This document shows, in pieces, positions 1 through 41,572 of a stretch of 41,572 bases of DNA. The DNA is taken from contig JAFSYK010000078.1 of assembly GCA_017449975.1 (NCBI GenBank), forward strand, positions 1-41,572. The letters are read 5' to 3'. Origin of the DNA: Bacteroidales bacterium. Lineage in GTDB: Bacteria > Bacteroidota > Bacteroidia > Bacteroidales > P3. The translations under genes were made by a program, and so were the position numbers. The notes under the pieces were generated by a model, which did not search any database, was not told the origin of the DNA, and saw only the letters and a program-made list of their open reading frames with translations. Position 1 is the stretch's first letter, and every line of letters begins with the position of its first letter.

Positions 1-140
1 ATGTTTTTCTTAAAGTACATGAACGGCATCTTTTTCACCTTTCCTCAGTCACAATGGAACCCCATTGTTCCATCGGAAAGGCAAAAAATCTGCTCGCCCA
101 TGTCCATAATAAAACTCATCAATCAAACTTAAACAGCTTC
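1..140 (+). mobile_element. MITE-like element copy 1 (cut by window edge)
   Basis: This is the same sequence as 7596-7759, in the opposite orientation, with only one difference seen over the shared part. It ends in the terminal inverted repeat AAACAGCTTCT. About 24 bp of the other end lie outside the window. It contains no transposase gene, so it would need to be moved in trans; this last point is an inference from its size and ends. Confidence 0.75.
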
Positions 141-415
141 TTATTGCTCCTATGATATCACCTGTAGAATTCTACCAATTCTCTAATCACAAAAAACAAA
201 AACAAAATACCACAAATAACAAAAACAAAATACCACAAAAAACAAAAACAACTTATGTAATTAAAATATAAATTGTCCTCACAGGTGGTAAAATGGCATA
301 TACACGCTCCGACGGAGTGAAGGTGATTCCGCTGGGGTGCATGAGGGATTGATTTTCAACGGGCAAAAAGAATACCTACGCGGTTGTGCAGGCTATAGCG
401 GCTGGGCCTATTCCA
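141..415. repeat. Gene-free AT-rich spacer with a 23-bp tandem repeat
   Basis: Positions about 189-252 hold two and a half copies of a roughly 23-bp A-rich unit containing CAAAATACCACAAA. Near 308-318 there is a small dyad, CTCCGACGGAG. I see no convincing coding region here; a short open frame starting at 294 stops after 19 codons. Confidence 0.5.
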
Positions 416-1597
416 TTAACAGGGCTCGTCGTTAATCCAATGGTAGTAGAGGAGCCAGGTTTCGGGGATTTCGTTCTGCATGGCACGCTCGTAGTCGGCA
501 TAGGTGCAGGGTATCAGCAGCTGCTGGCCATAGTGGACGCGGCGCTCCTCGTCGTCACAGGGCACCTCCATCCACCAGCGGTCGCTCTTCTTGCTCTTGT
601 AGAAGAGGATGGGCTCGGTGAAGTCCTTGAGCTGCACCGAGTAGCGCTTGTAGTTCTCTTTGTCGCGATAGGGGAAGTCGCTTTTGCGCGCAAAGAAACC
701 CTCGATGAAGTACCACAGCGCGTGGGCGGCCAGGTGGGCCGACTGCTCGTCGCGATCGTAGACGGGGTTGAGCTCCGAGAGCAGCAGACAGCTGGTCTTG
801 TCGCTCATGCCCGCAAAGCGGAACAGCTGGCAGAGCTGCTCGCCATAGAAGCCGTGGGGCGATCCGTCGCCGTGGGCGGGGGCGTCGCTCTGGCGCACCG
901 CCGACATGTCGACGGTGACCATGTCGGCATTGCGCATGACGGGCTCGGCCGACATGATGTCGTTCTGTATCTGTCCCAGCCGGTAGGACTGGAAACGCAG
1001 CTCCTGCATCAGCTCGACATAGTGCGGGCCGACGAAATAGGTCTGGAAGCCCACATTGGTGTGGTGGAACAGGTAGTTGGGCTTCTGCATGATGATATGC
1101 TTCATGTAGTTGCGCGAGTTGACATCGTCGCCGTCGCCCAGGTCGAAACGGGCGTCGACCGAGGCGATGTTGAGGATGTGCGCCTGCTGGGCGTAGCCCT
1201 GGTAGAGGGCGAAGGTGAGGTCCTGACCGCCACCCAGCACGAGTATCGTCTTGCCCATGGCCAGCAGCTCGGAGCAGACATGCGCCAACGCCACATAGGT
1301 GTCGGACGGCGTGGCGCCGGGCACCAGGTCGCCCAGGTCGGCCATCTGCGCCTCGTCGCAGGGTGCGGCGAGGGCATAGAGCTTGGCACGGATGTGACGC
1401 GCAGCGTCGGCGCAGCCCTTGTTGCGCACGGCGGCGCGGTCTTCGGGGACGCCGAACAGCACGAGCCGCGACTGGTGCAGGTCGGGAAATTCGCCGCCAT
1501 AGAGATAGGAGTCGATGTGGCTGGACAGATAGTCCATGCCGTTGTCCGCGACCAGATGGAACGATGCCAGGTCGATGGGAGAGAAGTATTGTTTCAT
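416..1597 (-). CDS. Arginase/formiminoglutamase-fold protein with degenerate metal site
   Basis: The 393-residue protein has the layout of the ureohydrolase (arginase, agmatinase, formimidoylglutamase) family. The three metal-ligand motifs are visible but altered: GGGQDLT at 122-128 where the family has GGDHS, DARFDLG at 148-154 where it has DAHxD, and VDMSAVR at 229-235 where it has DxDxxDP. An active dimanganese site is therefore unlikely as drawn, and the protein may have a non-hydrolytic role or a changed chemistry. No other histidine-degradation gene is near. Its ATG overlaps the nadK stop codon (ATGA), so the two are probably translated together. The family call is sure; the function is not known. 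Confidence 0.8.
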   Translation of the reverse strand: MKQYFSPIDLASFHLVADNGMDYLSSHIDSYLYGGEFPDLHQSRLVLFGVPEDRAAVRNKGCADAARHIRAKLYALAAPCDEAQMADLGDLVPGATPSDTYVALAHVCSELLAMGKTILVLGGGQDLTFALYQGYAQQAHILNIASVDARFDLGDGDDVNSRNYMKHIIMQKPNYLFHHTNVGFQTYFVGPHYVELMQELRFQSYRLGQIQNDIMSAEPVMRNADMVTVDMSAVRQSDAPAHGDGSPHGFYGEQLCQLFRFAGMSDKTSCLLLSELNPVYDRDEQSAHLAAHALWYFIEGFFARKSDFPYRDKENYKRYSVQLKDFTEPILFYKSKKSDRWWMEVPCDDEERRVHYGQQLLIPCTYADYERAMQNEIPETWLLYYHWINDEPC

Positions 1598-2400
1598 AGG
1601 GCTAATTTTTCATGTAAGGCACTGAAGAAATGCTGGTTGTTGAGACGCACCAGCGGCAGCGTGATGGCGGCGCGACGCAGCGTCAGCGCGTCACCCGAGG
1701 CTATCTCGTAGGTCGTCGAGTCGAGTGCCAGCGCCACTGCCTCGCCGCGCGTACAGGGACGCAGGGTGATGACGGCGCCGTCGGGCACGATGATGGGACG
1801 CAGCGACAGCGAATGCGCCGCGATGGGGGTGATGACGAAACAGCCGCTGTTGGGCGTCAGGATGGGGCCGCCGCAACTGAGCGAATAGGCGGTGGAGCCC
1901 GTCGGCGTGGCGATGATGACGCCGTCGCCGGCATAGAGCGACACAAACTGGCCGTCGACATAGAGCTCCGTGCTGAGCAGCGAGACGTTGTCCATGCGGT
2001 GCAGCGTCGCCTCGTTCAACGCCAGCGGCAGCTGCTGGCCGTGGGACTGGAGGCGTGCGCAGTCGGTCTGCAGCATGGTACGCTCCTCGATGGAATAGCG
2101 GCCCGCCAGCAGGTCGGAGACCAGCGTGTCGACATCGTCACGGCCCGCCGTCGTCAGAAAGCCCAGATGACCGAAATTGACGCCCACCACCGGTATGTGG
2201 CGGTCGGAAGCCAGGTGGGCGGCGCTGAGCAACGTGCCGTCGCCACCGATGGAGAGGATGAAGTCGACGGGGTCGGCCGGCAGGCGGTTGTCCGCGACAC
2301 GGCAAACGGTCACCCCTTTGTCGGTCAGCAGACGCTCCAGCCGGCTGAGAACCGGCTGCATGTCCGTCTCAATGGATCGTATGAATAAAGCGATGGTCAT
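1594..2400 (-). CDS. nadK: NAD kinase
   Basis: This 268-residue cytosolic enzyme phosphorylates NAD to NADP with ATP. The sequence shows the family signature GGDGT at 52-56, the NE motif (NEATLHR) and the glycine-rich TPTGSTAYSLSCGGP segment of the C-terminal beta domain. The length is a little short for the family (usually about 290), the difference being at the N terminus, but all core motifs are present. The start ATG at 2400 fits the family beginning (a first strand with IRS). It is the first gene of a two-gene unit; its stop overlaps the start of the arginase-fold gene. The upstream spacer 2401-2669 is repeat-rich and I found no exact -7 box in it. Confidence 0.93.
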   Translation of the reverse strand: MTIALFIRSIETDMQPVLSRLERLLTDKGVTVCRVADNRLPADPVDFILSIGGDGTLLSAAHLASDRHIPVVGVNFGHLGFLTTAGRDDVDTLVSDLLAGRYSIEERTMLQTDCARLQSHGQQLPLALNEATLHRMDNVSLLSTELYVDGQFVSLYAGDGVIIATPTGSTAYSLSCGGPILTPNSGCFVITPIAAHSLSLRPIIVPDGAVITLRPCTRGEAVALALDSTTYEIASGDALTLRRAAITLPLVRLNNQHFFSALHEKLAL

Positions 2401-2669
2401 TAACTAATTGTGAAGTTGTGAAATTGTGAAGTTGTGAAGTTGAGAAATTGTGAACTTAACGTCTTCGCATCTTAACATTTTATTTGCTAACTGCTTTAAT
2501 TCAATTCTCAATTCTCAATTTTCTAATTCTCCTGCTCGCTTCGCTCGCGAGATCTCGTAGATTTCCCGCTTCGCAGAATTTTTAGTTTTTTGTTTTTACT
2601 TTTTAGTTTTAATGAACCGCTAACTGCTTTTTTAGTTTTTAGTTTTTACTTTTTAGTTTTAAAAAAAAT
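2401..2669. repeat. Low-complexity spacer with several short tandem repeats
   Basis: Positions 2406-2453 are six consecutive 8-bp units of the type RTTGTGAA. Near 2500-2525 there is a TTCTCAA-type 7-mer repeat. A segment rich in TTTTTAGTTTTT occurs twice (about 2577-2612 and 2626-2662), each time linked to CTAACTGCTTT. Between them a GC-richer island holds the perfect palindrome CGAGATCTCG (2548-2557). No gene is apparent. The same CGGTTAGCAGTTAGCG wording recurs near 22271. Confidence 0.6.
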
Positions 2670-3638
2670 TCACCTCAGCAGCAGCAATGTTCCGGTTTTG
2701 CGCCAGATTTCGTCGGCGAAACGGTAGGTGATGTGATAGACGTAGGTCTCCCTTGGCAGCAGCTCGCCGCGGTAGGTGCCGTTCCAGCACTCCTGCAGCT
2801 CGTGAGTCTGGAAAATCAGTACCCCCACACGGTTGTAGATATACAGCGTATAGTCGTCGGGTGTCGACGCCGGCGGGAAGACCGGAGAGAAGCAGCTGTT
2901 GGTGGAGAGCGTCGGCGTGAAGACGTTGGGCACGAAGGGCTCGCTGGGTACCGCCGGCACGGGGGGCTCGGGCTGCGGTTCCGGACGACAGGAGTCGGGA
3001 TGGGCGAACAGCAGCTGCTGACGGTTGGACCAGACCTCTTGGTCGCCGCCGATGGCCTGCACCCTGACGGCAAGCCGCATGGCGGTGATGTCAAGCTGCA
3101 CCTGGCTGACACAGCCGTCGACGGTGTCGAGCAGCAGCTGTCCGTCGGCCCAATACCAGACGACATAGCGGATGTCGGTCGCCGCCATCGTCGCCGGGTT
3201 CCAGGTGCACCGCACCGCACGGCTGCAGCTGTCGGCGTCGACCTGCAGCACCATGTTGGAGACGGCATCGGTCATCTCGCCGCCATGCAGACAGGAGTCG
3301 ATGGCGAAGACACAGTAGCTGTGGCGTGTCGCAATGTCGTGGGTGGTGCAGAGAAACGAGGTGTCGGTGACGCTCCACAGCGTGTCGAGCGCCAGACAGG
3401 GCGATCCGCTGCAGATGCAATAGCCCGCCACACCGTAGGAGTGGTTGACACGCCAGGTGATGCGGATGCGGTTCAGCGTGGTGTCGACGGTGACGGACTG
3501 GACACGGCAGACGCCGAGCGGCAGCGGGTCGCGCAGGTAGCAGCCGGTGGTGTCGATCTCCTGCGCCACGGCTCCACACGACAGCACAAGGGCCATCAGG
3601 GCTCCAAGAAAAGAGAGTATGGTGCGTCGCTGCCTCAT
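2670..3638 (-). CDS. Secreted protein with type B (gliding-type) T9SS sorting domain
   Basis: The 322-residue protein begins with a signal peptide (MRQRRT, then a hydrophobic run ending in SCGAVAQ). Residues about 30-230 look like one or two fibronectin-III-like beta domains with several cysteines. From about 232 the C-terminal 90 residues match the gliding-motility CTD pattern: FVPNVFTP, then a short strand with LYIYNRVGVLIFQT, then WNGTYRG, then YVYHITYRF. Proteins with this domain are carried across the outer membrane by the type IX system and kept at or released from the surface. What the beta domains bind is unknown. It lies 9 bp downstream of the ABC exporter gene and is probably co-transcribed with it. 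Confidence 0.85.
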   Translation of the reverse strand: MRQRRTILSFLGALMALVLSCGAVAQEIDTTGCYLRDPLPLGVCRVQSVTVDTTLNRIRITWRVNHSYGVAGYCICSGSPCLALDTLWSVTDTSFLCTTHDIATRHSYCVFAIDSCLHGGEMTDAVSNMVLQVDADSCSRAVRCTWNPATMAATDIRYVVWYWADGQLLLDTVDGCVSQVQLDITAMRLAVRVQAIGGDQEVWSNRQQLLFAHPDSCRPEPQPEPPVPAVPSEPFVPNVFTPTLSTNSCFSPVFPPASTPDDYTLYIYNRVGVLIFQTHELQECWNGTYRGELLPRETYVYHITYRFADEIWRKTGTLLLLR

Positions 3639-3647
3639 CGCTGGTGG

Positions 3648-5498
3648 TTATTCTTTCGGTTCTGTTGTTGTTGTGTTTTTCTCGCCGTCAACCTGCTGCA
3701 GCTGTACCAGCTGGCGGTAGCGGCCACCCAGCGCCATGAGCTCGTGGTGGGTGCCCTGCTCGACGATGCGGCCGGACTCCAGCACGACGATGTTGTCGAC
3801 ATGGCTGATGGTGGAGAGCCGGTGGGCGATGATCAAGGCGGTGCGGCCCTGCAACACCTGGTCCAGCGCCTGCTGCACCAGTCGCTCCGACTCGGTGTCG
3901 AGGGCGCTGGTGGCCTCGTCAAGGATGAGGATATCGGGGTGCCGCAACACGGCGCGGGCGATGCTGATGCGTTGCCGCTGGCCACCACTCAGCGACTCGC
4001 CATGGTCGCCGATGTTGGTGTCGTAGCCGTTGGGCAGCTGCATGATGAAATCGTGTGCGTTGGCCACCCGCGCCGCCTCCTCGATCTGTTCACGGGAGGC
4101 CTGCGGAGAGCCGAACGCGATGTTGGCCGCCACAGTGTCGTTGAACAGCATGGTGTCCTGCGACACCACGCCGATGCGGCTGCGCAGACTGGCGATACTG
4201 TATTCCTGGATGGGACGACCGTCCAGCAACAGCTGTCCCTGGCTCACGTCGTAGAAACGGCTGAGCAGGTCGACCAGCGTCGACTTGCCCGATCCCGAAC
4301 CGCCCACCAGCGCCACCTGGCAGCCTTTGGGAACGGTGAGGTTGATGTCGTCGAGCACCCACGGACGCTCCGTCTCGGCGCTGTCGGCAGCGCGATAGCG
4401 GAACGAGACGCCACGAAACTCGATGGAGGACTGCAATCCCTCGAACGTCAGCCCCTCCGAGCGCGGCTCCTCCTCTTCGTCGAGCATCTCCTGCAGCCGC
4501 TCCTCGCAGCCCCTACCCTTCTTCATCTGGCTGATGGCGGTGGTGAGCTCCTTGGCGGGGGGTATCATCAACACGAAAAGGGTGATATAGCTCACAAAGA
4601 GCTCGGGCGACAGGCCGTGGTCGGCACGCATAATCAGCAAGGAGCCGAACAGCAGGATGCCGATGACGATGACATTGCCCATAAACTCGCTGACGGGCGA
4701 CGCCATGTCGATGCGACGGAAGACGCTGACGCGTAGCTTGGTGTAGTCGCGGTTCTGCTTGCGGAAATGACGGTTGAAGAAGTCGATGGCGGTGTAAGCC
4801 TTGATGATTTTCAGTCCCATCAGCGACTCCTCCATCATGGCTGTCAGCCGCGCGCTGCGCTCCTGCAGCTCCACCGAGTTGCGGCGCAGCCGACGTGTGA
4901 TGCCGCTGATGACAAAGACAATCAGCGGCAGCATGAGCAGCACGAAGCCCGTCAGCTTGACGTTGATATAGAAGAGCATCAACAGGTAGAGCATGATGCT
5001 CACCACCGAGTTGACGAAGGTCTGGAAGGCATTGATGACATTCTCCTCGTATTCGATCATATCGCCACCGAAACGCGACAGGATGTCGCCCTTGCGGTGG
5101 GTGACGTAGTAGCCGATGGGCATGCGCAGCGTTTTGGCGTAAAGGTCGTTGCGTATCTCCTGCAACAGGCGGCAGCGCAGCCGCGCCATGGCCACCGCAG
5201 CCAGATAGCAGAACAGGTTCTTCAGCGTGTAGGTGACCAGCACGAAGATGGAGAAATAGACCAACGCCTTGCCGGTGCCGTAGACGATGAGCTGGCCGTA
5301 GAGCCACTCCAACGCCTGCGCCACCAGGTTGCCGGAGGTGGCGGCGCCACCCATGCTGTCGTCGTTGAACAACAACTTCAGGAAGTCAGCCACACTCAAG
5401 GCCGTGGCAATGGTGAACAGCACGCCCAGCGATGCCAGCGTGACAAAGAGCAACACCCTTGCCCAATGGCGCTTCAGTCGGTTGACGGTGAATTTCAT
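3648..5498 (-). CDS. MsbA-like ABC exporter, fused permease and ATPase
   Basis: The 616-residue half-transporter has an ABC type 1 membrane domain (about residues 12-320, six helices) and a C-terminal nucleotide-binding domain. Walker A is GGSGSGKST at 399-407, the signature LSGGQ at 503-507 and Walker B ILILDE just before residue 529. It should work as a homodimer in the inner membrane. The family includes MsbA (lipid A flippase) and multidrug exporters; the substrate cannot be read from the sequence. An insert of about 20 residues (41-60, glycine and serine rich) lies in the first periplasmic loop. Its ATG overlaps the purB stop codon (ATGA), so translation is probably coupled. Confidence 0.9.
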   Translation of the reverse strand: MKFTVNRLKRHWARVLLFVTLASLGVLFTIATALSVADFLKLLFNDDSMGGAATSGNLVAQALEWLYGQLIVYGTGKALVYFSIFVLVTYTLKNLFCYLAAVAMARLRCRLLQEIRNDLYAKTLRMPIGYYVTHRKGDILSRFGGDMIEYEENVINAFQTFVNSVVSIMLYLLMLFYINVKLTGFVLLMLPLIVFVISGITRRLRRNSVELQERSARLTAMMEESLMGLKIIKAYTAIDFFNRHFRKQNRDYTKLRVSVFRRIDMASPVSEFMGNVIVIGILLFGSLLIMRADHGLSPELFVSYITLFVLMIPPAKELTTAISQMKKGRGCEERLQEMLDEEEEPRSEGLTFEGLQSSIEFRGVSFRYRAADSAETERPWVLDDINLTVPKGCQVALVGGSGSGKSTLVDLLSRFYDVSQGQLLLDGRPIQEYSIASLRSRIGVVSQDTMLFNDTVAANIAFGSPQASREQIEEAARVANAHDFIMQLPNGYDTNIGDHGESLSGGQRQRISIARAVLRHPDILILDEATSALDTESERLVQQALDQVLQGRTALIIAHRLSTISHVDNIVVLESGRIVEQGTHHELMALGGRYRQLVQLQQVDGEKNTTTTEPKE

Positions 5499-6829
5499 AG
5501 GCCGTAACCGGTGTAGTTGTGCGGTGTGATGGTGCGCATACGCGCCTTGATGTCGTCGGACACCTCCAGCGTGTCGATGAAGCGGTGGATGGTCTCCTCC
5601 GTCACCTTCTCATTGGTGCGGGTGAGCTGCTTCAACGCCTCGTAGGGATTGGGGTAGCCCACGCTGCGCAGGATGGTCTGCAGCGCTTCGGCCACCACCG
5701 CCCAGTTGTTCTCCAGGTCGCGGTGCAGCGCCTGCTCGTTGAGCAACAGCTTGCCGACACCCTTCTCGATGGAGGCCGTGGCGATGAGCGTGTGGGCGAT
5801 GGGCACGCCGATGTTGCGGCTCACCGTCGAGTCGGTGAGGTCGCGCTGCATGCGGCTGATGGGCAGCTTGTGGCTCAGGTGCTCGAAGATGGCGTTGGCC
5901 AGACCCAGGTTGCCCTCGGCGTTCTCGAAGTCGATGGGGTTCACCTTGTGGGGCATGGCCGACGAGCCCACCTCGCCCGCTTTGATTTTCTGCTTGAAGT
6001 ATTCCATCGAGACGTAAGTCCAGATGTCGCGGCAGAAGTCCACCAGGATGACGTTGACGCGCTTGCAGGCGTCGAAATAGGCGGCCATGCCGTCGTAGTT
6101 CTCAATCTGTGTGGTGTACTGCTGACGCACCAGGCCGAGACGCTCCGAGACGAAGGTGTTGCCGAAGGCACGCCAGTCGATGTCGGGATAGGCGACACGG
6201 TGGGCGTTGAAATTACCCGTGGCGCCGCCGAATTTGGCCTCGAACGACAGCTTGTCGAGCTGCTCCAGCTGACGGCGCAGACGGTAGGCGAAAACCTCCA
6301 TCTCTTTGCCCAGCGTGGTGGGCGACGCCGGCTGACCGTGGGTGTGGGCCAGCATGGGCACGGCGGCCCACTCCTGGGCTCGCGCCTCCAGCAACTCCAG
6401 TATGCGGCCGTAGGCGGGACGCAGCACCTGCTCGTGGCACTCGCGCATGCTGAGCGGCACAGCGGTGTTGTTGACATCCTGGCTGGTGAGGCCGAAATGC
6501 ACGAACTCCTTACAGGCCTCCAGGCCCAGGGCGTCCATGCGACGTTTCAGGTAGTATTCCACCGATTTGACGTCGTGGTTGGTGGTTTTCTCGATCTCTT
6601 TCACCTCGGCGGCGCCGGCGTCGTCGAAATTGCGGTAGACGTCGCGCAGCGACTCTTCCCAACCTCCGTCGACAAAATGCAGCTGCTCGTTGAGGGCAAT
6701 GAAATACTCCACCTCGACACGGAGACGGTAGCGGATCAGCGCCCGCTCGGAGAAGAACTCCGCCAAAGGTTCCACCTTGTTTCTATAGCGTCCATCGATG
6801 GGAGAGATGGCATTAAACGTGTTCATCAT
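5495..6829 (-). CDS. purB: Adenylosuccinate lyase
   Basis: The 444-residue protein is a fumarase/aspartase superfamily lyase that releases fumarate in two steps of purine synthesis (SAICAR to AICAR, adenylosuccinate to AMP). The signature loop SSAMPHKVNPIDFENAEGN is present, along with the catalytic histidine segment AHTHGQPASPTT and the N-terminal SPIDGRYR. Length agrees with the gamma-proteobacterial-type PurB. It sits between a YwqE-like gene (14-bp gap) and the ABC exporter (ATGA overlap); other purine genes are not nearby. The start at 6829 gives MMNTFNAISPIDGRYR; the second methionine is an equally good start. Confidence 0.95.
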   Translation of the reverse strand: MMNTFNAISPIDGRYRNKVEPLAEFFSERALIRYRLRVEVEYFIALNEQLHFVDGGWEESLRDVYRNFDDAGAAEVKEIEKTTNHDVKSVEYYLKRRMDALGLEACKEFVHFGLTSQDVNNTAVPLSMRECHEQVLRPAYGRILELLEARAQEWAAVPMLAHTHGQPASPTTLGKEMEVFAYRLRRQLEQLDKLSFEAKFGGATGNFNAHRVAYPDIDWRAFGNTFVSERLGLVRQQYTTQIENYDGMAAYFDACKRVNVILVDFCRDIWTYVSMEYFKQKIKAGEVGSSAMPHKVNPIDFENAEGNLGLANAIFEHLSHKLPISRMQRDLTDSTVSRNIGVPIAHTLIATASIEKGVGKLLLNEQALHRDLENNWAVVAEALQTILRSVGYPNPYEALKQLTRTNEKVTEETIHRFIDTLEVSDDIKARMRTITPHNYTGYGL

Positions 6830-6843
6830 ATCAGTATCGAATT

Positions 6844-7581
6844 TTACAATTTACCATTCATAAATTCACATTTGTCCAACAGCTTCCTCAGCTTGCGGTC
6901 GTGGCTGGCCTGCACCATCGCCTGGATGTAGATTTCGTTGTGGGTGTCGCTACCCAGAAACTCCACCCAGCCGCGCTTGATGAGGTTGTATCCCATCCAT
7001 TTGGCACGGTCGCCGTAGAATCCGGTCAGCGACAGGATGTTCACCTGGAAATAGACATCCTGATTCTTCAGCTGCTCGAACAGCTGGGAGTTGAGGGACA
7101 TATAGGGATAGCGCTCCGGATGCGCCAGTATGACCTCACAGCCTTTCTCCTGCAGGCTGTAGATGGCTTCCGCCACGCCCATGCGGGGCTGGTGCAGCGA
7201 CAGCTCCACCAACACATATTTGTCGGAGATGCGCAGGAAACGGTTGCCTTCGACACGCGCGGCAAACTTGTCGTCGATACGGTATTCGCCGGCCACGCCG
7301 CGCAAGGTGAGCGGGATGCCCGCCTGCTCAGCCTGTCGTTTCAACTCCGCATAGCGGGCCTGTATCTCCTCCTCGTTGTTGTCGTAACGCGGGTACTGGA
7401 AGTGCGGTGTGATGTAGAGCTGCTTGAAGCCCAGCGCGGCAAGGCTGCGCATACAGGCAAGCGATTTCTCCACGTTGTTGGCACCGTCGTCCACACCGGG
7501 GACCAGATGACAGTGCATGTCGGTACCCAACACTTCGAAGGTGGGTATCGGTTTTCTGTTTAGATGTAGAAAGTTGAACAT
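6844..7581 (-). CDS. YwqE/CpsB-type PHP-family protein-tyrosine phosphatase
   Basis: The 245-residue protein has the PHP metal-binding pattern: HCH at 23-25 within TDMHCHLVPGVDDGA, a histidine in ITPHFQYPRY, LAHPERY, and a terminal GSDTH. In Firmicutes relatives (CpsB, YwqE) these ligands hold three metals and the enzyme removes phosphate from tyrosine kinases that control capsule synthesis. No kinase or capsule gene lies in this window, so the target is unknown. A MITE-like element fills the space between its start and the murA stop, so it may be read from a promoter within or beyond that element. Confidence 0.85.
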   Translation of the reverse strand: MFNFLHLNRKPIPTFEVLGTDMHCHLVPGVDDGANNVEKSLACMRSLAALGFKQLYITPHFQYPRYDNNEEEIQARYAELKRQAEQAGIPLTLRGVAGEYRIDDKFAARVEGNRFLRISDKYVLVELSLHQPRMGVAEAIYSLQEKGCEVILAHPERYPYMSLNSQLFEQLKNQDVYFQVNILSLTGFYGDRAKWMGYNLIKRGWVEFLGSDTHNEIYIQAMVQASHDRKLRKLLDKCEFMNGKL

Positions 7582-7595
7582 TGTAACTACTATTT

Positions 7596-7759
7596 AGAAG
7601 CTGTTTAAGTTTGATTGATGAGTTTTATTATGGACATGGGCGAGCAGATTTTTTGCCTTTCTGATGGAACAATGGGGTTCCATTGTGACTGAGGAAAGGT
7701 GAAAAAGATGCCGTTCATGTACTTTAAGAAAAACATTGAATTAAATTTAAACAGCTTCT
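7596..7759. mobile_element. MITE-like element copy 2, abutting murA stop
   Basis: The 164-bp element has terminal inverted repeats AGAAGCTGTTTAARTTT at both ends. It has no internal gene. TTA flanks it on both sides, which may be a 3-bp target duplication; on the right side this TTA is the murA stop codon read on the minus strand (7759-7761). The centre holds a small dyad, CAATGG facing CCATTG. It matches copy 1 almost exactly, so it moved recently or is kept similar. Confidence 0.8.
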
Positions 7760-9060
7760 TACAATCGTATAATCTTTGCGCCCAACTTGCGCAGACGCTC
7801 GTCGATGTGCTGATAGCCGCGGTCTATTTGTTCAATATTGTCAATACGGCTCTTGCCCTCGGCACTCAGCGCCGCTATCAGCAGCGCCACGCCGGCACGG
7901 ATATCGGGCGACACCATGCGCACCCCCTTCAACGGATGTTCACGGTCGAGGCCGATGACGGTGGCACGGTGTGGGTCGCAGAGGATAATCTGGGCACCCA
8001 TGTCTATCAGTTTGTCGACAAAGAACAGGCGGCTTTCAAACATCTTCTGATGTATCAGCACGCTGCCCTTCGCCTGGATGGCCACCACCAGCGCGATGCT
8101 GATGAGGTCGGGCGTGAAGCCCGGCCACGGAGCGTCGGCGATGGTCATGATGGAGCCGTCCATGAAACGTTCTATCTCGTAGTGTTCCTGTGCAGGGATG
8201 TAGAGGTCGTCGCCCCGCTGCCACACCTCGATACCCAGGCGGCGGAACACCTGCGGTATCAGGCCCAGATGCTCCACCTGGACATCCTTGATGGTGATGT
8301 CGCTCTGCGTCATGGCGGCCATGCCGATGAAGCTACCCACCTCGATCATGTCAGGCAGCAGGCGGTGTGTACAGCCGTGCAGCTCTTTGACGCCGCGGAT
8401 GGTGAGGAGGTTGGAGCCTACGCCGGAAATCTTGGCACCCATGCGGTTGAGCATCTTGCACAACTGGTAGACATACGGCTCACAGGCCGCGTTCATAATG
8501 GTGGTGGTGCCTTGCGCCATCACGGCGGCCATGATGATATTGGCCGTACCAGTCACCGATGCTTCGTCGAGCAACATATAGCAGCCCTTCAGCCGCTTCT
8601 TGCTCTGCACACGGTAGGCGTTGCGCTTGTATTCCACGGTGGCGCCCAGCCGCTCCATGCCCAGAAAATGGGTGTCGAGACGGCGACGGCCAATCTTGTC
8701 GCCACCCGGCTGCGGCACGTAGGCCAGTCCGAAGCGCGACAGTAACGGACCCACCAGCATGATGCTGCCGCGCAGCGCCATGGCCTGCTCGGCAAACTCT
8801 GCGCTCTCCAGCATCGCCATATTGACCTGGTCGGCCTGGAACTCATAGGTGGAGGGACCCACTTTGCGGGCGCGCACGCCCAGCAAAATCAGCAGGTCGA
8901 TCAGTTTATTGACATCGCGGATGTCGGGGATATTCTCGATTCGCACCGGCTCCGATGTCAACATGACGGCGCAGATAACCTGCAGTGCCTCATTCTTGGC
9001 ACCCTGGGGTGTGATCTCCCCCTTCAGGCGCTGGCCCCCGATGATTTCAAACGATGCCAT
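7759..9060 (-). CDS. murA: UDP-GlcNAc enolpyruvyl transferase, Cys-to-Asp type
   Basis: The 433-residue enzyme adds enolpyruvate to UDP-N-acetylglucosamine, the first committed step of peptidoglycan synthesis. K22 and N23 in GAKNEAL are the conserved substrate residues. The active-site loop reads PGGDKIGRR, so the position normally held by cysteine (Cys115 in E. coli) is Asp121. In other bacteria this change keeps activity and prevents covalent inactivation by fosfomycin. The start at 9060 (MASFEIIGG) is chosen because it matches the family start; a longer frame upstream overlaps the preceding gene. It follows the DUF4290 gene after one base, which indicates an operon. Its stop codon is at the edge of a MITE-like element. 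Confidence 0.95.
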   Translation of the reverse strand: MASFEIIGGQRLKGEITPQGAKNEALQVICAVMLTSEPVRIENIPDIRDVNKLIDLLILLGVRARKVGPSTYEFQADQVNMAMLESAEFAEQAMALRGSIMLVGPLLSRFGLAYVPQPGGDKIGRRRLDTHFLGMERLGATVEYKRNAYRVQSKKRLKGCYMLLDEASVTGTANIIMAAVMAQGTTTIMNAACEPYVYQLCKMLNRMGAKISGVGSNLLTIRGVKELHGCTHRLLPDMIEVGSFIGMAAMTQSDITIKDVQVEHLGLIPQVFRRLGIEVWQRGDDLYIPAQEHYEIERFMDGSIMTIADAPWPGFTPDLISIALVVAIQAKGSVLIHQKMFESRLFFVDKLIDMGAQIILCDPHRATVIGLDREHPLKGVRMVSPDIRAGVALLIAALSAEGKSRIDNIEQIDRGYQHIDERLRKLGAKIIRL

Positions 9061-9061
9061 G

Positions 9062-9658
9062 CTATTTCTTGCGTTTTTTGTTCTTGCCTTTCGGACGAGG
9101 TTCGGCCTTCTCAATCGCATATTCGCGGTTGAACTGGAAATCGGCGGGCGGCTGCAGCCGGTTGTCGCTCATTTCCGCCATCTGGTCCACAATGAGGGTG
9201 TCCTCCACCGTGTCACTGTTCCAGGTGAGGTACTCCCGCTTCATCGTGTGGGCGATCTGTGCCGCCAGCACCTCACGCTCCTCCCCTTCCGGCATCTCGG
9301 CCACCTGCTGTATCATCTTCTCCAGATTGGCACCGTAGTGACGGTAGCGCATCTTGTTGTCCTTATAGTGCAGCGGCTGGGGACGCAGACGGTCCTCTTC
9401 CGGACGGGTGAGGGGGAACGGCGTGTCGACATCCAAATCCCAGTCGGCCATCATCATCAAATGGTCCCAGAGTTTGTGCCGATACTCCACCGAGTCTTTG
9501 GCTTGCGGGTTTACCTGACCCATCACCGACACGATGGCCTCGGCCACCTTGGAGCGCTGCTCCCGGTCCTCTATGGTTTTTGCATACTGTATCAGCTTGA
9601 CCACATTGCGGCCATAATCGCTGATGCAGAGATGTTCTCTTTGACTGTTGTATTCCAT
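9062..9658 (-). CDS. DUF4290 family protein
   Basis: The 198-residue, highly charged protein belongs to the Bacteroidota family DUF4290 (N-terminal EYNSQREHLCISDYGRNVVKLI). No signal peptide or membrane segment is seen, so it is probably cytosolic. The C terminus is a basic tail (RPKGKNKKRKK), which may bind nucleic acid or ribosomes; this is inference. In many members of the phylum it lies directly upstream of murA, as it does here with one base between them, so a link with envelope synthesis is plausible but the function is not known. Confidence 0.85.
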   Translation of the reverse strand: MEYNSQREHLCISDYGRNVVKLIQYAKTIEDREQRSKVAEAIVSVMGQVNPQAKDSVEYRHKLWDHLMMMADWDLDVDTPFPLTRPEEDRLRPQPLHYKDNKMRYRHYGANLEKMIQQVAEMPEGEEREVLAAQIAHTMKREYLTWNSDTVEDTLIVDQMAEMSDNRLQPPADFQFNREYAIEKAEPRPKGKNKKRKK

Positions 9659-10075
9659 TCAGGTTTTATATATTAAATATATAACTATTGTTTTTTATAA
9701 TTATTGCCCGTCATGGCAGAAAAAGTACCCTTTCATGGCGGTAATATTTTTTCAAATGATGAAAAATGTGTAATATTGCATCCGCTTTCGAGAGCACGAA
9801 AGCGGATGCAAGAAAAGCATTGCAATACTGTCCTTGTCTATCAAATCGGCAAATTTTAGAAGGGGGACTGAGCATTTATGCTTTCGCTTGATTGTGTATG
9901 CTATCCATTTAGCATATCTTCAGGCGTGAGATATGTTCCCCAGACCCCGTTCCTTCAAAGGTGTTTGCCGATACCTATAGACAAACGGACATGAGTACAT
10001 ACCCTCATGCCTTTCTTATTTAGTTTAGTAATGTTCCGTTGGAGGGTCGGAACCCTTTTCAAAAGCATCAAAACA
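9659..10075. other. Gene-free spacer with a 14-bp perfect hairpin
   Basis: This 417-bp spacer separates the leftward DUF4290-murA unit from the rightward lipoprotein gene. The main feature is a perfect hairpin at 9777-9810: 14-bp arms starting TGCATCCGCTTTCG with the loop AGAGCA. It is not followed by a T tract on either strand, so it is not an ordinary terminator. A second, smaller dyad (TATGCT facing AGCATA) lies near 9897-9917. No exact TAnnTTTG box and no gene was found. Confidence 0.5.
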
Positions 10076-10807
10076 ATGAAAAAGAAAAGATTTCTTCTGT
10101 TGGCCTTTGCGGCCTTGCTGAGCGTGGGACTTGCATCCTGCGAAAAAGACAACGACAGCACGGGTGGCTCCAATTCCAACAGCAACGGAGGCGGTTCGGG
10201 TCAAACACCGGGCGACTATGTAGACCTGGGTCTGCCCAGCGGCCTGCTGTGGGCCACGCGCAACATTGGTGCTGAAAGCCCAGAGGACTACGGCGACTAT
10301 TTCGCCTGGGGCGAGACGCAGCCCAAGAGTGTCTACAATTGGAGTACCTACCGATACTGCAACGGTGCTTTCGACCAACTCACCAAGTACTGCTACAATT
10401 CCAGTTATGGTTACAACGGATTCACCGATAACCTGACCACCCTGCAGCCCAGCGACGATGCCGCCACCGCCAACTGGGGCAACGGGTGGCGCACCCCCAC
10501 CATGGAAGAGTGGCAAGAACTAAGAGATAACACCACCAGTATCTGGACTACCCGCAATGGTGTGTACGGACGTTTGCTTACCGCCTCCAACGGCAACAGT
10601 CTCTTCCTGCCTGCCGCTGGCGGCCGCTCGGGCAGCGAGCTCCTCGGCGCAGGAGAGGACGGCGACTACTGGTCTGCCTCGCTCTATTCAGACTACCCGA
10701 ACGGTGCGTGGTGCTTCTACTTCTCCTCGGGCGACCAGTTCGTGGACGACGGCGGCGGCCGCCGCAACGGCGGGCAATCTGTCCGGGCTGTGCGCTCTGC
10801 GCGTTAG
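10076..10807 (+). CDS. Lipoprotein with FISUMP domain
   Basis: The 243-residue protein has a lipoprotein signal (MKKKRFLLLAF, lipobox LASC, Cys22), a short glycine/serine/asparagine linker and a single FISUMP (Fibrobacter succinogenes major paralogous) domain from about residue 45 on. Its marks are YVDLGLPSGLLWATRNIG, DYFAWGE, GNGWRTPTMEEWQEL and the ending GQSVRAVR. Such proteins are exposed lipoproteins of gut and rumen bacteria; their ligand is not known. The ATG at 10076 is chosen because it starts the lipoprotein signal; the frame upstream has no signal-like start. It is a single gene, followed by a terminator-like hairpin. Confidence 0.85.
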   Translation: MKKKRFLLLAFAALLSVGLASCEKDNDSTGGSNSNSNGGGSGQTPGDYVDLGLPSGLLWATRNIGAESPEDYGDYFAWGETQPKSVYNWSTYRYCNGAFDQLTKYCYNSSYGYNGFTDNLTTLQPSDDAATANWGNGWRTPTMEEWQELRDNTTSIWTTRNGVYGRLLTASNGNSLFLPAAGGRSGSELLGAGEDGDYWSASLYSDYPNGAWCFYFSSGDQFVDDGGGRRNGGQSVRAVRSAR

Positions 10808-10852
10808 AACTTGCCTGTTGTTCCGCCGCCCCGCACGTTAAAACTATCCCTA

Positions 10853-10897
10853 ACGCAGGAGCTTCTCCGTTTGGAAACGGCTCCTGCGTTTATATTA
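10853..10897 (+). terminator. Terminator-like hairpin after lipoprotein gene
   Basis: ACGCAGGAG (10853-10861) pairs with CTCCTGCGT (10881-10889), enclosing a second stem CCGTTT/AAACGG with a five-base bulge. TTATATTA follows. It is likely to end the FISUMP transcript. Confidence 0.6.
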
Positions 10898-11067
10898 GCA
10901 GGACCTCTATCCACACTAAACACCTTCCTGTTGAATTATCGCAAATTTTGCGACAACTGCTTCTACTTATCCATCAGGCACAAAATTGCAAAGGGAATGT
11001 GCGTTTCGAACTCCATCCTATTCGTAGTAATTAAATGATGAAAAGATGAAAAATTTTGCCAGTTTAA

Positions 11068-11075
11068 TACTTTTG
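11068..11075 (+). promoter_or_regulatory. Bacteroidales -7 box (TACTTTTG) for MNT/HEPN pair
   Basis: An exact TAnnTTTG match. Transcription would begin near 11081, giving a leader of about 13 nt before the ATG at 11095. No clear -33 TTTG at the right distance was seen. Confidence 0.5.
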
Positions 11076-11094
11076 TGTAATTTTGAAAATTGAA

Positions 11095-11406
11095 ATGGAT
11101 AGAGAGAAAGTACTGAATATGATACGGTCAACGGTGCGATCCTCGGAGCCTGATGCTGAGATAATTCTCTATGGTTCGAGGGCCAGAGGCAACGCACGTC
11201 CGGACTCGGATTGGGATATCATCGTATTGCTCAATAAGCCACCGATGCCACATCAGGAACGCTATACAATAGCAAACGAGCTATGGAACAAGGGTTTTGA
11301 TATCGGCGAAGAGATAAACACTCTGGTTTACACTGTTGACCAATGGCGCAACGCTCCACCTTCATTGTTTAAGTATAACGTAAGAGAGGAAGGAATTAGA
11401 TTATGA
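11095..11406 (+). CDS. MNT-type nucleotidyltransferase (antitoxin-like)
   Basis: The 103-residue protein is a minimal nucleotidyltransferase: GSRARG at 27-32 is the GSxxxG motif and DSDWD holds the metal aspartates D39 and D41. In studied MNT/HEPN pairs the MNT protein neutralises the HEPN partner, in some cases by attaching AMP to it. The start ATG at 11095 is preferred; an in-frame TTG at 11083 would add four residues. Its end overlaps the HEPN gene by four bases (ATGA), so the two are made together. It is in an accessory stretch with hairpin-rich, AT-rich flanks, which fits horizontal gain. Confidence 0.85.
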   Translation: MDREKVLNMIRSTVRSSEPDAEIILYGSRARGNARPDSDWDIIVLLNKPPMPHQERYTIANELWNKGFDIGEEINTLVYTVDQWRNAPPSLFKYNVREEGIRL

Positions 11407-11804
11407 GTTTATCGGAAGAAGAACGCCATGCCATTGTGCTTTATCGCATCGAGAAGGCTCGATTGGCTCTGGACGAGATCAGGCGTGTTATGCCTATGAA
11501 AGTGTGGGGTATGATTGCCAACCGTATGTACTATGCCCTTTACTACGCCGCTTCGGCTGCGCTCATCAAAGATGAACATCTTGTGAGCACGCATAAAGGT
11601 GTCATTGCCATGCTGAACCAGTATTATGTGCGCACAGGTTTGCTTTCAAAAGAGGATGGCAACCTCTTTGGCAATGTGTTTGCATTTCGCAAAGGCAGCG
11701 ACTATGACGATTTCATTGATGCAACGGAGCAAGATATCAATAACTACCTGCCGCAAGTAGAAAAACTGGTAGAAAAGATTATATTGTTAGCAACCCAGTT
11801 ATAA
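11403..11804 (+). CDS. HEPN-domain protein (toxin-like partner of MNT)
   Basis: The 133-residue, mostly helical protein has the HEPN look: NRMYYALYYAASAAL (40-54), STHKGV (62-67) and AFRKGSDYDDF (94-104). The canonical HEPN RNase motif R-x4-6-H is not clear; R96 is followed by Tyr101 instead of His. The protein may therefore be a variant RNase or an inactive binder. It is coupled to the MNT gene by the ATGA overlap. By analogy with known MNT/HEPN pairs it is the likely toxin, but this is inferred from the pairing. Confidence 0.8.
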   Translation: MSLSEEERHAIVLYRIEKARLALDEIRRVMPMKVWGMIANRMYYALYYAASAALIKDEHLVSTHKGVIAMLNQYYVRTGLLSKEDGNLFGNVFAFRKGSDYDDFIDATEQDINNYLPQVEKLVEKIILLATQL

Positions 11805-11806
11805 CT

Positions 11807-11870
11807 GTGAAACGGATTACGCGAATAGAACAGCTAATCCGTGCGTATCCGAGCAATCCGTGTTCGTTTC
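11807..11870. repeat. Dispersed AATCCGTG-type intergenic repeat, copy A
   Basis: GAAACGGATT near the left end faces AATCCGTGTTCGTTTC at the right end (an imperfect inverted repeat), with TAATCCGTGCGTATCCG between them. Related sequences occur at 33209-33259 and 41324-41379, so this is a small family of spacer repeats. Confidence 0.55.
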
Positions 11871-11888
11871 AAAAACTAAATAATCCCC

Positions 11889-12758
11889 CTACCCTTCCAT
11901 CAACCGCATAAAGGTTGGCGGCACCGGCGTTTCGAATTCCATCTTCTTGTTTGTGATGGGATGCCGGAAGCAGAGACGGAAGGCATGCAACGCCAGCCGG
12001 TGGATGGGGGCGCTGTCCTCCTTGTAGCCATACATGGGATCGTGGACCACCGGATGCTGGAGTTCCCGCAGGTGTACACGTATCTGGTTGCGGCGACCCG
12101 TGTCCAACCGCAGCTCCACCAACGAAAAGCGTCCGTTGGTCTGCAGCACTCGGTAATGGGTAACGGCTTTCTTGCCGCCATTGTCGGTGGGAGAAGAGAG
12201 CACACAGTATTGTCCGTCTGTCAGCCAAGAGGTGATGGTACCCTCCTTCGGGGTGATGCTGCCCCACGCCACGGCAATATAGGCACGGTCGTACACCCTA
12301 CCCTTCCAGTCCTCTTCGAACCGACGCGACACCTCCTTGCTTTTCGACACCACCATCAAGCCCGAAGTGTCCCTGTCCAGCCGGTGAACGATATGGGCAT
12401 GGACCGATTCGTTGCGATGGTCCAGATAGTAATTCAACTCGGTGATGACCGTCCGGTCGTTGGGGTGCCGGCTGAACGAGAGTAAACCTTCGTGCTTATT
12501 GACCACCATCAGGTAGCTGTCCTCATAGATAATGTCCAAATTGGAAGGCAAGAAACGGGAAGAATAACTTTTTTTGGTACGTTCCACAAGCATTCCAGAC
12601 TGCAAAGGGAAGTCGAATTGACTCACTTTTCTCCCCTCAACTTTTATCTCATGCGCCAACACCTGCTTCACCTGAGTCTTGCTCATGCCAGGCATCTGCT
12701 CAATCAAAAAATTCAACAGCGTGGTAGGTTCTTTTACCCTAAAACAAACATTGCTCAT
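11889..12758 (-). CDS. RluA-family rRNA/tRNA pseudouridine synthase
   Basis: The 289-residue protein converts uridine to pseudouridine in structured RNA. An S4-like RNA-binding region lies at about 12-50 (SKTQVKQVLAHEIKVEGRKV), and the catalytic motif is HRLDRDTSG at 125-133 with Asp128 as the nucleophile. RNTGRRNQIRVHL-like sequence (DTGRRNQIRVHL) follows, as in RluA/RluD members. The exact target uridine cannot be told. I chose ATG 12758; an earlier in-frame ATG at 12791 would make the parS site part of the coding sequence. A -7 box lies at 12854-12861. It is leftward and downstream of nadA. Confidence 0.9.
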   Translation of the reverse strand: MSNVCFRVKEPTTLLNFLIEQMPGMSKTQVKQVLAHEIKVEGRKVSQFDFPLQSGMLVERTKKSYSSRFLPSNLDIIYEDSYLMVVNKHEGLLSFSRHPNDRTVITELNYYLDHRNESVHAHIVHRLDRDTSGLMVVSKSKEVSRRFEEDWKGRVYDRAYIAVAWGSITPKEGTITSWLTDGQYCVLSSPTDNGGKKAVTHYRVLQTNGRFSLVELRLDTGRRNQIRVHLRELQHPVVHDPMYGYKEDSAPIHRLALHAFRLCFRHPITNKKMEFETPVPPTFMRLMEG

Positions 12759-12774
12759 TGTTTCACGTGGAACA
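12759..12774. promoter_or_regulatory. parS chromosome-partition site (perfect consensus)
   Basis: TGTTTCACGTGGAACA fits the ParB-binding consensus TGTTNCACGTGAAACA when read on the minus strand (TGTTCCACGTGAAACA, the exact Bacillus subtilis form). It sits directly against the rluA start codon. parS sites are usually clustered near the replication origin. No parA or parB is in the window. Confidence 0.9.
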
Positions 12775-12781
12775 TTTTGCG

Positions 12782-12852
12782 TTATCAACAACTTGTTGAA
12801 TGATATGAACTTTCAATTATTCGCTATAACGAGATATCGTTATTACGAAATA
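12782..12852. promoter_or_regulatory. Dyad cluster beside parS
   Basis: Next to parS are a TTATCAACA sequence (12782-12790), a palindrome CAACAACTTGTTG (12787-12799) and a hairpin ATAACGA-GATA-TCGTTAT (12826-12843) that extends imperfectly to 12817-12852. The role is unknown; the dyads could be binding sites of partition or initiation proteins, or act on the rluA leader. Confidence 0.4.
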
Positions 12853-12853
12853 A

Positions 12854-12861
12854 CAAAAATA
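12854..12861 (-). promoter_or_regulatory. -7 box (TATTTTTG) for rluA-type gene
   Basis: An exact TAnnTTTG match on the minus strand; it would give a leader of about 90 nt that includes the dyads and the parS site. Confidence 0.45.
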
Positions 12862-12869
12862 ACGCTTAA

Positions 12870-13823
12870 CTATTTAATTATTCCCAACTTTTTCGACATT
12901 TCCAACATCCGCTCGATGGGCTTGCGGGCCTTGTCGATCATTTCGGGCGACATGACAATCTCGGGCTGCTCATCGTCCAGACAACGATAGAGTTTTTCCA
13001 GCGTGTTCAACTTCATATAGGAGCAGTCCACACAGTTGCAGTTTTTATTGTCTTCCGGGTTGATGACGATAAACTCCTTGTCGGGGTTGTTGCGCTTCAT
13101 CTCCCAGAGTATGCCCGATTCGGTGGCCACGATGAACTGCTTGGCATCGCTGTTTTGGATGAAACTCAACATAGCTTTGGTTGAACCGATGAAGTCGGCC
13201 ACCTGCAGCAGCGCGGCGTTGCACTCGGGATGGGCAATCATCAATGCCTCGGGGTACTCTTTTTTCAACTGGATGGCACGCTCGGCACGCATGGCGTCGT
13301 GCACCATGCAGACACCGTCCCACAAAAGCATGTTGCGACCCGTCACCGAATTGATGTAGCCACCCAAGTTTTTATCGGGAGCGAAAATTATCTTTTGATC
13401 TTCCGGCAGCGAACGAATTAGTTTTTCAGCATTGCCCGAAGTACAGATTAAATCCGACAGGGCTTTGATTTCTGCCGAACAATTGATATAGGAAATAACC
13501 ATGTACCCAGGATGCGCCTCTTTGAAAGCTTTGAAAGCGTCGGCAGGACAAGAATCGGCCAACGAACAGCCGGCGGCCATATCCGGAAGCAGCACTTTGC
13601 GCGTAGGGTTGAGAATTTTGGCGGTCTCGGCCATGAAATGCACACCACAAAAAACAATGATGTCCGCTTCACAGCGTTCCGCCTCCCGGGCCAATGCAAG
13701 ACTGTCACCTATATAGTCCGATATCTCTTGTATCTCGTCACGTTGATAATAGTGACCCAAGATGACAGCGTTTTTTTTCTTTTTTAAAGAAAAAATGGCC
13801 TCTTTCAATTCTTGCATATCCAT
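12870..13823 (-). CDS. nadA: Quinolinate synthase
   Basis: The 317-residue 4Fe-4S enzyme condenses iminoaspartate with dihydroxyacetone phosphate to give quinolinate in de novo NAD synthesis. Three cysteine positions fit the cluster ligands: Cys86 (AAGCSL), Cys172 (DGVCMVH) and Cys267 (CSYM). The N-terminal GHYYQRDEIQE segment, ending in the substrate-binding YY, is present. nadB and nadC are not in the window. A -7 box (13845-13852) lies 22 bp upstream. It is divergent from rpiB across an AT-rich spacer. Confidence 0.95.
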   Translation of the reverse strand: MDMQELKEAIFSLKKKKNAVILGHYYQRDEIQEISDYIGDSLALAREAERCEADIIVFCGVHFMAETAKILNPTRKVLLPDMAAGCSLADSCPADAFKAFKEAHPGYMVISYINCSAEIKALSDLICTSGNAEKLIRSLPEDQKIIFAPDKNLGGYINSVTGRNMLLWDGVCMVHDAMRAERAIQLKKEYPEALMIAHPECNAALLQVADFIGSTKAMLSFIQNSDAKQFIVATESGILWEMKRNNPDKEFIVINPEDNKNCNCVDCSYMKLNTLEKLYRCLDDEQPEIVMSPEMIDKARKPIERMLEMSKKLGIIK

Positions 13824-13844
13824 ACTATATCAATTATTTCAATG

Positions 13845-13852
13845 CAAAGATA
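13845..13852 (-). promoter_or_regulatory. -7 box (TATCTTTG) for nadA
   Basis: Exact TAnnTTTG match on the minus strand; transcription would begin about 15 nt before the nadA ATG. Confidence 0.65.
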
Positions 13853-14249
13853 CGACTTTTTATCCCATCTTCGTCCCTTCCCATTTTTACTTTATAAATT
13901 ATAATCTTTCTTCTTTTTATTTTTTTTATTTTTTTATCTACTTTGTTAATTCTGTTCATATCTTCCTAATGAATTTTACAAGTTTATCTTTCATTAAGTT
14001 CTTCATCGACTTTTCACTATTTAATTAGTTTGTTTTTAATTATTTATCCAATCATTAACACGTTGTTGATAATGGTTTTAACAGTACCTTGTTAGCACAG
14101 TTACGGGCTTTTAATTTCTCTGTTTCATTCTTGAAATGTGTTATTATTTCTCCTGTTTTGACTTATTATTTTCTTTTCAAACCGCAATCAACATGTTTCT
14201 ACACACAAATTGTTAGTAAGTCTCATTTTTGATTTTTTTACATTCTTTT
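13853..14249. other. Very AT-rich spacer at the strand switch (origin candidate)
   Basis: The spacer between divergent nadA and rpiB is strongly AT-rich with long T runs on the plus strand. It holds TTATCAACA on the minus strand near 14062-14070 and TTATCCAATC near 14043, both imperfect matches to a DnaA box (TTATCCACA). Genes to its left run mostly leftward and genes to its right mostly rightward. This makes it a candidate for oriC or a neighbour of it, on inference only. No gene or IS was seen. Confidence 0.35.
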
Positions 14250-14257
14250 TACTTTTG
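14250..14257 (+). promoter_or_regulatory. Promoter of rpiB (TTTTTG / TACTTTTG)
   Basis: Exact -7 box TACTTTTG with a TTTG (-33) ending at 14231, 18 bases upstream. The spacing fits the Bacteroidales promoter. The leader would be about 30 nt. Confidence 0.7.
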
Positions 14258-14293
14258 CAAATAGAGACAACCACCAATAATCTGTGAAGACTG

Positions 14294-14737
14294 ATGAAAG
14301 AGATTATCCCTATCGCCAGTGACCATGCTGGATTTGAACTGAAAGAATTGGTAATCGCGCATCTGCGTGACAAGGGTTTTGAAGTGCGCGATTTCGGCAC
14401 CAACGGTCCGGACAGCGTCGACTATCCCGACTATGCCCATCCTGTCGGTAGTGCAATCAACAAGGGTGAATACCAACGTGGCATCGTTATCTGTGGCTCC
14501 GGCAACGGGGTGCAGATGACGGTGAACAAATACCTGCATGTGCGCTGCGCGCTGTGCTGGACACCCGAACTGGCGCAGCTGGGACGCGCCCACAACGACG
14601 CCAATATTCTCTCTATGCCTGCCCGCTTCATCTCCACCGAAACGGCCATGCAGATCGTCGATATGTTTCTAAATACTCCTTTCGAAGGAGGTCGACACGC
14701 CCGTCGTGTGGAGAAAATCAGTCAGTTGCTTTCATAA
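14294..14737 (+). CDS. rpiB: Ribose-5-phosphate isomerase B
   Basis: The 147-residue enzyme interconverts ribose-5-phosphate and ribulose-5-phosphate in the pentose phosphate pathway. SDHAGFELK at 9-17 and CGSGNGVQM with Cys67 as the proton-shuttling residue mark the RpiB/LacAB family; HNDANIL is also present. Length is normal. It has its own promoter and is followed by a strong terminator, so it is a single-gene unit here. LacA/LacB-like specificity is a less likely alternative since no lactose genes are near. Confidence 0.93.
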   Translation: MKEIIPIASDHAGFELKELVIAHLRDKGFEVRDFGTNGPDSVDYPDYAHPVGSAINKGEYQRGIVICGSGNGVQMTVNKYLHVRCALCWTPELAQLGRAHNDANILSMPARFISTETAMQIVDMFLNTPFEGGRHARRVEKISQLLS

Positions 14738-14742
14738 AATAG

Positions 14743-14777
14743 GAGGGTGAAATTAACAAGATTCACCCTCTTTTTTT
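14743..14777 (+). terminator. Rho-independent terminator of rpiB
   Basis: GAGGGTGAA pairs with TTCACCCTC across a 10-base loop and is followed by seven T. Confidence 0.92.
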
Positions 14778-14789
14778 ACATTTGTAAAC

Positions 14790-14809
14790 ACCCGAAAACG
14801 GGTTTTTTT
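14790..14809 (+). terminator. Second small hairpin with T tract
   Basis: ACCCG-AAAA-CGGGT followed by TTTTTT, 13 bases after the rpiB terminator. It is a back-up terminator or a leader element of the next transcript; the next -7-like box is TTACTTTG near 14875. Confidence 0.55.
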
Positions 14810-14936
14810 CTTTTTTAACATTTTTGTCCCTTCACTTTTAACATTTGCAATGGGGCGACAAAACAAATTTTTTCGTTACTTTGCATCTTTAAATATTGTT
14901 AATTCCTAATCATCCCACTGGAGGTAGTTCTATTGT

Positions 14937-16121
14937 ATGAAGCCGTTACAGACAAAGTTAGCCCTTTACACGCTCCCGCAGGAGACCAAAGCAAGAGGTA
15001 TCTATCCCTATTTTACACCGATTTCTTCAGAACAGGACACGGAAGTTATAGTTAGCGGTAAGCGGGTACTGATGTTTGGCTCCAACTCCTATCTGGGCCT
15101 CACCAACCACCCGAAAATCAAAGAGGCCGCCAAGGCCGCCATCGACAAATATGGTTCGGGATGCGCGGGTTCTCCTTTTCTGAATGGCACACTGGATATC
15201 CACATCCAGCTTCAGGACGAGCTGGCGGAGTTTCTGGGCAAGGAGGGCGTGATGCTCTTCTCGGCCGGTTTCCAGGCCAACTCGGGCACCATCCCCTGCC
15301 TGATGGGACGCAACGACTACGTTATCTACGACGAGCGCGACCATGCCTCTATCATGGAGGGCAAGCAGATTACCTTTGCCACCACCTATAAGTACCGTCA
15401 CAACAGCATGGAAGACCTGGAACGCGTGTTGCAGCGCTGTCCGATAGACGCTTGCAAGCTGGTGGTGACCGACGGTGTCTTCTCTATGGAAGGCGACGTG
15501 GCGCCGATTCCCCGTATGGTTGAGCTGTGCAAACAGTACCAGGCCACGCTGATGGTTGACGAGGCGCACGGTATTGGTGTCTTTGGCCGTGAGGGCCGTG
15601 GCACCTGCGACCACTTCAACGCGCTGCCCGACGTGGAGGTGGTGATGGGCACCTTCTCCAAGTCGCTGGCGTCGGTCGGCGGCTTTGTGGCTTCCGACAA
15701 GGAAACCATCAACTGGATGAAACACAATGTACGTCCTTATATCTTCACAGCTTCCATCTCGCCGGCCTCCACGGCATCGGTGCTGGCGGCGCTGCACATC
15801 ATGCGCTCCGAGCCCGAACGGCGCGAGGCACTGTGGGACATCACCCGCTACGCGATGAAGTCGTTCAAGGACCTGGGCTTCGAGATTGGCAACACGGAGA
15901 CACCCATCATACCGCTGTTTGTGCGCGACAACGATAAGACGTTCATGCTGACGCACATGCTGTTTGAGGAAGGTGTGTTCGTCACGCCGGTCATCGCGCC
16001 GGCAGTGCCGTCGGAAGACACGCTGGTGCGTTTTGCCCTGATGGCCACCCACACGCGTCAGCAGGTGGACACGGCCGTCAGCAAGATATACGACTGTTTC
16101 AAGAAATTGGAAATAATGTAA
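14937..16121 (+). CDS. spt: Serine palmitoyltransferase (alpha-oxoamine synthase)
   Basis: The 394-residue PLP enzyme joins serine and a fatty acyl-CoA/ACP to 3-ketosphinganine, the first step of sphingolipid synthesis. The cofactor residues are His136 (DERDHAS), Asp208 and His211 (VDEAHG) and Lys242 in GTFSKSLASVGG. The S-K-S around the lysine fits SPT better than glycine C-acetyltransferase (Kbl), whose motif is GTLGKA. Length matches the known Bacteroides SPT. The next gene follows after 7 bp and is an acyltransferase-like protein, with an SDR nearby, as expected for a ceramide route. Kbl or 7-keto-8-aminopelargonate synthase remain the alternatives. Confidence 0.82.
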   Translation: MKPLQTKLALYTLPQETKARGIYPYFTPISSEQDTEVIVSGKRVLMFGSNSYLGLTNHPKIKEAAKAAIDKYGSGCAGSPFLNGTLDIHIQLQDELAEFLGKEGVMLFSAGFQANSGTIPCLMGRNDYVIYDERDHASIMEGKQITFATTYKYRHNSMEDLERVLQRCPIDACKLVVTDGVFSMEGDVAPIPRMVELCKQYQATLMVDEAHGIGVFGREGRGTCDHFNALPDVEVVMGTFSKSLASVGGFVASDKETINWMKHNVRPYIFTASISPASTASVLAALHIMRSEPERREALWDITRYAMKSFKDLGFEIGNTETPIIPLFVRDNDKTFMLTHMLFEEGVFVTPVIAPAVPSEDTLVRFALMATHTRQQVDTAVSKIYDCFKKLEIM

Positions 16122-16128
16122 TGCTGCT

Positions 16129-17250
16129 ATGAGCGAAGTTGTTGTAAAAGAGGTCTCCGGTCGGCGCGAACTGCGTCGCTTTATCAACTTCCCCAACCAA
16201 CTGTTCAAGGAGGTGCCCTCCTATATCCCGCCGCTGATGTCGGACGAGCTGGGACTGCTGACCAAGAAGAATCCCTCGCTGGATCATTGCGACTGCAAGC
16301 TCTATCTGGCCTACCGCGACGGCGCCATCGTGGGTCGTGTGGCGGCCATCATCAACCGCACCTGCAACGAGCGCTGGGGCCATAAGGCGGTGCGTTTCGG
16401 CTGGTTCGATTTCATAGAGGACTACGATGTCTTCAACGCCCTCATCGACCAGGTGGCGGAATACGGCCGCCAGCAGGGTATGGAGGAGATGGAGGGTCCG
16501 CTCGGTTTCACCGACATGGACAAAGAGTGCTGGGCTATCGATAACTTCGACGCGCGCCAGAACACCTCGACGCTCTACAACCCGGAGTACTACATCCGCT
16601 TCGTGGAACAGCGCGGCATGAAGATCACCTGCCGCTGGCAGCAATATAAGATGCCCGCCAACCAGCCTATTCCCGACAAGGTGGCGCGCATCAACGAACT
16701 GATCCTGCACAAATACAACCTGCGGCTGCTCAAATTCAAGAAACGCAAGGAGGTCTACCCCTACGCCCGCAAGTTCTTCCACACGCTCAACGATTCGTTC
16801 AAAGACCTGTACGACTTTGTGCCGTTGACGGAGAAAGAGATAGATGTCTATATCAAGGAGTATTTCCCCTTCATCAACCTGCATTTCGCCAACTTCGTGG
16901 TGGACCAGGACGACAATCTGGTGGCGTTCGGCCTCAGCATCCCCGACATTACCGAGGCCTATAAAAAAGCCAACGGACACCTCTTCCCCTTCGGCTGGAT
17001 ATACATCCTGCGCGCGTTGCGCAAGTTCGATACCATCGACCTGTTGCTCAACGGCGTGCATCCCGACTGGCAGAAACGCGGCGTCCACTCCATCTATTAT
17101 GCCGAGATGAACCGTGCCGCCATCGAGCACAATGTGACCACCGCCTACACCAATCCGCAGATTATCGGCAACGAGGCGGTGAAAATCTGGAGCACGCAGT
17201 ACAACACCACGCCGCTGATGCAGCGCGCCGTGTTCGGTATGCCGCTGTAG
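16129..17250 (+). CDS. GNAT-like N-acyltransferase, ceramide synthase candidate
   Basis: The 373-residue protein has no signal peptide or membrane span. The N-terminal part (residues 1-150: INFPNQLFKEVPSYIPPL, LAYRDGAIVGRVAAIINR) has the form of a GNAT acyl-CoA domain and the C-terminal part a second one (DLLLNGVHPDWQKRGVHSIYYAEM). Such double-GNAT proteins of about 370 residues are widespread and poorly studied. It is 7 bp behind the SPT gene, so it is co-transcribed. Position makes it a candidate for the N-acylation that gives dihydroceramide; this is inference from context and no motif proves it. Confidence 0.7.
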   Translation: MSEVVVKEVSGRRELRRFINFPNQLFKEVPSYIPPLMSDELGLLTKKNPSLDHCDCKLYLAYRDGAIVGRVAAIINRTCNERWGHKAVRFGWFDFIEDYDVFNALIDQVAEYGRQQGMEEMEGPLGFTDMDKECWAIDNFDARQNTSTLYNPEYYIRFVEQRGMKITCRWQQYKMPANQPIPDKVARINELILHKYNLRLLKFKKRKEVYPYARKFFHTLNDSFKDLYDFVPLTEKEIDVYIKEYFPFINLHFANFVVDQDDNLVAFGLSIPDITEAYKKANGHLFPFGWIYILRALRKFDTIDLLLNGVHPDWQKRGVHSIYYAEMNRAAIEHNVTTAYTNPQIIGNEAVKIWSTQYNTTPLMQRAVFGMPL

Positions 17251-17270
17251 AACGGCTCCCCTACCCTACT

Positions 17271-18071
17271 TCACGATTTGTAGTATCCGCGCAGTATGTC
17301 CACAAACATATTGCCCGGCACGATGCGTTTGATGGCCACCGAGAGCTTTTGTTCCAGGTTGGCCACCACATAGCGCAGGCGAGGCTTGCGGCACTCGACG
17401 ATATGGGCTACCCGCTGAGCCATTTTTTCGGGCCTCAGGCCGCCTTTCTCCTCCTTTTCGATAAGTTGTAGCGACTGACTGAAAACAGGGCCGTAGGCGG
17501 CATCTTTCAGTGTGGCTTCGGAATTGCGTCGGCTGGCGGTGAAATTGGTGGCGAAATCGCCGGGTTCGACCATCGACACGCTGATGCCGAAGCGTTTCAC
17601 CTCGGCGCTGAGGGCTTCGCTGAAGCCTTCGATGGCAAACTTGGAGGCGGAATAGAAGCCCTGGTAGGGCAGTCCCATGACGCCGCCGATGGAGCTGATG
17701 TTGACGATGCGTCCGTGGCCTTGCTTCCGCATGTGGGGCAGCACGGCCTGGCACAGGTTGACACAGCCCATGAAGTTGGTGTTCATCTGGCAGGCTATCT
17801 CCTCTGCTGTGGCCAGTTCGAGGGCGCCTCCGATGCCCATGCCGGCGTTGTTGATGAGGACGTCGATATGCGCCTCCCGGGCGATGATCTCGGCGACCCG
17901 TCCGTCGATGGCGGCGCGGTCGCAGACGTCGGCCGTCAGGTAGTGGATTTTCTCATGTTCCATGGTACGGCGCGCGAGGCCGTAGACCGTGTGGCCGCGC
18001 TCCGCCAGCATTTCGGCGGTGGCTTTACCAAAGCCCGACGAGGCACCTGTGATAAGGACTACTTTTCCCAT
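17271..18071 (-). CDS. Short-chain dehydrogenase, 3-ketosphinganine reductase candidate
   Basis: The 266-residue classical SDR has the cofactor motif TGASSGFGKA at 9-18, NNAG at 74-77, and a catalytic set Ser126/127, Tyr140 and Lys144 (YSASK). Arginines after the second strand (LARRT) favour NADPH. The C-terminal hydrophobic helix resembles the membrane-associated KDSR-type reductases. It is convergent with the SPT-GNAT operon (21 bp apart), so it may complete the ceramide route by reducing 3-ketosphinganine, though a general SDR role is possible. The ATG at 18071 is chosen since the TGxxxGxG strand follows at once; the longer upstream frame runs into the next divergent gene. Confidence 0.85.
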   Translation of the reverse strand: MGKVVLITGASSGFGKATAEMLAERGHTVYGLARRTMEHEKIHYLTADVCDRAAIDGRVAEIIAREAHIDVLINNAGMGIGGALELATAEEIACQMNTNFMGCVNLCQAVLPHMRKQGHGRIVNISSIGGVMGLPYQGFYSASKFAIEGFSEALSAEVKRFGISVSMVEPGDFATNFTASRRNSEATLKDAAYGPVFSQSLQLIEKEEKGGLRPEKMAQRVAHIVECRKPRLRYVVANLEQKLSVAIKRIVPGNMFVDILRGYYKS

Positions 18072-18121
18072 GTTAAAGAAACGGAAATCCGGCTGGATTA
18101 TTGTTGTTTCTTTAAATTTCG

Positions 18122-18129
18122 TATCTTTG
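18122..18129 (+). promoter_or_regulatory. -7 box (TATCTTTG) for the coiled-coil protein gene
   Basis: Exact TAnnTTTG match between the SDR gene and the divergent 18177 gene; the leader would be about 40 nt. Confidence 0.65.
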
Positions 18130-18176
18130 CATAGCTTTATTGTACGCCTACGAAGGAGAATCCCATCATAGAAGGT

Positions 18177-21100
18177 TTGAACACCTTTATCCGCCGGTAC
18201 TATAAGAATCAGCTGATAAGGGGCAGTCTCTACGCCATCGCGCTGCTGGTGACGCTGTTTGTCTGCATGTCGTTGTCCGAGCATTTCGGCTTCTTCTCGC
18301 CCCTCGTCAGGGCTTTCCTGTTCTGGGGCTATCTGCTGCTCGTCCTCGCTGTGGTGGGCTATTGTGTGGTGCGTCCGTGGCTCCACATGCACCGGCTGGG
18401 TCGTGTGCTCAGCTACGAGCAGGCTGCGGTGATCGTGGGCAACCATTTTCCCGAGGTGGCCGACCAGCTGCTGAACCTGCTGCAGATGGAGCGCATGGCG
18501 CCTACGGCCGACAGCGACCTGCTGATGGCCTGCATCGCCCAGAAAACGGAGCACCTCTCCCCTATCCCCTTCTTCAAGGCGGTCGATTTGTCGAAAAACC
18601 GCCGCTACGTGAAGTATGCGGCTATCCCCCTGCTGGCCTTGCTGGTGTTGCTGGTGCTGGCGCCGGCGACGATTGTCAGCTCGTCCCACCGTATCGTCGA
18701 TTACAACACCGTATACCAGCGTCCGGCGCCGTTCTCGTTTGTCGTCGAGAACGCCACGCTGGAGACCACGGCACATGTCGATTTCACGCTGCAGGTCACC
18801 ACAGAGGGCACCAGCGCCCCGTCAGAGGTGTATATCCAGCTGGCGGAAGGGAGCTACAAGATGCACGACGAAGGCCGCGGGCATTTCTCCCACCGTTTCG
18901 CCAAACCCCCGTCGGATGTGGAGTTCCGCCTGTCGGGCGGTGGCGTCACATCGCCCACCTATCAGCTGCGCGTGCATCCCGAGGCGTCGGTGGTGGATTT
19001 CAGCATCGCCCTCTCCTACCCTGCCTACACCCACCGCGAGAATGAGGTGCTGATGAACGACGGCGACATGACTGTGCCGCGTGGAACGCAGGTGCACTGG
19101 CGCTTCCAGACCCACGACGCCGACAGTCTCATCCTGACTGTCGAGGGCAGTGCTGTGCGCCGGCTGTGTCCCGACGCCAGCGGACGTGTGATGGTGACGT
19201 GGCGTGCCATGGAGTCGTCCAACTACTGTTTCTATGTCTGTAATACGCATACGTTGAAGCCTGACACACTGTGTTATGCAGTGTCGGTGATACCCGATGC
19301 GGCACCGATGATAAATGTCACTGATGCGGTGGATTCCACGCTGCCCAGCCGACGCCTGTTCTACGGCCGCATCAAGGATGACTACGGCTTCTCGGCCCTC
19401 AATTTCGTTATCGAACGGCGTGCCCACGACGACACCGTGGCGCAGGAGCTCGACCGCCGTCCTGTGGCGTTGACGCAGGAGTCGGCCCAGGAGTTCTTCT
19501 ACAGCTTCGACCTCAGCGAGATAGTGGTGGAGATGGGCGACCGCATCAGCTACTATTTCGAGGTCTGCGACAACAATGGTGTCGACGGGCCGCAGTGCCG
19601 TCGTTCACAGGAGTTTGTGGATGTTGTGCCCACCGAGAAGGAGCTGCGCCAGCAGCTGGACGAGCACGGCCGTCAGGCCGAGCAGAAGGCACAGCTGTCG
19701 CTCAGCGAGTTGCAGAAATTGCAGCGCGACATCGAGAGCATGTTGCAGCAGTTGGTCGACAAAAAGGAACTCAACTGGCAGGACAAACAGAAGCTGCAGG
19801 AGCTCTACGAGCGTCAAAAAGAAGTACGTGATGCGTTGCAGCAGATGCGTGAGGAGATGCGTCAGGGACAGCAGCTGCAGGAGCGTTTCAACAATCCCAG
19901 TGAGGAGCTGATGGAGAAACAGCGCGAGCTGGACCGTCTGATGAACGAGGTGCTGGACGACAAGATGAAGCAGATGATGGAGGAGATGGAGCGGATGATG
20001 CAACAGCTCGATAAGAAAGAGATACAGAGTCAGTTAGAGAATATCCAACTCAACAGCAAAGACCTGGAAAAACAGATAGACCGCGACATTGAATTGATGA
20101 AACGGCTCGAAATGGAGAAGCGCGTCGAGTCGGTGGTGGAACAGATGGATGAACTCGCCGACCGTCAGGAGCAGCTCTCCAAAGAGGTGGAGAAAGCCTC
20201 CAAGCAGGAGTCGGAACGACTCCTTCAGGAACAGCAGGAGCTGTCGAAGAAATACGATGAGCTGAAGGAAGAGATACGCGCTATCGAGAAGGATTACAAG
20301 AAGTTGGACGAGAGTCTTAACTTCAAGAGTGACAAGCAGCTGGAGCAGTCTATCGACGAGCACCAGCGGTCGGCCGAACAGCAGTTGCAGCGCAACTCCC
20401 GCAAGGGGGCTTCGCAGCACCAACGATCGGCTGCCGAGGATATGCGCAAGCTGTCGGAGCAGCTGGCCGAGATGCAGCAAGACCTGGAACAAGAGAATCT
20501 GGCGGAGGATGCCGAGTCGATACGGCGCCTTCTAAAGAACCTGATACACCTCTCTTACAACCAAGAATCGTTGATAGGCCTCACCTCCTCCACTTTTGTG
20601 CAGGATCCGCAGTATCAGCGTATTATTTCCCTGCAGGGAGCCATCAAGAGCGACTTCCGCATCGTCGAGGACTCGCTGAACGCCATCGCGCGTCGACAGG
20701 TGCAGGTGGCGGCTGCGGTGACCAAGGAGGTCTCCGCCGCCAACATAAATGCCGCCAAGTCGTTGTCCGACCTGATGCAGATGAACCAGTCTTTCTACGG
20801 CAATTCCAAGAATACCGCCGCCTCCCGCTCGATGCAGTATACCATGACGTCGTTCAATAATCTGTCGCTGATTCTCGCTGAATCGTTAGACCAGATGAAC
20901 AAGGAGATGGCTCAGAACCAGAAGAATAAGCAGAAAGGTAGCTGCAAAAACGCCAAGCAGGGCAAGTGCAGCAATCCAGGTCAGAGCAAGCCGTCGGCCA
21001 AGTTGTTGAAGCAGATGCAGGACGAGCTGAACAAGCAGATGGAGGCGCTCAAAAAACAGCTCGACAAGCAGGGCAAGAACGAGGGTCAGGGCCGTAAACG

Positions 21101-21548
21101 GCTGGGTCAGAAAGACGGTATGAGTGAGGAGTTTGCACGCATGGCGGCACAGCAGGAGGCCATCCGTCGCATGATGCAACAGTACGGTCAGGAGCTGAAG
21201 CAAGAGAATGCGCGCGACGGCAAGATGGCGCGCGAGATTGACGATATGCTGCGCCAGATGGAGCAGACAGAGACCGACCTGGTCAACAAGACCATCTCTC
21301 AGCAGACGTTGAATCGCCAGGAGCAGATCATGAGTCGTATGCTGGAGCACGAGAAGGCGGAGATGGAGCGCGAGAAGGAAGAACGGCGTGAAAGTCACGA
21401 GGCTACGGATGTGGCCCACCCCACCCCGCAGATGTTGCAACAGTTTGAAAAACTGCGTCGTAGAAACTCGTCGGAGTCGCTCTACGATGCACCGCTGCCG
21501 CTGACACCGTTCTATAAGTCCAAGGCTGACGACTATTTGTTCAGATAG
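18177..21548 (+). CDS. Large membrane protein with long coiled coil (DUF4175-like)
   Basis: The 1123-residue protein has two N-terminal membrane helices (about 15-35 and 42-65), a third at about 146-167, a beta-rich periplasmic-like region (about 180-475) and then a very long Gln/Glu/Lys coiled coil (about 485-790). After a less charged segment (800-890) a second Lys/Gln-rich helical region runs to 1100, with a short CKNAKQGKC patch near 922. The form fits the Bacteroidota DUF4175-type proteins; the function is unknown. The start is TTG 18177: the frame has a stop at 18132 and no ATG between, and the first residues MNTFIRRYYKNQLIRG look like a normal start. It leads a group with an anti-sigma-like gene, ybeY and mnmG. 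Confidence 0.75.
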   Translation: MNTFIRRYYKNQLIRGSLYAIALLVTLFVCMSLSEHFGFFSPLVRAFLFWGYLLLVLAVVGYCVVRPWLHMHRLGRVLSYEQAAVIVGNHFPEVADQLLNLLQMERMAPTADSDLLMACIAQKTEHLSPIPFFKAVDLSKNRRYVKYAAIPLLALLVLLVLAPATIVSSSHRIVDYNTVYQRPAPFSFVVENATLETTAHVDFTLQVTTEGTSAPSEVYIQLAEGSYKMHDEGRGHFSHRFAKPPSDVEFRLSGGGVTSPTYQLRVHPEASVVDFSIALSYPAYTHRENEVLMNDGDMTVPRGTQVHWRFQTHDADSLILTVEGSAVRRLCPDASGRVMVTWRAMESSNYCFYVCNTHTLKPDTLCYAVSVIPDAAPMINVTDAVDSTLPSRRLFYGRIKDDYGFSALNFVIERRAHDDTVAQELDRRPVALTQESAQEFFYSFDLSEIVVEMGDRISYYFEVCDNNGVDGPQCRRSQEFVDVVPTEKELRQQLDEHGRQAEQKAQLSLSELQKLQRDIESMLQQLVDKKELNWQDKQKLQELYERQKEVRDALQQMREEMRQGQQLQERFNNPSEELMEKQRELDRLMNEVLDDKMKQMMEEMERMMQQLDKKEIQSQLENIQLNSKDLEKQIDRDIELMKRLEMEKRVESVVEQMDELADRQEQLSKEVEKASKQESERLLQEQQELSKKYDELKEEIRAIEKDYKKLDESLNFKSDKQLEQSIDEHQRSAEQQLQRNSRKGASQHQRSAAEDMRKLSEQLAEMQQDLEQENLAEDAESIRRLLKNLIHLSYNQESLIGLTSSTFVQDPQYQRIISLQGAIKSDFRIVEDSLNAIARRQVQVAAAVTKEVSAANINAAKSLSDLMQMNQSFYGNSKNTAASRSMQYTMTSFNNLSLILAESLDQMNKEMAQNQKNKQKGSCKNAKQGKCSNPGQSKPSAKLLKQMQDELNKQMEALKKQLDKQGKNEGQGRKRLGQKDGMSEEFARMAAQQEAIRRMMQQYGQELKQENARDGKMAREIDDMLRQMEQTETDLVNKTISQQTLNRQEQIMSRMLEHEKAEMEREKEERRESHEATDVAHPTPQMLQQFEKLRRRNSSESLYDAPLPLTPFYKSKADDYLFR

Positions 21549-21575
21549 CGACTTGCAGAAATGCTTTCTTTTTTG

Positions 21576-21583
21576 TACCTTTG
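21576..21583 (+). promoter_or_regulatory. -7 box (TACCTTTG) for the ATPase gene
   Basis: Exact TAnnTTTG match in the 59-bp space between the coiled-coil gene and the ATPase gene; the leader would be about 18 nt. Confidence 0.6.
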
Positions 21584-21607
21584 TGGTGATATTTTCTGCT
21601 ACTGCTT

Positions 21608-22066
21608 ATGTCGGAATCGCTTATTGTACAGTCGAATGATGAGGGTTTGCGGGAGATAGAGGATTTCCTCGACCGTTCTTTTGACACCCATCATGTGGCA
21701 CATTATGCTGCCACCATCACTGTCCCCGTACTGCAGGCGGTGCAGAACGCCATCCACCACGGCAATGCCGACGATGCTGCCAAGCAGGTCCGCGTCGAGG
21801 TGGGTCACTGTCGAGGTGGCATTTATTTTGAAGTCGAGGACGAAGGCGCCGGTTTCGATTACGAGGCGTGCCTCTCCCGTTCCGCCAACATGGAGCAGGG
21901 TAGGGGTCTGTTTCTGATTTCTTCCTTGTCGGATCGCTTCATTTTTTCCAAGGGGGGCAGATGTCTCCGGATGGAGTTTAACATCGAAGGTGTCTATGCC
22001 GACGACGCAGTCCGCAGACTTTCCTCGTTGCAATATTTTTACCACCGAGAAGTCATGGAGGTGTGA
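21608..22066 (+). CDS. RsbW-like ATP-binding (anti-sigma/HATPase) protein
   Basis: The 152-residue protein is a stand-alone GHKL ATPase domain of the RsbW/SpoIIAB type: N box VQNAIHHGN, G1 box DEGAGFD and G2 box GRGLFLI are all present. Members act as serine kinases that hold sigma factors or anti-anti-sigma proteins. No STAS partner or sigma factor gene is nearby, so the target is unknown. It has its own -7 box at 21576. It is followed by a 531-bp repeat-rich spacer. Confidence 0.85.
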   Translation: MSESLIVQSNDEGLREIEDFLDRSFDTHHVAHYAATITVPVLQAVQNAIHHGNADDAAKQVRVEVGHCRGGIYFEVEDEGAGFDYEACLSRSANMEQGRGLFLISSLSDRFIFSKGGRCLRMEFNIEGVYADDAVRRLSSLQYFYHREVMEV

Positions 22067-22377
22067 TTATTCCGCATGAACTATCCACTGCGTTCCTTTT
22101 ATCCGATTCTCGTGGAGTTATTTTTGCGCATTTTTCAGTGTAATTATTTGTAATTCAAACCATTATTGTGTAATTTCAGAGCTCGGCTCTGCGCACGTAA
22201 TTACTAAATAATGAAGGTGAAGTGATGATGGAGTAAAAATGGAAGTTAAAAGTTGAAAATTGAAATAAAGCGGTTAGCAGTTAGCGTTTCTTTTAGTCCT
22301 ACTAGTGCTTCCTAGGATAGCCTAGGAAATTCTAGAAGACCACTGTCCGCTTACTGAATATCAAACTTACAAGCACA
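22067..22377. other. Gene-free spacer with palindrome and dispersed repeat
   Basis: Positions 22203-22250 (TAAATAATGAAGGTGAAG, then ATGGAGTAAAAATGGAAG) recur at 41445-41490. A perfect hairpin TTCCTAGG-ATAG-CCTAGGAA lies at 22309-22328. CGGTTAGCAGTTAGCG near 22271 recurs inverted at 2620. No gene was found. Confidence 0.55.
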
Positions 22378-22587
22378 TTAAACCTTAAACCTTAAACGCT
22401 AAACGTTAAACCTTAAACATTAAACGTTAAACCTTAAACCTTAAACGTTAAACCTTAAACCTTAAACATTAAACGTTAAACGTTAAACATTAAACCTTAA
22501 ACCTTAAACGTTAAACGTTAAACGTTAAACGCTAAACGCTAAACGTTAAACCTTAAACGCTAAACGTTAAACCTTAAACCTTAAACG
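22378..22587. repeat. Heptanucleotide tandem array, 30 units of YTAAACN
   Basis: Thirty units in unbroken 7-bp register. The forms are TTAAACC, TTAAACG, TTAAACA and CTAAACG. The unit ends 10 bp upstream of the ybeY start codon. The array is entered through CAAGCACATTAAAC, and the same entry (CAAGTACATTAAAC) starts a 3-unit array at 23075. Confidence 0.95.
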
Positions 22588-22597
22588 TTACTGATAG

Positions 22598-23020
22598 ATG
22601 GCCATTTCGTTCTCACAAGACGATATACAGTTTGTTTTACGCGAAAAGCAGCGGATTCGTCAATGGATCACTCGTGTGGTTCAAGATGCCGACAAGCGGG
22701 TAGGGGAGATAGCGTATGTTTTCTGTTCGGACGAGACCCTGTTGCGTTACAACCGTCAGTTTTTGAATCACGACACCTATACCGACATCATCACCTTCGA
22801 CTATGTGTCGGGCGATGTGGTGTCGGGCGACATCATCATCAGTGTGGACCGTGTGCGAGACAATGCCGCTCAATTGGGTAACCCATTTATTCAGGAGTTG
22901 CACCGAGTGCTGATACATGGTGTGCTCCACCTCCTAGGCCAGGGCGACAAAAGCGAAATGGAGAGCCAAGAAATGCGCGCCAAAGAAGAGGCCGCATTAT
23001 CGCTGTATGAAGAACTGTAG
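22598..23020 (+). CDS. ybeY: Endoribonuclease YbeY
   Basis: The 140-residue metalloprotein is the UPF0054 RNase that takes part in 16S rRNA 3'-end maturation and ribosome quality control. The motif reads HGVLHLLGQGD with His107 and His111; the third ligand of the usual HGxLHLxGxDH is Asp117, a form I believe is common in Bacteroidota. Length is normal for the family. The start ATG 22598 is 10 bp after a heptamer array, so the array lies where a promoter or leader would be. mnmG follows after 263 bp of repeat-rich spacer. Confidence 0.9.
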   Translation: MAISFSQDDIQFVLREKQRIRQWITRVVQDADKRVGEIAYVFCSDETLLRYNRQFLNHDTYTDIITFDYVSGDVVSGDIIISVDRVRDNAAQLGNPFIQELHRVLIHGVLHLLGQGDKSEMESQEMRAKEEAALSLYEEL

Positions 23021-23074
23021 TAACGATTAAATAATAAAGTGGAAAGAGGCTTTATTGAATATTGTCCAAGTACA

Positions 23075-23095
23075 TTAAACGTTAAACCTTAAACG
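23075..23095. repeat. Short heptamer array (3 units)
   Basis: TTAAACG, TTAAACC, TTAAACG. It begins with the same seed sequence as the long array upstream of ybeY and lies 7 bp before the parS-like site. Confidence 0.85.
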
Positions 23096-23102
23096 AACGG
23101 CA

Positions 23103-23118
23103 TGTTCCTCGTGGAACA
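23103..23118. promoter_or_regulatory. parS-like site upstream of mnmG (one mismatch)
   Basis: TGTTCCTCGTGGAACA differs at one base from the symmetrical parS form TGTTCCACGTGGAACA. In many bacteria parS sites lie near mnmG (gidA). Binding by ParB is likely but weaker than at 12759. Confidence 0.65.
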
Positions 23119-23160
23119 AAAGATATAAATAGCAGAAAAAGAATAAATAGCGCCCCTTAG

Positions 23161-23280
23161 AAAAATAGTAACAGAAACCCTCGCCCCTCATTCTAAATTC
23201 ATAATTCAAATTTAAAAAGAATAAATAGTAACAGAAACCCTCGCCCCTTATTCTAAATTCTAAATTCATAATTCAAAATT
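23161..23280. repeat. Tandem duplication of 60 bp before mnmG
   Basis: 23161-23220 and 23221-23280 are two copies in tandem, sharing ATAGTAACAGAAACCCTCGC and ATTCATAATTCAAA. The second copy ends 3 bp before the mnmG ATG. Confidence 0.9.
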
Positions 23281-23283
23281 ATA

Positions 23284-25176
23284 ATGCGCTGGGAGTCTTT
23301 TGATATTGTTGTGGTCGGCGGTGGTCATGCCGGCGCCGAAGCCACTATGGCGGCGGCCCGCTTGGGCATGAAGACGCTGCTGATAACCCAGTCGCTGGAT
23401 GCCATCTGTCGTATGTCGTGCAATCCTGCCATGGGTGGCGTCGCCAAAGGGCAGATTGTTCGTGAGATTGACGCCTTGGGTGGCTTCTCCGGCATTGTGG
23501 CCGATCAGACGACGCTGCAGTTCCGTATGCTGAACCGCTCCAAGGGTCCGGCTATGTGGAGTCCGCGGGCACAGTGCGACAAGGATCAGTTTTCGAACAC
23601 CTGGCGTCGCCTGCTGGAGCAGACCCCCAACGTGTCGCTGTGGCAGGACGAGGTGGTGTCGCTGTTGATGGAGGGTAGCCGTGCCGCCGGTGTTCGCACC
23701 CGTCTGGGTGTCGAGGTTCCGGCCAGGGCAGTGGTCCTCACCAACGGCACCTTCCTGCGGGGACTCATTCATGTGGGTGACAATTCCTGGTCGGGTGGTC
23801 GGCTTTCCGAGTCGGCGGCCGACGGATTGTCGCAGCAGTTGTTGGAGATGGGCTTTGAGGTGGAGCGATTGAAAACGGGTACCCCGATGCGGGTCGATGG
23901 TCGTTCCATCCGTTTCGACAAGCTGCAGGAACAGCCCGGCGATACCGATCCGCAGAAGTTCTCGTTTCTCGATGCCACGCATCCCGTTACATCACAAATG
24001 CCATGTTACATGGCATATACGTCCCACGCAACCCATGAAATCCTGCGCACCGGCTTCGATCGTTCGCCGTTGTATACGGGTCGCATACAGGGTAGGGGAC
24101 CCCGCTATTGTCCCTCCATCGAGGATAAGATTGTGCGTTTTGCCGACAAGGATCGGCATCAGATTTTTGTCGAGCCGGAAGGACGTAATACGAACTCTTA
24201 TTATTTAAATGGCTTCTCTTCTTCGTTGCCGCTGGAGGTGCAGCTCGAGGCGCTGCATTCGATGGTGGGCTTCGAGGAGGCCCGCATCTTGAAGCCGGGA
24301 TATGCCATCGAGTACGACTATTTCCCGCCGACACAGCTGCGGTATACGTTGGAGACTTTGCGGGTCGAGAACCTCTACTTCGCTGGACAAATCAATGGTA
24401 CCACGGGCTACGAAGAGGCGGCCTGCCAGGGTTTGATGGCGGGTGCCAATGCCGCCTTCAAGCTGTTGGGACGTGAGCCTTTTGTGCTGACGCGTACCCA
24501 GGCCTATATCGGTGTGCTGATTGACGACCTGGTCAGCAAGGGGGTCGACGAGCCTTATCGAATGTTTACCTCCCGTGCGGAATACCGCACCCTGCTGCGA
24601 CAGGACAATGCTGATGAACGGCTCACGCCGCTGGCTTTTGAAAGGGGTCTGGTGTCGTCGGAGCGGATGGAACGTGTCGCAGCGAAGCGGGAAGCGGTGC
24701 AGCAATTGATTTCGGCAGTCGAGAAGGCGTCGGTTACGCCGGAAGAGGCCGACGAGATGCTGGCGCAAAAAGAGAGTGCCCCGTTGACACAGCGGACGCG
24801 CTTGGTCAATCTGCTGCTGCGTCCCGAGGTGTCGTTGGGCGATTTGCGGGCGATATCGGAACCGCTGGAAGATGCCGTGCAGCTGTTGCCGGAGGCTCTT
24901 CGTGATGAGGTCTGCGAGTCGGCCGAGATAGCGGTCAAATACCAGCGTTATATTGAAAAAGAGCAGGAGGTGGCAGGGCGTATCATGAAGTTCGAGAACC
25001 TGAAGCTGCCATCTGATATGGACTATTTTTCATTGACGGCCTTGTCGTATGAGTCGCGTGAAAAAATGTCGCGCCTCCGGCCGCAAACCATCGGTCAGGC
25101 ATCGCGCATCAGCGGGGTGTCGCCAGCCGATATCTCCGTGTTGATTGTCTATATGAATCATCGTACCGAATCATAG
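23284..25176 (+). CDS. mnmG: tRNA uridine-5-carboxymethylaminomethyl modification enzyme
   Basis: The 630-residue FAD enzyme works with MnmE to modify U34 of several tRNAs. The N-terminal dinucleotide motif VVGGGHAGAEA, the CRMSCNPAMGG segment, the two MnmG cysteine regions (including NGTTGYEEAACQG) and the C-terminal helical domain are all recognisable. Length is normal. MnmE is not in the window. The ATG at 23284 is immediately after the 60-bp duplication; no other start fits. A strong bidirectional terminator follows. Confidence 0.96.
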   Translation: MRWESFDIVVVGGGHAGAEATMAAARLGMKTLLITQSLDAICRMSCNPAMGGVAKGQIVREIDALGGFSGIVADQTTLQFRMLNRSKGPAMWSPRAQCDKDQFSNTWRRLLEQTPNVSLWQDEVVSLLMEGSRAAGVRTRLGVEVPARAVVLTNGTFLRGLIHVGDNSWSGGRLSESAADGLSQQLLEMGFEVERLKTGTPMRVDGRSIRFDKLQEQPGDTDPQKFSFLDATHPVTSQMPCYMAYTSHATHEILRTGFDRSPLYTGRIQGRGPRYCPSIEDKIVRFADKDRHQIFVEPEGRNTNSYYLNGFSSSLPLEVQLEALHSMVGFEEARILKPGYAIEYDYFPPTQLRYTLETLRVENLYFAGQINGTTGYEEAACQGLMAGANAAFKLLGREPFVLTRTQAYIGVLIDDLVSKGVDEPYRMFTSRAEYRTLLRQDNADERLTPLAFERGLVSSERMERVAAKREAVQQLISAVEKASVTPEEADEMLAQKESAPLTQRTRLVNLLLRPEVSLGDLRAISEPLEDAVQLLPEALRDEVCESAEIAVKYQRYIEKEQEVAGRIMKFENLKLPSDMDYFSLTALSYESREKMSRLRPQTIGQASRISGVSPADISVLIVYMNHRTES

Positions 25177-25197
25177 AACTGGGTCCGTATGAATGAT

Positions 25198-25233
25198 TTA
25201 AGGGCGATGTTTCTTGAGAAACATCGCCCTTAA
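25198..25233. terminator. Bidirectional terminator, 16-bp perfect stem
   Basis: TTAAGGGCGATGTTTC pairs fully with its complement across the loop TTGA. It lies between convergent mnmG and the WbqC-like gene, so it can serve both. Confidence 0.88.
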
Positions 25234-25259
25234 ATATTTTGTTCTATGTATTTTATGAT

Positions 25260-25874
25260 TTAGCAGACGAGGTAGTCCTTGGCTTCCGGCCCCATGTTGA
25301 AAAGAAGGTCGAGAATGCTCAGATTGGGTTGGAAAGGATACTTGGTATCAAATACTTGGTAGTATTTTTTCTCCTTGTAGGGGATAGTTTCGGGGTGGTA
25401 TCGGAAATCGGTGTCTTGCTGGGTGGGGGCATCGAATTGCTCGGAGTATTTCAGCTCACAATCCATCTTCAACCATCTTAGAACAAGAGATATGAGGGCT
25501 TCGTTGAGTTCTATTAGCCGTTCGTGGCGCTGCATCAAAATGGACTCTAAAGCGTCGCGGTAGTAGAGGAAATAGGGCGAGGCGTTGTAGGCTGATACGA
25601 TAGCACGCCAATGTCGTACATTCCAGGCTTCGCTGTAGCTGATTGCTATGTCGCGGGTCAGCGTGTGGTTTCCGTTGGGTTTGACGACGGGTACAGAGAG
25701 CAACTGCACGCCGTTGGCGGTCAGGATATAGGTGCGGTTACGCAGCGTTTGTTTGGGGTAACTCTCCCATTGTTCCACCACCGCCTGTTTGTGGTGACAC
25801 AGCAATTGGAAATAGGCGATAGGGGGGAGGTAGGCTGTGGGAAGCAGCAGGTTGGGGGTCTTGGCTGCCATCAT
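25260..25874 (-). CDS. WbqC-like family protein
   Basis: The 204-residue protein matches the WbqC family (N-terminal LLPTAYLPPIAYFQLLCHHKQAVVE, then W and Y-rich segments YPKQTLRNRTYI and SYSEAWNVRHWRAIVSAY). Relatives occur in O-antigen and polysaccharide loci, but the reaction is not established. No membrane span or signal was seen. It overlaps the preceding gene by four bases (ATGA). The minus-strand unit of two genes ends at the bidirectional terminator. Confidence 0.8.
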   Translation of the reverse strand: MMAAKTPNLLLPTAYLPPIAYFQLLCHHKQAVVEQWESYPKQTLRNRTYILTANGVQLLSVPVVKPNGNHTLTRDIAISYSEAWNVRHWRAIVSAYNASPYFLYYRDALESILMQRHERLIELNEALISLVLRWLKMDCELKYSEQFDAPTQQDTDFRYHPETIPYKEKKYYQVFDTKYPFQPNLSILDLLFNMGPEAKDYLVC

Positions 25875-26278
25875 TTGCCAAAGAGAATCGAGATCAATTC
25901 CTCGTTGTCGAAATAGAAGTCGATATTGCCTTCGTTGAAGCTGATGCGGCGCTCACCCCAGGCCTCGACGTCGATGTCCTGCTCGTAGTAGTGGTTGTCC
26001 ACCATCAGTCGCACCACCTCTTTCTCCGACAGGTCGAATACTTTGGTTCCCAGTAAGGTGCTGTCGGGTTCGGCGATGTCGATGCAGGAGAGAATGGGGT
26101 TCTCTCCTTCGAAGAAAAGGGAGATGTCGCCGTAGTGCAGAACGGTAGTAGTCTCGTCCGAGGCGTTGTCAATGGTTTCCACATCGTCGGCTTCGCCCCA
26201 GAGTTCAACCACTTGCTCAACAGGCATGTCGAATAGTAAGTCGCCAAGACCTTTTTTGATGTTTATTGTGAGGTCCAT
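25871..26278 (-). CDS. Hypothetical acidic protein upstream of WbqC-like gene
   Basis: The 135-residue protein is acidic (many Asp and Glu) with alternating beta strands: LTINIKKGLGDLLFDMPVEQVVELWG, then LHYGDISLFFEGE and NIDFYFDNEELISILFGK. This form resembles a small immunity- or SMI1-like fold but no family is recognised. The start at 26278 (MDLTINIKKG) was chosen because the frame upstream is rich in rare-looking hydrophobic residues. A -7 box is at 26322-26329. It is translationally coupled to the WbqC-like gene. Confidence 0.65.
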   Translation of the reverse strand: MDLTINIKKGLGDLLFDMPVEQVVELWGEADDVETIDNASDETTTVLHYGDISLFFEGENPILSCIDIAEPDSTLLGTKVFDLSEKEVVRLMVDNHYYEQDIDVEAWGERRISFNEGNIDFYFDNEELISILFGK

Positions 26279-26321
26279 ATTAATGGGAGTTTTAATGGTG
26301 AAAACTTCTATAATCTTGAAA

Positions 26322-26329
26322 CAAAGATA
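26322..26329 (-). promoter_or_regulatory. -7 box (TATCTTTG) for the WbqC-like unit
   Basis: Exact TAnnTTTG match on the minus strand; leader of about 37 nt to the ATG at 26278. Confidence 0.55.
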
Positions 26330-26515
26330 CAAATATTATTCAAGATACCCGTTACGTAGTTTCATTAGAGAATAAATCCGACATACTCGAATATCTTTGG
26401 CATGATTGGCAGTGTTAATAACTATGCAAATATACACACTTTGATGAAATTATCAAAATAATTGTTCATGAAATGCTTTCACAATTTTTTCTGTCGGTTG
26501 GCGTTATTTTGATAC

Positions 26516-27988
26516 ATGATAGCGTTTAATGAAATAACAGCCGACGTGAGGGCGGAGCTGCAGGCGGTGACGTTCCGCACAGGATTGCGGAACTGCAACT
26601 TCACTTTCGCCAACCTGGTGGGCTGGCAGCCTGAGTTTGACACGCGCTACTGTATCCTCGACGGTGCTCTTGTATTGCGCCACTGCTTCGACGGGCAGAT
26701 GGCCTACTTGATCAATTTTGACAATCGCAATAAGGATTCCGAAAAACAGAATTCGCTATGCGCTATCCATCTCGTTGACAAGCTGCGGGAGGATGCCGCC
26801 TCGCGGGGCGAGGACCTGCTGGTGATGGGGCTGGAGGACGACCGCGCACAGGCGTTGCATTCCTGCTTCCCAGGCATCTCCACCGTCACCCCCAAACGTA
26901 GCAGCTACGACTACCTCTATTTGCGGGAGGATTTGGAACATCTTGCGGGTAAGCACTTGAAAGCCAAACGGAACCACTGTAACCGTTTTGTCGAGGAACA
27001 CCCCGATTACGAATATTGTGCCATCACCCCCGACCTCTTCGACGACTGTCTGGCACTGGCCGACCACTGGAGCGAGGCGTCGGAGCACGAGAACCCCTCC
27101 TACGGCGACAGCCTATCCGCCGAGAAACGCGTCTTGCGTCGTTTCTTCGACAACTGGCAGAAGCTTGATATGCAGGGGGGTGCCATCTTCATCAAAGAAT
27201 CCACAGACAGTTCATCTGTCACAGATAACAAGTCTCATAAAAGACTCGTTGCCTTCACGTTGGGTGCTCCTGTGACCCCGGACACCTTCGACATCTGTAT
27301 TGAGAAGGCCGACCGCAGTGTCAACGGTGCGTTCAATATCATCAACCAGCAGTTTGCCAAGCATTTACCGGAACAATACCGCTACATCAACCGTGAGGAA
27401 GATATGGGCTTGGTAGGCTTGCGGAAAGCCAAGCTATCCTATCATCCCCACCAGTTGCTTTCGTTCAACGTCCTTACTATCAGTACTACACGACTTGTCC
27501 GCTGCACCCCGTCCGACAGTGAAGAGTCCATCGACTGGATTACACGACAGTATGGTTTCGATAGGGGAGAGGTGTCGTCGTGGGTGCGTACCCTGCACTT
27601 CAACTGGCCTATGAGCGTGAAAGCCATAGACATGGAAGGTCGTACGGTGGGGCTGCTCAATATGAGTGACTACCGTGTCGAGGAGGAGACGGAGCAGATT
27701 TTGAACGACAAGCCTGAACTGGTGGCTGCGCTGGGGCGGCTGCGGTCCATTGCCGTCTTCTCGTTCATCGTTGCCGAGAAGTACCGACACACTCGCCTCA
27801 ACTATCAGATGCTGATGGAGATATGGTCCGAATTGCAGTCGTATGACTTTATCTTCGTCCCCGTGATGCACCGCCTGCAGACCCACCACTACTGGCAGCG
27901 CTGGGGCGCCCGCGAGTTCTACCGCGACGCCCAGTCGGTCTATTATCTCATCCCCCTCAGCGAGGCAGCGAAAAGATTGCAATTATGA
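26516..27988 (+). CDS. DUF2156-type LPG-synthase domain fused to a GNAT domain
   Basis: The 490-residue protein has an N-terminal DUF2156 domain (about 1-310), the soluble catalytic part of lysylphosphatidylglycerol synthase-like proteins: KHLKAKRNHCNRF and YINREEDMGLVGLRKAKLSYHP are its clearest motifs. Residues about 320-490 form a second, GNAT-like acyltransferase domain. No membrane helices are seen. An odd Ser/Thr/Lys-rich linker of about 15 residues (KESTDSSSVTDNKSHKR, DNA 27195-27245) interrupts a strand of the first domain. The substrate is unknown. TTATTTTG lies just upstream (26504-26511), close enough to give a nearly leaderless message. Confidence 0.8.
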   Translation: MIAFNEITADVRAELQAVTFRTGLRNCNFTFANLVGWQPEFDTRYCILDGALVLRHCFDGQMAYLINFDNRNKDSEKQNSLCAIHLVDKLREDAASRGEDLLVMGLEDDRAQALHSCFPGISTVTPKRSSYDYLYLREDLEHLAGKHLKAKRNHCNRFVEEHPDYEYCAITPDLFDDCLALADHWSEASEHENPSYGDSLSAEKRVLRRFFDNWQKLDMQGGAIFIKESTDSSSVTDNKSHKRLVAFTLGAPVTPDTFDICIEKADRSVNGAFNIINQQFAKHLPEQYRYINREEDMGLVGLRKAKLSYHPHQLLSFNVLTISTTRLVRCTPSDSEESIDWITRQYGFDRGEVSSWVRTLHFNWPMSVKAIDMEGRTVGLLNMSDYRVEEETEQILNDKPELVAALGRLRSIAVFSFIVAEKYRHTRLNYQMLMEIWSELQSYDFIFVPVMHRLQTHHYWQRWGAREFYRDAQSVYYLIPLSEAAKRLQL

Positions 27989-28152
27989 TACTTACCTTCC
28001 GCATTGCTGGTGCCTGTGGAAGCACGGCACGGTTGATGATGCAATAAAACAGACAGAACAACGTTACTTATAAAAACAATTAAACCCGACGCATATCGAA
28101 GAAAACAATACTTGCCGATTAACCTTATTTATTCACTCAAAAATAAATCGTC

Positions 28153-28887
28153 ATGAAAGTATTGTTTCGAGGCATCGAATATGTTCTCCGTTGCGCTGTC
28201 CAAACATCCACAGGATGTTTCTTCATGCTTTGCGTTTTCCAGTGGTCATTCCTTGCCGGACCGGCCTATTCGCAAGAACGGGACGGTGGAGCGGCGGACA
28301 ATCACAAGTTGCTTTATGGTCTTCATCTGGGGTTTACCGAAAATCAGGTCGACCTTTACTACACCCAGAGTGGCACGGCGCACGCCTTGGAGGAGGGCAA
28401 CCACTCGTTCTACGTGCCCGGTTTTCGTATCGCTGTGATGGGTGAAGTCTCGTTGAGTCGCTATTTCAGCTTGCGCGCCATGCCGGGGATATCGCTTTTC
28501 ATCAGTCGCTGGGAACCAAGAGATGTTTCCGTAACAGCCATGCTATTAGATGACTACAAGGTGGAAAGCGTTTGCGGCGAGTTGCCTGTCGATGTCAAGT
28601 TCTGCGCATTCCGCATCAATAAACTGGAGCCTTACGTCGCCGTTGGACTCAACTACCGTTATGATTTCTCCACGCTACGTAACGGCAGTGAGTACATCCA
28701 CCCGCTGAACGCACACGACCTGCGCTACACTTACGGGCTGGGAGTGGATTGGTATACGCGCTATCTCAAGATTGGTTTTGAGTTCAAAGCCAGCCACGGA
28801 CTCTTCTCGCCCGGCACCGGTGGCAATGACCCATTCTATTTCCACAACAGCTCGTCCATCTGCTTTGGTATCAACATCGAGGCATAG
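28153..28887 (+). CDS. PorT/SprT-type outer-membrane protein of the T9SS
   Basis: The 244-residue protein has a long signal-like N terminus (hydrophobic to PAYSQ near residue 41) and then a beta barrel of alternating hydrophobic strands. The pattern YGLHLGFTENQ, VPGFRIAVMGEVSLSRYFSLRAMPGISLF, LEPYVAVGLNYRYDF and LRYTYGLGVDWYTRYLKIGFEFKAS fits the PorT (SprT) family, which is needed for type IX secretion and gliding. A palindrome in the signal-peptide coding region (28202-28220) gives the residues TSTGCF. Length matches the family. Confidence 0.8.
   Translation: MKVLFRGIEYVLRCAVQTSTGCFFMLCVFQWSFLAGPAYSQERDGGAADNHKLLYGLHLGFTENQVDLYYTQSGTAHALEEGNHSFYVPGFRIAVMGEVSLSRYFSLRAMPGISLFISRWEPRDVSVTAMLLDDYKVESVCGELPVDVKFCAFRINKLEPYVAVGLNYRYDFSTLRNGSEYIHPLNAHDLRYTYGLGVDWYTRYLKIGFEFKASHGLFSPGTGGNDPFYFHNSSSICFGINIEA
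28202..28220. repeat. TCC-ACA-GGA core palindrome in porT-like gene
   Basis: AAACATCC-ACA-GGATGTTT, 8-bp arms and a 3-base loop. The same layout occurs at 34637-34655 and 35140-35160. Confidence 0.7.
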
Positions 28888-28942
28888 TCTATGCGTCATT
28901 TCGTTCCCCGCTTTGCTAACGAATCAATAACACTTACCCCCT

Positions 28943-29341
28943 ATGGATACACAATCTCTTTTGGATTTTTTTCAGCACGATGAGTTTGCCCGGCAGAACG
29001 GTATAGAAATCGTGGAAGTCTGCGATGGATATGCCCGTACGCAGGTGAGCATCACACCGCGACATCTGAATGCCGCCGGCGTCGTGCAGGGAGGACTGCT
29101 TTTCACGTTGGCGGATCTGGCTTTTGCCGCCGCCACCAACAGTCACGGCAGCCTTACCGTCACCACCACCGCCAATATCACCTTCCTTCACGGGGCCAGC
29201 GCCGGCGTCATCACCGCCGAGGCGCACGAATTGCTTGACCACCGTCGGGTGCCGTTCTGTGAGGTGCGCATCACCGATGCGGACGGCCGTTTTCTCGCCC
29301 TCTTCACCGCCAGCGGCTACCGCACAGACAACCGTCTGTGA
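28943..29341 (+). CDS. PaaI-family hotdog thioesterase
   Basis: The 132-residue protein has a hotdog fold pattern: LNAAGVVQGGLLFTLADLAFAAATNSHG is the central helix with the HGG-like turn (QGGLLFTLAD; the usual His is replaced by Gln), followed by TTTANITFLHGASAG. PaaI-type enzymes hydrolyse acyl- or phenylacetyl-CoA thioesters as tetramers in the cytosol. There is no pathway context; it lies between PorT and a small secreted protein gene, with 55-66 bp gaps. Substrate unknown. Confidence 0.85.
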   Translation: MDTQSLLDFFQHDEFARQNGIEIVEVCDGYARTQVSITPRHLNAAGVVQGGLLFTLADLAFAAATNSHGSLTVTTTANITFLHGASAGVITAEAHELLDHRRVPFCEVRITDADGRFLALFTASGYRTDNRL

Positions 29342-29407
29342 AGGTGGAAATAACAGTTTGAACAATAATTGTGTTGCTGTGACGTTATTATAGGCAAAAA
29401 CAATTAG

Positions 29408-29776
29408 GTGAACACCCGGTTGGCATACAGATTGATGTTGCTGCTCTGCTTGACGGTGTGGCAGACATCGGCCGTTGTGGCTATGGACACTCCTCGTCAG
29501 GAGTCAGCGGGTGTTTTGTCCCCCAGCACGATTGAACGTACTGACGACTGGCCACAGTGGCAGGATGTTGGCATGTGTGATGTGCTTGCCGTCACGGGTG
29601 GCAGCACGCTGACACCGCCGACCTCGGTACGGGTGGTGCAAGACAGCCCGGTGGGCACCGTCACCACAGCGCAAGCCGCACAATCTCGGTGTTATAGTGT
29701 AAAAAGGTTGTCGGCATACTGCCATCACCACTTGGTCGATGGCTATATATATCTGATACACTGTCTCAGACTCTGA
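29408..29776 (+). CDS. Small putative secreted protein, unknown
   Basis: The 122-residue frame starts at GTG 29408 and has a convincing signal peptide (RLAYRLMLLLCLTVWQTSAVVAM). The rest has few features; it ends with a conserved-looking HHHLVDGYIYLIHCLRL. No family was recognised. It lies 66 bp behind the thioesterase gene. The frame is open for its whole length and the signal is good, but there is no second line of evidence, so it may be an untranslated region. Confidence 0.45.
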   Translation: MNTRLAYRLMLLLCLTVWQTSAVVAMDTPRQESAGVLSPSTIERTDDWPQWQDVGMCDVLAVTGGSTLTPPTSVRVVQDSPVGTVTTAQAAQSRCYSVKRLSAYCHHHLVDGYIYLIHCLRL

Positions 29777-29905
29777 TTCCACGTTTTTTCTTGTTTGAAT
29801 GCCCGATTGTATGATTGCTTGAGTGGTTGATATGCTATGAACTCAAGTATTCAGGCATTTGCGCATTCTCATATTCACTATTTTATTACTTAAAAATGAC
29901 AAAGC

Positions 29906-30430
29906 GTGGAATACATAAACAAATCGATTTATTCCCGACCTGAGATCCGTCGCACATTGTTGCCACTTTGGTCGGCGTGGGCGCTGACGGCTGTCGGCGC
30001 GGTATGCGGAGTGATATACTATGTCAAAGGTGATATGTCCGCAGGAACTTCTTCCGCACTTCTCAGCGGTATGTTCATAGGTGTGTGTGCGCTGCTTACA
30101 GTGTTATGTTACTGGCTGTTTGGTGATTCACGACGTCCTTGGCATTGTGGATTGCATGCAGTGCTCGAACCCACCTTGGCCTATTATGCGCTGTCGTCTG
30201 AAGCACAGATTGTTGCCGCATTGGAGGCGGGTGACGAACAGGCATTGGAGGCCGTGAAACGTCAGGCCAAACCCGAACTGGCATTGATACGCTACAGCGA
30301 CAAGGAAGAGCGTGTTTTCTACTCGCAGTTGACGCGTGTTGAAGGAAATCGCTACATTCCGCTCACTGAAATATTTGTGAATGGTGGTAAAAACGCTGTT
30401 CCATCTACTGATAACATGTTAAAACCTTAA
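29906..30430 (+). CDS. Membrane protein with cytosolic tail, related to next gene
   Basis: The 174-residue protein has two membrane helices (about 18-38 and 50-72) and a soluble C-terminal part. The tail contains ALIRYSDKEERVFYSQLTRVEGNRYIPLTEIFV, which lines up with a segment of the next protein. Start GTG 29906 is the first suitable codon in frame. No family was recognised. It is 11 bp from the next gene, so both are probably on one message. Confidence 0.65.
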   Translation: MEYINKSIYSRPEIRRTLLPLWSAWALTAVGAVCGVIYYVKGDMSAGTSSALLSGMFIGVCALLTVLCYWLFGDSRRPWHCGLHAVLEPTLAYYALSSEAQIVAALEAGDEQALEAVKRQAKPELALIRYSDKEERVFYSQLTRVEGNRYIPLTEIFVNGGKNAVPSTDNMLKP

Positions 30431-30441
30431 ATAGTAAAACC

Positions 30442-30972
30442 ATGGGAAAATACCAAACCATAGATGAATATGTCGCCGCTGAGATGGGCGACAAGATTGT
30501 TAAAAAATCCAGATCGCCTTTGTTGGGTCTGCTTATTCTTTTTGCAGGCATAGGTCTGATTGTCCTGCTGTGTAAAATGCCGATGGGCGACATATTACAG
30601 TCAGTATGTCTCACTTTTGGCATGATAGGTGCCGTGTTGGGCATTATCCTGACAGGAATGTGCCTTACAAAAGCCCTTGGTTACTACGTCTACAACCCCA
30701 CCCACAGTCGTATGAAACAGTGCAAATGCTATCTTGGTGGCGATGGCTATAAGCTTTGTCTCGAAGCTATTGGTTCTAATAATTTCGCTACGCTCGGAGC
30801 ACTACAGCCCGTCACCAGCTCCAACAGCGCATTGAGCATTCTTTATAGTCGCGACCATGCCGTCGCCTTGCTTCAGGCCGGACGCTACGACAGTGGACAG
30901 TTTGAACCCGAGACACCTGTTGTCTGCCTCGTCGGCACCGATGTGACGCACGTCCAGGCACTTTGCAGGTAG
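30442..30972 (+). CDS. Membrane protein, likely paralogue of preceding gene
   Basis: The 176-residue protein has two membrane helices (about 26-46 and 55-75) and a soluble C-terminal part with SALSILYSRDHAVALLQAGRYDSGQFEPETPVVCL. The order of parts, the length and this segment resemble the preceding protein, so the two likely arose by duplication. No family was recognised. A strong terminator follows at once. Confidence 0.7.
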   Translation: MGKYQTIDEYVAAEMGDKIVKKSRSPLLGLLILFAGIGLIVLLCKMPMGDILQSVCLTFGMIGAVLGIILTGMCLTKALGYYVYNPTHSRMKQCKCYLGGDGYKLCLEAIGSNNFATLGALQPVTSSNSALSILYSRDHAVALLQAGRYDSGQFEPETPVVCLVGTDVTHVQALCR

Positions 30973-30985
30973 TGTCAAAAGACGA

Positions 30986-31020
30986 GGGCGGGATTTCCTA
31001 AAAGGGAATCCCGCCCTTTG
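30986..31020. terminator. Terminator between convergent genes
   Basis: GGGCGGGATTTCC pairs with GGGAATCCCGCCC around TAAAA. It is followed by TTTG. It ends the membrane-pair transcript and can also serve the leftward phosphoesterase gene. Confidence 0.8.
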
Positions 31021-31050
31021 TTTCAAGCCTTGTCCTTCTGGCAATTATTT

Positions 31051-32160
31051 TTATTTAACACCCATGTTCTCAATATGTAGCACCAGGTATTCCGAGCGGG
31101 TGCCGATACGGATTTTCGGACCCCAGATACCCAGGCCGGAGCTGATGTAATAATGCGTGTTGCCACGCTGGTGGTGGCCCCAGGATTTCTCGTAGAGGGC
31201 GTCCGTTATCCATGACAGCGGCCACACCTGGCCGCGGTGGGTATGTCCGCTGAACTGGAAGTCGATGCCGGCGGCTTCCGCCTCCTCGAGGTGGTAAGGC
31301 TGATGGTCAAGGAGAATGGAGAGATGGCTATCCTGAATGTCGAATTTTTCTTTCAACTCTTTTAGAACAAGCCGATTGGGATATGTTCTATCGTTGCGGC
31401 CAATGATGTCCAGCCCCTTGCAGTGCGCCACGGAATCTTTCAGCAGTACGATGTCGGCGGCAGCAAAGAACCGCTCAGCCTGATCCACATGGCTGTAGTA
31501 CTCGTGGTTGCCGAGCACCGCCCACACAGGCGCCTCGATGCGACGGATTTCTTCGGCATAGTTGCCCTGCAGCACAGGACGAATGCTCATGTCGATGATG
31601 TCGCCGCAGAGCAGCACCACATCGGGCTTTTCGGCATTGATAAGATCCACCCAGCGTGACAGTTCCGCTTTGCGGTTGTGATAGCCGAGGTGCAGGTCGC
31701 TGGCCATCACGATAGTCAACGGCTTCTCCAGCGGTTTGTCGGTGACGAGGGTTATCTCCTCGCGGAATTTGTGGTGGTAGTGGAAGCCACCTATTGTCAG
31801 TATAACTGCCACAATACCAATGACAATAAACAAACCGATTGCGCTGTCGGTAAGGGTAAATAATGATTTGCTCCTACAGAAAAGCAGAGAGGCGAGGTCG
31901 GACACCGCAAACAGCAGCAGTAGGTAGAGGAAGGCAATCAGCCAGGTGTTGCCCACCTCATAGACCACCGTGGCCACGCCGACGGGCAGCCGTTCCATCA
32001 CGAAGAATCCCACGAAGAAAGTGGCCATCCACAGCACGAAAACGCTCAACGCCACCCATTTCCAAACTCCCGGCGCCAGCTTCCACAGGTGCCAGCCGAC
32101 ATATCCCGCCAGCAATGCCGCCGCCGTCAGAATGATTACTATGGCTATCGCTGGCTTCAT
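31051..32160 (-). CDS. Membrane-anchored metallophosphoesterase
   Basis: The 369-residue protein has four or five N-terminal membrane helices (residues 1-135), followed by a calcineurin-like phosphoesterase domain: SDLHLGYHN, CGDIIDMS, LGNHEYY and FSGHTHRGQVWPL are the metal-site motifs. The form resembles YkuE/LpxG-type membrane phosphoesterases that act on lipids or nucleotides. The substrate cannot be told. Its ATG overlaps the stop codon of the hydrolase gene upstream (ATGA), so it belongs to the same unit. Confidence 0.88.
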   Translation of the reverse strand: MKPAIAIVIILTAAALLAGYVGWHLWKLAPGVWKWVALSVFVLWMATFFVGFFVMERLPVGVATVVYEVGNTWLIAFLYLLLLFAVSDLASLLFCRSKSLFTLTDSAIGLFIVIGIVAVILTIGGFHYHHKFREEITLVTDKPLEKPLTIVMASDLHLGYHNRKAELSRWVDLINAEKPDVVLLCGDIIDMSIRPVLQGNYAEEIRRIEAPVWAVLGNHEYYSHVDQAERFFAAADIVLLKDSVAHCKGLDIIGRNDRTYPNRLVLKELKEKFDIQDSHLSILLDHQPYHLEEAEAAGIDFQFSGHTHRGQVWPLSWITDALYEKSWGHHQRGNTHYYISSGLGIWGPKIRIGTRSEYLVLHIENMGVK

Positions 32161-33059
32161 CTAACAAACGCTTTCAGCTTGTCGTTGAACAGTTCGGGCT
32201 GCTCCATGTGTATGAAGTGGCCGCAGGTGGTCAGCTCGGTGTAGTCGAGGTGGGGGTAGAGTGCCTGCATCTTGGCCTCGTTGTCGGGCTCCAGTCCGCT
32301 GTTCTGTGTGCAGATAACCATCACGGGCAACGTGAGTTGGCTGTTGGACCACCACTGTCGCTCCACAAGGTGTTGCATGGTGCTGGAGGCCACATATTGC
32401 GGTGTTTCGGGCATCACCGACATCGCATAGTCGGTCACCCACTGCGGTGTCTCCTTGCCGGCGAGAGACGAGACAAATCCCGTGATGACCTCACGGCAGT
32501 CGGGGCCGTCGAAGGCGTGACCGAACTGTTGTATGGCTTCCACATACTCAAGGCTTTCCGTTCCGTCGTAGAAACAATAGACACCGTCGACGTCCACCAA
32601 GGCACCCCCATGACGGGTGGTCAGCAGCGTGTGTCGGCAAACGGGAGTACCAAGGCTATGGCCTACAAAGACGGCATCCTGTATATTGTTGGCATTCAGC
32701 ACCGCATCGATAGCATGGGCGAAGAAATCGAAGGTGTAATCCACCTGGGGCTTGTCACTCTTTCCATAACCTGGCAGGTCAATGAACACAAGTTGCATGG
32801 TATCATTACGTAAAGCCTCAAACTGCTTCTCCCAAGTGTTCATGTCGCACCCGAATCCGTGGACGAAGCAGAGGGTCTTTTGCTTGCTGGATTGCGTTAA
32901 TGTATTATTGCTTGCGTGTTGATTCCAAATCTTATAGTGAACGTTGACACTGTCGTTAATGGTGACAAATGCCGACTTGACCTCATCGAGTGTTTTCGGC
33001 TGCTTACCGCAGCCAACTAATAACAAGACAATTAGCGAAAATATGACAGTTCTTTTCAT
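32157..33059 (-). CDS. Lipoprotein alpha/beta hydrolase
   Basis: The 300-residue protein has a lipoprotein signal (MKRTVIFSLIVLLLVGC, Cys17) and an alpha/beta hydrolase fold. The nucleophile elbow is GHSLG with Ser135, and His281 (TCGHFIHMEQPELF) completes the triad with an acidic residue. It would act in the periplasm or at the membrane as an esterase or lipase-like enzyme. It is first in a unit with the membrane phosphoesterase. A -7 box lies at 33151-33158, giving a leader of about 85 nt. Confidence 0.88.
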   Translation of the reverse strand: MKRTVIFSLIVLLLVGCGKQPKTLDEVKSAFVTINDSVNVHYKIWNQHASNNTLTQSSKQKTLCFVHGFGCDMNTWEKQFEALRNDTMQLVFIDLPGYGKSDKPQVDYTFDFFAHAIDAVLNANNIQDAVFVGHSLGTPVCRHTLLTTRHGGALVDVDGVYCFYDGTESLEYVEAIQQFGHAFDGPDCREVITGFVSSLAGKETPQWVTDYAMSVMPETPQYVASSTMQHLVERQWWSNSQLTLPVMVICTQNSGLEPDNEAKMQALYPHLDYTELTTCGHFIHMEQPELFNDKLKAFVR

Positions 33060-33150
33060 AGTGGAGTGTTAGTTATTTGTTTTGTGTTGTAGAGACCGGA
33101 AGCGACGCCTGCAATTTTGAGGATAGTTCGGTTCATTATTTCCTGATTTG

Positions 33151-33158
33151 CAAAAGTA
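33151..33158 (-). promoter_or_regulatory. -7 box (TACTTTTG) for the hydrolase unit
   Basis: Exact TAnnTTTG match on the minus strand, in a 441-bp spacer. Confidence 0.55.
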
Positions 33159-33208
33159 CGCAAATAATATTGCGTTGATATGGTAACCACTAATTATTCG
33201 TTTTATTT

Positions 33209-33259
33209 GAACACGAATTGCACGAATAACACGAATAGTAATTCGTTAGATTCGTGTTC
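33209..33259. repeat. Dispersed inverted repeat, copy B, in 33.1-33.5 kb spacer
   Basis: GAACACGAAT (33209-33218) faces ATTCGTGTTC (33250-33259), with further CACGAATAACACGAATA units inside. It is a relative of the repeats at 11807 and 41324. The rest of the 33060-33500 spacer holds nothing else that I recognise. Confidence 0.6.
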
Positions 33260-33500
33260 ACAACTAATTATTAGAGGTTATTATATTTTAAATCGATGCA
33301 AAAAGAACACAAGCCATAGCCTGAATGCAACACTCCTCCATGCCAGCCTTCCCAGCGAGAATACCCGTACTTGGCGCGTCGGACGCACCGAGATGGGAAC
33401 CTGAGAAACCCTTGAAATGAAGACAATGAGATAATAAATTTCGTCAATTCAAATAAAAGTTGTAATTTTACAAATTGATTATCATGGGTGAGATAACATC

Positions 33501-34472
33501 ATGGCAAAGAAGAAAGCTGCTGATATTGAAAAGTTTGTCACACATGACAATGAGGTAGTCTCAGTTTGTGACCAACCATTGGCAGTGAGGCAGATAGAGA
33601 ATATGATATTTACCATTCGTGGCGTACAGGTAATGTTCGACTGTGATTTGGCAATGCTATATGGTGTTGAAACCAAGCGTTTGAAGGAACAGGTTAGACG
33701 CAACATCAATCGTTTCCCTGATGATTTTATGTTCCAACTAACGATAGACGAAGCCAAATCTTCAAGGTCGCAATTCGCGACCTTGAACGGAACTACAGAT
33801 TTTTCAAAATCACAAAATGCGACCTTGAAAACAGGTCGTGGGCATAATATCAAGTATTTACCTTATGTATTTACCGAAAATGGTGTTGCAATGCTAAGCA
33901 GTGTTTTGCGCTCACAGACGGCCATTGAGGTGAACATACAGATTATGCGGGCGTTTGTCTCCATGCGCCATTTCCTTGTTTCCAATGCGGCAGTTTTCCA
34001 ACGCCTTGAAAATCTTGAGCGCCACCAAACTGCTACTGACCAGCGCATCGACCGCGTTTTCCAGTTGCTCGAAGCAGGCCAGCAACCGCAGCAGGGCATT
34101 TTCTTCGACGGCCAAATCTTCGATGCCCACACTTTTGTTTCTGACCTCATACGTTCTGCCCAAAAACGCATTGTGTTGTTCGACAACTACATTGATGATA
34201 CTGTTCTGACACTCTTCGACAAACGCAAGAAGAACGTTGAGGCCATGATATACACCAAGTCCATTTCACAGCAACTGTCACTGGACATCGCCAAGCACAA
34301 CGCCCAATACCGCCCAATCACCGTGACGGTATTCGTCCGTACCCATGACCGCTTCTTGTGCATCGACAACACCGTCTACCATATCGGTGCATCCCTCAAG
34401 GATCTTGGCCGCCGCTGGTTTGCCTTCTCCAAGATGGAAATGCTCGCCGACGAACTGATAAATAAAGTATAG
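33501..34472 (+). CDS. ORF6N-domain protein with PLD-like C-terminal domain
   Basis: The 323-residue protein has an N-terminal ORF6N DNA-binding domain (about 27-125: IRGVQVMFDCDLAMLYGVETKRLKEQVRRNINRFP, then a threonine/asparagine-rich insert and YVFTENGVAMLSSVL), a linker helix (about 155-190) and a C-terminal domain (about 200-320) resembling phospholipase D fold (FVRTHDRFLCIDNTVYHIGASLKDLG). The PLD motif HxKxxxxD reads HDRFLCID, with Arg for Lys, so phosphodiesterase activity is doubtful. Such ORF6N proteins are common near phage and mobile DNA. A MITE-like element lies directly downstream. Confidence 0.85.
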   Translation: MAKKKAADIEKFVTHDNEVVSVCDQPLAVRQIENMIFTIRGVQVMFDCDLAMLYGVETKRLKEQVRRNINRFPDDFMFQLTIDEAKSSRSQFATLNGTTDFSKSQNATLKTGRGHNIKYLPYVFTENGVAMLSSVLRSQTAIEVNIQIMRAFVSMRHFLVSNAAVFQRLENLERHQTATDQRIDRVFQLLEAGQQPQQGIFFDGQIFDAHTFVSDLIRSAQKRIVLFDNYIDDTVLTLFDKRKKNVEAMIYTKSISQQLSLDIAKHNAQYRPITVTVFVRTHDRFLCIDNTVYHIGASLKDLGRRWFAFSKMEMLADELINKV

Positions 34473-34513
34473 CTATCCTAAAGAGAAATGAAAAAAATTT
34501 GTAAAAGATAGTA

Positions 34514-34739
34514 AGAAGTTGTTTAAATTTAATTCAATGTTTTTCTTAAAGTACGTGAACGGCATCTTTTTCACCTTTCCTCAATCACAATTTCCTCGCC
34601 TTCTTCGAAAAGTGGGAACTTTTCGAGGCTCGGCTCACAAGTCCACAGGACTTGTTCACACCATTGTTCCATCGGAAAGGCAAAAATCTGCTCGCTCATG
34701 TCCATAATAAAACTCATCAATCAAACTTAAACAGCTTCT
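34514..34739. mobile_element. MITE-like element copy 3, with 68-bp internal insert
   Basis: The same element as 7596-7759, with ends AGAAGTTGTTTAAATTT and AAACAGCTTCT. The small central dyad of the other copies is replaced by about 68 bp that contain two palindromes (34602-34625 and 34637-34655). Confidence 0.8.
34602..34655. repeat. Two palindromes inside MITE copy 3
   Basis: TCGAAAAGT-GGGA-ACTTTTCGA at about 34603-34626 is followed by ACAAGTCC-ACA-GGACTTGT at 34637-34655. The second has the TCC-ACA-GGA core. Together they lie in the insert that the other two copies lack. Confidence 0.65.
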
Positions 34740-34818
34740 GAAAATAATTATTTAGTTTTGCATCGTACCCTAGAGTACTCAGACTCCAGACACACTGGAT
34801 GAAATACTACCTAATGCA

Positions 34819-35205
34819 TTATTTCTTCCTTTTCTTTTTCCGCACAATCTCGTAGGAGTTGGTAACCAGTGCTTTCAGGGTGTCGGTATCGAGGGTCTGT
34901 ACCTCCAGGCCGATCCAGTATTTGGCGTTGAAATGGTTGTCGGGGGGACATATCCCTTTGGTTTCCATCAGTTCGGGGATGCGCTCAGGTTGGCATTTGA
35001 CGATGACGGTCCGGAAGTCGTCGATGTTGCAATAGCAAAAGGTGTGACCATCGACATAGAATACCAGCACCGCATCGCCACCCGGCATCTTGGCGAAGGG
35101 CAGCTTCTCCTCCACTCGACTGTTCTCCGCTTCGCTATCGGAAGCTCCACTGGAGCTTCCTTCACCCAACGAAAGACAGAATATGCGGAATTCCTCAATA
35201 TTCAT
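34819..35205 (-). CDS. MmcQ/YjbR-family protein
   Basis: The 128-residue protein has the double-wing MmcQ/YjbR fold pattern: VEEKLPFAKMPGGDAVLVFYVDGHTFCYCNI, then VIVKCQPERIPELME and the ending NAKYWIGLEVQTLDTDTLKALVTNSYEIVRKK. Its function is unknown; some members bind DNA. An extra stretch of about 14 residues (SSSGASDSEAENSR, 17-30) sits before the conserved VEEKLPF, where the family has no insert. The DNA of this stretch contains a 21-bp palindrome. The next gene upstream starts only 4 bp away. Confidence 0.85.
   Translation of the reverse strand: MNIEEFRIFCLSLGEGSSSGASDSEAENSRVEEKLPFAKMPGGDAVLVFYVDGHTFCYCNIDDFRTVIVKCQPERIPELMETKGICPPDNHFNAKYWIGLEVQTLDTDTLKALVTNSYEIVRKKKRKK
35140..35160. 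repeat. In-frame palindrome in yjbR-like gene
   Basis: GGAAGCTCC-ACT-GGAGCTTCC, 9-bp arms, fully symmetrical. It encodes part of the family-foreign insert of the protein and shares the TCC-ACW-GGA core with two other sites. Confidence 0.75.
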
Positions 35206-35209
35206 GGTA

Positions 35210-35440
35210 TTAGATATTTAGTAAGCTGCAGATGCGGTCTTCCCGGATGATTTTTGGGGCCGCTTTCCCAGCCAGCACCAGTACTTTCTTCCCGTTTCGG
35301 TAGATATGCAGCTGCCGCGAACGGACAACGGCGGTCAACTCGGGGTCGTCCTGCAGGGCCAGCCAGATACGGTGGTATACGCCATCCGCCTCAAACAGCT
35401 TCCGCTGCAGGTGCGAGCACATATTGGTTATGTCATCCAT
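35210..35440 (-). CDS. Small hypothetical protein upstream of yjbR-like gene
   Basis: The 76-residue frame starts at ATG 35440 and ends 4 bp before the YjbR gene. It has no signal or membrane span; LHIYRNGKKVLVLAGKAAPKIIRED is a basic beta-turn-rich part. No family was recognised. The tight spacing and direction favour a real gene in one unit with the YjbR gene. Confidence 0.5.
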   Translation of the reverse strand: MDDITNMCSHLQRKLFEADGVYHRIWLALQDDPELTAVVRSRQLHIYRNGKKVLVLAGKAAPKIIREDRICSLLNI

Positions 35441-35470
35441 TCTTTTGGTAATAAGATTGTTATACCTATT

Positions 35471-35794
35471 TTACGACACGGCTTTGAGTCCGACGATGGA
35501 GGCGGTCAGCGTGAAGATGAAGAAGAGTCGCCAGAAGGTGGTGGGTTCGTGGAAGACGAAGATGCCCAGCAGCACGGTGCCCACGGCGCCGATGCCGGTC
35601 CAGACGGGATAGGCGGTGCCGATGGGGATGGTCTGTGTGGCTTTGGCCAGCAGACCCATGCTGACGATGGTAAACAGCAGGAATCCAGTCATCCACAGCC
35701 ACCAGTCGGTTCCGATGGCACTCTTGGCTTTACCCAGGCAGAAGGTGAATCCCGCCTCGCAGCAACCGGCAATAATCAAGATAATCCAATTCAT
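35471..35794 (-). CDS. SMR-family small exporter, SugE/Gdx type
   Basis: The 107-residue protein has four membrane helices and the essential Glu13 (AGCCEAGF). GTAYPVWTGIGAVG is the pattern of the SugE/Gdx group, which exports guanidinium, instead of the EmrE drug group. SMR proteins form antiparallel dimers with proton exchange. The protein is monocistronic here: its promoter is right in front of the ATG (35800-35807), and transcription would begin at or just before the start codon, making the message close to leaderless. Confidence 0.85.
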   Translation of the reverse strand: MNWIILIIAGCCEAGFTFCLGKAKSAIGTDWWLWMTGFLLFTIVSMGLLAKATQTIPIGTAYPVWTGIGAVGTVLLGIFVFHEPTTFWRLFFIFTLTASIVGLKAVS

Positions 35795-35799
35795 GGATG

Positions 35800-35807
35800 C
35801 AAAAGTA
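35800..35807 (-). promoter_or_regulatory. -7 box (TACTTTTG) for the SMR gene, near-leaderless
   Basis: Exact TAnnTTTG match ending 5 bases before the start codon. It also touches the T tract of the ZIP gene terminator. Confidence 0.65.
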
Positions 35808-35843
35808 CAAAAAAAACCGCAGCCCGAAGGCGTGGCGGCTTTT
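35808..35843 (-). terminator. Terminator of ZIP gene, overlapping SMR promoter
   Basis: Read leftward, CCGCCACGCC-TTCG-GGCTGCGG makes a bulged stem that ends in eight T (A run at 35808-35816). The T tract lies immediately before the SMR -7 box. Confidence 0.7.
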
Positions 35844-35881
35844 CATTAGCGATTGGAGTAGGCCTGTTGTTTTCGTTGTGC

Positions 35882-36640
35882 CTATCCCAGCAGCACGTCC
35901 ATCGTCATCATCAGCACGAAGCCGATGGCAAATCCGATGGTGGAGAGGTTGGTGTGTCGTCCTTCGGCGGCCTCGGGGATGAGTTCCTCGACCACCACAT
36001 ACATCATGGCGCCTGCCGCGAAAGCCAGCAGATAGGGTAGGGCGACGCCCAACGCCGACGCCAGCAGCAGGATGGCCACCGAGCCGATGGGTTCCACCAC
36101 ACCGCTCAGCGATCCAATGAGAAAAGACTTCCAGCGCGAGTTGCCTTCCGCGTGCATGGGCATCGAGATGATGGCCCCCTCGGGGATGTTCTGGATGGCG
36201 ATGCCGATGCTCACTGCCAGCGCCGCGCTGAGCGTCAACCCGTGGGTCTCGCCTGCAAACACCACGCCCACGGCCATACCTTCCGGCAGGTTGTGGATGG
36301 TGACGGCGAGGGCCAGCATGGCGGTGCGCGACAACTTTGAGCGCGGACCTTCGGACTTTTGCGCCCCCAGGTGCAGGTGCGGCGTCAGCTCGTCAATCAG
36401 CAGTAAGAACCCCATGCCCGCCAGGAAGCCCACGGCAGCCGGCAGCACGCGATGGCTTGCCATCTCGATACTGGGTATCAGCAACGACCAGACGGCGGCG
36501 GCCATCATCACGCCGCTGGCGAAGCCCAACAGCGTCTTCTGCAGCCGGTCGGGAATCTCTTTCCGCATGAAAAAAACAAACGCCGACCCCAGCATGGTGC
36601 CTAACAGTGGCAGTAGTATTCCGATAATGATAGCAGGCAT
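35882..36640 (-). CDS. ZIP-family metal transporter (ZupT-like)
   Basis: The 252-residue protein has seven to eight membrane helices. The metal-path motifs are HNLPEG (116-121) in helix IV and QNIPEG (150-155) in helix V, where the first His is Gln; EPIG and EELIPEA follow. ZIP proteins bring zinc, iron or manganese into the cytosol. A short His-containing loop (HLHLGAQK) is at 88-95. Its stop is followed by the terminator at 35808-35843. Confidence 0.9.
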   Translation of the reverse strand: MPAIIIGILLPLLGTMLGSAFVFFMRKEIPDRLQKTLLGFASGVMMAAAVWSLLIPSIEMASHRVLPAAVGFLAGMGFLLLIDELTPHLHLGAQKSEGPRSKLSRTAMLALAVTIHNLPEGMAVGVVFAGETHGLTLSAALAVSIGIAIQNIPEGAIISMPMHAEGNSRWKSFLIGSLSGVVEPIGSVAILLLASALGVALPYLLAFAAGAMMYVVVEELIPEAAEGRHTNLSTIGFAIGFVLMMTMDVLLG

Positions 36641-36683
36641 TTTACTCTGATTTCATGAGAAATAGATAAATATTTCCTGATTT

Positions 36684-36714
36684 AAAAAAAGCCGCAGCCC
36701 CATGGGTGCGGCTT
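36684..36714 (-). terminator. Terminator after bacterioferritin-like gene
   Basis: Read leftward: AAGCCGCA-CCCATGGGGC-TGCGGCTT followed by seven T. Confidence 0.88.
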
Positions 36715-36734
36715 GATAGAGGCGATATTTCTTT

Positions 36735-37190
36735 TTACAACTGTTTGACGAGCCAGTTCTGGTAGCCGATTTTCTCGATGAGGTCGATTTGTTCCTCGCT
36801 CCAGAAGAGGTCTTCCTCTTCGTCAAGCAGGTAAGCCTTCAGTATGTCGTAGGTTGTCGGGTCTTCGATCACGGTAGCCATGCATTTGCGGAGGATGTCG
36901 ACACCCTGCACCTGGATGGCGAGGTCGGCCTTGATGTACTCCATGGGGTCGCAGACCAGTTCGCGGGCCTCATGTTTCTCCACTTTGGGGCAGCCGCCGA
37001 GGTCGAGGATGCGGTCGATGAATTTCTCAACCCAACCCATCTCCTCGTTGTAGTGGTCGACGTATTTCTGTCCCAGGGTCTTGAAACCTTGCGAACTGAG
37101 AAGTTGACCCTGCACTTTGTGCACGAAAGCGCCTTCGGAGAGGCCCGTCACGAAGAACTGTAATGCTTCGATAGATTTCTGTTTGTCCAT
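36735..37190 (-). CDS. Bacterioferritin-like protein with altered diiron site
   Basis: The 151-residue four-helix protein lines up along its length with bacterioferritin (HYNEEMGWVEKFIDRILDLGG, KADLAIQVQG, YLLDEEEDLFWSEEQIDLIEKIG). Met51 is at the haem-ligand position. The ferroxidase ligands are partly lost: the His54 place is Trp53, the Glu94 place is Gln93 and the His130 place is Asp127. Iron oxidation at a normal centre is thus unlikely; the protein may bind or shield iron, or act in a mixed shell. It lies next to ohrR (18-bp gap, same strand) and has its own terminator, so it is probably part of the OhrR-controlled unit. Confidence 0.75.
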   Translation of the reverse strand: MDKQKSIEALQFFVTGLSEGAFVHKVQGQLLSSQGFKTLGQKYVDHYNEEMGWVEKFIDRILDLGGCPKVEKHEARELVCDPMEYIKADLAIQVQGVDILRKCMATVIEDPTTYDILKAYLLDEEEDLFWSEEQIDLIEKIGYQNWLVKQL

Positions 37191-37208
37191 AATACTGATG
37201 TTTTAAGG

Positions 37209-37658
37209 TTAATTATTGGTTTGTTTAAGTCCTTCAATAAGTTTGTCGAGCACCGGAATCATGCTGAAGTATTCCGCTTCCTCGCCTGCTTTTCGGACGA
37301 TGTCGGCACTAAGACATTGCGGGATGCGTACCGCTTCGTTCTGCATCTCCTGTCCTTTGGGCGTCAACGTCACGATACGTTGGCGGGCATCCTCTTTGCC
37401 TTTGGTACGTTTGAGCAGCCCGATTTTCTCCATCCGTTGCAAGAGCGGCGTGACCGTGTTGGTGTCGAGCATCAGCCTTTTGGCGATGTCGCATACCGGT
37501 TGATTGTCCTGTTCCCAAAGCACAAGCAGTACGAGGTACTGCGGATAGGTGATGCCCAGTGGGTCCAGGTAGGGATGATAGGCACCCATGATGAGTCGTG
37601 CCGACGTGTAAAGGCGGAAACAGAGTTGGTTGTCCAGTTTAAGTGAATCGCAGTGCAT
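37209..37658 (-). CDS. ohrR: OhrR-type MarR-family peroxide regulator
   Basis: The 149-residue winged-helix protein matches the OhrR group: LKLDNQLCFRLYTSAR with the redox Cys13, LGITYPQYLVLLVLWE and the wing KGKEDARQRIVTLT. In this family organic peroxides oxidise the cysteine and release DNA. The ohr gene is not in the window. Two ATATCG-N4-CGAT dyads at its promoter (37670-37683 and 37706-37721) are good operator candidates. It is followed by the bacterioferritin-like gene, a likely co-target. Confidence 0.88.
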   Translation of the reverse strand: MHCDSLKLDNQLCFRLYTSARLIMGAYHPYLDPLGITYPQYLVLLVLWEQDNQPVCDIAKRLMLDTNTVTPLLQRMEKIGLLKRTKGKEDARQRIVTLTPKGQEMQNEAVRIPQCLSADIVRKAGEEAEYFSMIPVLDKLIEGLKQTNN

Positions 37659-37669
37659 CTTGTGAAGTT

Positions 37670-37721
37670 ATATCGTTCACGATGCAAAAGTACAAATTTA
37701 TTTTTATATCGCAAACGATAT
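37670..37721 (-). promoter_or_regulatory. Promoter of ohrR with two operator-like dyads
   Basis: The -7 box TACTTTTG (37685-37692, minus strand) lies between ATATCGCAAACGATAT (37706-37721, perfect 6-bp arms) and ATATCGTTCACGAT (37670-37683), which covers the expected start point. Such a pair would block transcription when bound. Confidence 0.7.
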
Positions 37722-37858
37722 TTTAAAAAATTGCTTTTTTTCAAAAAATGGAGGATTGTTCCAACGCCGAATTTTCCGCCGTCAGGCAAACACAGATGGG
37801 AATGTCAAGTTTTACGACAAGCAGCCGTTGTCCATCCAGAAGCGCCTTGGTTTCAGGG

Positions 37859-38746
37859 CTATGGGAGCAGGCTCCTATGGTCCGATGGGCTTATATAAAG
37901 CCTACCTTCGGCGACGATGGTGGCGCTTCCACCAATATACAGTGTTCCGTCGGAATCAATCCTGGTGTCAATCACCGACGGGCGCCCCATGGCCTCGCCT
38001 TGGATGAAGGCACATTCCGTTTGGGTTCCAAGATAGCCACATTGCTGGAGATAGTAGGTCAACGATGCATTGGCGGTACCTGTCGCCGATTCCTCGGGAA
38101 TATCGTAGAGGGGAGCAAAGTCGCGCACGTGTGCCGTGTAGCCGTCGTTACCAAAGGCGAACACATGGAAGCTGACAGCCTCATGCCGTTTGGTGAGGGC
38201 TGCGATGGACTCCATATCAGGTGCGAGACGGTTGAGTTTTGTCACATCCGAAAGCGGGATCATTACGTCCGAAAGGCCTGCGTAAACCACCTGCACAGGC
38301 ATGGTCGGATGAGGGTCATTTATGCCCAAAGCCTGATAGAGGGCCGCCGTGTCGGCAATGGTCTTCACGATGCGGGGTTTCGCCATCTGCATCATCACGC
38401 GGTGGCCCACCTCAACGGTCAGGTCGCCAGCGAGGGTGTGACATATCAGGCGCCCCGAGGCCAACTCTCGCTGGTGCAGCAGGGAGAAGGCGGCAATGGT
38501 GGCGTGGCCGCACAACGCCACTTCCGCTTTCGGGGTGAAGAAACGGATGGTGAACTCCTGCGCTGAATGACGGCGGATGAATGCCGTCTCGGAATAGCGC
38601 AACTCGGCGGCGATCTGCAGCATCAGCTCCTCCGGAGGGAACGTGTCGCTCTCCAGCGGTACCACACCGGCTGGATTGCCCCCGAAAGGCTTGTCGGTGA
38701 AGGCATCGACAACACAGTATTGCAACGCTTTTCCTTCCATATACAT
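37859..38746 (-). CDS. PhzF-family isomerase/epimerase
   Basis: The 295-residue protein shows the PhzF pattern: VVDAFTDKPFGGNPAGVV, the catalytic glutamate in YSETAF (Glu53), the GHATIAA segment and the second-half GTANASLTYYL. PhzF proteins are diaminopimelate-epimerase-like; only a few make phenazines, and no other phenazine gene is here, so the substrate is unknown. After the normal end (GGSATIVAEGRL) about 12 extra residues run into a hairpin (37861-37878) that holds the region of the stop codon. Start 38746 is used; 38740 is equally possible. Confidence 0.88.
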   Translation of the reverse strand: MYMEGKALQYCVVDAFTDKPFGGNPAGVVPLESDTFPPEELMLQIAAELRYSETAFIRRHSAQEFTIRFFTPKAEVALCGHATIAAFSLLHQRELASGRLICHTLAGDLTVEVGHRVMMQMAKPRIVKTIADTAALYQALGINDPHPTMPVQVVYAGLSDVMIPLSDVTKLNRLAPDMESIAALTKRHEAVSFHVFAFGNDGYTAHVRDFAPLYDIPEESATGTANASLTYYLQQCGYLGTQTECAFIQGEAMGRPSVIDTRIDSDGTLYIGGSATIVAEGRLYISPSDHRSLLP

Positions 38747-38767
38747 GATAACGAGGGCGAAAATATA

Positions 38768-39575
38768 TTATTGTTCCTGTTTTCTCTTTCTGCTGGTTTT
38801 TTTGCCGTGGGTCTGCTGACTTTCCATCTCGGTACGACCGATACGCCAGGTGATGCCAAAGCTGATGTAGCGGCTGGTGAGGCTGCTCTCGCTGGTAGAG
38901 GGGTTGTAGGGGTTGACACTCTCGCCGGCGGTATGGACTGTATTGAACGGGTCACAATAAGCCACATCGGTGAGGGTGCCCGTCTGGTCACGCAGCGAGT
39001 TGTACCATGCGCTGACGCCGATGCTGCTCAGGTGGTCGAAATAGCGTTCCCATCCCAGTTCGAGGTTGTCGGTGTAGCCGTTCTTCAAGTCGTGGTTGCC
39101 TGTGGAATAGCTGTCGTAGCCATAGACGGTAAAGCTGGTGAGCTGTGTGGCAGAAGGCGGCACGACATAGTGGGTGTAGCTGAAGGTGAAGTTGTGCATC
39201 GACTCGGTACTGTAGGAAGCGTGGATGGTGGGACTGAAGGTGAGGTAATGTTTATTCACATCACCGCTGTCGGCTGTGGGGTAGTGCAGGCGGTACCAGG
39301 CGTTGTCCATAGAGACCGACGCTCCGATGGTGAAGCGTCCAAAGTGGTGCTCTGTGCCCGCGTAAAGAGAAAGTTCATAGGTGCCGTTGGTGTATTGGTG
39401 GCTGCGCAAACTATCGGTGACGGCTGTCAGCTGCTTTCAACAGCACACAATTGGTGAAGGGGAGCGATTGACCTTTGTTGTCAACGAGGCTACCGTGCAG
39501 TGAAAATGAGGTTTGTGCTATTGTGGCACTGGCGATGCTCATCGCGAGCATCGCCATGATGATTTGTTTCAGCAT
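38768..39575 (-). pseudogene. Decayed TonB-type/OMP barrel gene, internal deletion
   Basis: The first part (39575 to 39411) encodes a signal peptide (MLKQIIMAMLAMSIASATIA) and the start of a carboxypeptidase-regulatory-like domain (SFSLHGSLVDNKGQSLPFTN), ending at a stop after residue 54. In another frame, from about 39428 to 38768, lies the last part of an outer-membrane beta barrel of the OMP_b-brl_3 type (LRSHQY, then strands such as YELSLYAGTEHHFGRFTIG and YISFGITWRIG, and a basic tail). The middle of the gene, several hundred residues, is missing and the frame has changed at the junction, near 39428. It is a remnant, not a working receptor. Confidence 0.8.
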
Positions 39576-39600
39576 GGTTGATGTTGATTATAATGAAATT

Positions 39601-39668
39601 GTAGGGGCGTACTCCTGTGTACGCCCGTTGTATACATCCAGTGGGCGTACACGGGGGTACGCCCCTAC
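39601..39668. repeat. 26-bp inverted repeat, palindromic spacer element
   Basis: The arms 39601-39626 and 39643-39668 are complementary at 24 of 26 positions. The outer ends are GTAGGGGCGTAC and GTACGCCCCTAC, and the loop is 16 bases. It lies directly upstream of the decayed OMP gene. Confidence 0.88.
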
Positions 39669-39873
39669 GGGGGTTACGGAGCCCGCATGGCCTCGTGGAA
39701 CGTCACCGCCTCGTTCTGCATGGCAGGGCAATTGCCTTCTTCCATGAAAGTTATGGAAGCGGTGTTGATCGTGTCATTATAATCAGGGGATGTCATTTGT
39801 CAAATGATTACACCGATATAACGGCAATGGCTCGATATTATTGCCTACTGGATGAGTGGGCAAACAGACAGAT
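39669..39873. other. Spacer with small dyads, possible gene remains
   Basis: Dyads CTTCCAT/ATGGAAG (39739-39759) and TCATTTG/CAAATGA (about 39798-39811) are seen. One of them may end the permease transcript, though no T tract follows. I see no supported gene. Confidence 0.35.
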
Positions 39874-41154
39874 TTATTCTTTCTGTCCTTTGAATGTGAA
39901 TCCTGCCTGTTCGACGGCTTTGCGGATGTCGCTTTCGGCTGCGGTGCCCGTGATAGCCAGTGTGTTGGCGGCGGGTGTGGCCTCGGCGGCGGTAACGCCG
40001 TCCAGTTTGCCTACGGCCTGTTCACAGGCGGCTTTGCAGTGTGCGCAGTGCATGCCTTCAACGGTGTAAACCGTCGTGCCGGCGGCCACCTCATGTTTCT
40101 TGAACTTGCTCAGTAATTTCATAGTCAGTGCAAAAAGAATGAACAAAACTAAGAGTGCGGAACAGAGGGTGCTGAATCCACTCGTTGTGGAGCTCTCTGT
40201 CGGGCAACAGGCACCGTGCATCTCGCCACAGGCGGGTGATATTTCGGTCCCGATGCCGATAGCGTTGACCAGCAGTCCGAACAAAAGGGAGAAACCTACA
40301 ATGGTGAGCAGGTATATCCAGGTGAACCGGCTGCCCATAGATTTTTTCACCACGAGGATGGAAGCGATGTTGACGGCAGGTCCGGCCATCAGCATCACCA
40401 GCGCGGCCCCGGGCGAAAGTCCTTTCATCATCAGCGCTGCCGCTACGGGTATGCTGCCGGTGGAGCAGATGTACATCGGCACCGCCACCGCCAGGACAAC
40501 CAACATCTGCAGCAACGGCTGCGAGCCGAAAGTGAGGAAGAATGCGTCGGGTACAACGACACCGATAAACGCTGCTATCAGCAGGCCGACGGCGAGTCTC
40601 ACTCCGATGTCTTGAATCATGTCGAAATAGGCATACCGCAGCGCACACCAAAGGCGATGAGGGAACGTGTCTGTGTGTGATGGCGTTAATGCTGCGGTGC
40701 CCGTTGTGTCAGCACCTCCACACTCACACGTTGACGCATTCACACATTCATATCGGTTGACCAAAATACCGCCGCAGAGGCCTGTGATCAATGCCGCCAC
40801 GGGTCGTGTCACGGCGAATCCCAGTCCCATCAGCGAGAAGGTGGCCAGGATGGAGTCGATGCCTGTCTGCGGCGTGGCGATGAGAAATGAGGCGACGGCA
40901 CCTTTCGAAGCCCCCTCGTTCTTCAGTCCCACGGCGGTGGGGATGACGCCGCACGAGCACAGCGGCAGCGGGATGCCCAGCAGGGCCGCCCACAACACCG
41001 ACAGCTTGTTGTCGCGCGACAAATATTTGGAATAGAACCGCTTTGGTACGAAGACATGCAGCAGTCCCGCGATAAGGAATCCCAGCAGCAGATAAGGGGA
41101 CATGGCGTTGACCACAGCCAGCAGCGAGGTGAGGAAGTTCTCCGTATGTATCAT
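39874..41154 (-). CDS. SO_0444-type Cu/Zn efflux permease with HMA domain
   Basis: The 426-residue protein has about ten membrane helices of the DUF318 permease type, with the metal-path cysteine motif PLPLCSCGVIP near residue 65, and FLIATPQTGIDS. The C-terminal 63 residues are a heavy-metal-associated (HMA) domain with the metal-binding GMHCAHC (Cys370 and Cys373). A cysteine/histidine-rich loop (NASTCECGGADTT) lies in the middle. The fusion of a permease with a metallochaperone domain points to export of copper or zinc. A near -7 box (TATCTTTA, 41199-41206) lies upstream. Confidence 0.88.
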   Translation of the reverse strand: MIHTENFLTSLLAVVNAMSPYLLLGFLIAGLLHVFVPKRFYSKYLSRDNKLSVLWAALLGIPLPLCSCGVIPTAVGLKNEGASKGAVASFLIATPQTGIDSILATFSLMGLGFAVTRPVAALITGLCGGILVNRYECVNASTCECGGADTTGTAALTPSHTDTFPHRLWCALRYAYFDMIQDIGVRLAVGLLIAAFIGVVVPDAFFLTFGSQPLLQMLVVLAVAVPMYICSTGSIPVAAALMMKGLSPGAALVMLMAGPAVNIASILVVKKSMGSRFTWIYLLTIVGFSLLFGLLVNAIGIGTEISPACGEMHGACCPTESSTTSGFSTLCSALLVLFILFALTMKLLSKFKKHEVAAGTTVYTVEGMHCAHCKAACEQAVGKLDGVTAAEATPAANTLAITGTAAESDIRKAVEQAGFTFKGQKE

Positions 41155-41572
41155 GTTACCAGTTTTTTGTAATTATTTTTACAATCATAATAACGATGTA
41201 AAGATACAGATATTCGTTGACATAGGAAATCACCATTTCTGGCGATTGTAGGGTTTTCCGGCCACTGCTAATTTTGCATCGTCATTACCCATAGTAGAAC
41301 CTCCAATAATTGTTTCTTTGACCACGGATTTCACTAACACACTATGATTATCCGTATTATCCGTGCAATCCGTGTTCTATTTACAATCTTTAGTGGTTGC
41401 CCCAGATAAAACCTCTACGAATTGATATTTAGTACTAGTAAAATAATAAGGTGAAATGATTATGGAGTTAAATTGGAAGTTAAAATGGGAGTTAAAGAGG
41501 GAGTTAAAAAGGACAAATGATCTGTATTGTCCTGTGCGAAGCACATAACTTCCATTTTAACTTCCATCGAAG
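41155..41572. repeat. Gene-free right edge with dispersed repeats
   Basis: Holds a near -7 box (41199-41206) for the permease, the AATCCGTG-type repeat copy C (41324-41379, TTATCCGTATTATCCGTGC), the second copy of the 22203 repeat (41445-41490), and an inverted repeat where TGGAAGTTAAAATGG near 41472 faces CCATTTTAACTTCCA near 41550. The last is cut by the window end. No gene was found. Confidence 0.55.

Follow-up and report, generated by a model that had tools for sequence, protein, structure and literature searches.

Chromosomal ParABS systems such as those of B. subtilis, Caulobacter and P. aeruginosa use parS, a 16-bp palindrome that occurs in few copies within one region of the chromosome. 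The distribution of parS in bacteria was reportedly surveyed by Livny and co-workers in 2007. In P. aeruginosa, parS3 and parS4 lie upstream of PA0011 and PA0013, before genes near oriC, and ParB represses the genes adjoining them (PMC5521831, PMC7022226). In B. subtilis, V. cholerae and D. radiodurans, ParB or ParA is described as linked to DnaA through protein contacts (PMC7022226). Bacterial origins, of the E. coli type as well as that of Cyanothece, carry repeated 9-mers in an AT-rich intergenic gap. Among the matches listed from the open-access literature, we found no experimental paper on ParABS in Bacteroidales, where these systems seem to be little studied, and none that describes boxes adjoining parS as they do here.

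The locus described here lies in a window, the whole stretch of 41,572 nucleotides that was analysed, from the draft genome of a Bacteroidales bacterium (G000; 2,313,358 bases, 103 contigs, 95% complete). It resembles the ParABS systems above in its 16-bp palindrome, found in few copies in one region, and in its relatives, which have a parA-parB pair and a ParB close to solved Spo0J/ParB chains. Unlike those systems, it has one exact and one weak copy, parAB is not beside parS, DnaA-box-like 9-mers pair with parS, and the start of rluA is touched or formed by parS in many species. Like parS3 and parS4, the site stands before a gene near a candidate oriC; unlike them, its gene neighbour is not constant. 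We consider it very probably a working chromosomal parS, at which ParB would load for segregation of the origin. This assignment builds on the sequence of the site, its uniqueness and conservation, its pairing with boxes, synteny, and the ParB of relatives. For an uncultured gut bacterium, the window supplies a mapped parS together with a candidate origin and a DnaA-box-like companion that is conserved.

The parS site, its copy number and its conservation

Two places in the window were carried through the analysis:

12759..12774, no strand: parS (putative ParB-binding centromere site), TGTTTCACGTGGAACA; exact consensus, sole exact copy in the genome, conserved
23103..23118, no strand: weaker parS-like site, TGTTCCTCGTGGAACA, one mismatch, in the ybeY-mnmG gap; from the motif scan and the synteny of relatives

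The motif scan found TGTTTCACGTGGAACA at 12759-12774 with 0 mismatches to the consensus TGTTNCACGTGNAACA, and this place is the sole exact copy both in the window and in the 2.31 Mb of the draft. A sequence-only reading of the window had described an exact ParB-site consensus on the minus strand. The exact consensus was confirmed; the strand label has little meaning for a palindromic motif, for which the single place was scored on both strands. With up to two mismatches allowed, 5 places were found in the genome, versus 19 for a backward control motif. Because the control gives 19 at that level, the three places with two mismatches are meaningless, and only 12759 (exact) and 23103 (one mismatch) were analysed further. 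Both lie inside the window, so that the few matches in the draft fall in one region; an even spread of many sites over the genome, which the earlier reading would have counted against parS, was not seen. The backward control had 0 exact matches in each of 60 genomes, including our own, and the exact motif was present in 46 of these 60, with 1–5 copies where present.

Our census of relatives started from rluA, not from parS, and covered 67 genomes of the genus that were at least 90% complete, our own included. An rluA orthologue with an E-value of 1e-70 or better was found in 64 of the 67, and in 53 of these 64 (own included) a parS with at most one mismatch was found no farther than 160 bp from the rluA start; 50 of these sites were exact. 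The site recurs there even though RluA identity to the window's protein is 52–77%. Judged by RluA, the nearest named relatives are bacterium P3, at 76% identity, and, at 70%, Candidatus Colimorpha pelethequi, which is placed in Bacteroidales. The other 11 of the 64 had no parS within 160 bp of the rluA start. Among them, G002, G067 and G079 had an exact site farther upstream of rluA, and G088, G009, G003, G068 and G097 had a 1-mismatch site farther upstream; in G026, G078 and G070, no parS with up to one mismatch was found in the 6 kb scanned upstream of rluA.

Outside the genus, a search restricted to exact sites found parS in 15 of 23 genomes of the order and not in the other 8. In five of the ten genera of the family (g26, g27, g28, g30 and g31), exact parS was found in 0 of the 28 genomes searched; there, either parS has diverged or the system has been lost. 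Exact copies in relatives range from 0 to 5. Any order of events between genera is inferred.

A site this short might be a chance palindrome or an unrelated repeat, although its length is all that favours that reading. With equal base use, a motif with 14 fixed bases should occur about 0.009 times in 2.31 Mb, and the retention of parS at rluA in 53 of 64 genomes leads us to reject a chance origin, which we find scarcely credible.

The relation of parS to rluA

The gene next to parS and two smaller features around its start are as follows:

11889..12758, minus strand: rluA-family pseudouridine synthase gene (Pfam PF00849; TIGR00005 over its cut-off)
12755..12775, minus strand: six-codon frame MFHVKQ-stop made by parS, putatively coding, whose TGA overlaps the rluA ATG (ATGA)
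12811..12859, minus strand: hairpin between the nadA stop and rluA, at the dyads of the earlier reading (RNA fold z -3.42; inverted repeats)

In the window, parS abuts the rluA ATG, which reads as CAT at 12756-12758 on the plus strand. This contact takes two forms in the genus. In 14 of the 53 genomes the rluA ATG is made of an A and the first TG of parS, which would give the protein an N-terminus of MFHVKQ or MFHVKH; in another 14, the window included, parS makes the MFHVKQ six-codon frame with the ATGA overlap. Neither arrangement is present in 25 of the 53. In some genomes parS overlaps rluA, in others it lies up to about 120 bp away, and a few distances are as large as 1.5–3 kb. In genus g32, which has nadA, boxes and parS, no rluA match was found in the short fetched flanks, which extend ∼0.8–4.4 kb beyond parS.

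These arrangements bear on the idea that parS persists chiefly because it serves rluA as an operator under ParB control, where blocked transcription or a blocked start codon would tie rRNA pseudouridylation to the state of the chromosome. That parS abuts or contains the rluA start in so many genomes favours this idea, as does the repression of genes adjoining the intergenic parS3 and parS4 in P. aeruginosa (PMC5521831). However, the offset to rluA is variable, nearly half of the 53 genomes show neither arrangement, and in G002 and G008 (the latter with a 1-mismatch parS) box and parS stand together 1.6–3 kb from rluA; g32 argues in the same direction. Given this variable spacing and the genomes in which the element occurs away from rluA, synteny speaks against a fixed target, and rluA is weakened as the cause of conservation. 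The sequence-only reading had suggested that ParB spreading could affect rluA expression; such an effect is weakened as the reason for the site. We therefore regard the operator idea as improbable. The link to rluA looks positional.

The dense cluster of dyads reported earlier beside the site proved to be real, though loose, with one strong hairpin at 12811-12859. An mRNA hairpin by parS at the window's rluA start was not favoured (z 0.31). Bacteroidota promoters are of a type other than sigma-70, and a sigma-70 promoter scan gave matches at the shuffle level (6 versus 4.9) and nothing useful at rluA. In a near relative, G027, only about 60 bp separate nadA and rluA.

DnaA-box-like motifs and the candidate origin

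On the side of parS away from rluA we annotated the following features:

12782..12790, plus strand: TTATCAACA, a DnaA-box-like 9-mer, 7 bp from parS (motif scan; conserved in the same orientation)
12870..13823, minus strand: nadA, quinolinate synthase (Pfam PF02445, TIGR00550)
13824..14936, no strand: candidate oriC, the gap between the divergent nadA and aminotransferase genes (AT-rich; boxes enriched in the genus)
14064..14072, minus strand: TTATCAACA, the other exact copy in the window, within the candidate oriC (motif scan)

Across the genus, TGTTGATAA, which is TTATCAACA read on the other strand, lies on the rluA-distal side of parS in a single orientation. In 30 of the 53 genomes an exact box lies no more than 30 bp from parS, at a gap of 7–15 bp, and the number rises to 39 of 53 when TGTTRAWAA is allowed. 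In 2000 mononucleotide shuffles of the flanks the mean was 0.017 and the maximum 1, and the reversed motif was found 0 times; on the rluA-proximal side of parS, 0 of 53 genomes had an exact box and 2 of 53 a loose one. In 13 genomes this box is followed, 21 or 22 bp farther from parS, by a second (loose) one, at a distance of two helix turns. All four g32 genomes have nadA and parS together with two boxes spaced 21 bp apart, and this pair lies about 64 bp from parS. The unit looks like the nadA-side boxes plus parS, with rluA as a looser neighbour. What is new is the pairing of a DnaA-box-like 9-mer with parS; the parS itself is ordinary.

Two of the four g33 genomes have an exact TTATCAACA at 34 bp from a parS that sits by the end of DUF4175, away from nadA (G144, L305:1361-1419; G146, L307:1458-1516). 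The proximity of box and parS is therefore not bound strictly to nadA. The genomes of one subgroup, with TGTTTCACGTGTAACA at rluA (G036, G065, G066, G073, G075, G082 and G089), have no TTATCAACA within 30 bp of it.

The same 9-mer recurs in the gap beyond nadA. In 52 nadA-aminotransferase gaps of the genus, TTATCAACA occurred 72 times and TTTTCAACA 81 times, versus 2.4 and 4.9 in dinucleotide shuffles. The classical TTATCCACA was not over-represented in these gaps (2 versus 1.3); the control ATTTCAACA gave 17 versus 3.6, and the other four controls 2–4 versus 1.3–2.3. The window's own gap holds one exact box, and the 100-base segment with the highest AT content in the window starts inside this gap, at 13891. 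In three of four long contigs, TTWTCAACA occurred 5, 4 and 6 times within 7.5 kb of parS versus 0.93, 0.94 and 0.61 expected, and the densest box cluster of each of these contigs also falls within that distance; the boxes of G089 were not clustered near parS (2 versus 1.04 expected).

GC skew, tried on the window and on four contigs, was not decisive. Among the four contigs, the global minimum of cumulative GC skew lies near parS in G011 only; G012 and G089 have local dips near parS, and the minimum of G086 is 22–29 kb away. Skew at 4-fold sites and gene-strand accumulation did not single out the parS region in the window or the four contigs. The repeated 9-mers in an AT-rich intergenic gap resemble those of a bacterial origin, and TTATCAACA itself is shared with the linear-chromosome origin of Cyanothece; as differences, dnaA is on another contig in 14 of the 14 genomes looked at, skew brings no confirmation, and the boxes are TTWTCAACA, not TTATCCACA. 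We consider oriC likely to lie in 13824-14936. The earlier proposal that the site marks the vicinity of the replication origin is favoured by the box clusters and the AT-rich gap, with its GC-skew test not decisive.

The 9-mer is one base off the consensus TTWTNCACA, and in the report that gives this consensus, TTATCAACA is one of the boxes in the DnaA-protected stretch of the Cyanothece origin (PMC4674748). The 9-mer beside parS might instead be no DnaA box: a different protein could bind it, or it could belong to the leader or promoter of rluA. Its spacing to parS is loose (7–15 bp), the gaps enriched in TTATCAACA show no enrichment of the classical TTATCCACA (2 versus 1.3; 3 versus 0.7), and ATTTCAACA, intended as a control, is enriched too (17 versus 3.6; 24 versus 1.1), which makes a broader TGTTGA motif possible. 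On the other hand, the enrichment of TTATCAACA extends to both gaps, including the separate one between nadA and the aminotransferase, the box stays with parS in G002 and G008, where rluA is away, and the Cyanothece footprint covers the same 9-mer. We lean against a non-DnaA site while taking it seriously, and in what follows treat the 9-mers as putative DnaA boxes.

If DnaA does bind there, boxes and parS could form one composite element in this genus. DnaA bound 7–15 bp away might gate or recruit the loading of ParB, such that the initiator would switch segregation on; the arrangement would be looser in g32, of the same family, and in some species the 16 bases of parS would double as the rluA start region. 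We put this forward tentatively and think it rather unlikely as stated. The box companion may link chromosome copying and sorting, and it could open a link between initiation and segregation to testing with no more than a short DNA and two purified proteins.

ParB in relatives and parS sites at other genes

As the sequence-only reading had noted, parA and parB are absent from the window. In the draft assembly as a whole, a profile search with PF02195 (ParB family) found no match, and there was no close match to ParA or to the gene downstream of parB. Of 60 genomes, 57 had a ParB family protein and G000, G009 and G034 did not; among relatives of the same genus it was present in 34 of 36. G028 and G027, the two relatives whose loci were read, carry parA and parB side by side with a third gene; on contig C194 of G027, parA (82488-83249) is followed by parB and then by the downstream gene (84287-84706). 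G000 has no match to C194 between about 75.9 and 88.6 kb. From 88.6 kb on, its contig C84 is collinear with C194, starting at C84 base 2038, and the first base of C84 projects near 86.5 kb, just past the three genes.

The absence of a ParB homologue from the genome, which the earlier reading held would refute a parS, is therefore literally true of the draft. Since 34 of the 36 relatives have ParB, and since C84 starts just past the expected genes, we read it instead as an assembly gap, and missing ParB is best explained by a gap beyond one end of C84. At the opposite flank the match stops inside contig C42 of G000 (base 35263), not at a contig end. As only the C84 side is a contig end, a rearrangement or real loss on the C42 side is possible. 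The case serves as a warning that a ParB absent from a draft genome can be an assembly gap.

The ParB of G027, encoded at L248:2274-3164, has structural matches among the solved chains of Noc, ParB and Spo0J, the best at 4.2e-50, and scores 183.1 against TIGR00180, above the cut-off of 58.45. Its best structural match is a Noc chain, and the Noc model TIGR04285 has the lowest E-value for it, which might suggest that the site serves the ParB paralogue Noc. However, its TIGR04285 score of 236.8 is under the cut-off of 315, while TIGR00180 is over its own, and the gene comes directly after parA; moreover, the Noc binding site differs from parS. A Noc site is thus very unlikely, and the protein of G027 is, by its sequence, a normal chromosomal ParB.

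In the mechanism we favour, a parA-parB pair encoded elsewhere, missed by the draft assembly, would supply ParB. By analogy with the known family, ParB would bind and load at the 12759 parS with CTP and then spread, and ParA and ParB would separate the newly replicated origin regions. Together with parS, the DnaA-box-like 9-mers would make up an element on the origin side, located downstream of nadA at a distance of about 1 kb from the AT-rich gap between nadA and the aminotransferase gene that we take as oriC. The rluA gene would be mostly a bystander, with its start against parS and in some species inside it.

The weaker site of the window lies by a gene that neighbours parS in other families of the order:

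23284..25176, plus strand: mnmG (gidA) (Pfam PF01134)

The ybeY-mnmG gap holds parS in several relatives too, and in all 15 non-genus genomes of the order with an exact site, one lies within about 205 bp of mnmG. In g25, g29 and g33, parS was found in the DUF4175-ybeY-mnmG stretch in the 16 genomes read, each as one 3-kb locus picked for its exact site, and a few of them also in a longer stretch. Among the sites compared at mnmG, ybeY, DUF4175 and the ABC transporter gene, no exact TTATCAACA lay within 60 bp of parS.

Further copies were seen in some relatives. In G001, G007 and G012 an exact TGTTCCACGTGGAACA occupies roughly the same position inside the ABC transporter gene (L087:5290, L095:6706 and L100:6704), and G022 and G028 have 1-mismatch versions of TGTTCCACGTGGAACA in this gene. 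G032 and G011 have a further parS elsewhere (L065:9983 and L099:9664) with an exact TTATCAACA 4 bp off, which faces the opposite way from the box at rluA.
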